In this document: positions 1 to 37,326 of the stretch, piece by piece
Numbering within the stretch: the first letter of the stretch is position 1
Layout of the letters: every line of letters begins with the position of its first letter
Source of the DNA: a virus
DNA: 37,326 nt
Reading direction: 5' to 3' (one strand)
IMG/VR virus record: IMGVR_UViG_3300043015_002484
Location: 1-37,326 of that record
Made by a program: the position numbers and the translations under genes
The notes under the pieces: generated by a model
Told to the model about the DNA's origin: nothing
Databases searched by the model: none
What the model saw: the letters and a program-made list of their open reading frames with translations, nothing else

Positions 1-90
1 TTTGGTCAACGTCAGTTGGCTATCGTGAGAATTAAGGGACTCTTCGACGATGGAAAAATACTACTACACGAGGTCAGGTTAATGCAACAC
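1..90 (-). ncRNA. Possible antisense RNA against the early-gene leader
   Basis: Read leftward, this stretch carries AAGAGTCCCTT (44-34) and ACTGACGTT (16-8). These are exact complements, in the correct antiparallel order, of AAGGGACTCTT and AACGTCAGT in the leader of the early gene that starts at 1328, including its Shine-Dalgarno. A weak leftward promoter (TTGCAT, then TAGTAT) lies near 67-90, next to a family C operator. If the molecule is circular the RNA would end at the hairpin at 37297-37326. The same similarity could instead be a duplicated leader on the plus strand: AAGGGA is followed at 50 by an 11-codon mini-ORF, whose stop overlaps a second mini-ORF (82-132) as TAATG. The RNA reading is inference. 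Confidence 0.33.
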
Positions 91-94
91 AAAA

Positions 95-110
95 AGCTCA
101 AATTTGAGTT
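95..110. promoter_or_regulatory. Family C operator, copy 1
   Basis: AGCTCAAATTTGAGTT is a near-perfect palindrome of the family GCTCA-N4-TGAGY. Other copies lie at 1364, 5502, 8865 and 12844. Four of the five are next to starts of leftward transcription units. I infer a repressor operator. Confidence 0.55.
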
Positions 111-139
111 ATTTTTATTTACGGAAGAATGATCAAGGC

Positions 140-736
140 TTAATTATGAGTATTATGAAGGATACAAAAAGAGCTTAGCGCAAGTTTATCTAACGCATCA
201 AACTGGTGTGTAATACTGTCGTTGTGCTTAGCGTAACATTCAAAGTAAGTTTGTTTTCTCACCCCAATGGCCTCGAACAAGTTTCGCTGCAAACAATCGA
301 CAAACTCACGGCGGGTAAGGCGTTCAACCAACATTGTTTGAACTTTTTCCTTTGTTGGCTTACGGCAATTCTCTAACGGCAGCTCATCAACCAAGACATT
401 AACCAACGAAGGCACCAAGCTAGATGATGGATTCTCGCCATAACGATAGACCAACCACTTAGCCAGGTGCGAAGGTAGCTTTTGAATGGTTTTTTCAACT
501 CTTAAATGCTCAAACACATCCTCGGAACAATTAAGTTTTGAGGTTCCTTTACGGCGAGAGCTCGTTGCACTTAATGGTTCAGCTGGGCGTTCGTTGTCGT
601 TGGTGACACGCTTAGTGCTACCAACGTTAAAAATCGCCCTTTCTGAACCATCGTTAGATTTCGACGGCTGATAAGTGGCGAGCGCTTCCATGATCAGCGC
701 GCGGTTTTCTTCCAATAGCTCTTCGTCGCTGATCAT
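140..736 (-). CDS. Early protein of unknown function, possibly Q-like late regulator
   Basis: 198 aa from ATG at 736 (starts MISDEELLEEN), four bases after the stop of the upstream gene, so the pair is probably translationally coupled. A longer reading from a GTG at 787 would overlap the upstream gene by 46 bases and is less likely. The N-terminal 75 residues are polar and low in complexity. The C-terminal half is compact and helical, with KLPSHLAKWLVYRYGE near residue 97. That patch is loosely reminiscent of phage antitermination proteins, and this is the second gene of the operon opposite cI, where late regulators often sit. No family match is certain. Nothing after it suggests a further gene before the window edge. 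Confidence 0.7.
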   Translation of the reverse strand: MISDEELLEENRALIMEALATYQPSKSNDGSERAIFNVGSTKRVTNDNERPAEPLSATSSRRKGTSKLNCSEDVFEHLRVEKTIQKLPSHLAKWLVYRYGENPSSSLVPSLVNVLVDELPLENCRKPTKEKVQTMLVERLTRREFVDCLQRNLFEAIGVRKQTYFECYAKHNDSITHQFDALDKLALSSFCILHNTHN

Positions 737-740
737 TTCG

Positions 741-1328
741 TTACTCGGCCTCGCTCGTTGAAAAGTTATGGATGTTATGGCGCGCACCTACTGCGCCCGT
801 TCCTGCGTTTATCTTTCTTGCTTCGTCTATAGATTTACGAGCCAAACCCAATAAGCTATCGATCATTTGATTTGAGCTCTCTAGGCTATCCTTTTCATCG
901 TACTTGCCATCATGAGCTGGCTCTGCAGTGCTTACCATTGAGGCAACACTTTCAAGCACCTCGTTAAGTGATGCTTCACAGGCCGTCCCATTGTCTATTT
1001 GAGGTAATGTGTCTAGGAAACCATGCACTGCGTAGATTTCTTGCAAAGCCGCTTCACGCACCTTCTTAGGCAAGCAATCCAACCACTGCCACTTCCAACT
1101 AAGCGGCATCGGGTGGGTGCCTTTTATGTAACGGTGAACTGTACGTGAAATGCTTGCTACCCAATTTTCATACTCAGGTACAGTGGGGTTTTCAGGGGCA
1201 AACTTTTTCAATCGCGGGGCAAGCATATCGACTGCTAGAGATTTAACCGTTTCGTTACTGGTGAACAACCAAGCTTGTGTATGACGGATGATGATTTCTG
1301 ATTCGTTTGGATATTGTTTATTGTTCAT
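741..1328 (-). CDS. First early gene opposite cI, unknown function
   Basis: 195 aa. The ATG at 1328 (MNNKQYPNES) is chosen over one at 1370 because AAAGGGA lies about 8 bases upstream of it. A family C operator at 1364-1379 sits just upstream, so this gene is a good candidate target of the cI-like repressor. A conserved-looking patch HPMPLSWKWQWLDCLP lies near residues 75-90 and is followed by a helical tail. I do not recognise the family. By position it corresponds to a cro- or cII-like early regulator. Its leader has 20 bases of two-block complementarity to the leftward reading of window bases 8-44, a possible antisense control. Confidence 0.75.
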   Translation of the reverse strand: MNNKQYPNESEIIIRHTQAWLFTSNETVKSLAVDMLAPRLKKFAPENPTVPEYENWVASISRTVHRYIKGTHPMPLSWKWQWLDCLPKKVREAALQEIYAVHGFLDTLPQIDNGTACEASLNEVLESVASMVSTAEPAHDGKYDEKDSLESSNQMIDSLLGLARKSIDEARKINAGTGAVGARHNIHNFSTSEAE

Positions 1329-1363
1329 TTTAAGAGTCCCTTTACTGACGTTTAAATGTAAAT

Positions 1364-1379
1364 AGCTCATATTTGAGCT
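1364..1379. promoter_or_regulatory. Family C operator, copy 2
   Basis: AGCTCATATTTGAGCT, six-base arms around four bases, lies 36 bases upstream of the early-gene ATG at 1328. It is the only copy close to the immunity promoters, and therefore the best candidate for the cI operator. Confidence 0.6.
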
Positions 1380-1732
1380 TTATTTTAGCGTAGATTTTCG
1401 ACAGTGGGTAGTGAGTTATACCTATGTTTGAACAATGTTTTGAGGTTGGCTTAGCCAATTACGAGAGGAACGTACAAAGCTGAATATTGAATCACCGTGT
1501 CTTCACACCGTCATCAAAAGGTTTCCATTTGTAACATATAGTGATTTTAACGGTAAAAAACACTCTAAAAACGTTCTTATGATCACGAGATGTTTTATAA
1601 TCAAATAAAACGGAACATAAAAAAATAATAAAAAAACTGGGGCTTACCAGTGGCTTACTGCGCGCTTTTTTCTGAGCGAGTTGATTAAACACACATAAAT
1701 ACAATGAGTTGCAGCCCTTTTGGGGCAAGGAA

Positions 1733-1812
1733 ACATAACAAATTGTTTAAGTGGACACCGAACGCATGGCGTTTTTACTATGCGTTAGTCACCCCTTAAC
1801 AAGGCGTTAAAT
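1733..1812 (+). repeat. Integron attC site 1 (short, VCR-like)
   Basis: An 80-base imperfect palindrome with attC layout: inverse core ACATAAC at 1733 and core GTTAAAT at 1806. Nested arms are TAAC/GTTA, TTAAG/CTTAA and AACGCAT/ATGCGTT. The block AACGCATGGCGTTTTTAC and the tail TATGCGTTAGTCACCCC match what I recall of Vibrio VCR repeats. The upstream stretch 1380-1732 contains no convincing gene; the one leftward frame there has a TTG start and AT-driven composition. Confidence 0.72.
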
Positions 1813-1935
1813 AACAAAGCATTTAAGAGTGATTCCCAACGCGTGGCATTTTTTGTCTTGAGTTGGGTTTGGTGATTAAGGTGGTTCGATTTATCGATAC
1901 CTGCTGGTTATTCGCAACTTAATTGGGCGTTACAT
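1809..1935 (+). repeat. Integron attC site 2 (VCR-length)
   Basis: 127 bases, the usual length of a Vibrio VCR. It runs from inverse core AAATAAC to core GTTACAT at 1929. It carries the VCR signature CCCAACGCGTGGCATTTTTT and ends GGGCGTTA. It abuts attC site 1, so the 'cassette' between the two core sites contains nothing but an attC. The cI-like gene starts 19 bases after the core site, the normal position of a cassette gene. Confidence 0.8.
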
Positions 1936-1953
1936 TGATATAGGAGTACAACC

Positions 1954-2523
1954 ATGCCAGAAGCACATGAGGTTTTTGCAGCAATCCGAAAATCTAAGAA
2001 ACTGAAACAGAAAGATTTCATTGGTATTGCAAGCCGTGCGACTATCGGCAGATTTGAGCAGGGTGAAGGCGATTTACCAACACAGGTACTTATTCGCGCA
2101 CTGAGAAAAATGAACATCACTTTAGGTGAGTTTGTCACCCGTATGGAAACGGAAGAGACACACGGTTATCACACTAAGAATGTGAATATTTTGAACTGGG
2201 CTGATATCGGGAAAGAAGAACCAGAACCGCAAGGCACTGTGTTCTATCCAAACGGAACCAAGCTTGAAAGCTACGCGCTTAAGGTTCGTGACGCTGCAAT
2301 GATATCCCCTGACTTTGCTATGAATTACCCTGTGGGTTGTTTCATCATCGTAGAGCCAATGAAATCAGTAAACGACAATACTTTGGTGATTGTTAAAGCA
2401 GGTGGAACATTCCACTTTAGACGCAAGTACCGTGGTAAATACGTTCCTGCAAATAATGAGTTTGAAACCATAGAGAAAGGTGAAGTAGTAGGGCGCGTTG
2501 TCGGTTGGGTTGGTAATGGTTAA
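1954..2523 (+). CDS. cI-like prophage repressor without self-cleavage residues
   Basis: 189 aa; AGGAG lies 7 bases before the ATG. Residues 1-65 form an Xre-type helix-turn-helix (KKLKQKDFIGIASRATIGRFEQGEG). Residues 75-189 form a LexA/S24-like dimerisation domain. Alignment by eye with lambda CI and P22 C2: the cleavage site, normally W-x-x-AG, reads WADIG; the catalytic Ser of the 'DSM' motif is Ala (RDAAM); the catalytic Lys after 'FTF' is Arg (FHFRR). The fold is kept while all three cleavage elements are lost, so direct RecA-stimulated self-cleavage is not expected. Induction would need an antirepressor or a sequestering partner, as Qtip does for VP882. It is the only rightward gene in this region and converges with the operon ending at 2546. 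Confidence 0.88.
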   Translation: MPEAHEVFAAIRKSKKLKQKDFIGIASRATIGRFEQGEGDLPTQVLIRALRKMNITLGEFVTRMETEETHGYHTKNVNILNWADIGKEEPEPQGTVFYPNGTKLESYALKVRDAAMISPDFAMNYPVGCFIIVEPMKSVNDNTLVIVKAGGTFHFRRKYRGKYVPANNEFETIEKGEVVGRVVGWVGNG

Positions 2524-2545
2524 CCGTCGAAATCTGACGAATTTT

Positions 2546-2887
2546 TTATGTTTTTTTAACCAACAGTGCGCCTAATTGTTCCAGTTCTCGCTTCTGGCAT
2601 AAGATGGTTTGCCCATCTTGCTGAGCTTTGGAGAACAACCGATTGTTGGTCTCCTGTTTTTGTTCAGTAATCAAACACTGCGCTCTATATTTCCCCTCTT
2701 GGAACCTCAATTTTTCACGCAGGTTTTGAACCTCATGAGCAAATTGTGCGTTGTCTTCGATGAGCTGCTTCTCGATATCGCTTTGGCCTATCAAAGATTC
2801 TAGGTAAGCCACTCGCGCCAATGCGTTTTCTAACTCACTGGCGTTCGGGTCAAAGACGTTCTTTAGGTATGGGTCTATCGCATTCAT
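2546..2887 (-). CDS. Coiled-coil protein of unknown function
   Basis: 113 aa from ATG at 2887 (MNAIDPYLKNV), chosen because that ATG overlaps the upstream stop as ATGA. Almost the whole protein from residue 18 is predicted long helix and coiled coil (SELENALARVAYLESLIGQ and onward), rich in Glu, Gln and Lys. It is the last gene of the leftward operon that starts at 5449 and ends 22 bases from the convergent cI stop. No family recognised. Confidence 0.7.
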   Translation of the reverse strand: MNAIDPYLKNVFDPNASELENALARVAYLESLIGQSDIEKQLIEDNAQFAHEVQNLREKLRFQEGKYRAQCLITEQKQETNNRLFSKAQQDGQTILCQKRELEQLGALLVKKT

Positions 2888-3222
2888 CGAATAAACATCC
2901 CAAGAGCACATTTTAACTCTACTGAGCGAATCAAACCTTTCACGGTTTCAATCTCACGCTCTAAATCGAATTCTTGATCAAAGAGTTTGGAAAAGTCTTG
3001 CTCCAACCATTTATCTTGTTTGGCCTCTGCAGCTTCTAGCTTTTTGAAAGCATCAAGGCATGCTTGCCCTTCAAGTTCAAAGGCTTCTTTTCTTAACTTT
3101 TGGAGTTCATCAAAATCTGGTTGTTCTGTTTTTTCTTTTAGGGTTTTAAGCTTTCTCTCTAAACGAGTTAGCTCCTTAGTAAGCAAAGACTTTAAAATTT
3201 GTTGAGAATTGCGCGCACCCAT
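2884..3222 (-). CDS. Small helical, highly charged protein
   Basis: 112 aa from ATG at 3222 (MGARNSQQILK), overlapping the preceding stop as TAATG, so coupled to it. The sequence is a long Lys/Glu/Leu-rich helix (LTRLERKLKTLKEKTEQ near residues 17-33), typical of a coiled coil and without membrane segments. The 3' end overlaps the next start by four bases. Function unknown; the tight coupling to the HTH protein upstream and the coiled-coil protein downstream suggests a joint role. Confidence 0.7.
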   Translation of the reverse strand: MGARNSQQILKSLLTKELTRLERKLKTLKEKTEQPDFDELQKLRKEAFELEGQACLDAFKKLEAAEAKQDKWLEQDFSKLFDQEFDLEREIETVKGLIRSVELKCALGMFIR

Positions 3223-4238
3223 TATGCCGCCTCCTCTGGTAACCATTCTTTCATTGCTTCGCTATCTGCAATCGCTCGACGTGCCAAACGAATGTTCATG
3301 ATCGCGCCTGGATTAACATGCTCGGCAAGTAACTTTTCAAGCGGCTGCAAAATCTCATCACTATCATCAAGGCCAATAACATTTAACTGAGAGCATGCCT
3401 CTATCAATTTTTCAGCAACGATAGGGCGCTGAACCTCTGAAACTGAACCCTCAAGGTGAAGCTCGCACAACTCTTTCAGTCTTGTTAAGTTCAGCTCTCT
3501 GTAAGAAACCGAATCGGGCGCTTTCTCGACCATTTCAGGACATTCAAGCGCAACTAAAGCGGCTCTCACCTCTTTAAACTCGTAATGCCCTTGCTCACCA
3601 AACATGGTTTTTAGTTGATTCATTAGAGCGTCGAAATCTTCATAGATGTGACCGTTCTTAATGTCAGACTCAATCATATTGATAGCCAATGGAGAGGTGA
3701 AACCATAGTAAGGTTTTGGCTGTTCCTCCTCCTTGTGCGCGTCGATTTCTGACGAATTTTTTATTAATTCTTTGAATGCACCGATAGCACCTTGTTGTGA
3801 AATCTCGCCAATCTTCACCACTTCATGTAGCTGCTCATCCGTTAGTTTCTCGGCTTTATCTTGCAGTTGCAGAGGCAACCAATCCGGTGTTTCTGGCCTG
3901 CCGTAAACATCGACGATATCTAGCTGGTTTTCTTCAAGAACGCGACAAGCCGAAAGCTGCTTATCCACTTTCTTAGAAACCCAAGCGCGCATATCAATTT
4001 GAGCAGCGCCTTGGTTTGGCTCTGCCAGTTCCCACAACGAGGTTATGTGATAAGCCTCAGTCACGAGATCAACCAAGTCTAAAACTCGGTCCATTCGATT
4101 GTTGATTTTTCCACTTCGGATAGCTTCAGAAATCGACGGACGGCTAAAGCCGGTGATGTTAGCCAGATGAACGTTAGTCACTTCTTTGGCCTTGGTGGTT
4201 TCTTGCAGGTCTTGTTGTAGTTTTTGGAGGCGATTCAT
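3222..4238 (-). CDS. Large protein with N-terminal helix-turn-helix
   Basis: 338 aa. Residues 18-45 (KEVTNVHLANITGFSRPSIS and following) read as a helix-turn-helix: adopt-a-partner helix, turn, then a Ser/Arg-rich recognition helix. The remainder is acidic and helical with no recognised catalytic motif. The 210 bases upstream contain a GATC-rich perfect inverted repeat (4282-4314), a plausible autoregulatory operator. It is the largest gene of the operon running from 5449 to 2546, and candidates include a replication accessory or regulatory protein. I do not recognise the family. Confidence 0.72.
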   Translation of the reverse strand: MNRLQKLQQDLQETTKAKEVTNVHLANITGFSRPSISEAIRSGKINNRMDRVLDLVDLVTEAYHITSLWELAEPNQGAAQIDMRAWVSKKVDKQLSACRVLEENQLDIVDVYGRPETPDWLPLQLQDKAEKLTDEQLHEVVKIGEISQQGAIGAFKELIKNSSEIDAHKEEEQPKPYYGFTSPLAINMIESDIKNGHIYEDFDALMNQLKTMFGEQGHYEFKEVRAALVALECPEMVEKAPDSVSYRELNLTRLKELCELHLEGSVSEVQRPIVAEKLIEACSQLNVIGLDDSDEILQPLEKLLAEHVNPGAIMNIRLARRAIADSEAMKEWLPEEAA

Positions 4239-4263
4239 AGCTTCACCCTGACGTTAATTTGAG

Positions 4264-4314
4264 GATCTAATTGATCACGCTACTGATCACCTTAGTGGCA
4301 CAAAAGTGATCAGT
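4264..4314. promoter_or_regulatory. GATC-clustered inverted repeat (candidate operator)
   Basis: ACTGATCAC (4282-4290) and GTGATCAGT (4306-4314) are perfect nine-base arms; another TGATCAC lies at 4272. Four GATC sites fall within 48 bases. The element is 26-75 bases upstream of the HTH gene at 4238, in a 213-base gap without a gene. Adenine methylation could alter binding here. Confidence 0.5.
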
Positions 4315-4451
4315 GGGACGAGTAGCAATTCCTTAAAAATCAATTCCTTGACTATGGATGTGCTTAACTCCATGCGAATCAATAAAATTTTCTAAACTCG
4401 GCGTCTTCCGACCGCCATTCGTTTGATATGCTTTCAGAGTACCTACTGCGC

Positions 4452-4970
4452 CTATCCTACAGCCCTCAGAGAGGCGTTAAACGCCTCTGCACCCATCGGT
4501 TCACCTAATGAGCATCCGCTTTCATTTTGGCTTACAGGCGCATTTAGATAGGGTTGTTCTCTTAAGTTTTCTCTGATTTCATCACGCTTCTTAGCAAGCA
4601 TTTCAATGACCTGAGCACAGCTTTCAGGCTGACCATGTTCAATAGTTCTATCCACGGTTTGCCAGTCTTCAATGATGTGATCAACCAGTTCAAGGTACTC
4701 CGGTGCAGCTTCCGGTATTAATGCAAGCTGTTCAGCAAGAGCTACTGAAATGGAAGGGTTGTTTAGGTACTCAGCCATATCAAAATGATTCCATTCAAAT
4801 CTGACACCATTAAACTCTGAACTAACACCACCAGAATCAACGCTAAAACCGCAAACTGGGACACAGCGACCAACCGCAGTGCTAAGAAAGCTAACGACTC
4901 GTTGCCAGTCATGCTTATCCAAGCCATTGATTTTGACTTGGGTCACTCGATTAAACGATTCAAGATTCAT
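4452..4970 (-). CDS. Protein of unknown function
   Basis: 172 aa from ATG at 4970 (MNLESFNRVTQVK), with GGGAAG about 7 bases upstream; an upstream TTG at 4985 is less likely. The N-terminal half looks like a mixed alpha/beta fold and includes a Cys pair (RCVPVCGF), and the C-terminal half is helical with acidic stretches. No transmembrane segment or known motif. It starts four bases after the upstream stop in the same operon. Not recognised. Confidence 0.68.
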   Translation of the reverse strand: MNLESFNRVTQVKINGLDKHDWQRVVSFLSTAVGRCVPVCGFSVDSGGVSSEFNGVRFEWNHFDMAEYLNNPSISVALAEQLALIPEAAPEYLELVDHIIEDWQTVDRTIEHGQPESCAQVIEMLAKKRDEIRENLREQPYLNAPVSQNESGCSLGEPMGAEAFNASLRAVG

Positions 4971-4974
4971 GCTA

Positions 4975-5331
4975 TCACTTCCCAATTCGAGGCTTTGAGG
5001 TTGGTCCCTTGTCCTCGCCTAACGTAGACATAACCACAAACGACTGTCGCTGCAGCGCTTCGACCTGCATCAACAACCCAATAATTTGAGCATTATTGTT
5101 AACTACCGTCTGCGCCTGAATTGACGTATCGCCCGCGATATTTAGCGTCTTACCCTGAATTTCCTCACGCAACTTTTCAGCTAAGCTCTCTAACTTCCAG
5201 CCGTTTGGGTTGTCACGACTCATAAGAACAGGGGCTTTTCTCGCTTGCTCCTGCGCCTCCTCGACAATATGCGCCACGTCTTCAACCTCAAGACCACAGT
5301 TCTCAATCATTTCAACAAGATTCTTATTCAT
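4975..5331 (-). CDS. Small helical protein of unknown function
   Basis: 118 aa from ATG at 5331 (MNKNLVEMIENCG), preceded by GGGGTGA. The ATG lies four bases downstream of the stop of the 37-aa membrane peptide, so the two are likely coupled. The N-terminal half is helical and acidic. A beta-like Thr/Asn/Gln-rich stretch (TSIQAQTVVNNNAQIIGLL) follows near residues 69-87 and leads into a second helix. No family recognised. Confidence 0.68.
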   Translation of the reverse strand: MNKNLVEMIENCGLEVEDVAHIVEEAQEQARKAPVLMSRDNPNGWKLESLAEKLREEIQGKTLNIAGDTSIQAQTVVNNNAQIIGLLMQVEALQRQSFVVMSTLGEDKGPTSKPRIGK

Positions 5332-5335
5332 ACCA

Positions 5336-5449
5336 TCACCCCGCAATTTTGTTACTAGCAAGCTCAAGCAACTGAGCAAAACCCCAAGCAATAGCGATGC
5401 AGCCCACCGCTATCTCAGCCAATTTTTTATCTCGTAATTTCGTTAACAT
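5336..5449 (-). CDS. 37-residue single-pass membrane peptide
   Basis: ATG at 5449 has a strong AAGGGGG ribosome site 4-5 bases upstream. The peptide is MLTKLRDKK followed by a hydrophobic segment (LAEIAVGCIAIAWGFAQLL) and a short polar tail. It would be a single-pass membrane peptide with a positive N-terminus. It is the first gene of the operon and its stop is four bases before the next start. Size and form suit a toxin, superinfection-exclusion or lysis-modulating peptide, but nothing decides between these. Confidence 0.65.
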   Translation of the reverse strand: MLTKLRDKKLAEIAVGCIAIAWGFAQLLELASNKIAG

Positions 5450-5501
5450 ACCGCCCCCTTAAGCGTTTATTTTCGACACGGGATAAATAATAGCTGCCAA
5501 T

Positions 5502-5517
5502 GACTCATATTTGAAGC
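5502..5517. promoter_or_regulatory. Family C operator, copy 3 (imperfect)
   Basis: CTCATATTTGAA: the left half matches the family and the right half is TGAA instead of TGAG. Read leftward it is followed by TATTAT, a possible -10 box for the operon that starts at 5449. It would tie that operon to the same repressor as the early genes. Confidence 0.4.
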
Positions 5518-5600
5518 TTTTTGATACATTCCTTTGGGTTTAGTCATCAATAATGAGCTTTGAATCATACTTTCATGCACTTAGGTATCATCACCACCAC

Positions 5601-6902
5601 TCACCATCTTGCGATTGTCTTGTTTTTTTCTCGAGTTAAGAACGCCTGCCAACGAGTTAACACCTCTCGCTTTTGTGGTTCGATATAGGCTTGGATGTAA
5701 GTTCTATCTAAGTTTGGTATGTGGTGGTTAAGCAAAAACTTGATAACCAAATGATCCTCGCTTTGTTCAGTCCAGGTAGTTGAAGCCAACTTGCGTATAT
5801 CATGCGACGTCCACTCACCGCCTGAAATGGCCTTAATCAACCTGCAGGCAGTGGCTTTCGATATTGGGGAGCTTTTAGGGTTGCGGAAACTGCTAGGGAA
5901 TATGTAATCACCGTCATAACCTTTCATCTTTAAAAAGTTACGGTGTAGCTTTAGATATTCAAAAACTTCGGTGGTAATGGGTAACGTGTGCTCATGCTCT
6001 TTTGTCTTTATATTCTCGGTTGGTAAATACCAAGTCATGTTTGACAGGTCGATATGAGACCAACGAGCTAAGCGGGTTTCACCTTGGCGGGTTGAATGGC
6101 TCAGCATCATGTAAACAAGAGTTTTAACTAACGATGGTTCGCCTTCTGTTAGCTTCATCAGCTCAGGGATGCGACCGGGCTTTAACTTTCCATCTTTGGT
6201 TGGTATGCCCTTGGGGAATGAGTTCTTAAAACGAATCTCTAGCATAGGATTGTAAGAGATCATGCCAAGCTCATTAGCGCGCTCAAATGCAGCCTTTAAG
6301 ATGTTGAAATATGCCTTAATGGTCGCTATTGCGTACTTGTCCCGCTGAAGAGGCCAAAGCATTTTCTCTTCAATGTTTATTTTCGACACTGCCCTAACAG
6401 GTAGGGTCTCAAGCAACGGCATAAGCTGCTTGTTAATCGTGCAGCGGATTTGAGTTTGGCGCTCTGGTGAGATGGTATTGTTTTCTTCGTTGCGCTTGTA
6501 ATACCACAACAACAAATCACCAACTGTCTCAAAGTGGTCAGCGCTTACCGTCTTCACGTTCTGCCCTGCAGCAACATTGGCGCTGATTGCTGGCAGTTGT
6601 TCTTTAATGTTCTTGGCAGAAAGCAGAGGCCAAGAGCCAACTTTTCGCCAAACCTCTTTCTTTGATTTAACCAGCTCGCCATTCTTTCCAATCTGTTCAA
6701 CTTCTTTTCGGAAGACTAGAAGCCATGAGCCCTTATTGCGGGCAGTGTTGAATCGAAGTTTCAATGGAAGGTTAATGAAGTTCAGCTCATGTACATTCTC
6801 ATCTTTCTTAAAACGAGCAATTACTGAGTCTAAAAGTTCACACTTTTTGATTAGTTTTTTGTTCATAGATAGGGCACTCATTCTTCTAAACGTATCGAGC
6901 AT
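5601..6902 (-). CDS. int: Tyrosine recombinase, P4-type phage integrase
   Basis: Up to 433 aa; in-frame starts exist at 6902, 6881 and 6866 and none has a good ribosome site. Residues 35-120 resemble the arm-binding domain of P4-like integrases and 125-220 the SAM-like core-binding domain. The catalytic set is visible: Arg272 (STRQGETRLARW), Lys near 301, His367-x-x-Arg370 (SHDIRK), His393/394 and Tyr402 (DRTYIQAY). It should mediate site-specific integration and excision. It is far shorter than N15/VP882 protelomerases (more than 500 aa) and lacks their extra domains. A family B palindrome covers the 6902 start codon, suggesting direct control of the gene. Confidence 0.9.
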   Translation of the reverse strand: MLDTFRRMSALSMNKKLIKKCELLDSVIARFKKDENVHELNFINLPLKLRFNTARNKGSWLLVFRKEVEQIGKNGELVKSKKEVWRKVGSWPLLSAKNIKEQLPAISANVAAGQNVKTVSADHFETVGDLLLWYYKRNEENNTISPERQTQIRCTINKQLMPLLETLPVRAVSKINIEEKMLWPLQRDKYAIATIKAYFNILKAAFERANELGMISYNPMLEIRFKNSFPKGIPTKDGKLKPGRIPELMKLTEGEPSLVKTLVYMMLSHSTRQGETRLARWSHIDLSNMTWYLPTENIKTKEHEHTLPITTEVFEYLKLHRNFLKMKGYDGDYIFPSSFRNPKSSPISKATACRLIKAISGGEWTSHDIRKLASTTWTEQSEDHLVIKFLLNHHIPNLDRTYIQAYIEPQKREVLTRWQAFLTREKNKTIARW

Positions 6903-6919
6903 AGCTATCTGTAACTATG
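6900..6919. promoter_or_regulatory. Family B palindrome, copy 1
   Basis: CATAG-N10-CTATG overlapping the first possible start codon of the integrase. Other copies lie at 12914, 12940, 12980, 13710 and 28482. A protein bound here could block integrase expression. Confidence 0.6.
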
Positions 6920-7654
6920 CTGTTTGTGTCCCTTAATCTCACAATTACGCATAGAACATTGCTTATTAATTATACCACTCCCTTGGGGTTTTGTGTGTTA
7001 ACTTATTGATTTAAAAGAGTTTTACTGTTATCGATAAGCCTGATGCGCGCTCATATGATGCCCGTAGGGCATGCAGCGAGCTTGCGAGCGGTGAACCTTC
7101 CACCCTCCAAAGGTTATGAAAACGATGCTCTATCAGCCTGTAAGGAGCTAAAGGAGGAAAAAGGTTACCTTCCTGCTAGACCATGGTTTGGTGTTTAGGT
7201 TGAGAGGTAGGTTTAGTTTGAGAGGGGGTTCCACTAGACCTTTAGATTGCTCTGTGAGTTCCTGTCGAATGACAAAAGAAAGAATCAGCGCTGTCAGCTA
7301 TAACAGATGAGATTAATCATTAAGGAAAGGTTAATGCTGACAGTGGGGCCCGTTAAATTGCGCTCGATAAACTGACTTGGTCGATCAAAGCCTAATCGCA
7401 ATTTAATGGGATGTACCTTTGCTCTTAAGTATATATATTTTTTTAGTGTATATAGAACATGCTTTACTTATTCCTTGTTCATAACACGAGTTATGCGGGG
7501 ATAAGTAAATTCAAAATGAAGTTATCCACAGACGACAAGGCGATTTTCACCTTGAATTATATCATTTTTAAGCGCTATGCGTTTGAATTGTTTGGTATTT
7601 TATCGCAGACGTGCGAAAGCCTCGCCAGTTAAGGCGATAGTGAAAAGAGAGGGG
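6920..7654. other. Gene-free region with replication-origin features
   Basis: About 735 bases with no convincing gene, downstream of the rep gene. It holds a perfect DnaA box TTATCCACA (7522-7530), an AT-rich tract (7425-7460, TATATATATTTTTTT) and TACTTAT/ATAAGTA arms around 7465-7508. It also has a long inverted repeat with 13 of 14 paired bases (7349-7362 with 7397-7410, CCCGTTAAATTGCG) and CTGTCAGC/GCTGACAG arms. In IncFII-type replicons the origin lies downstream of repA and contains a DnaA box, which fits. An attP for the integrase may also be here, but I could not identify a core. Confidence 0.55.
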
Positions 7655-8488
7655 CTAGAAAGGAATATTATCGTCGATAATGGCTGTGCCAGCTTGGTGG
7701 CTGGCTATTTCTTCAAGAGAATAGCCTTTGGCTTGCAGTTCGATTTGTTCAGCTAAAAGAGCATCATGGTTAGGACGATTGGCGGTTGCTTTTGAAAGGC
7801 GTTTTTCTTTGCCCTTATTGAATCGGCGTTGATTTTCGACACCATAACCAAAATCATGAAACTCACCAAGCTCTATGTTCTTCTTTGCCGTTCTGAGCGC
7901 GGCAGCTGCTTCCTGCTTATCTCTATACTGCTTGTATTGAACGGCTTTCTTAACGGAGTCTCGCACCTTTTTACCCATGCCGAACAGGTCATAAAGGCCG
8001 ATGAATACTCGCTTTATAGAGTTCTTACCGTAATGACGCTTACCTGTACCGCATTGGTAGTAACCAAAGCGAACATTTGAGATATACCAACCAAGGCGCT
8101 TGGCTGTTGCTATGATGCCATCTAACGTGCTGCGTTCGATGCCTAGTTTCTTCATAAAAAAGGAGTTACCCGCAGGCACAATATAAGCTTTGCCATCCAA
8201 ACGCTGAGATTTAGCAACCACCATGTTTTGAGCCTGATCGGTGTAAAGCATAGCTACGCTAATGAAACGAAGTAGGTTGAAGTAGTGATCAGAACGAATC
8301 TTTTCACATCTTGGAAGGCGTTCACCACGAAAGTGAGTTTGGATAAGTCTTTCTACTGCACGCAAGATACGAAAATCCCGCTTGTCATCAAGCTGAATAT
8401 TAAAGTAGGACTCTATAAGGGCTTTGTCTTCGAGTGCTTCTGCCTTTGGATCGAATGCAGGCGCACTTACACTATTAGTAAGGTTCAT
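7655..8488 (-). CDS. Putative plasmid-type replication initiator
   Basis: 277 aa from ATG at 8488. Residues 25-170 read as helical, winged-helix-like segments with basic patches (FRGERLPRCEKIRSDHYFNL; TAKRLGWYISNVRFGYYQ), and the C-terminal third is rich in Lys, Arg and Gln. Size, charge and layout resemble RepA proteins of IncFII-type plasmids, and an origin-like region with a DnaA box lies downstream, as in those replicons. It is much smaller than the roughly 1300-aa RepA of N15. A long leader (8489-8880) with hairpins suggests RNA-level copy control. The family assignment is inferred, not proven. Confidence 0.55.
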   Translation of the reverse strand: MNLTNSVSAPAFDPKAEALEDKALIESYFNIQLDDKRDFRILRAVERLIQTHFRGERLPRCEKIRSDHYFNLLRFISVAMLYTDQAQNMVVAKSQRLDGKAYIVPAGNSFFMKKLGIERSTLDGIIATAKRLGWYISNVRFGYYQCGTGKRHYGKNSIKRVFIGLYDLFGMGKKVRDSVKKAVQYKQYRDKQEAAAALRTAKKNIELGEFHDFGYGVENQRRFNKGKEKRLSKATANRPNHDALLAEQIELQAKGYSLEEIASHQAGTAIIDDNIPF

Positions 8489-8606
8489 CTCATTTCTTCA
8501 AGTTGTTCTTAGTAGTTGGTAGTGCCGGTTGGTAGCCGACAAGAAAAACTATACTCGAAAAACCAAAGAAAGATCAAGCGCAAGATCTCCACTGAGGTAA
8601 CAGAAA

Positions 8607-8640
8607 CAAAAAAGCCCCGCGGGTAAGGCGAGGCTTTTTC
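8607..8640. terminator. Bidirectional terminator in the rep leader
   Basis: A-run, GC-rich hairpin AGCCCCGC...GGCGAGGCT, then TTTTT. It lies between the family C operator at 8865 and the rep start at 8488. It could attenuate rep transcription or end a rightward counter-transcript. Confidence 0.6.
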
Positions 8641-9062
8641 GTCAATTTGTTCGCTGTTCAGCACCACCTGGCACAGCTCCCCGAATCAAAAACAAGGGAA
8701 GAAATGAACCCTGTTTCTGTTGAGCGCCCTACTAAAAGCGCCTCGGATGTGTATATATTAGCGTTTAGGGAGATCGGGGGCAACGACTATCTTATTTGAC
8801 ACCTTATGTACAGAGGTTTTTGAGCAAATGATCTTATCCTATAACCACCCTCCCACCCAATAAAGGCTCAATCATGAGTCATAGCGTCAATTATGGTAGT
8901 TAAAAACCATCAAAAACAACCCTGATAAGCATTTTAGTGTAGATGATTGGCAAATAAACGATCTTCTATTTCTTATTGATGTTTATGAAATTTCTTATGG
9001 AAATGAATGAATAACACTGTTTAAATATACAGTATCAATTCTGTTGTTTCTAGAGGTAATCA
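8641..9062. other. Gene-free divergent region between rep and the par-side genes
   Basis: About 420 bases. It holds hairpin-forming tracts (AACAGGGTTC with a complementary copy around 8693-8722; GCGCC repeats near 8725-8742) that would lie in the leader of a leftward rep transcript. It also holds the family C operator at 8865 and an AT-rich stretch before the gene at 9063. No gene seen. Confidence 0.5.
8865..8880. promoter_or_regulatory. Family C operator, copy 4
   Basis: GGCTCAATCATGAGTC. Read leftward, TTGACG lies just upstream, as in the first C4 promoter, so this probably marks the rep-leader promoter. The -10 box is not clear at normal spacing. Confidence 0.5.
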
Positions 9063-9260
9063 ATGAATTTCGATGCTAACGAGCATCTGCAGTGCGCAGA
9101 AGTCAAAGCACAGCAACTCACAGCCGTTGCAACTGCTGCAGGTGAAGCAGCCGAACAGATAGACCAACCCACCTTAGCACTCTGTTTTCAAGTAATCGAA
9201 CGACTTGGTAGAGAGTGCCAAAAGCACATCCAGCAAGCCGAAACCGTTAATAACAACTAA
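9063..9260 (+). CDS. Small helical protein (DUF3077-like)
   Basis: 65 aa; AGAGG precedes the ATG. It is a helical Ala/Gln-rich protein (LTAVATAAGEAAEQ near residues 19-32). It resembles the small DUF3077-like proteins of proteobacteria, as do the products at 11184 and 12362 in this window. Its stop codon abuts the family A palindrome at 9261 and parA follows 78 bases later, so it may share the par promoter region. Function unknown. Confidence 0.65.
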   Translation: MNFDANEHLQCAEVKAQQLTAVATAAGEAAEQIDQPTLALCFQVIERLGRECQKHIQQAETVNNN

Positions 9261-9284
9261 ATGTATATCATTAGTAATATACAT
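9261..9284. repeat. Family A palindrome, copy 1 (candidate parS/operator)
   Basis: ATGTATAT-N8-ATATACAT with perfect arms, 55 bases upstream of the parA start. Copies recur at 10515, 14576, 34945 and 36437. It is a likely partition-protein binding site, serving also as operator of parAB. Confidence 0.65.
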
Positions 9285-9338
9285 AGTTAAGTGACTGAGT
9301 TATATTGTCATTTCAGCACCACTGAAAAAGGCATAAAC

Positions 9339-10115
9339 ATGACTCGAATCATTACTGTAGGCAATGGCAAAGGCGGGGTTACTAAGACTACTACCGCCGT
9401 GAACCTTAGCTATGAACTTAGCAAGAAGAAGAAACGCACCCTTATTATCGACTTTGACGGACAAGGCGATACCACCAAATTTTATTTAGAAGATGAAACC
9501 CCGCATTACCTTGGGGATGTTCTCCTAGATAGAAAGTTTGATATTAACCAAGCTATCTACCCCGCCCTTGTAAACGGCGAGATTCAAGAAAACCTATTTA
9601 TCATCCCTGCTCGCTTTGACGATGCCATGACTAAATTAGACATGGATTTATTCTCTGCTCCTAAGCGAGAGGAGCGCCTTAAGCTGCAGCTCCAAAAGAT
9701 CAGCGAGCCGTTTGATTTTGTCGTTATCGACACACAACCAGGAACAAGCGTACTTGGACTTAATGCAATTAATGCAGCAACAGAGTTCATTTTCCCAACC
9801 GACTACAGCGAGCACTCTATTGATGGAATAGAGAAGCTACTCACTCACATTCAAGATGTATTGTTCATTGAAGAGGATGAGATTAACTACACCGTTCTTC
9901 CAGTAAAAATTGATAACCGAAAGAAGAGCAAGAATGAATACGGCGAAAGCTACACACAAGAGCGATGGCCTGACAAGGTAGCCAAGACTAAAATCATGGA
10001 TAGAACAGTTTTCGATGATGCAGAACGCGAGCATTTACCTTTATCGGTATTCAAAAAAGGTCACACTGCAGCTCGTTATTACAACAATCTAGCAGCGGAG
10101 ATCATCAATGACTAA
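9339..10115 (+). CDS. parA: ParA partition ATPase (type Ib-like)
   Basis: 258 aa from ATG at 9339, chosen because AAAGG lies 8 bases upstream; an upstream ATG at 9291 lacks a site and would run through the operator region. The deviant Walker A motif GKGGVTKTT is at residues 10-18, with the signature Lys. A Walker A'-like segment LIIDFDGQGDTTKFYL follows near residue 35, and Walker B FVVIDTQPG near 125. There is no N-terminal DNA-binding domain, as in small type Ib ParA proteins. It should segregate the prophage as a plasmid with its partner at 10108. An integrating phage does not need it, so its presence argues for an extrachromosomal lysogenic state. Confidence 0.92.
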   Translation: MTRIITVGNGKGGVTKTTTAVNLSYELSKKKKRTLIIDFDGQGDTTKFYLEDETPHYLGDVLLDRKFDINQAIYPALVNGEIQENLFIIPARFDDAMTKLDMDLFSAPKREERLKLQLQKISEPFDFVVIDTQPGTSVLGLNAINAATEFIFPTDYSEHSIDGIEKLLTHIQDVLFIEEDEINYTVLPVKIDNRKKSKNEYGESYTQERWPDKVAKTKIMDRTVFDDAEREHLPLSVFKKGHTAARYYNNLAAEIIND

Positions 10116-10515
10116 CGAAGAACTAACGCTACTAGAAGAGTTAAAAACAAAACCAACTCGCGAGCTTAAGCCTGCAGAGAAAGCCAAACTCAAAAGCCTT
10201 GAACGACTAGCAAAGAAAGAAGAAAAAGCAGCCGCACCTAAGCCAAGGCGAAATGAAACTTTTGGGGTTACGCCAACCACAAAGCTTTCGCCAGTACCGT
10301 TTAGAATTAGCGGTGAAGAAAAGACCATCATGACCGATGCAGCAAAGCGTATTGCAGGCACTGAGTTGTTCTATGATCGCCTTGGTGGTAAAGACGACCT
10401 GAGCAACAACACCCAAATGCGCGCGGCGTTGCGAGCTTACGAAAAGCTGAGTGATGAGGAAAAAGTCGAAATGATTAGAGAAGCAAAACTCTCTATGGCT
10501 CGCGCTCAAAGGTAA
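10108..10515 (+). CDS. Small ParB-like partition partner
   Basis: 135 aa, overlapping parA by 8 bases. The N-terminus is Lys/Glu-rich and helical (TRELKPAEKAKLKSLERLAKK); the C-terminal half (PVPFRISGEEKTIMTDAAKR) could form a small DNA-binding domain. It is too short for the classical ParB with CTP-binding and HTH domains. Position and size fit the centromere-binding partner of a type Ib system. Family A palindromes lie just before parA and at its own stop codon, which supports DNA binding near the locus. The molecular family is not recognised. Confidence 0.7.
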   Translation: MTNEELTLLEELKTKPTRELKPAEKAKLKSLERLAKKEEKAAAPKPRRNETFGVTPTTKLSPVPFRISGEEKTIMTDAAKRIAGTELFYDRLGGKDDLSNNTQMRAALRAYEKLSDEEKVEMIREAKLSMARAQR

Positions 10516-10538
10516 TGTATATTACTGGTGATACACAA
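10515..10538. repeat. Family A palindrome, copy 2 (degenerate)
   Basis: The left arm ATGTATAT is perfect; the right arm is ATACACA, with a spacer two bases shorter than in the other copies. It starts at the last base of the parB-like stop codon. The core TACTGGTG is identical to that of the copy at 36437. Confidence 0.5.
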
Positions 10539-10562
10539 GGGCAGCACTAGCTGCCCTTTTCT
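10537..10562. terminator. Terminator shared by parAB and the convergent Xre gene
   Basis: AAGGGCAG-CACTAG-CTGCCCTT followed by TTCTTT. The TAG stop of the convergent regulator gene is read from the hairpin loop. Confidence 0.75.
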
Positions 10563-10876
10563 TTATCTTCATGATTCCTCATTAAAAACTCCACTAGTGA
10601 CTTTCTAGATGCTGCAGTTAGTGTTCTTGCAGCTGCCGCCACATCCCACGCCGTAACTGGAGCAAGGTTGAGCATATCTAAAGCCAAATCTAGATATGTC
10701 ATGTTCAAAAAATTCATTGCTGCCACGAACTGCGACAGCTTTAATTCAGCCTGACCGGATTCACACCTAACATAATGTCGCCTGCTAATCCCGATTCCCC
10801 TAGCCACTTCCATTTGTGTTATATGATCGCGCTCTCGTCTTCTTTTTATAGCGACCATTAAGGGCTGATGTGACAT
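10547..10876 (-). CDS. Xre-family transcriptional regulator
   Basis: 109 aa from ATG at 10876 (MSHQPLMVAIKRR), with AGG 8 bases upstream; a GTG three codons earlier is possible. Residues 12-60 form a Cro/CI-type helix-turn-helix (THITQ-like first helix: DHITQMEVARGIGISRRHYVRCE), and a short helical tail follows. Its own promoter region (10886-11000) contains the perfect palindrome GTTAACTA-N5-TAGTTAAC, a candidate autoregulatory operator. It is adjacent to, and convergent with, parAB. It is a candidate second repressor, perhaps for the other C4 promoter. Confidence 0.82.
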   Translation of the reverse strand: MSHQPLMVAIKRRRERDHITQMEVARGIGISRRHYVRCESGQAELKLSQFVAAMNFLNMTYLDLALDMLNLAPVTAWDVAAAARTLTAASRKSLVEFLMRNHEDKEKGS

Positions 10877-11183
10877 CGCTAACACCTAAAAGTGACTGTA
10901 TAAACCCTATATGAGCAAAATTGAGACCATCCAAGCCAAGCCTATTTACCCAGACTTTATAAAAGATATGATGCATATGTTAACTAATTAATAGTTAACA
11001 ACTTTTATATAAAATAAAAATAAATAGGTTCAGTATGGCTTTATGTAACTTTAGGCTAAATTTCTATTATGCGATTTCGCAAGTGATTAACTTATCAATT
11101 TGCAAATTGACTGTCGGTTTACACGTTCTAACTTCAAGTGCAGCGACTAGCTGGGCTTTTGCACCACCCGAAAGGCTAACACT
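10877..11183. promoter_or_regulatory. Intergenic region with 21-base palindrome
   Basis: About 300 gene-free bases between the Xre gene and the small gene at 11184. GTTAACTA-ATTAA-TAGTTAAC (10979-10999) is a perfect palindrome. Next to it is ATGCATATGT (10971-10980), which also occurs in the operator of the second C4 promoter at 36946-36962. A short GTGCA/TGCAC stem lies just before 11184. Probably divergent promoters. Confidence 0.5.
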
Positions 11184-11354
11184 ATGAAGAAAGTCGAAAA
11201 CCTAGAACTATTGGAGGCAGCAAAAGGATTGGCGGCTTGTGGGAGTGAGGCGGCGACGAACTGGGAGCAACAACACTTAGTGAGTCTGTTCATCGAAATA
11301 GAAAGGAAGATTGAAAGAGCGTTGAAAAATTTGGACGATTCAGGCTCTATTTAA
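11184..11354 (+). CDS. 56-residue helical protein
   Basis: ATG at 11184 has AAAGG 8 bases upstream and the frame runs 56 codons to TAA. The product (MKKVENLELLEAAKGLAACG and on) is a helix-rich acidic protein resembling in length and pattern the small proteins at 9063 and 12362. A terminator hairpin follows 42 bases downstream. It is too short for many gene finders, but start signal, composition and terminator make it credible. Function unknown. Confidence 0.65.
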   Translation: MKKVENLELLEAAKGLAACGSEAATNWEQQHLVSLFIEIERKIERALKNLDDSGSI

Positions 11355-11395
11355 CTAATCTGCACCAAACTACGGTAACTTTATCAGTTTGATGT

Positions 11396-11446
11396 AAAAA
11401 AAGAGGCCAAGCGTCTATTTCTGACAGTTTGGCCTCTTCGTTTTCT
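11396..11446. terminator. Bidirectional terminator
   Basis: A-run, AAGAGGCCAA ... TTGGCCTCTT, then CGTTTTCT. It ends the gene at 11184 and, from the other side, the GIY-YIG operon. The loop contains one copy of the 13-base family D motif (11413). Confidence 0.75.
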
Positions 11447-11459
11447 GGGGATAACTCAT

Positions 11460-11468
11460 TGTGGATAA
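11460..11468 (-). promoter_or_regulatory. Second perfect DnaA box
   Basis: TGTGGATAA, the complement of TTATCCACA, lies in the gap after the terminator. It is isolated from the main origin region at 7522. Confidence 0.45.
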
Positions 11469-11514
11469 GTTGTCTTTTTGAAATCTAACTCAAAGCCCTG
11501 TTTTTAATGGTTTA

Positions 11515-12213
11515 CTAGTTAGGTAAATTTTCTTCAATCAGTTTTCTAAGAGAACTCTCAGCTCTCTGAAAAAACCTCACCATCTTTCTCATGTCTTTCG
11601 AATTTTCATAAAACCTTAAAGCAAAAGTTACTTCTTCATCCGTGATAGGGAACCCATGATTTAAAAGCTTCCCAGACTCTCGATTCTTTACCCTTTTCCT
11701 TAGCATCGTCTCATTGTCTAGAGGGAAATCGCGCCACCCTATTTTTTTAGAAACATGATTCTCCATCCTAAAATAGCTACCATTATAAATATCGACACCT
11801 TCAGAATCATCAAAGCTTGGTTTCTTATCAGTATTTATCGAGTTAGTGCTATCAACGTCTTCTTCTAAAGTATCTTCTCTTAAAAAGTATATCCCTTTAA
11901 AGTCAACTGAGGCATTCGTAAGCTTAACTCCGGCTTTCAAAAAAGTTTCTATCCAATAGATTTCTTTACAGAAAGATTCCTTTTCAGTTGAAATATTTGA
12001 TTCCAATACAACCAAGCCAATATTTTTATAACCATCTTCAAGAATATCTAGCATTCTTTTTTGCTTCATTGAGCCATGACAAAAATCCAACTCTGAAACA
12101 TGCTCGGCCAATCGAGCACTAGGATCTTTTCCCGTTCTCCCAACATAAAAAGGAGTGTGGCACCTTGGGTCTATTAATGCATAAACCGAAAATATATTTT
12201 GCTTATTTCCCAT
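11515..12213 (-). CDS. GIY-YIG domain protein under C4-type control
   Basis: 232 aa from ATG at 12213 (MGNKQNIFSVYAL), with AAGG 8 bases upstream; longer in-frame starts at 12228 and 12261 are possible. Residues 10-95 show GIY-YIG features: the VYAL and FYVGRT strands, Arg in GRTGKDPSARLAEH, and the downstream acidic residue and Asn in EIYWIETF...LTN. A variable linker follows, then a helical C-terminal domain (PITDEEVTFALRFYENSK) that may bind DNA. It is the last gene of the operon whose leader is the first C4-type RNA, where P1 has its antirepressor ant. It could be a nuclease of the lytic programme or an unusual antirepressor. Its start overlaps the 48-aa frame by 11 bases. Confidence 0.78.
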   Translation of the reverse strand: MGNKQNIFSVYALIDPRCHTPFYVGRTGKDPSARLAEHVSELDFCHGSMKQKRMLDILEDGYKNIGLVVLESNISTEKESFCKEIYWIETFLKAGVKLTNASVDFKGIYFLREDTLEEDVDSTNSINTDKKPSFDDSEGVDIYNGSYFRMENHVSKKIGWRDFPLDNETMLRKRVKNRESGKLLNHGFPITDEEVTFALRFYENSKDMRKMVRFFQRAESSLRKLIEENLPN

Positions 12214-12349
12214 TCTTGTAACCTTCATCTTTAGATCTTGTAATACCACTGTAGATGCCATAATCACGGCAGTATTGGTACAACAAGTGGCGAGGTACGT
12301 TAAGCAATGCACGATTTAATTCTGAACAGTTCTGTTTTGAATGTGGCAT
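12203..12349 (-). CDS. 48-residue protein, icd-like position
   Basis: ATG at 12349 has a strong GAGGTGA ribosome site. The 48-codon frame (MPHSKQNCSELNRALLNVPR and on) has normal composition and its last 11 bases overlap the GIY-YIG start in another frame, suggesting translational coupling. It starts 12 bases after the 76-aa gene. In P1 a small gene (icd) is likewise translated just before ant and couples its translation. Function unknown; too short for length-filtered gene calls. Confidence 0.7.
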   Translation of the reverse strand: MPHSKQNCSELNRALLNVPRHLLYQYCRDYGIYSGITRSKDEGYKNGK

Positions 12350-12361
12350 AACTCACCTCGC

Positions 12362-12592
12362 TTAGTTGTGTGAATCACGGCGAACGTTCTGCAACATGCG
12401 CTCGTTGATCTTTTTACATTCTGCCGAAAGGTCAGCGGCAGCATTTACAGCGTTTTGAGCATGAGATGAATCAACACCATTCTCCATAGCTACATCGAGC
12501 ACATGAAGAATAGAATGAATTTTATCTAGACGAGAGTCGAGCGCTTCGGTGCACTCAAAGGAATTAAGATTCTGAAAAGTATTTTGGCTCAT
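12362..12592 (-). CDS. 76-residue protein, first gene behind C4-type RNA 1
   Basis: ATG at 12592 (MSQNTFQNLNSFEC) is fixed by AGGAGG at 12599-12604. The product is helical and DUF3077-like (RLDKIHSILHVLDVAMENGV), similar in style to the proteins at 9063 and 11184. Its ribosome site lies inside the target segment CCAAAGG of the upstream antisense RNA, so translation should be blocked when the RNA pairs. Function unknown. Confidence 0.75.
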   Translation of the reverse strand: MSQNTFQNLNSFECTEALDSRLDKIHSILHVLDVAMENGVDSSHAQNAVNAAADLSAECKKINERMLQNVRRDSHN

Positions 12593-12598
12593 GATGGC

Positions 12599-12637
12599 CT
12601 CCTTTGGTTTTTTAATCACCATCAGGAGGTCTCAATC
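12599..12637 (-). promoter_or_regulatory. C4 target site on the operon mRNA
   Basis: Two segments, GATTGAGACC (12637-12628) and CCAAAGG (12607-12601), repeat those in the RNA's own 5' part and are complementary to its central arms. The second overlaps the ribosome binding site of the gene at 12592. Confidence 0.72.
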
Positions 12638-12660
12638 TCAACTGGTGGTGAACTGAACAG

Positions 12661-12830
12661 GGTTGAGACTACCGCACCAAAGGAAGCGGCCAGCCGAAGC
12701 TGCCCCATTCAGCCCACCATAATTTGGGTGTGCAGAATTTTACGCATAAAAAAACACGCGATAGTTAGGCGTGTCATGCGCCTTTGGTATTTTCGGGGTC
12801 TCAATCCCGGCACTGGATTTTGCCAGTGCC
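12661..12830 (-). ncRNA. C4-type antisense RNA, locus 1
   Basis: Leftward RNA, in order: hairpin GGCACTGG-CAAAAT-CCAGTGCC (12830-12809); GATTGAGACC (12806-12797); CCAAAGG (12787-12781); a long hairpin CGCAT/ATGCG plus ACACGC/GCGTGT; a C(UUCG)G-capped hairpin (12706-12688); CCTTTGG (12683-12677); GTCTCAACC (12669-12661). The last two can pair with the upstream copies or with identical copies at the target. This matches the logic of the P1/P7 C4 antisense repressor, which lies upstream of and is cotranscribed with its target genes. A second copy at 36783-36934 shows compensatory changes in every helix. Confidence 0.8.
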
Positions 12831-12835
12831 CTTTT

Positions 12836-12864
12836 ACAATAATGGCTCAAATGTGAGTCGTCAA
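12836..12864 (-). promoter_or_regulatory. Promoter of C4 locus 1 with embedded operator
   Basis: -35 TTGACG (12864-12859), 17-base spacer, -10 TATTGT (12841-12836); the first RNA hairpin begins 6 bases later. The family C palindrome GGCTCAAATGTGAGTC (12844-12859) fills the spacer, so a bound repressor would exclude polymerase. Confidence 0.75.
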
Positions 12865-12913
12865 TGCTTTTATTCACAATTTCAGGGGATAACTGCATGG
12901 GTAAACCTGGGGA

Positions 12914-12999
12914 CATAGTCGAATTTATCTATGCTCGAGCATAGTCATAATTGTCTATATCGTTTTTTTGTGTGGCCAACATAGACAAAAATAGCTATG
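12914..12999. promoter_or_regulatory. Three family B palindromes upstream of the methylase
   Basis: CATAG-N10-CTATG at 12914-12933 and 12980-12999, with a slightly degenerate copy at 12940-12959 (ends CTATA). CTCGAG links the first two and GTGGCCAA precedes the third. The array lies in the 170 bases before the methylase start and is the densest group of this family. Confidence 0.65.
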
Positions 13000-13033
13000 C
13001 TGCAGCGATATAAATCAATGCAGCGAGATTAGT

Positions 13034-13702
13034 ATGAGTTACTTAGGTTCCAAAGCAGCAAGCGGGGCGTACCAAGCCATAATTGCCAATATGCCAGCTC
13101 ATGACACATACATTGAAGCGTTTCTTGGCACTGGGACAATATTCAATAGGAAACCGCAATCTACAACTTCTATTGGCCTTGAGTTAGACAAGGTGACGCT
13201 AGACAACTTCTCAACAAACCACTCGATTCAAACGCATAATACCGATGCGCTTTCGTTCTTAGACGACTTCGACTTTTCGATGTCAGGCCGTACGTTCATA
13301 TATGCAGATCCTCCGTATTTGCCAGAAACACGAACCTCAAACAAAAAGTATCGCAAAGACTTCACTGTAGATGACCACATATCACTACTTAAATTAGCAA
13401 AAAAGCTAACAGAAAAAGGGGTACAGATTATGATCTCTGGTTACCCTTCTAAACTCTACGATGAAACACTTAAAGGGTGGCGAACTTACGAATTTCAAGT
13501 AATGACCAGGGGCGGAGCTAGAACGGAAAAGCTTTGGATGAACTACGAGAGCAATAGTGTTCATTGGGCTTCGTTCGCAGGGGTTAACTATACAGATAGG
13601 CAAAGGATAAAAAGAAAGGCGCAGAGATGGGCTAAGAACTATAAAGCACTAGATTCCAATGAGAGATTGGCGGTGCTTGCTGCATTGATGGAAGTGGAGT
13701 AG
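13034..13702 (+). CDS. D12-class DNA N6-adenine methyltransferase
   Basis: 222 aa. Motif X-like start MSYLGSK, motif I EAFLGTGTIF (residues 29-38, SAM binding) and motif IV DPPY (near 94-97, catalytic) identify the Dam/D12 family. It is shorter than Dam (about 278 aa), with a reduced target-recognition region, so the target site is uncertain. It is the only rightward gene between the C4 locus and the lysis genes and sits behind three family B palindromes. VHML also encodes such a methylase. It may protect phage DNA or alter regulatory GATC sites such as those at 4264-4314. Confidence 0.9.
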   Translation: MSYLGSKAASGAYQAIIANMPAHDTYIEAFLGTGTIFNRKPQSTTSIGLELDKVTLDNFSTNHSIQTHNTDALSFLDDFDFSMSGRTFIYADPPYLPETRTSNKKYRKDFTVDDHISLLKLAKKLTEKGVQIMISGYPSKLYDETLKGWRTYEFQVMTRGGARTEKLWMNYESNSVHWASFAGVNYTDRQRIKRKAQRWAKNYKALDSNERLAVLAALMEVE

Positions 13703-13709
13703 TGGCCAA

Positions 13710-13729
13710 CATAGTCGAGACTAACTATG
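13710..13729. promoter_or_regulatory. Family B palindrome, copy 5, in a long inverted repeat
   Basis: CATAG-N10-CTATG flanked by GTGGCCAA/TTGGCCAC, giving 14-base perfect arms over 13702-13737. It starts at the methylase stop codon. There is no T-run, so it is more likely a binding site than an intrinsic terminator. Confidence 0.6.
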
Positions 13730-13742
13730 TTGGCCACACAAG

Positions 13743-14087
13743 CTAAGGAGGAATAAAGGCAGGGGTAATGTAGGTTTGAAAAGTGTCAGGTTCTAAGGCA
13801 GCGTTGGCCTTAGTCACGGACGCTCTTACTAATAGTTGCATGCCGTCAGACTTTGACAGAGGTTTAAAGGTTTGTGTTACGGTGATACATTGCTTGAGGT
13901 CGAGAATATAGAGCTGCAGGTTCTTAAAGCTGCGTTCAGGGAAGTAAGCCCCGTTGCTACCTTCGACTTCATACCACTCAAGGTTTATCGGTGTCGGTGG
14001 GCAGTTTGTTGGGCTTGACGGTGGTGAGCTGCACGCTGCCAGAAGCAGCACCGAACTCATCAGCAAAAGTTTCTTTCGGGCTTTCAT
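13743..14087 (-). CDS. Outer-membrane lipoprotein spanin (Rz1-like)
   Basis: 114 aa with a lipoprotein signal, MKARKKLLLMSSVLLLAAC, the lipobox Cys at 19, then Ser/Pro-rich SSPPSSPTNCPPTP. The rest is a periplasmic domain with further Cys residues. Its start lies inside the 3' part of the gene at 13978-14208 in another frame, the classic Rz/Rz1 nested arrangement. It should join the inner-membrane partner to disrupt the outer membrane in the last step of lysis. At 114 aa it is larger than lambda Rz1, more like two-component spanins of P2-type phages. Confidence 0.78.
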   Translation of the reverse strand: MKARKKLLLMSSVLLLAACSSPPSSPTNCPPTPINLEWYEVEGSNGAYFPERSFKNLQLYILDLKQCITVTQTFKPLSKSDGMQLLVRASVTKANAALEPDTFQTYITPAFIPP

Positions 14088-14208
14088 TAATAGAGTTCAC
14101 CTGTTCTTGTTTCTGCTTTTGGGCTTTGGCTGCTTGCCACTTTCGGTAGGCCGCCGCGATATAAGGGGCGAGTTTTAACACCCCTAAAAAGATTCTCAGA
14201 TACTGCAT
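13978..14208 (-). CDS. Inner-membrane spanin-like protein
   Basis: 76 aa. A single N-terminal hydrophobic stretch (YLRIFLGVLKLAPYIAAAY) is followed by a basic Lys/Gln-rich helix (AKAQKQKQEQ) and a polar tail. Position and overlap with the lipoprotein gene suggest the i-spanin. The ectodomain is short and the predicted topology is unusual for Rz, so the role is inferred from context. It abuts the upstream membrane-protein gene. Confidence 0.6.
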   Translation of the reverse strand: MQYLRIFLGVLKLAPYIAAAYRKWQAAKAQKQKQEQVNSINESPKETFADEFGAASGSVQLTTVKPNKLPTDTDKP

Positions 14209-14525
14209 TACTGCATTCTTTTAAAGTGAATCGGGTTCTTATCGAGCTCGTTCTTAGCGTGTCCACGGTTGGCAGCGACAGTCTCTAAAATTGAGATCAA
14301 CCAATCAGGGGCTTTGGCTAAGGTTTCCGGTTTAATGAACTGTCTCACCTGCGCCCAAATAAACCCAAGCGCTAGCAAGCCAAGAATAACGATGGCGTAA
14401 TACTCGCCCGCCACCCACTTAATCGCGCCAAAAATCAAGCCTGCTTCTTCTGGTGTTAAAGGGGTTACCTCTGCCAAAGCTAGGCTAGAAAATAGTGCAA
14501 AAACTAAAGCAAAAATATATTTCAT
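14208..14525 (-). CDS. Membrane protein of the lysis cassette, putative holin
   Basis: 105 aa from ATG at 14525 (MKYIFALVFALFSSLALA), with GGAG 10 bases upstream; a longer reading to 14564 runs through the terminator hairpin. The N-terminus looks like a cleavable signal sequence (ALA-E). A central helix (YYAIVILGLLALGFIWAQV) would span the membrane and the C-terminus is charged. It lies between endolysin and spanins, where a holin or antiholin is expected. A second, more typical holin candidate is at 36972. Confidence 0.6.
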   Translation of the reverse strand: MKYIFALVFALFSSLALAEVTPLTPEEAGLIFGAIKWVAGEYYAIVILGLLALGFIWAQVRQFIKPETLAKAPDWLISILETVAANRGHAKNELDKNPIHFKRMQ

Positions 14526-14541
14526 GTTGTTGTTTCTCCAA

Positions 14542-14568
14542 TAAAAAAGGGCAGCTAACGCCACCCTA
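14542..14568 (-). terminator. Terminator-like hairpin after the endolysin
   Basis: Leftward AGGGTGGC-GTTA-GCTGCCCT then TTTTTTATTGG, between the endolysin and the putative holin. It may reduce read-through into the holin/spanin genes. Confidence 0.6.
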
Positions 14569-14575
14569 AAAGTAA

Positions 14576-14599
14576 ATGTATATCACCAACAATATACAT
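14576..14599. repeat. Family A palindrome, copy 3
   Basis: ATGTATAT-CACCAACA-ATATACAT, perfect arms, ending on the first base of the endolysin stop codon. It lies far from parAB, as expected of scattered partition sites. Confidence 0.6.
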
Positions 14600-15126
14600 T
14601 AGTTATCAATTGCTGCTAAGCGGAGGTTTTCCGCAATTCGTTGCGACCACCCACGCGAGAACTGTGACCACGTTTTAATGTCGTTCATAAAGTCCAAGCG
14701 CTCTGCTAGAAACTTTAAAAGCACATCATTGTGATCGGCTGCCTTTACTGCCGCCTCGGTGAGCCTGCCGTAATAACCATCGTCTTTAGTGCCTACGGCA
14801 CGTTGTAAGAAACGAATAGCTCGCCAACCACCGTGATTGATTGATGCATCGAATAACTGATACATCACGGCTTTGTGAAACGCTTCACCGCCAAGCTTGA
14901 GCCAGAAATCACGATAGTAAATCTCTTTAGCTTGCTCGATGGTGAGCTGCTTAATGTTGAGGTGCGGGTAACTCATGGCAGCAATGCCAAACTTAGTGCC
15001 TTTTCGCTCACCCTCACCCACAACGCCTGTTGTCCAGTTTCCACGATCATCGTATAGGTTCTGGTACTTACCTTCGTGACCAATCACGCGCTCAAACGCG
15101 ATTAGATACGCTTGCGGATACTTCAT
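14599..15126 (-). CDS. Endolysin, glycoside hydrolase 108 family
   Basis: 175 aa from ATG at 15126 (MKYPQAYLIAFERV), with AAGGA 7-8 bases upstream; the extra upstream codons would overlap gpD. The catalytic segment VIGHEGKYQNLYDDRGNWTTG is near residues 14-34, Glu18 being the likely acid. The C-terminal half (KAVMYQLFDASINHGGWRAI; VGTKDDGYYGRLTEAAV) matches the peptidoglycan-binding part of GH108 muramidases. No signal peptide, so release through a holin is expected. It starts 17 bases after gpD. Confidence 0.88.
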   Translation of the reverse strand: MKYPQAYLIAFERVIGHEGKYQNLYDDRGNWTTGVVGEGERKGTKFGIAAMSYPHLNIKQLTIEQAKEIYYRDFWLKLGGEAFHKAVMYQLFDASINHGGWRAIRFLQRAVGTKDDGYYGRLTEAAVKAADHNDVLLKFLAERLDFMNDIKTWSQFSRGWSQRIAENLRLAAIDN

Positions 15127-15143
15127 AGGTGTTCCTTGATTAA

Positions 15144-16103
15144 CTAAGTAGGCCGTGTTGCCTCTACTTGAATGGTGTAAGTGGTTCGGGTGCCAGATAA
15201 CGTCACGGTATCGATAGACCAATTACCTTTGGAGCGGGGCGATTGAAAGCCCTCAAGGTTCATGACAGATTCCGCAAATAGTCCAGGCTTACCGTTTATG
15301 GTGGCTGTAAATGTTTGCCCTTTGCGGGTGAGTTCGGCTAGCTTTGATTCGGCTCTTTGGATCGCCTCATCATCGCTTTTAAACACCTCTCTCATTCGAT
15401 AGTAAGGTTCAGTACCAATCACGGCGGTATTGCACGCCCCTGATTCTGTGGTCTGCCATTCGGCCTTAATCCCACTAAAACGCACATTGCTTGGGTGAGC
15501 GATCTTAGCCTTACCGCTTTGCACATCTTGTAGGTTAATGGTGACTGAACGTTGAGGGTTACCTGATAACGCTGAAATGCTCCCCCGCTTACCAAATACG
15601 TACATGTTGTTTATTGGCTTGGTGATTGCGTCATGTTTCGACGCCAATCGTTCGATGAAAGCTGAGTCTGTTTCTTCGTTCTGGTTTAGGTGGTCGGTAG
15701 GCTTGCTGGCAAGTTCAGGGCTCACACGTACTTCATAGCCGTGCGGTTCCATTACTGCTTTGACTACATCCAACACTGTAGCGGGTGGAAAAGTGCGGCG
15801 TCTTGGTTCTCTAAAGCTCGTCTTATCTGAGACGCTGAATTTGGCAGGGGTAAGCTGCAAAACAAGCTTTACAGGGTGTAAGTGCTCATCTATCGACGAG
15901 ACTTGATAAACCCCTCTAAACTCACCATCCACGGTAATGCTCCACTCACTGCCACTTGCAGGAATATGAGCCATCGACTCAGCGCCACCATACGTGAGCG
16001 TAACTCTATCGGCTTGCTTGCCTGTGCCATCCGTCAAAAACCAACTGATAAGAAGAGGCTTAAGCTCTGCAGCTCCTTCCCCTTTGATTTGAATTACATC
16101 CAT
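15144..16103 (-). CDS. D: Baseplate hub / late control protein D
   Basis: 319 aa, the normal size of P2 gpD. The N-terminus (IKGEGAAELKPLLISWFLTDGTGKQADRVTLTY) and later segments match the phage late control D / VgrG-like family. It forms the hub at the end of the tail tube, next to the gpV spike and gpU/gpX. It overlaps gpX by 10 bases. In P2 relatives this is the last tail gene before the lysis genes or the end of the operon, as here. Confidence 0.87.
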   Translation of the reverse strand: MDVIQIKGEGAAELKPLLISWFLTDGTGKQADRVTLTYGGAESMAHIPASGSEWSITVDGEFRGVYQVSSIDEHLHPVKLVLQLTPAKFSVSDKTSFREPRRRTFPPATVLDVVKAVMEPHGYEVRVSPELASKPTDHLNQNEETDSAFIERLASKHDAITKPINNMYVFGKRGSISALSGNPQRSVTINLQDVQSGKAKIAHPSNVRFSGIKAEWQTTESGACNTAVIGTEPYYRMREVFKSDDEAIQRAESKLAELTRKGQTFTATINGKPGLFAESVMNLEGFQSPRSKGNWSIDTVTLSGTRTTYTIQVEATRPT

Positions 16104-16303
16104 ACAGGGATTTCATTTGTGGTGGTCGCTTCTGGCTCGGTTCCAATGTTTGGTAACTCCACCATTTGACCAGGTTCTAGAAAGTGGGTCTTTTGATTCG
16201 GATTGAGGCGATAGAACTCATTTTCAAGCTCATCGGAATCTGAACCAAACACCCGATAAAGTAACGTGTTAACCGTTTCATTTGGCTTGGCTTGTGTCTT
16301 CAT
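16094..16303 (-). CDS. X: Tail protein X (LysM-like)
   Basis: 69 aa, the size of P2 gpX. The pattern NETVNTLLYRVFGSDSDEL...LNP...FLEPGQMVELP is LysM-like, typical of this tail protein. It overlaps both gpU (26 bases) and gpD (10 bases), so translation is likely coupled. Structural tail component. Confidence 0.85.
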   Translation of the reverse strand: MKTQAKPNETVNTLLYRVFGSDSDELENEFYRLNPNQKTHFLEPGQMVELPNIGTEPEATTTNEIPVWM

Positions 16304-16679
16304 CTTTCTGACGGTACTCCTTAAGCGTGAGCGTGATTTTTACGACTTGAGCCTGTCCCTTCTCAATGATTCTTGTGTAACTGGTTTTCACATTGCGAAG
16401 AGTCCACCGCCCCCAACTTCTTCCTTTGCCGTCTGTTATCATCACAATCTCATGGGCTTTCGCCATTGTCCGTAATGCGTCAGCTTCGGCTTCACCATCC
16501 CCTTTGAACGCCACAACGTTAAGCGTCCAGTTGTCCAAAGGGTTAGCTTTGGGGTCTTGCCTTGGGCATTCTATCGCGTCGAAATCTGACCACCCGCCAG
16601 AAGTCTCATAGGCATGAGACTCCAACGGGTTGCCATTCACTACGCTAAAAACATGATCGTTAAGTGCTAGATGCTGCAT
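16278..16679 (-). CDS. U: Tail protein U
   Basis: 133 aa. Matches P2 gpU in size, position and pattern (MLALNDHVF-like start, GGWSDFDAIECPRQDP, then LVKITLTLKEY-like end). Part of the baseplate or tube end. It begins directly at the stop of the tape measure gene. Confidence 0.82.
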   Translation of the reverse strand: MQHLALNDHVFSVVNGNPLESHAYETSGGWSDFDAIECPRQDPKANPLDNWTLNVVAFKGDGEAEADALRTMAKAHEIVMITDGKGRSWGRWTLRNVKTSYTRIIEKGQAQVVKITLTLKEYRQKDEDTSQAK

Positions 16680-19630
16680 TAGCTCACCAATGAATGTTCA
16701 AAGTCTTGAGTTAGGTTGTCAGAATCTAAACCGTGCTCACGAGCAAACTGTGCTAAAGCTTGTTGTACTGTTTCCATCGTTAAAGCAGCGGTTTGTTCTG
16801 GTGCTTGCGCACCGGTTACCTGCACCACTGGTGCAAAAGTAATGTTTGGCTTTTGCGCCTGCTCCACCTTTTGGATTTGAGCAGTTTTGATTTCTTCGGT
16901 TTTGTCCGGTAGGGGTTGATGATTAATCCAATTGGCAGAGAGGGATTCGGGGCTCTCGGCTTTTGCTAGTGCAGCCTCATTGAACCCTCTTATATCCTCA
17001 GTTTGCTTTTGAGCTAAGAGTGACGGTTTTGATTTGGATGAATCCGCTTTCGGGGCGTTCTCATCGTCTTTAAACCAATTGAATATGGTTGAAGCAATGC
17101 TTTCCCCTGCAGAATCTCCTAGCATCCCCCCAATACCTGCGCCGATAGCAGTACCAATACCAGGTAAGATCATTGTGCCAAGAGCGGCACCTGCAGCGGC
17201 ACCACCTAAGCCACCCAATAAGCCGCCTCCACTTTCTGCAGCTGCAGCGTTATCACCTTTGGCTAGATTGGTGACAACACTTACCGCATCTAACCCCATA
17301 GTCAGAGGTCGAAGGAATCCAGCCACCTTAGCGAATTTCTCAACGTGCAACCCTTCCAACGTATCACCGACGGTGCCAGTTATTTGGGCTGCTTGGTTGA
17401 GGCCGTCGGCTGCAAAGGCTGGCAAAGCTGCACCGCCAGCCAATAAGCCAGCACCCGCTTTGAACATGTTGCCTTTCGCCCTTCCTGACAGGCTCATACC
17501 TTTAGGGGCTTTTGATGAAACGAAATCTGTAGCACCGCTAAGAAAGTCCATTCCAAGACCAACTAACCCGCGCTTTCGTCCTCTTCGACGACGTGACGGT
17601 GTTCGCCTTGTTCTTGGTTCTCCCTTTGTTCTTACCGTGTTTCCAGATTCGCCCACGCGAGCACCACGAGTGGCTTTAGCTTGACGTTCCATTGCTGCAG
17701 CGTGTCGATTTGCCGCACTGGTCGCTTTGTCTGTGGCTGATTGCTGACCTTTAAGCGCTATTGTTTCCTTGGCAATGCTCGCCACATTCGTTGCGAACTT
17801 TATCCCTTGATACACCTTGTATGCTGCTACGCCTGCAACCACTGCAGCACCTAGCCCTAGCGCAACGTCAGCGGCTATTCCTGCCTCTGCCACCCATTCT
17901 GTGGTGGCTATTGTGAGATCAACAATCGGGTCTAACACCATATTTAAAGCAGGCCACGCTTTGTCACCCATTACAGTTGCAAGATTTCCGAATGCATCCA
18001 TAGCTCGTTCAACGCCTGATAGGTTGGTGCTTGCTATGTCGGTGTATTCATCTTTAACAGAGGTGTTACTCGCGTTGGCGGCTTCGTTCTGAATCTTAGT
18101 AAGTCGTTCGGTGTCCTTTAAAAGCTTCTGAATGTGTGGGTTAGCTTCGTCACCAAACAGCGACTTAATTGCAGCGGATTGATCTTCCTTGTTGAGTTCT
18201 TTGATGCCTTCAAGCACGTTTAACAACGTACCCATAGCGTCTTCTTGCATGCCTAGTGAGACTGATTCAGCATCAGTCCCAAGCATGTTAAAGATCTCTT
18301 TCTGACTGCCCGTTGCTGAGAATCCAGCGGTTAACGCTGAGGAAATGTTTTTAGCGGCTGTGGCGGCCTCTTCTGCGCTAGCACCTTTCGATAGGAGCGA
18401 ACCAGACAAGCCAAGAGCCTGCGACTCTGTAAAGCCTGAGTTGGTCATAAGCGCACCTGTTCGACTCATCACGCTCAATAAGTCATTACCAGATACACCG
18501 CCGTTTTGGTTGGCAACATCATTGATCATGTTTGCCATTCGCATGAACTGCTTTTGACCTGCTTCACCTTGTTCATAACCAAGCGAATTACGAAGCGCCA
18601 TACCCTTTTGAGCGGCCTCATCTGCGCCCATATCCCACGCTGTCGCGGTCATAATGGTGTCACGAGTATAAGCGGCTAAATCTTCCTTAGTTATGCCCCC
18701 ATTCGCGCCACCTGCTGCAATTTTCATTACATCCGTGTCATTCACGCCCGCCATTTCAACCGCTAGGCTATTCAGTTCACGGCGTAGTTTTTGAGCATCG
18801 TCGCCACGGTAACCCTGATCGCCAAAGTCCAAGGTTTTTGCCACATCCACAAATGAGGCTTCGTTGTACATCGATTCACGACTAGCCAAAACGCCTGCAG
18901 CAGTAATACCAACCGCTGCAGTGTTTGCGCTCGGCATTGAATCAAGCGCTTCTTTTTTTCGTTGCTGCAGCTGGTTAGAACGAGCTAGCAGCTTGTTTTC
19001 TCGCTCTAACAATTGAGCGGATTTTTCAGCACGGCGGTTAGCAATATCTTTTGCTTTTGCCAGGTCTTTGGTGCTGATACCTGCAGATTTAAGTTTGTCA
19101 TTAAGCGCGCTAAGTTGGCGGGTTTGATTCTTCTCCTTCGCGTTTAAATTCGACACGCTTTTAGTAAGTCGTTCTAACTCCTTCTGCTCTTTCTTCGTCA
19201 GTTTGTAGTGCTCATTTTTCTTCTTGGTGAGCTTATCTACAATCGACTGAGAACGAATTAACTTGTTTTGTTCTGCGGTGGTTAAATCAATGCCTTTTGC
19301 TTTTTTAGCATTGAGCGAAGCAACGGTGTTCTCATTGGTCTTTAACGAGACGGTTTCAGACTCCGTGAGTTTTATGTGTTGCTTCTGCTTGTCGGATAAA
19401 GCAGACAGAGCAGCCTTTGTGTTGCTGGTCTGCTCTTGGGTGACCTTGAGAGCCGATGTTAGCGTTTCATACTGTCTAACATCGCCTGCTATCTTCTTCG
19501 CTGCTCTTAACTCCTTCTGCGCTTTTTCGGTGGTGTTTAACAACCCCGCTTGCGCTTTCTCGACTCTTTCAATACCAGCGACTGCTTGCGTAGCGTCTGT
19601 AGTGATTCCGAGCTGTATTTTTTTATCCAC
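16679..19630 (-). CDS. T: Tail tape measure protein
   Basis: 983 aa from GTG at 19630, with AGGGG 6 bases upstream; no ATG fits. Residues 20-240 are long coiled coil (Lys/Glu/Leu-rich). Residues 245-560 match the phage tape-measure core (GITAAGVLASRESMYNEASF; NDVANQNGGVSGNDLLS). There are hydrophobic segments near 570-600 and a Gly/Ala-rich stretch near 790-830, likely membrane-inserting. It sets tail length and enters the host envelope with the genome. Its start overlaps the stop of the frameshifted E' reading by 8 bases. Confidence 0.9.
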   Translation of the reverse strand: MDKKIQLGITTDATQAVAGIERVEKAQAGLLNTTEKAQKELRAAKKIAGDVRQYETLTSALKVTQEQTSNTKAALSALSDKQKQHIKLTESETVSLKTNENTVASLNAKKAKGIDLTTAEQNKLIRSQSIVDKLTKKKNEHYKLTKKEQKELERLTKSVSNLNAKEKNQTRQLSALNDKLKSAGISTKDLAKAKDIANRRAEKSAQLLERENKLLARSNQLQQRKKEALDSMPSANTAAVGITAAGVLASRESMYNEASFVDVAKTLDFGDQGYRGDDAQKLRRELNSLAVEMAGVNDTDVMKIAAGGANGGITKEDLAAYTRDTIMTATAWDMGADEAAQKGMALRNSLGYEQGEAGQKQFMRMANMINDVANQNGGVSGNDLLSVMSRTGALMTNSGFTESQALGLSGSLLSKGASAEEAATAAKNISSALTAGFSATGSQKEIFNMLGTDAESVSLGMQEDAMGTLLNVLEGIKELNKEDQSAAIKSLFGDEANPHIQKLLKDTERLTKIQNEAANASNTSVKDEYTDIASTNLSGVERAMDAFGNLATVMGDKAWPALNMVLDPIVDLTIATTEWVAEAGIAADVALGLGAAVVAGVAAYKVYQGIKFATNVASIAKETIALKGQQSATDKATSAANRHAAAMERQAKATRGARVGESGNTVRTKGEPRTRRTPSRRRRGRKRGLVGLGMDFLSGATDFVSSKAPKGMSLSGRAKGNMFKAGAGLLAGGAALPAFAADGLNQAAQITGTVGDTLEGLHVEKFAKVAGFLRPLTMGLDAVSVVTNLAKGDNAAAAESGGGLLGGLGGAAAGAALGTMILPGIGTAIGAGIGGMLGDSAGESIASTIFNWFKDDENAPKADSSKSKPSLLAQKQTEDIRGFNEAALAKAESPESLSANWINHQPLPDKTEEIKTAQIQKVEQAQKPNITFAPVVQVTGAQAPEQTAALTMETVQQALAQFAREHGLDSDNLTQDFEHSLVS

Positions 19631-20287
19631 GTTTAACCCCTAATTGAGCCAAAGCGAGCTCATAACGTCGCAATGCAATTTCCGTTGTCCATTCCAGTGC
19701 ATCACTGGCGGAATACCCCGCCAGTGGCACCACATCTAAGATGGTTTCAACGTTCTCTATTGAAAGTAGGCCGCTGGCTTGGTTAAAAAATTGGAGGCTG
19801 CAATTACTAGGCTGCGATAGTCAGGCGATGGCAAAGCCATAACCTCGTCTTCTTCTAGCTCAGTTAGGTTCGCAATGACGAAACAAACACGTTTAGCATC
19901 ATCACTGATCTTTCCCGCCATTTTGGAAAGCTTTAAGGTTGGTAGGTCAAAGCTGATTTCACGTTCACCACTAAAAAACAGCTTCACTTTTTTAGCAGCA
20001 TCATCTTGCTCTACTTCCGCTAATTGGTAACCCGTTTTGTAATAGAAATCATAGGAAGCATTATAAATCGACAACCAATCAGGGTTTGACAGCGACTCTA
20101 GTTCATCTTGGTTGAGCCCCGTTGATGCCATCACCAAGGCTTCTTTGTCTTCTTGTGTGAATTGTTCACCCTTTGGTTCTACACCTGCGATTGATTCAAC
20201 GTTCAACGGCTTAACCGTGACTTCTTTGATTTTTTCGAGTGGCTTTAAAAGCGTAAATTTACGCTGTAGGTATTCGGCTTGGCTCAT
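19623..20287 (-). CDS. E: Tail assembly chaperone E with -1 frameshift to E'
   Basis: Zero frame: 176 aa (20287-19757). The last codons before the stop contain T-TTT-TTA (19790-19784), a canonical -1 slippery heptamer. Slipping continues through about 54 further codons (NQASGLLSIENVETILDVVP and on) to TAA at 19625-19623, overlapping the tape measure start. P2-type phages make gpE and gpE+E' this way, and the two chaperones prepare the tape measure for tail assembly. The extension has normal composition and there is no other gene in the 127-base gap. Confidence 0.85.
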
Positions 20288-20310
20288 TCTGCCCCCAAGA
20301 AATAGGTAAT

Positions 20311-20338
20311 AAAAAAGGCCGCTCTGTTGAGCGACCTT
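20311..20338 (-). terminator. Terminator between tail tube and chaperone genes
   Basis: Leftward AAGGTCGCTC-AACA-GAGCGGCCTT then TTTTTTATTACC, between gpFII and gpE. A partial terminator here would lower chaperone and tape measure levels relative to sheath and tube. Confidence 0.65.
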
Positions 20339-20359
20339 ACTTAGTGGTTTAGTGATGGT

Positions 20360-20827
20360 TTAGACGTTGTACACCGCACCGCCAATTACATAGATACCGT
20401 TATCGATATCAACCGTCGTAATAGGAACTGCGTTATCCACCCAAAGGTGTTTATCAATTTGCCCCGTTAGCGTGAGCGTTTGTTGTTCACGAATCTTTGA
20501 TGCGTCATATTCAAAGTTCACTTCACCTGTCATGGTGTGCGTTGTGTCGTAACGCTTTAGGCCGTCTTTGCCGTTTTCGCTGTAGATGATGACTGTAGCC
20601 GCACCTGCTATCAATGCAGCGTTAACAACGGAGGCCATTTCACCTTTAATCGTTACCGACCACTCGGACGCTTCCCAACCCACATGCACCTTTTTACCCA
20701 TGAACGAGCCAGGCACATCCGCATAGACTTTGGTGTATTTAGGGGGAGTAAAATCAGCCATATTGTTAGTGATTTTAATCCCGCCAGGGAGCGTTAACTT
20801 TCTTGCATGAATAACTCGATTACTCAT
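20360..20827 (-). CDS. FII: Major tail tube protein
   Basis: 155 aa. Matches P2 FII family patterns (RKLTLPGGIKITNNMADFTPPK near the start; EYDASKIREQQTLTLTG near the end). It polymerises into the inner tube of the contractile tail. It directly follows the sheath gene and precedes a terminator hairpin, as expected of an abundant protein. Confidence 0.88.
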   Translation of the reverse strand: MSNRVIHARKLTLPGGIKITNNMADFTPPKYTKVYADVPGSFMGKKVHVGWEASEWSVTIKGEMASVVNAALIAGAATVIIYSENGKDGLKRYDTTHTMTGEVNFEYDASKIREQQTLTLTGQIDKHLWVDNAVPITTVDIDNGIYVIGGAVYNV

Positions 20828-20838
20828 AACTCACCTTA

Positions 20839-21984
20839 TTAGCTGAATGTTTTGGTTGCATCGTCGATGTAAACCTGCAGGATTTCATCGCTTTGGTTTA
20901 ACTCAATGATTGAGTGTTCGTTCGGACGGTACGCGCCCCAATCAATCACCAACACCCACTCGCCATTCTTATAGCGTTGAATGTTGTTGCGGGTAGAGTG
21001 CAGGTAACACTTAGCCCCGATGATTTCGCCATCGGCCTGCAGACTTGAAAGCCAGTTACTTAGCTGTGCAATACGCTGCTTGAAGAAATCGAAATCAAGG
21101 TTGTATTCCATCGTGTCACGGTGGGACTTGATAAGCTCACGGCACAATTGGTTTTCAATACCAATAACGTTGCCAAAACTGCCATCTGCAGTGCGAGTAC
21201 CCAAGAACATTAAACCGCCGTTTGGATCGCGAATGGTTACCGCAACGCCTTTTTTGTTGAGGTCTACACCTTCACTGTTTTTATCGCTGACACGGTAGCC
21301 CACAATGCGCGCGATATCGTCTAGCGGAGTCCCTGCTCCGTTTGGCGTTTGAGACGGTTTCACACTGCAGCGAGCCGCCATGCCTACAACTGACGGCGGG
21401 ATAGTATGAGACCAACGCTCGCCACTAACATCACAACACCAAACGCGCTTATGCACTGAGCCTAAGCTTTCAGCGTAAGTCTTTGCCGCTACGGTGTTAG
21501 TGTCTGGGGCATCCGTCCAACCTTCACAGTAAGTTTGGTCAGCCAGCGCAGCTAATGCATTGGCGATCTCGATACCATGAAAGCCAGGGGCAGCAACGTT
21601 GGTTGGTGCTTCTTGGCAGGCAGCAAAAGCCGCAATACCCGTTAATCGTCCAGACGGGGAAACTCCGCCGACAATTTTAGCTTTGGTTGCATCATCATCA
21701 GCACCTTCTTGCTCAATAATGATGTAACAAGGCACCTTTGCGACTTCTAAGAAGTATTTAGCACTAAAGTAGAGCACACCCGATGGATTTTCGGTTGTGT
21801 CGATGAGTGCCAAATCTGCAGGGGTGTATAGCTTGACAGGTTCGCCATACGCTACGCTTGGGTCTTTGTTTGGTGCTACTCCAATTAAACCCCCAAGCTG
21901 ATTATCTACCCCGCCCATGACGCCTAGCGGCTCACTCACTTCGAGCGAGATACCGTTATGGTTTTGTGTGGTCATCGTTGCCAT
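20839..21984 (-). CDS. FI: Contractile tail sheath protein
   Basis: 381 aa, the usual P2 FI length. Family features: GLIGVAPN near residue 32, SAKYFLEVAKVPCYIII near 75-91 and a conserved C-terminal half (IENQLCRELIKSHRDTMEY). It surrounds the tube and contracts during infection. The ATG overlaps the stop of the small upstream gene as TAATG. Confidence 0.9.
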   Translation of the reverse strand: MATMTTQNHNGISLEVSEPLGVMGGVDNQLGGLIGVAPNKDPSVAYGEPVKLYTPADLALIDTTENPSGVLYFSAKYFLEVAKVPCYIIIEQEGADDDATKAKIVGGVSPSGRLTGIAAFAACQEAPTNVAAPGFHGIEIANALAALADQTYCEGWTDAPDTNTVAAKTYAESLGSVHKRVWCCDVSGERWSHTIPPSVVGMAARCSVKPSQTPNGAGTPLDDIARIVGYRVSDKNSEGVDLNKKGVAVTIRDPNGGLMFLGTRTADGSFGNVIGIENQLCRELIKSHRDTMEYNLDFDFFKQRIAQLSNWLSSLQADGEIIGAKCYLHSTRNNIQRYKNGEWVLVIDWGAYRPNEHSIIELNQSDEILQVYIDDATKTFS

Positions 21985-22184
21985 TATTTACTCTCTTTTT
22001 TCAATTCGAGGTTTTTGTTTCTGAGGTGGTACTCAGCTTGGGAAGGCGTCAAGGTGATCACCTCACCTTGCTCACGCCAACGCTTGAGAATGCGTTTCTC
22101 TTTGAGCATCACGTACTCACGCGGGGCGTTTTTGTCTTGCTCTTGGTTTGGTGCGTCTGAATTTGACGCTTTGCTGTTTGCCAT
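21984..22184 (-). CDS. Small protein before the sheath gene
   Basis: 66 aa from ATG at 22184 (MANSKASNSDAPN), chosen because GGAG lies 9 bases upstream. The protein is polar with a basic helical C-terminal part (EKRILKRWREQGEVITLTPSQ). Small proteins of similar kind (DUF2635-like) precede sheath genes in Mu-type phages; that match is positional only. It overlaps the sheath start by one base and begins after a terminator, so a promoter probably lies between 22185 and 22210. Confidence 0.6.
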   Translation of the reverse strand: MANSKASNSDAPNQEQDKNAPREYVMLKEKRILKRWREQGEVITLTPSQAEYHLRNKNLELKKESK

Positions 22185-22201
22185 TGGCATACGCTCCAAA
22201 T

Positions 22202-22228
22202 AAAAAGCCCTGCACAATGGCAGGGCTT
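22202..22228 (-). terminator. Terminator between fibre and sheath genes
   Basis: Leftward AAGCCCTGC-CATTGT-GCAGGGCTT then TTTATTTGG. It separates the fibre/baseplate transcript from the sheath-tube part of the late region. Confidence 0.75.
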
Positions 22229-22294
22229 GAGGTGAAATTTAGGTACAAAAAAACCGCTTAATGCGGCGTATTTATTCGTACTGGCTTTAAAACT

Positions 22295-22582
22295 TTATGA
22301 TTCGACTGGCAGCGGGTAACGGGCTTTGATTTCGGCCACTTTATCACGCCAAGCTTTTTCTGACTCAAGGGTTTGATCGTATTGCCATTCCATGTAAAGT
22401 GGGTCTGCCTCGACTTTATACGCCTCTTGTCGTTCTGCTTGGACATGTTTAGTTTTTTCTTTGTCTATCTCAGATTGAGGTATACCTTCTTCTAACAAGT
22501 CCTCTTCAAGGTATGAAACATAGCTCTTTCCACCATAGGTAAGGCTGTAGAACAAACCATTTTTCTCTTCTGTATTTTCCAT
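22295..22582 (-). CDS. Tail fibre assembly protein
   Basis: 95 aa. The C-terminal pattern ADPLYMEWQYDQTLESEKAW...VAEIKARYPLP is typical of the small Tfa/gpG-like fibre assembly proteins. It directly follows the fibre gene, as such chaperones do, and should help fold or trimerise the fibre. The N-terminal half is acidic and variable. Confidence 0.72.
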   Translation of the reverse strand: MENTEEKNGLFYSLTYGGKSYVSYLEEDLLEEGIPQSEIDKEKTKHVQAERQEAYKVEADPLYMEWQYDQTLESEKAWRDKVAEIKARYPLPVES

Positions 22583-22591
22583 AATTAGACC

Positions 22592-23437
22592 TTAGTATGT
22601 AATCAGGTAAGCGTTATTGTTTGCACCAACTGGTAATGCTTGCCTAGAGGGACTATACAACGCTGCATTTCCGCCAAGAGTAACTGAATAAATACTCATT
22701 AAAGCCAATCCACCCAAATAGATATCTACCAATAGAAAATCAGTTTCTGTACTTTCTGACACATCAAATCGCATAAAGCTAACACGGCCAAATGTAGAAC
22801 CAACTTTATTATCACCGACATGAAAACCAATCTTAGATATCATCTTCAAAGAAGATGAATGGTTAACCAACTTCGTAGTATAAAAACCACCGAACGAAAC
22901 ATCCCCTCCATATTGATATATCAAACTATCTTTGGTTCTTGAGGCTACTACCTCAACAGTTAAGTGATATGGATTCCCTACCTTTATAGAGCCTCCCGAT
23001 CGGGTGTTAAACGCACCACCATCCATGAAACGCAAAGTAACCTGAGAGCCGCCATAGGGGGCTATAAGGACATGTCGCGATTCCAGTTCATGAACTTGTT
23101 CAACATCATATACGTTGTCTGGACTTTCTACAGGTGCAGACGCAAGGAGAATTCGAGCAGTAGAACCATTTGGGATTAATGAAATAGCTTTTGCTATTGA
23201 AGCTAAAGGAGCAGCTGACGATCCACCGTGATTATTATCATCACCATCAACAGAAACGTAGATAGACTTATACATTTCAGAATCAATGGCATCAGGAACA
23301 TCTTTTACTAGCTCAGCCAGCTTAGTGTCAATCTGCGCCATTTTCCCCGAAACTTCATTAGTCATAGCTTGGGAGGCTGCGGTCTGATCTTGGGCAGCCT
23401 TTTTAACTTCTTGCAATTCATTCAAAATTTCAGACAT
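22592..23437 (-). CDS. Tail fibre, receptor-binding part
   Basis: 281 aa. A short N-terminal coiled coil (ELQEVKKAAQDQTAASQAM; residues 6-45) leads into a pectate-lyase-like or 'DUF1565-like' beta-helix start (SVDGDDNNHGGSSAAPLAS), and then a beta-rich C-terminal region. It overlaps the upstream fibre gene by one base. It is the likely host-range determinant. Lower G+C and AT-rich codons relative to its neighbours suggest module exchange, which is usual for fibre tips. Confidence 0.72.
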   Translation of the reverse strand: MSEILNELQEVKKAAQDQTAASQAMTNEVSGKMAQIDTKLAELVKDVPDAIDSEMYKSIYVSVDGDDNNHGGSSAAPLASIAKAISLIPNGSTARILLASAPVESPDNVYDVEQVHELESRHVLIAPYGGSQVTLRFMDGGAFNTRSGGSIKVGNPYHLTVEVVASRTKDSLIYQYGGDVSFGGFYTTKLVNHSSSLKMISKIGFHVGDNKVGSTFGRVSFMRFDVSESTETDFLLVDIYLGGLALMSIYSVTLGGNAALYSPSRQALPVGANNNAYLITY

Positions 23438-23976
23438 TAATTTGTCTCCAATTGTCTTAGTCGTTCAGCTTGTTGCATTAGCATGTGCGACTGCTTAGTT
23501 TGGACTACTTGCGAGCGAATGAACGCAACCGCATCTTTCATCATTTCGGTTTCAATCAGAATATTGATGTTTTCCACGCCCACGACAACTTCAAGGGAAT
23601 CTGTTGGTAGTGCAGATAAATCCATCGTGAAAGGGATCACGACATGCGCTTTTGCTGCTTTGTAGTTCAGTGTTGTATTTGGGGCAGAAATAACTCCCAG
23701 TAAGGTTCCAGTAGACAACCAGATACCAATCTCTCGAATGGAATACTCATCATCGCCTGAGAACTTAGCAGTACACTGCAGCGACGTTGCGCCCGTGTCC
23801 TTGTATTCTGAAATTTCTACTCGCTGCTGTTCATTCTGCAGCGTGGTTTGGGTGGGGCTTGGCGTGTATGCACGGTCACCTGCAGATATCCATTTTATCC
23901 AGGCTTGAATACCGTTTTCTTTGGCGCTGATACACTCCGCTAAGCCTTGCTGTGTAATCGTTACGGCTAGGGTCAT
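23437..23976 (-). CDS. H: Tail fibre N-terminal (baseplate-attachment) protein
   Basis: 179 aa. Matches the DUF3751/P2-gpH N-terminal type: it starts MTLAVTITQQGLAECISAKENG and includes SIREIGIWLS...GVISAPNTTLNYKA. This part binds the baseplate. Here it ends shortly after the attachment domain, and the rest of the fibre is a separate gene at 22592. Confidence 0.8.
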   Translation of the reverse strand: MTLAVTITQQGLAECISAKENGIQAWIKWISAGDRAYTPSPTQTTLQNEQQRVEISEYKDTGATSLQCTAKFSGDDEYSIREIGIWLSTGTLLGVISAPNTTLNYKAAKAHVVIPFTMDLSALPTDSLEVVVGVENINILIETEMMKDAVAFIRSQVVQTKQSHMLMQQAERLRQLETN

Positions 23977-24716
23977 GGCGTTCTCGCTGTTGTGTAGATA
24001 TGAGTTACTGATATTGGGTGAGGGCTAACTGCTGAACCTAAGTGAGCCTTTCCGCTCAGCGTGGTTTGATTTAGTTCTGCTTTCACTGATATAGGGTGAA
24101 TGGTGACAGGGGTTGCATGCCCAATGCTTAATGCAGCGCTCCCTTGTACATCCAATTGCCAAAGGTCTGCTTTCGCCTTGGCGGGTTGAATACTAACGGT
24201 TGGCGCACCTGCCGCTTTCATTTCAAAGGACTGAGACACTCCAAAGGCCAATGCAAGCTCTATCGTATCCCTTTCCGACTTAACATGATTTAAGCGTTCT
24301 ATAAGGCGGTGAGCACGCTCTTGAGTTACGGTTTGGTGACTATTCCCCCACGCGAGTACATAGACCGTATAGGGCAACCCTCCATCAACTTGGTTCCAGT
24401 GGGTTATTTGTGCGGTGTAATCCACAGCATCTAATGCCTGCGTGATGCCAGCATGAGTACCACTAGTTTGATGAACAGCGTAGGACACCTTAGTAATGGC
24501 GCGCTTTTCAGCTTCACTATCACTAAAAAACCAATCGTTAACGCCTCGTTCTGACGCCATCAGAGGTAATAGCTCCTCGGAGATCGTCATTGGGTCGTTA
24601 ATAGTTGGCAGAGCATTGTCACTTTTCACTAAGGCTTTGGTGCCTTCTTCATAGCTGCGCTCAAAGGTGGTGCGGTTGTCGGGTAACAGCGTCTCTTTAT
24701 CAATTGGTTCTGACAT
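23973..24716 (-). CDS. I: Baseplate wedge protein I
   Basis: 247 aa. The P2 gpI-like core is visible: LLPLMASERGVNDWF, the W-rich segment AITKVSYAVHQTSGTHAGI and the C-terminal half with LIERLNHVKSERDTIELAL. Longer than P2 gpI (176 aa), with an extra C-terminal beta-rich region (residues 165-247). It connects fibres to the baseplate. It overlaps gpJ by 17 bases. Confidence 0.83.
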   Translation of the reverse strand: MSEPIDKETLLPDNRTTFERSYEEGTKALVKSDNALPTINDPMTISEELLPLMASERGVNDWFFSDSEAEKRAITKVSYAVHQTSGTHAGITQALDAVDYTAQITHWNQVDGGLPYTVYVLAWGNSHQTVTQERAHRLIERLNHVKSERDTIELALAFGVSQSFEMKAAGAPTVSIQPAKAKADLWQLDVQGSAALSIGHATPVTIHPISVKAELNQTTLSGKAHLGSAVSPHPISVTHIYTTARTP

Positions 24717-25692
24717 TCACAGTAACCCCCTGACAATAGGGCGCTTCAAACCAATCACACGTTACATCACTTGTAGGGCTGAGAATATTCAACCGTGTGG
24801 CGTTGTAGTTATGGGCGATTTGATGAATGCGCGAACGTTGAATGGTGCCACCCAACTTATGTTGTTCTTTACCGTAAGCGTTGAGAGCTTGCTTTAAGCC
24901 TTCACGGTCTATCAATCGGGTTGGTGCGGTCTCTTCCCATGCCTCAATCGTGATTGAATACGGGTTAATGTCTGCTGAGGCCGTCGTGAGATAATCAGAC
25001 TCTTGAGCAATATCAGGGCGACTACAGTACGCTAACACCGCATCTTGTAGGGCTTGGTCTGCCGTGCCATCACCAATTGGTGAAAGCACTCGAATCTGCA
25101 CCTCACCTGAGTTCGGCGTTACCATTCTTGGTTCAGCGTCTTTCGGACGGATAACGCCCTCGGTTGAGGTAAACTCAAAGCGTTGAATTATGACGTTTTC
25201 GGATTCTCGATAGACGGTGATCAATGGACGCTCGCCCAAAGTCATGGCATGGAATTTATAGCCGGTTCTCGTTCCCGTCGTTGCTAACCCATATGGCGCT
25301 AAGCTATAGCGAAGCAAGAGCGAACTATCAGATTCCATCACTTCTGCTATCGGTGGGAAAACTGAGTTATCTGCAGGTTGTATCACTTGGCGTTTTAGAC
25401 CTAAGCGTGACACCACCAAATCAATCATTTCAGAATCCGTGGCGGTTTCAGAAAAGTTCTGCAAATATTTGTAGTTATCGTTGCGCGTTTCTTGCTGCCT
25501 AAAAAGAATCATTGCGTCTAACAATAAGGCGGCAGACTCATTGGGGCTACGTAAGCCCGTGGTGAGCAATTGCGCCACTTCTGCGCCGACTTCTTTCACT
25601 GCGTGAGGATAGAAGAAGTCATTTATAAACCGCTCTCGCATCACCTCAAACGGCTCTACGGTCAAAATATCAGGGACTTTAACCACGCTCAT
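24700..25692 (-). CDS. J: Baseplate wedge protein J
   Basis: 330 aa. Baseplate J family: PDILTVEPFEVMRERFINDF at the start, a central strand region, and SPTSDVTCDWFEAPYCQGV at the end. Slightly longer than P2 gpJ (302 aa). Together with gpW and gpI it forms the wedge. It overlaps gpW by four bases (ATGA-type). Confidence 0.88.
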   Translation of the reverse strand: MSVVKVPDILTVEPFEVMRERFINDFFYPHAVKEVGAEVAQLLTTGLRSPNESAALLLDAMILFRQQETRNDNYKYLQNFSETATDSEMIDLVVSRLGLKRQVIQPADNSVFPPIAEVMESDSSLLLRYSLAPYGLATTGTRTGYKFHAMTLGERPLITVYRESENVIIQRFEFTSTEGVIRPKDAEPRMVTPNSGEVQIRVLSPIGDGTADQALQDAVLAYCSRPDIAQESDYLTTASADINPYSITIEAWEETAPTRLIDREGLKQALNAYGKEQHKLGGTIQRSRIHQIAHNYNATRLNILSPTSDVTCDWFEAPYCQGVTVNVRTN

Positions 25693-26015
25693 AGTTCTAG
25701 CACCTCGCTTTGTCCGTCATACGTGTAATAAATCTGAGTGCGAAAGCCCATGCCGTGTATTCGAATATCGACTACAGGTTCAACAATGTCTGATAAATCG
25801 TTAGCGGGGTTCGCAATAATTCGGTGAATGCGGTTAATCGCTTTCATGCGGTTGTGCTCGTTTGCTAGCCCCATGAGCTTGCGATACTCACCGCCTACCT
25901 TTCGGCGTTTTTCTCGTGAGCCCTCTTGCGTGGTGATGGCTTTAGCTAAACGACAAGCGGCTTGCTTAGCACCCGTAACCGTAAGCCCCGTTTCGGGGTC
26001 AATACCTTGCTGCAT
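25689..26015 (-). CDS. W: Baseplate wedge protein W (gp25-like)
   Basis: 108 aa. The P2 gpW / T4 gp25 family is suggested by MQQGIDPETG at the start and by EPVVDIRIHGMGFRTQIYYTY near the end, the segment in which such proteins show their last strands. It is positioned between gpV and gpJ, exactly the P2 order. It nucleates wedge assembly around the hub. Confidence 0.8.
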   Translation of the reverse strand: MQQGIDPETGLTVTGAKQAACRLAKAITTQEGSREKRRKVGGEYRKLMGLANEHNRMKAINRIHRIIANPANDLSDIVEPVVDIRIHGMGFRTQIYYTYDGQSEVLEL

Positions 26016-26023
26016 GCTGACCT

Positions 26024-26752
26024 CTACTCTATTGGGGTTTCAGTTGGTTGGCCTTCGTTGTTCACTTTGTGGCGATGAATGCTAAATTTCACATCACCTA
26101 TCGTGGCATCTGAGAGCGTGGCACCGTTCGCAGACAACGAGAACGCACCAGGGGAATAACTCAACACACTTGGCGTTTTAACGTGGGTGCTTACATCCAA
26201 TGCACCTTTGACTTTCACATCCCCTGTTTGAGTGTGGGTGCCTTTGGTGTTGGCTGTGCTTGCCGTTCGGTTGTATTCACTGGTTTGCATCGAAATCACA
26301 TCCGATGCTTCAACCAAAAAAGCTGGCGTTATGAACTTGACTGAACTATCCGCTTCAACCAAATAGTTACCGTCAAAATCTGACGTCACTTTGAATACAT
26401 CCAAAATGCTTAAAATGGTTTTTCTTGGGTCTGTATCATCGGGGGAAAATTCAGAACAGTAAGCTGCAGGTAAGGCTACTGCATGAGCCTCATCTTTGCC
26501 GCCTGACAGGTTCAACACCATCACTTGCTCACCGATACTTGGAGCGCGCCACTTGATCACCTCACCCGCTTCAAATGCCACCCATTGTATAGGAGGCGAT
26601 AGATAGTCATCGTCTGAATTAGGAGCGTAATCAATGACGGCTTTAACGCCTGACACTGATTTCACTCGACCTAATCGAATGATGTTTCTAAGTTGACGCT
26701 CTATGCCAGTAACACGATCAGAGAGCTCAAGAATCGCTTTCGTCAGATTCAT
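26024..26752 (-). CDS. V: Baseplate spike protein V
   Basis: 242 aa from ATG at 26752 (MNLTKAILELSDRV); longer frames to 26860 would overlap the upstream gene heavily. An N-terminal helix, an OB-like domain (LGRVKSVSGVKAVIDY; GEVIKWRAPSIGEQVMVLNLSGG), and a C-terminal repetitive beta region ending in IHRHKVNNEGQ match the P2 gpV spike, whose tip pierces the outer membrane. Confidence 0.85.
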   Translation of the reverse strand: MNLTKAILELSDRVTGIERQLRNIIRLGRVKSVSGVKAVIDYAPNSDDDYLSPPIQWVAFEAGEVIKWRAPSIGEQVMVLNLSGGKDEAHAVALPAAYCSEFSPDDTDPRKTILSILDVFKVTSDFDGNYLVEADSSVKFITPAFLVEASDVISMQTSEYNRTASTANTKGTHTQTGDVKVKGALDVSTHVKTPSVLSYSPGAFSLSANGATLSDATIGDVKFSIHRHKVNNEGQPTETPIE

Positions 26753-27293
26753 AAGTTGTCTGCGCCTCGCTATCGTCTTCTTGGGTCGAAATAGACTTAA
26801 GTAAGAATGTTTCTTCTTGTAGGTTCCCGTAGCGGATAGTTTGCTCAAACGTGATGGCATAACCTTGTTCGTTCGTGTCCCACTTAAGCGGATAACCTTG
26901 GATTTCTACGGGTTCTAGTACGCAATCAAAATCAGGGTTTAGCGCCATGCTCTCGCCGTTGTCGTCTTCGCCCATCTCTTCGGAATCAATAAAATACTGA
27001 CCTGATATTTTGGCGCTAACAAAGCCGCCAATGTTGGCGGCCTCGATGGTAGGCTGAGAAACGTTCTTAGGTACTTTGATAAGCACAGTTACCCTAAGCG
27101 TGTTTTGTTGCCGTCCATCGGCTGAATAATCGAATGATTCAATTTCAGGTATGGCTAATTTGATGAATGGTTTGGGCTTATCCTGCTTGTCTGGTTCATC
27201 GTCATACTGAACCGTTGCCTTACTCCCTACCGCTTTCGTGAGTAGCGAGTGAAGCAGCTCAACATAATCACCCAAATTATTGATGTAATTCAT
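26727..27293 (-). CDS. Tail completion / terminator protein
   Basis: 188 aa. An N-terminal helix (MNYINNLGDYVELLHSLLTKAV), then a mixed alpha/beta fold (LRVTVLIKVPKN) with an acidic tail. Size and position, between the virion-morphogenesis protein and gpV, suggest a tail terminator such as P2 gpR. Sequence similarity to named families was not certain. Overlaps both neighbours. Confidence 0.55.
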   Translation of the reverse strand: MNYINNLGDYVELLHSLLTKAVGSKATVQYDDEPDKQDKPKPFIKLAIPEIESFDYSADGRQQNTLRVTVLIKVPKNVSQPTIEAANIGGFVSAKISGQYFIDSEEMGEDDNGESMALNPDFDCVLEPVEIQGYPLKWDTNEQGYAITFEQTIRYGNLQEETFLLKSISTQEDDSEAQTTYESDESDS

Positions 27294-27819
27294 TTAAAAA
27301 CGCCTCTTTGTAAACATCTTGAAGCTCTATCTCTAACTTAGCGACGATTTCTGACGTTTCCATTTGAATATCTTCCCGAACAACCTCAACGGGTGGCGAC
27401 TTCCGCTTTCGGGCTTGTCCTTTCGGTAATGGCTTGCGCCTTGGTTTCGGTTGTTTGGGTCTTTCTCGCGTTCGTTTCCAAATAAGCAAAGGGCTGTTGT
27501 TCATGGACTGAACAAACGCCCCCTTATAGAAGGCGTCACCAGATTGCACCCCTTTGGGTACTTGATCGAAGTCTCGAATATAAGCCACATTAAGCGGGAG
27601 CAAACCAAACCATTGTGAGGTTTGGTTGCCTTTTATTTTTCCCGACTTTACGCGCCGACGAGCAGAGTTAGAGCGAATTCTGAGGTCTTTCCCTAGTCGC
27701 TTGATGGATTCCTTGGTTAACCATTTCTGCGCTACTTTGAGCGCTGCAGAGGCGCATTCATTAACGTGTTCTTTATCGAACCAACGCTCATCTTCTACGG
27801 TTAAGTGCAAATCCATCAT
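27277..27819 (-). CDS. Phage virion morphogenesis / minor tail protein
   Basis: 180 aa. The N-terminal part (DEHVNE-like helices, LTKESIKRLGKDLRIRSNSARRR) and the centre (WFGLLPLNVAYI) resemble gpG/HK97-gp10-like or P2 gpS-like tail completion proteins. A Pro/Arg/Lys-rich segment (RERPKQPKPRRKPLPKG) follows near residue 120. It starts by overlapping the upstream stop as ATGATG. Role in joining tail to head is inferred from position. Confidence 0.55.
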   Translation of the reverse strand: MMDLHLTVEDERWFDKEHVNECASAALKVAQKWLTKESIKRLGKDLRIRSNSARRRVKSGKIKGNQTSQWFGLLPLNVAYIRDFDQVPKGVQSGDAFYKGAFVQSMNNSPLLIWKRTRERPKQPKPRRKPLPKGQARKRKSPPVEVVREDIQMETSEIVAKLEIELQDVYKEAFLNELHQ

Positions 27820-28076
27820 CGTTGCGGCGTCCAGTCAGTTTGTGGCTTATCATTTAGCGGCTGCAGGATATGTAAGTACGTCGAGGTGTTGAAACGTTCG
27901 CTGCTGATCACCTCATACTTATCACCGTTCGGGTGAACACACTCAGTACCTTTCTCTAAGAGGCCGCAGTAGCTCTTAATCTCGTGAGTGTCATCCTTGT
28001 AGCGATAACGGCAGGGAACAGATTCCCCGCCTATCTGCCAGTCTTTGGCGAAAGCCGAATCAATTAAATGATTCAT
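27816..28076 (-). CDS. Head-completion-position protein
   Basis: 86 aa from ATG at 28076 (MNHLIDSAFAKDWQI), four bases after the upstream stop. Beta-rich with several Cys (PCRYRY...YCGLLEKGTECVHPNGDKY). Found between the DUF2190-like protein and the tail completion genes, where head-tail joining proteins lie. No family recognised. Confidence 0.55.
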   Translation of the reverse strand: MNHLIDSAFAKDWQIGGESVPCRYRYKDDTHEIKSYCGLLEKGTECVHPNGDKYEVISSERFNTSTYLHILQPLNDKPQTDWTPQR

Positions 28077-28080
28077 TGCC

Positions 28081-28413
28081 TTACAAAATGCCTGGTAAGT
28101 ACAAAGATTGTTTGCCGTGCTCAGTGATGAATGCACCGATTGGCTTGTCATCTGGGGAAGCTGGTTTAGTTACGGTGAACTCTTTTGCTGTTGGGTCAAA
28201 GTAAGCATATTCACCTGCGTAATTAGGCGTATCACCATCTTTGAGTGGGAAGTCCACAAATACCCCTTGAACTTCACCCGTAAACGGTTGGCCTTCATCA
28301 GCATTCATGGCGGGGATAACCAACACCACACCCATTTTAAGGGGAACACCATATTTAACACCATCAGCAGGCGCGGTAAGGGTTAGATTTTCGTTGTTAG
28401 CTAGTAAGCGCAT
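28081..28413 (-). CDS. DUF2190-like capsid decoration protein
   Basis: 110 aa from ATG at 28413 (MRLLANNENLTLTAP), preceded by AAGAGA. The pattern APADGVKYGVPLKMGVVLVIP...EVQGVFVDFP matches the DUF2190 family, small proteins found beside major capsid genes and thought to cement the shell. Separated from the capsid gene by a terminator and a family B site. Confidence 0.78.
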   Translation of the reverse strand: MRLLANNENLTLTAPADGVKYGVPLKMGVVLVIPAMNADEGQPFTGEVQGVFVDFPLKDGDTPNYAGEYAYFDPTAKEFTVTKPASPDDKPIGAFITEHGKQSLYLPGIL

Positions 28414-28443
28414 AATCAAATCTCTTTAAAGAAGAAACGAAAA

Positions 28444-28463
28444 CGCCACCCGTTTAGGTGGCG
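28444..28463 (-). terminator. Terminator after the capsid gene
   Basis: Leftward CGCCACC-TAAACG-GGTGGCG then TTTTCGTTTCTTC. It lies between the capsid and decoration genes. Confidence 0.7.
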
Positions 28464-28481
28464 CTTTGAAGTTGTGGCCAA

Positions 28482-28501
28482 CATAGTTATTTCTAACTAT
28501 G
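28482..28501. promoter_or_regulatory. Family B palindrome, copy 6
   Basis: CATAG-N10-CTATG, preceded by GTGGCCAA and followed by CTCGAGC, the same flanks as the copies near the methylase. It lies immediately after the capsid stop, in the middle of the late operon. Confidence 0.6.
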
Positions 28502-28510
28502 CTCGAGCCG

Positions 28511-30556
28511 CTAAGCAGGGGCTTTAATGTTTTGCTTCATCACGCCTTTGCGATCAACTGCCTGAATCACAGAGTCGATGTAGATACGGATAGTGGCACC
28601 GTCTGATTTCCAATCTTCTTTGGTTTCCACTTGTACGCCGTCTGCATCTTCGTGGTAACCCTCAACAAAGGAAACGTGATCGTTATGCGCAAAGGCATAC
28701 GCCACATCAACTTGCGCCAAGTCAGCCAAGCCCTGAACCATATTGAATGCTTCATACGCTTCGTTTGGCTCGTCTTTGATGGTTTCCGCTTTCATCAATG
28801 CGCTTGCTTTCTTCGCTCGTTGGTTCGACGTTAGGTAAACCTCTGGTTTAAGGTAAAGCGGGTTGCCTTCACTAGTTTGCGCATCTGCCATTTTTCCTGA
28901 CAGATTCGCTAACGTTGTTGAATCAATCAAACCGTCAATTTCATTGCCTGACGACTTACTAAACAGCGCTTTACCATCCTTCAGTTTCGGATTGTTCTTA
29001 AGCAACGCAATCAGTGAATCAGCAGGAGCTTGAGCACAATTGCGCACCGCCTTTTGAACCTGAGCGGTTATGAAATCAAACTTATCGCTCATGATAAGTT
29101 CGCGGCTCACTTGGATTTCATAACCCAATGTAGAGAGCACCGCCGTATCACCAGAAGCTTTAAGCTTCACTTGGGTAAACTTACCGCCTTCGGTTTTCAC
29201 ACCAGGTTTACCAAGGTCATTCATGATCAGAATGTCATTGGTGCCAAACTTCATTGGTTGGCGTGTCACCAATGGTGCGTGCCATGATTCTAGATTCGCC
29301 ACTTCATTAATGATCAACGCACCTACATGCGTTTCGATGATGTCGCCTAGTGAATGGGTGTTGTTAGTGAACGCATGAGCAACAAGCTTCTTCTTGCTCA
29401 TTTGGGTTGCGTCTGTGTCACCCACGTAACCTGCATGAGCGCGCAGTGCTTCGGTGGCTGACATGTGGCGGTAAGGGTTGTCATCGTCCCAATTACACGC
29501 TTTAAGGCGAGCACCAAAGTAGTTGCTAAGGTGCGATTGGGCGTTACTTGCTGTCAGCGCTACTTGTTGACCTGCAGGTTTCGGGGATTGTGGCTCATTG
29601 CCTTCGGTATTGTCAGTTTGCGGCTCTAAGAACGCCAGCAACTTAACGCGCGCGGTTTCAATATCGCAATCCATATCATCCAAACACTCAGCCTTTAGCT
29701 TTTGGGCTTTCGGGTACTTGGCAAACAGCTGTGTGATGCCTGTTTTGCGTTGCTTTTCTTGTTTCTTAAATTCTTCTAAATCCATGATGGTGTTCTCTGC
29801 AGTTAGTTTTTCAGGGGAGGATTGGCTTTCATCATCAGCCGTTGGTGAATCTGGCGCGGTGGGTTCACCATCCTCGCCATTGTCTTGCCACATCGCGACA
29901 AGAGAATCAGGGGCGTTATACGCTTTTAGATTTTTTAGTTTGGGAGCGTTGAAATTAGACGCTTCTAACGGGTTGTCTGACTGTTCATAGATGCCTGTAC
30001 ACAAACCGTATTCAACGGCTTCGTTTGCACTTAACCAACAATCTGAATCCGCAATATCTGCTCGAATATCATCTTCACTTTTGCCTGACACTGAGGCGAA
30101 CAGCTCGATCATTTGATTGTTAATGGTTTCGGCTTCATCAGCACGGGCGCGCATTTCAGCTGCAGTACCATAGGCGATACCATGACATTGATGAATCATG
30201 ACTCGCGCAGTTGGGCGGATATAGCGCTTCTTACAGGCCATGAGCACAACGGAACTGATTGAGGCGCAGACTGAATCAACAATCCCTGTCACTTCACCAG
30301 GGTAATCTTTAAGGGCGGCATAAATCGCCATGCCCTCATCAACTTCACCACCATCAGTGTGAAAGTGAATGGTGAGGTCTTTACCATCATGCTTATTCAG
30401 CTCATGCAGCATTGTGCTAGCTGAAATCTCCCACTCGCCGATATAGCCATATAAAAAAAGCTTCACACCTTCAGCGGAAGCTTTTAGCTTGTACCAACTT
30501 TGGTCACCCTGCGGCGGTTTGCCTTGGGGTTTTAACTTACTCGTCTTTTTTGCCAT
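28511..30556 (-). CDS. ClpP-type prohead protease fused to major capsid protein
   Basis: 681 aa from ATG at 30556 (MAKKTSKLKPQG), inside the 3' end of the portal gene. Residues 20-210 form a ClpP-like serine protease: the Ser in DSVCASISSVVLMAC, His in VMIHQCHG and Asp in DSDCWLSANEAVEYGL. A Glu/Lys-rich linker (about 230-330) may act as the scaffold. From about residue 355 a Mu-type major capsid domain follows (GDIIETHVGALIINEVANLE; EVYLTSNQRAKK). Protease, scaffold and shell in one chain also occurs in VHML/VP882-type phages. The protease probably cuts between the domains during maturation. Confidence 0.88.
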   Translation of the reverse strand: MAKKTSKLKPQGKPPQGDQSWYKLKASAEGVKLFLYGYIGEWEISASTMLHELNKHDGKDLTIHFHTDGGEVDEGMAIYAALKDYPGEVTGIVDSVCASISSVVLMACKKRYIRPTARVMIHQCHGIAYGTAAEMRARADEAETINNQMIELFASVSGKSEDDIRADIADSDCWLSANEAVEYGLCTGIYEQSDNPLEASNFNAPKLKNLKAYNAPDSLVAMWQDNGEDGEPTAPDSPTADDESQSSPEKLTAENTIMDLEEFKKQEKQRKTGITQLFAKYPKAQKLKAECLDDMDCDIETARVKLLAFLEPQTDNTEGNEPQSPKPAGQQVALTASNAQSHLSNYFGARLKACNWDDDNPYRHMSATEALRAHAGYVGDTDATQMSKKKLVAHAFTNNTHSLGDIIETHVGALIINEVANLESWHAPLVTRQPMKFGTNDILIMNDLGKPGVKTEGGKFTQVKLKASGDTAVLSTLGYEIQVSRELIMSDKFDFITAQVQKAVRNCAQAPADSLIALLKNNPKLKDGKALFSKSSGNEIDGLIDSTTLANLSGKMADAQTSEGNPLYLKPEVYLTSNQRAKKASALMKAETIKDEPNEAYEAFNMVQGLADLAQVDVAYAFAHNDHVSFVEGYHEDADGVQVETKEDWKSDGATIRIYIDSVIQAVDRKGVMKQNIKAPA

Positions 30557-32033
30557 CTTTGCTATCCGTTTTGTTTGTGGTTTCGTCAGCCACCATTGAA
30601 AGCAGTTCGGTGAGTTCCAAACGCTCCATTTCATCTTTTTCTTGCTTATACATCTCAAGAATTGAGCTCACATCCAAACCACGTTGAGCAAGTGCTAACG
30701 TCAGCGGCAGCATGCCAATTTCTTTGAGCATCTTGATTGAGGAAGCTTCCTTATAAGGGTCAATCCACGGCATGACTGGACCAGTAAAAGTGGCGTCATA
30801 CAACGTTGACCAATCAAGGTCTTTAGGTGGGACAAGTGTTTTACTTAACGTGGCAGCATTAAGCCAACCTTCATAAGCAGGGCGCACATGCTGGCGAACC
30901 ATTAAGGCACGTAAAATGATGTACCCCGCCCAGCGATCGATCATTTCTTGTCGCTGCGCTGAATATGATTTGTTGTAAATGCCTGTTACAGCTGAGTTGT
31001 TCGCACCAATCGTGCCAGTGACGCTGCGCTGTTGGTGCTGCATATACACATCAGCACTTTCAGCACCTTTGGCAGATTCAAGGGTTTCGAACTCATCATC
31101 AACATTGGCCTCTAATACGTTGCCATACTCAAAGCTCAATGGTTCGTCGTATTCATCCTCCGAACCTTCCCCGCCATCTTGACCAGGTACATAATTACCG
31201 CCCTTCTTTTTATGCACTAGCACAATTCGAGCGGCAACCAAACGACCAAGGCGCACAGCATCTTCGTACTCTTTGAGGTTGTGAATACTGAGCAAAGCAG
31301 GGGCTAGTTTTGAAATACCACGCAAGCCACCAATGCGAGTTTGCCAACGGGTATGTAACACGTTCTGAACTTCAACAAACAATGGCTTTTGAGTGAAGAC
31401 GGTTAAGTCCGGCACAAAGTAATAACCCTTTGTTCGGTTGTATTCGCCAAGCTTAAAACCGTTAACGATGTTGTTTTTCTTGTCGTAAAGATCAGCGGGT
31501 ATGTGGTCACACTCAAACGGCTCAATCCCAAAAGGCACATCACCCAAGTAATCATGACCGTCAAAGGCATAGATTCGAGAAAACATCTCGCCATCACGGA
31601 CAATGCCACGGCAAATCAATTGCTCGCTGTCAGGTCTCGACGTTCGACCATCCATACACCAAGTGCGCGACGAGCTCTCATAAACTCTTTGAATCTGTTT
31701 CGCAAAATCAGTGGCTACAGTGCCGTCTTTTAGTTTGGGTTGAGGTTGAACTATCAGGCCATCAGCCCCAATCACGTTCTTAACCACCTCATCTAACGCC
31801 GTAGACACTATTGGGTAGTTTTCCTCAAACCATCGAGCTTGTTGAGCCAAAGGTAATTGACTGGTTTTTGCCAGTTCCTTAGCTAGCTTCTTTTCTCGCG
31901 GGGGACGTTTGCCCGTTTTCGGGGTTAAAGCTTCATAGTTGGCGTTGAGCTTCTTTCTCGCCGCCATGCGTGCTAGCCCTTTTTCGGGGTCACGGTAAGC
32001 AACGATTTTATCTATCAAATTCATGCTACCCAT
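30537..32033 (-). CDS. Portal protein (lambda B family)
   Basis: 498 aa from ATG at 32033 (MGSMNLIDKIVAYRDP), chosen for AGGG 6-7 bases upstream and its position just after the gpW stop. Portal features: WFEENYPIVSTALDEVVKNVIG, IEPFECDHIP and QRQEMIDRWAGYIILR. It forms the dodecameric ring for DNA entry and exit. Its end overlaps the protease-capsid start by 20 bases. Confidence 0.9.
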   Translation of the reverse strand: MGSMNLIDKIVAYRDPEKGLARMAARKKLNANYEALTPKTGKRPPREKKLAKELAKTSQLPLAQQARWFEENYPIVSTALDEVVKNVIGADGLIVQPQPKLKDGTVATDFAKQIQRVYESSSRTWCMDGRTSRPDSEQLICRGIVRDGEMFSRIYAFDGHDYLGDVPFGIEPFECDHIPADLYDKKNNIVNGFKLGEYNRTKGYYFVPDLTVFTQKPLFVEVQNVLHTRWQTRIGGLRGISKLAPALLSIHNLKEYEDAVRLGRLVAARIVLVHKKKGGNYVPGQDGGEGSEDEYDEPLSFEYGNVLEANVDDEFETLESAKGAESADVYMQHQQRSVTGTIGANNSAVTGIYNKSYSAQRQEMIDRWAGYIILRALMVRQHVRPAYEGWLNAATLSKTLVPPKDLDWSTLYDATFTGPVMPWIDPYKEASSIKMLKEIGMLPLTLALAQRGLDVSSILEMYKQEKDEMERLELTELLSMVADETTNKTDSKDGKKDE

Positions 32034-32034
32034 A

Positions 32035-32256
32035 TCAAACCCTTGCTGCGTATTGGCGCGTTCGTCCACGTTTAGGATTTCTCAAAGCATCCAACTGAGT
32101 TTGTAACTCTTTAATGGTTCCTTGAACGGTGCTGAGATTCGCGCGCTGTAAATCCCGCTCATCTTCATCCTTGATACGTTGACCTTGCTCTAAGATTTCT
32201 TTTTCTGTGGCTTTATAACGAGCCAAGCGAGCTTCTAAATCTGCAATGCTGCTCAT
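32035..32256 (-). CDS. gpW-like head-tail connector
   Basis: 73 aa, close to lambda gpW (68 aa). Two helices (IADLEARLARYKATEKEILEQ; TIKELQTQLDALRN) with a basic C-terminus. It lies between large terminase and portal, as in lambda. It overlaps the terminase stop by one base. Confidence 0.8.
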   Translation of the reverse strand: MSSIADLEARLARYKATEKEILEQGQRIKDEDERDLQRANLSTVQGTIKELQTQLDALRNPKRGRTRQYAARV

Positions 32257-34325
32257 TAACTTAAACCTCTTGATATCACGCGCTTACGCTTACGTGGTTG
32301 TGATTTGGTGGTGTGTTCGCCTCGCTTCGAAACGTTCACATTTATGTTCAGTGGAGCCGCCCAATTAGGTGGCTTACTCCAATCAATTGCCATTGCTCGT
32401 GTATGCCAAAGCCCCGCAAAGGCGTATTGAGCATGGTCAAACGGCTCATTGTTCTTCCCTTTCGGGCAGTACCATTGGCCTTTGTCGTTCTTCTCTTCCG
32501 ATAGCAGGCCGTTGTACCAATCCTGCTTAGCCCAAAATGGAGGACGAAAATAACGGGGGCTATCGCTTTGCTCATTCATCATTGATGAGTAAACAGAGCT
32601 TTTCACAACGTTTGAGTTAATGTTGAGTAGGGGAATATCGCCACGCGCCGCCATAGGGTGATCACTGGATGAGTCAGGCTCACTAATCTTTGTCCAGCCG
32701 TCCCACTCCTTTTCTCTAAATGCTCGCGGGTTACCCTTAAGCAATAGAAATCGATTTTCTAAACCTTTCTTCTGCAGTTCTCGATAGAACTGATAAGCGT
32801 GGAACGTGGTATTACCTTCGCCGTTCTCGTTATCTGAACCACCGGAATCACATAAGGTTAAGCGGGGGACTATGGTTAAATCAGTGCCGTCTATGGCGTA
32901 CTCTTTATTGATCACCTTGTCGATGATAGGTAGCCAGTCATCAACATAAACATGAGGCTGTACTCGTTGAGGTTCGCCTGCTTCCGTTCTCTGCTCATTA
33001 AGTAGGATTTGAAAGCGGTCTATCGGCTGCCATTGGCACTGCTCAGAGAAAGCCGTCACCTGAACATCAAAGCGACTGTTTGCGCCGCCCTGTACGTCGA
33101 TGGTTGCCAATAAGAAACGGGTATCTGCAGGGGCTACGCCTTGCGGTAGTTGGTAGTTAATCGCTCTTTCTTGTAGGTTTTCACCCGTCAATTCAGAATC
33201 AACCGCAATTGGTGTGTATGGCCTACCTATAGTGGTATTGAAGAACGCTTGGAGCTTTGACTCATCTCCAAACTTTTCATAATGCTCTACAGCCTTCTCA
33301 TACTCTTCGACCATTTCAGACCAAACGTTAAAAGAAGCACAAACCCCCTCGAACCAGAATGAAGAACGAGCATTATCTGGCGGGGTAATGTCTAACCTCT
33401 TCCCTCTGTCGTCTATTTCTGACGGATAGAGATAATCGCCGGATAAATTAAGATCGAACTTACTGCTTGGAGGCAGCTGGTGATCACAATGGGGGCAGTA
33501 AGCATGAACACTTTTAGGGTTACCCTTTTCCCATTTCAGTAGTTCCCACTTAACATGAAACCAAGAATCACAACTAGGACACTGCCAAGACCAAACCTCA
33601 CACGTTCCCGCATTGTAGAGCCCTGCCACACCATTTGCTCTTGGAGCTTGGTTAGGCTTTAAGCCTTCTTGATCTTTTATCGGCGTTCTGGATGGTGAAG
33701 CCTCAGCTATAGTCATTCCATCACTGCCGCTTTGTTTAGTACGCATAGCGCCACGGTGGAACTTGTCACCTTCGCTGCCGCCTGCGCCCGTCCCATCATC
33801 TTCTGAACGGTCATAATCGGTAAACACAACGAGCGCATAACCTTGAGCTGAAAGTGCATCATTGGTGGCTGAGTTAATGGTTACTGTTGCGTCATTTTTA
33901 AATCGCTTCCGCTCAATACCATCATCATGTCTGTTCGTGGTAAGCAGGTTTTTAATTGGGTCAGTATTCCGCACCATACGGCCTAACTCTTTATCAGAGT
34001 AACCACGGGCTGTTTTTTGAGATGCAAAGATCAACAAAATATCATCGCCATATTGCCAAACGCGATAAAACACCAAACCATCTAATAGAGTTTTGGTTTT
34101 GGTTGAACGTGCAGAACCCATCAAGGCAATTTCTCGGCAAACTCGGCTCACAGCGCGTGTTAATGGTTTGCGCATGTAAGGCGCTATTTCCGAATCGAAC
34201 TTAACCATTCCGCCTGCGTCTGCGATATATAGATATTTATCACACGCTTCAACGGGTCCAATATCTTCAACATCAAGAACTCTTAGGGCTTCGGCAATAG
34301 CGTCACTCATTGTTGCGTAGGCCAT
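32256..34325 (-). CDS. Terminase large subunit (GpA family)
   Basis: 689 aa. Deviant Walker A GSARSTKTKTLL (about residues 70-81), Walker B ALVVFTDYDR (164-173), a zinc-finger-like CPSC...CPHC pair near 250-285, and a nuclease domain with ATIDVQG near 405 and acidic residues beyond. It is the packaging motor and endonuclease of the lambda/GpA family, which cuts at cos. Its start overlaps the small subunit by 23 bases. Confidence 0.93.
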   Translation of the reverse strand: MAYATMSDAIAEALRVLDVEDIGPVEACDKYLYIADAGGMVKFDSEIAPYMRKPLTRAVSRVCREIALMGSARSTKTKTLLDGLVFYRVWQYGDDILLIFASQKTARGYSDKELGRMVRNTDPIKNLLTTNRHDDGIERKRFKNDATVTINSATNDALSAQGYALVVFTDYDRSEDDGTGAGGSEGDKFHRGAMRTKQSGSDGMTIAEASPSRTPIKDQEGLKPNQAPRANGVAGLYNAGTCEVWSWQCPSCDSWFHVKWELLKWEKGNPKSVHAYCPHCDHQLPPSSKFDLNLSGDYLYPSEIDDRGKRLDITPPDNARSSFWFEGVCASFNVWSEMVEEYEKAVEHYEKFGDESKLQAFFNTTIGRPYTPIAVDSELTGENLQERAINYQLPQGVAPADTRFLLATIDVQGGANSRFDVQVTAFSEQCQWQPIDRFQILLNEQRTEAGEPQRVQPHVYVDDWLPIIDKVINKEYAIDGTDLTIVPRLTLCDSGGSDNENGEGNTTFHAYQFYRELQKKGLENRFLLLKGNPRAFREKEWDGWTKISEPDSSSDHPMAARGDIPLLNINSNVVKSSVYSSMMNEQSDSPRYFRPPFWAKQDWYNGLLSEEKNDKGQWYCPKGKNNEPFDHAQYAFAGLWHTRAMAIDWSKPPNWAAPLNINVNVSKRGEHTTKSQPRKRKRVISRGLS

Positions 34326-34839
34326 CAGCGTACTCCTGTGCCGTTCTTGTTATCTCTTTCATGATCACAGAGACCTTTTTATCAAAGCGCTCTGAATCTC
34401 TAGCGCTCCATTGATCACATGTTCGCTCTGCTTCGGTTGTGATTTGTCGGGCTTTCTTTCTCAAGATTGAAAACAAGCCAGCAAAGACAGACACCACTTC
34501 ATCAACTGGCAGTAATTGACCTTCTTCTGAGTTACGTTTCTGTTGCTGAGCTAAAGCCATTTCGTGCTCTTTGAACTCTTTCATAGAGCCGTAGACATAG
34601 AGAAGCTCTTTTATTTCTTCAACTTTGCTATCGCTTAGCGTCCGATTTCGACGCCTGCTTAGTTTCTTCTGCTCAACCAAATACGGCGCAAGGTCTTTGC
34701 ATTCGAAAACATCATTCCCGCGCCTGTCTTTTCCACACGGTTTAATGTCGTTTTCTTCAATCACCTTCTTGATTGTGTTGGGTGACTTCTTCCAATAGTT
34801 CGCCGCCTCCGATTTGTTCATTGCGTACTTGGAGGTCAT
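34303..34839 (-). CDS. Terminase small subunit (Nu1-like)
   Basis: 178 aa; AGGAGG lies 8 bases before the ATG. The N-terminal 60 residues form a winged helix-turn-helix (NKSEAANYWKKSPNTIKKVI) like lambda Nu1, which recognises the packaging site. A helical region follows (EIKELLYVYGSMKEFKEHE), with a C-terminal part that should contact the large subunit. First gene of the leftward head operon, just after two terminators. Confidence 0.82.
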   Translation of the reverse strand: MTSKYAMNKSEAANYWKKSPNTIKKVIEENDIKPCGKDRRGNDVFECKDLAPYLVEQKKLSRRRNRTLSDSKVEEIKELLYVYGSMKEFKEHEMALAQQQKRNSEEGQLLPVDEVVSVFAGLFSILRKKARQITTEAERTCDQWSARDSERFDKKVSVIMKEITRTAQEYADGLRNNE

Positions 34840-34872
34840 AGAGAGCGCCTCCTATGCGTAAAACGTGAGGCA

Positions 34873-34903
34873 TAAAAAAAGCCACTTCAAACGAAGTGGC
34901 TTC
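34873..34903 (-). terminator. Terminator upstream of the terminase operon (1)
   Basis: Leftward AGCCACTTC-GTTT-GAAGTGGCT then TTTTTTATGCC. With the next hairpin it insulates the head operon from transcripts coming from the right. Confidence 0.75.
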
Positions 34904-34944
34904 TATGCATTGGGTGAATACCTTTATTTTTCAGTAAATTGGAA

Positions 34945-34968
34945 ATGTATACTACTAATAATATACAT
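34945..34968. repeat. Family A palindrome, copy 4
   Basis: ATGTATAC-TACTAATA-ATATACAT. The flanks extend the arms to 15 bases on each side (AAATTGGAAATGTAT and its complement), so it is the longest copy. It lies between two terminators. Confidence 0.65.
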
Positions 34969-34983
34969 TTCCAATTTACAGGC

Positions 34984-35009
34984 ATAAAAAAGCCGCACTT
35001 AAGCGGCTT
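34984..35009 (-). terminator. Terminator upstream of the terminase operon (2)
   Basis: Leftward AGCCGC-TTAAGT-GCGGCT then TTTTTATGCC. Confidence 0.7.
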
Positions 35010-35339
35010 CTTTATAACTCTGAATCGTCGTAGACCATATAACAGTAAACTGTTAGTGATGTGTTCCCCGTCAGGAACCCCCGATCGCCCTATTCTCGAC
35101 AGCAAAGCTGACTGGTCGGGCTCGTCTTGTGCACATCACCGCGTATTCAAAATATTTACTAGTTAATGCTCGCAATGAAATACTATGCAGAGTATCCGTT
35201 ACAAGGGTTATATTTATCCTACTCGACCAGTTGCGGTGTGCGAATCTCTTACAACAGAGTCAACATTATTATATGACAGTGGCGTCAAAATTCAACACCT
35301 GATATTGTTCTTCGCCTAACTCATTAAAATATAAAGCCG
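35010..35339. other. Gene-free region, candidate packaging site
   Basis: 330 bases. It holds the palindrome TAACAGT-AA-ACTGTTA (35040-35055), a hairpin GTTCC-CCGTCA-GGAAC (about 35064-35079) and a GC-rich stretch to 35130. An AT-rich stretch with likely promoters for the rightward gene at 35340 follows. A cos site next to the small terminase gene would be expected in about this position, but I do not see a recognisable cos consensus. Confidence 0.4.
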
Positions 35340-35888
35340 ATGCCAGCATTTACCCTAGAAAAGTCAGACAAAAACAAACCCGCCAAAGCAAATGACTATT
35401 GGCTTGTTGATGATTCTAGAGACTGGGCGTATATCGGTGATCCTCTCGCAACCAAATTAGGCATAAAGCCATACACCCCCATTCGACTAAAGCATGGTAA
35501 TGAGCGTACATTTGGCGCTCGCCACATAGCTAAACGTCAAAGAGCAAACAGCGTAAAGGCGCTAGTAGAAAAGTTTACCCCAAAGAAAGATCACGGGAAA
35601 ATTGCAACTACAAACACCTACGCCCAAGAATATCTATGGCTCAAACTTGGGCACGGCGGCACCGTCTATTCTGATTTAGATAATATCGATAAGTCCGTGT
35701 TTACTTTACGAACAAATCCTAACAGCCTGCTTGTTCTCGAAAAACAGTATTGCAGGTTAGACAATATTGAATATCTTTCGGTTACCAGCCTTTATGAAGT
35801 AGGTAGAACAGGTTCCAAACACCTAGATGGCGACAAGCTAGGCACTTACGTTAGCACTAGCCGAGCTGACAGATTCCAGAAACCTTAA
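35340..35888 (+). CDS. Lone rightward gene of unknown function (moron-like)
   Basis: 182 aa from the only ATG in the frame; no good ribosome site, so translation may be leaderless or weak. The N-terminal 60 residues (ANDYWLVDDSRDWAYIGDP; IRLKHGNERTFGARHIA) look like a compact mixed fold, and the centre is basic (EKFTPKKDHGK). The C-terminal half includes VFTLRTNPNSLLVLEKQYC. No membrane segment or catalytic motif recognised. It is transcribed against the whole late region and is isolated by terminators, like lysogenic-conversion genes expressed from a prophage. Its end overlaps the convergent gene by four bases. Confidence 0.65.
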   Translation: MPAFTLEKSDKNKPAKANDYWLVDDSRDWAYIGDPLATKLGIKPYTPIRLKHGNERTFGARHIAKRQRANSVKALVEKFTPKKDHGKIATTNTYAQEYLWLKLGHGGTVYSDLDNIDKSVFTLRTNPNSLLVLEKQYCRLDNIEYLSVTSLYEVGRTGSKHLDGDKLGTYVSTSRADRFQKP

Positions 35889-36319
35889 ATGTTTTCTTCG
35901 GTGCGCTTCATATAGTCACCGTAATCAATACTGCGCCACCACTTGGCGTACAGCTTAGCGCGAGCTATGCGCTTTTTCGGCACGCTTCCTACGTTCGCTA
36001 GCACCCATGCGCCTGCAACAATAAGAGATAGTGTTGGGTTACTGGCTAGCTGAGCATATTTGATCAGCTTTAAGTCCATGCCGAACGCTTTGAGAATTTC
36101 TTTACGGTATTCATAGAAGCCGTGATGCTTCTGCATAAGCCCAAACTGACAGTGCGAGATTGAGCACACACCACCAAACTGGCTTTTCATTTGGCCTGCG
36201 TTCGATTCAACCAATGTGATTTCGTATAACAAACGTCCAAGGTTACGCACACCAAATGCGCGACCTACAAGAAAACAAGCATCTTTAAGATGCGAAGGGG
36301 ATAAAGCGCCATGTTCCAT
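35885..36319 (-). CDS. Lytic-transglycosylase-like protein
   Basis: 144 aa; GGAG lies 8 bases before the ATG. The segment LLYEITLVESNAGQ, then FGGVCSISHCQFGLMQ, matches the SLT-type lysozyme fold: catalytic Glu in 'ES' and the GLMQ strand (residues about 33-62). The C-terminal part is helical and basic. No signal peptide. It may be a virion-associated or second muralytic enzyme; the main endolysin is at 14599. A holin-like gene lies further upstream at 36972. Confidence 0.6.
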   Translation of the reverse strand: MEHGALSPSHLKDACFLVGRAFGVRNLGRLLYEITLVESNAGQMKSQFGGVCSISHCQFGLMQKHHGFYEYRKEILKAFGMDLKLIKYAQLASNPTLSLIVAGAWVLANVGSVPKKRIARAKLYAKWWRSIDYGDYMKRTEENI

Positions 36320-36605
36320 TTACCTAGCTCCGTTACTGGTGCAACTGATCGCAACGCCAAATAATTAGCATTGTGGTGATTATTATTGTTTTGCCTTTCT
36401 TGGGGTGAACGAACCCGCACACGATTAAATGTGTAAATGTATATTACTGGTGATATACACTTATGCAGTGTTACCGATAATTGCCTTTCAGTAGGCTCGA
36501 TTACCAGTCGAGAAAGGGAACCAGCAAGTTACCAACGTTGAAAATGATTAGGCTTGTTTACCTAACCCCCTAATAGAAGGTTCCCTTTTGGCAAACTTAG
36601 AAAGC
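36320..36605. other. Gene-free structured region
   Basis: About 290 bases. Besides the family A site it has a long inverted repeat, AAAGGGAACC (36515-36524) with GGTTCCCTTT near 36581-36590, and inner arms GATTAGG/CTAAT; CTCGAT/AGTCGAG lies alongside. It could encode a structured RNA; no open frame is convincing. Confidence 0.45.
36437..36460. repeat. Family A palindrome, copy 5
   Basis: ATGTATAT-TACTGGTG-ATATACAC, one mismatch in the right arm. The core is identical to the copy at the end of the parB-like gene. Confidence 0.6.
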
Positions 36606-36647
36606 AAAAAAGCCCGTAACAACCGCTTGGGTTATCACTAGGCTTTT
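36606..36647 (-). terminator. Terminator ending C4 locus 2
   Basis: Leftward AGCC...AACC-CAAGC-GGTT...GGCT then TTTTTTGC. It begins at the stop of the 22-codon frame, making the locus a self-contained transcript of about 330 bases. Confidence 0.7.
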
Positions 36648-36714
36648 ATGTCTGAATAAGTTTGTTTGATGCGCTAAACCCATCGGGGCAAGCTGATGTG
36701 ATTTGTATGTGCAT
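36646..36714 (-). CDS. 22-residue peptide behind C4-type RNA 2
   Basis: ATG at 36714 with AAAAGG about 8 bases upstream; the frame runs 22 codons (MHIQITSACPDGFSASNKLI and on). Its start codon lies inside the target segment TCAAAATGC of the second C4-type RNA, exactly where the 76-aa gene has its ribosome site at locus 1. It could be a real peptide, or the remnant of a truncated target gene. Confidence 0.4.
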   Translation of the reverse strand: MHIQITSACPDGFSASNKLIQT

Positions 36715-36761
36715 TTTGATGACCTTTTAAAGTTACTTAAAGCCATCCAAGGTTTCCAATC
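36711..36761 (-). promoter_or_regulatory. C4 target site, locus 2
   Basis: GATTGGAAACC (36761-36751) and TCAAAATGC (36719-36711) repeat the 5' segments of the RNA and are complementary to its central arms. The second covers the start codon of the 22-codon frame. Confidence 0.65.
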
Positions 36762-36782
36762 TTGGGTGGCAAGCCAGAACGA

Positions 36783-36934
36783 GGTTGGAAACTACCGTCA
36801 AAATGCAAACGGCCTGCCGAAGCAGCCCCGCCCTAGCTCACCATAGAATAGATGTGCGCAGACGCACAGCGTAACGCTGTGGCATTTTGAGTCGTTCGAG
36901 GTTTCCAATCTCGGCGTTGGATTTTGCCAACACC
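36783..36934 (-). ncRNA. C4-type antisense RNA, locus 2
   Basis: Same architecture as 12661-12830: hairpin GGTGTTGG-CAAAAT-CCAACGCC (36934-36913); GATTGGAAACC (36910-36900); TCAAAATGC (36890-36882); a stable hairpin near 36853-36881; a C(UUCG)G hairpin (36829-36811) with CTGC/GCAG where locus 1 has CAGC/GCTG; GCATTTTGA (36806-36798); GTTTCCAACC (36792-36783). The arms differ from locus 1 but remain complementary, which is covariation. Loop sequences CAAAAT and UUCG, and blocks such as TATGGTG and GGGGC, are conserved. Confidence 0.78.
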
Positions 36935-36939
36935 CCGAC

Positions 36940-36968
36940 ATTGTCATAAATGCACATATGCATGTCAA
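36940..36968 (-). promoter_or_regulatory. Promoter of C4 locus 2
   Basis: -35 TTGACA (36968-36963), 17-base spacer, -10 GACAAT (36945-36940), with the RNA hairpin starting about 6 bases later, the same geometry as locus 1. The spacer holds ATGCA-TATG-TGCAT instead of the family C palindrome, so a different repressor is expected. Confidence 0.65.
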
Positions 36969-36971
36969 CGG

Positions 36972-37253
36972 TTATACGCCCTTTTTAAAGGCTTGCTGAG
37001 CAACAAACTTGATTATATGAATATGACCAAGCGCACCAAAGATGCCATAAACCACCGTTTGACTGTAAGACATTCCTTGCATCAACCCCAAATGCCAAGA
37101 ACCGAACGCTAATGCAAACGCGATAAACAGCTCAGCACAGAACACTTTGGGCGAGATCTTTTCTGATTTTTTCAATAGTACGCCTAACCTGGCAATGATA
37201 AAGACTGCAACAAACAACAAAAAGCCGTTTGTCTCTTTGTTATCTGTAAACAT
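36972..37253 (-). CDS. Three-helix membrane protein, putative holin
   Basis: 93 aa from ATG at 37253 (MFTDNKETNGFL), with AGG 9 bases upstream; a TTG at 37262 is less likely. Three hydrophobic segments: GFLLFVAVFIIARLGVLL, FCAELFIAFALAFGSWHLG and VVYGIFGALGHIHIIKF. The form fits class I holins of the LydA/P2-like type. It is separated from the lysis cassette by 22 kb and lies near the transglycosylase-like gene, with C4 locus 2 in between. It could be the true holin, with the protein at 14208 as its partner or antagonist. Confidence 0.65.
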   Translation of the reverse strand: MFTDNKETNGFLLFVAVFIIARLGVLLKKSEKISPKVFCAELFIAFALAFGSWHLGLMQGMSYSQTVVYGIFGALGHIHIIKFVAQQAFKKGV

Positions 37254-37296
37254 AAAGCACAACCTGATTAGTTTTAATGTTTGAGAAATGACGGCA

Positions 37297-37326
37297 TAAA
37301 AAAAGCCCCTCGCAAATGCTAAGGGG
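37297..37326. terminator. Terminator at the right edge
   Basis: A-run, AGCCCCT-CGCAAATGC-TAAGGGG. If the molecule is circular, TTTGG at bases 1-5 completes a bidirectional terminator, a mild hint that the ends join. Confidence 0.65.

Follow-up and report, generated by a model that had tools for sequence, protein, structure and literature searches.

An isrK-C4 RNA leader in front of a three-gene GIY-YIG operon in two related phage genomes

The immunity region immI of phages P1 and P7 (c4-icd-ant1/ant2) provides the reference for gene control by the C4 antisense RNA. In the annotated P1 record, the elements follow one another in the order C1 operator Oc4, promoter, a1, b1, C4, a2, b2, icd (73 aa) and ant1/ant2, where the first gene under C4 control, icd, encodes a cell division inhibitor. 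Antirepressor domains (pRha, Bro-N, P22_AR_N, KilA-N or AntA) are found in 27 of the 34 first genes behind the C4 RNAs surveyed here, a count that sums over these families and assumes one such domain per protein. A second reference is the isrK-orf45-anrP locus of Gifsy-1, where the isrK RNA stands at the 5' end, transcription reads through a terminator and a small first open reading frame (ORF) is coupled to the next gene, the cargo being the antirepressor AnrP. There, IsrK activates anrP in trans, and a processed RNA lying just downstream and complementary to isrK was likened to the CI RNA of P4, C4 RNA being unmentioned in that paper (PMC4825925). Leaders combining isrK and C4 are already annotated in other phages, e.g., APSE-7. 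In Acinetobacter baumannii, finally, the Group 1 C4-like sRNAs occur in many copies per genome with variable keys and are processed. RNase P cleavage of C4 was reported at a GGW motif, the precursor being processed to about 77 nt, and distant bacterial or phage mRNAs were suggested as targets of the A. baumannii RNAs, a point left open (PMC5320573).

The locus described here lies in the viral DNA record IMGVR_UViG_3300043015_002484, of which positions 1 to 37,326, i.e., the whole stretch of 37,326 nt that was analysed, are called the window. A sister phage (IMGVR_UViG_2548876821_000003) shares the leader as well as the three genes behind it, and the operon was found in these two phage records only. 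As ends 1 and 37326 of the window adjoin each other in the sister record, and those of the sister do so in the window, both records are circularly permuted whole genomes, though the window record is classed as linear. Because of this permutation and the presence of both a ParA-type gene and an integrase, the window phage, circular and temperate, is probably a P1-like phage-plasmid. It carries a repressor that is the likely target of an antirepressor and is 91% identical to that of the sister, namely:

1954-2523, plus strand: phage repressor of the S24/LexA type (Pfam Peptidase_S24, PHROG 4)

On the minus strand, positions 12864 to 11515 form one transcription unit, where a promoter, isrK and C4 precede genes of 76, 48 and 232 codons. 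The elements of its leader are, in the direction of transcription:

12836-12864, minus strand: sigma-70-like promoter of the isrK-C4 operon (TTGACG, 17 nt, TATTGT), with bases identical in the sister
12846-12857, minus strand: palindrome CTCACATTTGAG, a putative operator between -35 and -10, based on motif counts and conservation in the sister
12749-12829, minus strand: isrK RNA (RF01394; 67.1 bits, E 2e-12)
12798-12804, minus strand: y'1 (TTGAGAC), upstream target of Y inside isrK, co-varying with Y in the sister
12781-12787, minus strand: x'1 (CCAAAGG), upstream target of X inside isrK, from the sequence and the upstream X pairing
12641-12724, minus strand: C4 antisense RNA (RF01695; 70.8 bits, E 5e-12)
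12677-12683, minus strand: X (CCTTTGG), loop segment pairing with the Shine-Dalgarno region, from the sequence and pairing tests
12663-12669, minus strand: Y (GTCTCAA), specificity segment, from the sequence, pairing test and co-variation
12629-12635, minus strand: y'2 (TTGAGAC), downstream target of Y, co-varying with Y in the sister
12601-12607, minus strand: x'2 (CCAAAGG), downstream target of X overlapping the Shine-Dalgarno AGGAGG (12603-12598), from the sequence and pairing tests

The order y'1-x'1-hairpins-X-Y-y'2-x'2, with a UUCG-capped hairpin inside C4, is as given in a preliminary description of this DNA, which had also recognised the switch logic of the P1/P7 C4 repressor. That reading agrees with the annotated P1 c4-icd-ant leader and is borne out by the covariance-model match, well over the curated cut-off of the Rfam model (45 bits for C4; 50 bits for isrK), and by compensatory changes in the sister. 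What the description had missed is that the upstream half of the leader, directly in front of C4, is itself the known isrK RNA, with a 3' end resembling an intrinsic terminator (ACACGC...GCGTGT followed by a T run). It also had x'2 cover the AGGAGG of the first gene; the overlap is real but extends over the first half of that motif only, the ATG following at 12592.

Set against P1/P7 immI, the window shows the same arrangement: the promoter carries an operator (putative in the window), C4 stands between two target pairs, of which the second is at the Shine-Dalgarno sequence of the first gene, this gene has 70-80 codons, and the genes downstream of it overlap. Unlike in P1, whose record annotates no such RNA, the upstream targets are part of an isrK RNA that ends in a terminator. 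In this respect the layout is that of Gifsy-1, with isrK at the 5' end, a complementary RNA just downstream and a small first ORF; terminator read-through, processing of the downstream RNA and coupling of the first ORF to the next gene would be further points in common. An isrK-C4 leader is likewise common to the window, APSE-7, phiV10, Tyrion and Vibrio phage 10N.286.54.F9_PE001, the latter having a Y segment (GTCTCAA) identical to that of the window. The difference resides in what follows: BRO-N or pRha regulatory proteins in those four phages, AnrP in Gifsy-1 and Icd with Ant1/2 in P1/P7, as opposed to, in the window, a first gene that is not icd, with genes for a 48-aa protein and a GIY-YIG protein behind it. 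As such, the novelty is the cargo and not the switch, which is already known from P1/P7.

That the leader exceeds chance follows from the Rfam scores, from the co-variation of Y with its targets in the sister and from a pairing test over 40 C4 loci. For comparison, the same C4 model finds the C4 of P1 itself at 68.8 bits. In the sister, Y reads AGTACTAACC instead of the AGTCTCAACC of the window, i.e., three substitutions, and both y'1 and y'2 bear the three matching substitutions (GATTAGTACC for GATTGAGACC) within flanks that are largely conserved. Across the 40 loci, taken from viral contigs, phage records and genomes and assessed for X and Y with up- and downstream targets, complementary runs average 6.8-7.4 nt with the locus's own targets versus 4.4-4.7 nt with swapped partners, so that the X and Y of a given locus fit the targets of that locus but not those of another. 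In the window leader, the predicted duplexes reach -28.7 and -26.6 kcal/mol, as compared with means of -16.4 and -14.9 for shuffled loops; in the sister, the upstream X pairing is weaker (one G-U) and the predicted upstream duplex of -17.1 is close to its shuffle mean of -15.7. Taken as a whole, the element is very probably a genuine C4 immunity switch, belonging to an RNA family and a circuit that are both known. The leader might instead be a remnant, placed by drift before late moron genes unrelated to it and no longer regulating, a reading suggested by a cargo unlike that of most C4 loci and by the site of the operon just behind the lysis genes; it is nonetheless highly improbable, given that y'1 and y'2 have both changed along with Y in the sister, that X and Y fit both targets, and that promoter and palindrome are identical in the two phages.

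Regarding transcription, the motif CTCANNNNTGAG occurs in four copies in the window versus a mean of 0.66 in shuffled sequences, none of 100 shuffles reaching four. Three of its sites are positionally conserved in the sister, namely (i) 12846-12857, in the isrK promoter, (ii) 1366-1377, in the early promoter at the start of the operon of the CII-like and Q-like genes, and (iii) 97-108, behind Q. A plain terminator was considered for the palindrome at 97-108, which is however kept beside Q in the sister. This palindromic motif is, from its distribution, the putative operator of the phage repressor. A candidate operator regulon would then span the C4 operon, the early operon of cII and Q, and the stretch behind Q. 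Of note, the spanin gene is separated from the isrK promoter by an inserted gene for a D12-class adenine methyltransferase (13034-13702), on the strand opposite to the operon, which the sister lacks.

By analogy with P1 and Gifsy-1, the circuit may operate as follows. Transcription would start at the promoter that probably bears the operator of the phage repressor; some transcripts would end at the isrK terminator, while those reading through would yield C4, presumably excised by RNase P as in P1; the published C4 cleavage motif is matched by the GGT at 12718-12716. The free C4 of a resident phage would bind y'2 by its Y segment and, at the Shine-Dalgarno sequence, x'2 by its X segment, thereby shutting off translation of the 76-aa gene, be it that of an incoming relative or of its own phage, and the 48-aa and GIY-YIG genes would be silenced along with it via coupling or polarity. 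The y'1-x'1 copy in isrK would take up C4 and relieve repression, as the Gifsy-1 work suggests for isrK-anrP. The operon would thus be expressed on entry into a cell lacking the matching C4, or with isrK in excess. When the leader is folded without C4, a local hairpin is predicted to sequester the Shine-Dalgarno sequence of the 76-aa gene (unpaired probability 0.14), for which reason C4 may not be the only lock, this intrinsic hairpin being a possible second one.

The three genes of the operon are:

12362-12592, minus strand: 76-aa protein, first gene under C4, in the slot of P1 icd
12203-12349, minus strand: 48-aa protein, second gene, without known relatives
11515-12213, minus strand: 232-aa GIY-YIG-domain protein, third gene, from a domain match and motif residues

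All three look like real genes under purifying selection, with dN/dS against the sister of about 0.045 (76-aa gene, strong selection), 0.09 (48-aa gene, of the same frame and length in the sister) and 0.16 (GIY-YIG gene). As already stated in the preliminary description, no ant is recognisable among them, i.e., Ant, Bro-N, KilA-N, P22_AR_N, pRha or AntA domains are found in none of the three. A search of solved structures gave no significant match. The roles of these proteins as effectors are the least certain part of the interpretation.

For the 76-aa protein, the most likely role is that of a small antirepressor or of an Icd-like factor for host takeover. Its window and sister copies share 93% identity, comparable to the repressor, and it is predicted to form a helical hairpin (AlphaFold pLDDT 81). 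In each phage record, it is the only ORF matching PHROG 10889 ("anti-repressor"), weakly, at 17.6 bits (E 0.005) in the window and 19.1 bits (E 0.0019) in the sister, the range reported for this match being 16-19 bits. Relatives were found neither among INPHARED phages, nor by peptide pattern in genome contigs, nor among 330 genomes of the family of Vibrio sp. 99-8-1 in a search run without positive control; a fold search with the model returned generic or designed helical hairpins only (best E 0.45). The resemblance to DUF3077 put forward earlier has to be abandoned, there being no Pfam match up to E 0.1 and none in NCBIfam. Because of its place in the icd slot, the strong purifying selection and the weak PHROG match, the best candidate for an antirepressor is not the GIY-YIG but the 76-aa protein, and to this role of the latter we give close to an even chance. 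An Icd-like function, where the protein would block cell division or act as a toxin that C4 silences in lysogens in the manner of an antitoxin RNA, is a more tentative proposal; it draws on the nature of the first C4-controlled gene of P1 and on the many Vibrio C4 RNAs that control only proteins of 48-66 aa without antirepressor domain, but the antirepressor PHROG is the sole family match of the 76-aa protein, whose similarity to Icd is not apparent by eye.

The third gene, which overlaps the 48-aa gene by 11 nt, encodes a GIY-YIG nuclease-like protein, an earlier assignment that holds from the sequence motifs: the window copy gives a weak match that falls short of the Pfam cut-off (LEM-3_GIY-YIG, E 0.086), whereas the sister copy exceeds it (PF01541, 26.5 bits versus 22.6), and residues Y11, Y23-x-G25, R34, H38, E77/E84 and N100 are kept in four homologues. 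The structure model is poor (pLDDT 45). Since some KilA-N/Bro-N antirepressors carry GIY-YIG-like T5orf172 domains, the protein might itself be the antirepressor, as the largest product of the operon and encoded behind a small first gene. The preliminary description, which saw it in the antirepressor position, was half right: it occupies the P1 Ant position, yet the first gene, directly under C4, is that of the 76-aa protein with its weak antirepressor match. The GIY-YIG protein as antirepressor is unlikely: besides having no Bro-N, KilA-N, AntA or pRha domain, it evolves much faster (60% identity with the sister) than the repressor and the 76-aa protein, and relatives occur in two Vibrionaceae genomes at loci without C4 (L171 and L172), to which a class sample of 369 genomes added two weak partial matches. 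As the family occurs also without C4, there is no sign that GIY-YIG replaces Ant. The L171 relative adjoins a TniQ gene, which suggests that it is transposon cargo, and for these reasons a mobile nuclease cargo, probably carried behind the 76-aa gene, suits the GIY-YIG protein better than an antirepressor. The operon points to a candidate small antirepressor together with a nuclease-like protein in the Ant position, and provides a simple case in which to ask whether C4 may also control genes with roles besides antirepression.

C4 RNAs are multicopy in some Vibrionaceae genomes, each with its own key and matching adjacent targets. An initial C4 search pattern proved too loose, most of its matches being due to chance, and was replaced. 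Vibrio sp. 99-8-1 (G004) has 23 C4 RNAs over the cut-off, and at least 13 were counted in each of several further genomes from its family. Nearly all of 43 examined C4 RNAs stand before an ORF of about 48-66 aa, which mostly belongs to one of two families (PDFYLQVEDFIL...NEI..FLLTLL and AREYL..L......EVLLYLNNLIT), for which no Pfam or convincing PHROG match was obtained. In 42 parsed loci, pairing with the own target is well above that with swapped partners (multicopy loci L202-L221 from G004; L237-L256 from G306, G107, G233, G236 and G166). We tentatively propose that C4 might be a portable, re-keyable lock of marine gamma-proteobacteria and their phages, placed before non-antirepressor genes such as the 76-aa/48-aa/GIY-YIG operon and the Vibrio cassettes. 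Some Vibrio genomes would then contain cassettes by the dozen, every one of them with a C4 key and targets of its own and a small protein from one of a few families, and such cassettes could be immunity-keyed effectors, released only in cells without the matching C4. Unlike the distant targets suggested for A. baumannii, each Vibrio C4 has its own adjacent small ORF, and this pairing suggests where to seek the targets of the Acinetobacter multicopy RNAs.

A further C4 RNA, whose key differs, is present in the window, in an insertion flanked by a holin-like and a transglycosylase-like late gene:

36762-36848, minus strand: second C4 RNA (X GCATTTTG, Y GTTTCCAA; 56.3 bits, cut-off 45)
36646-36714, minus strand: 22-aa ORF behind the second C4, x'2 overlapping its start codon, from the sequence

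This 22-aa ORF is the only one behind the second C4, whose front is isrK-like but below threshold (36.6 bits versus the cut-off of 50). The sister lacks this C4 at the corresponding place, and two metagenomic relatives have it. The region 36960-36600 also comprises a promoter-like sequence of its own and a terminator-like hairpin.
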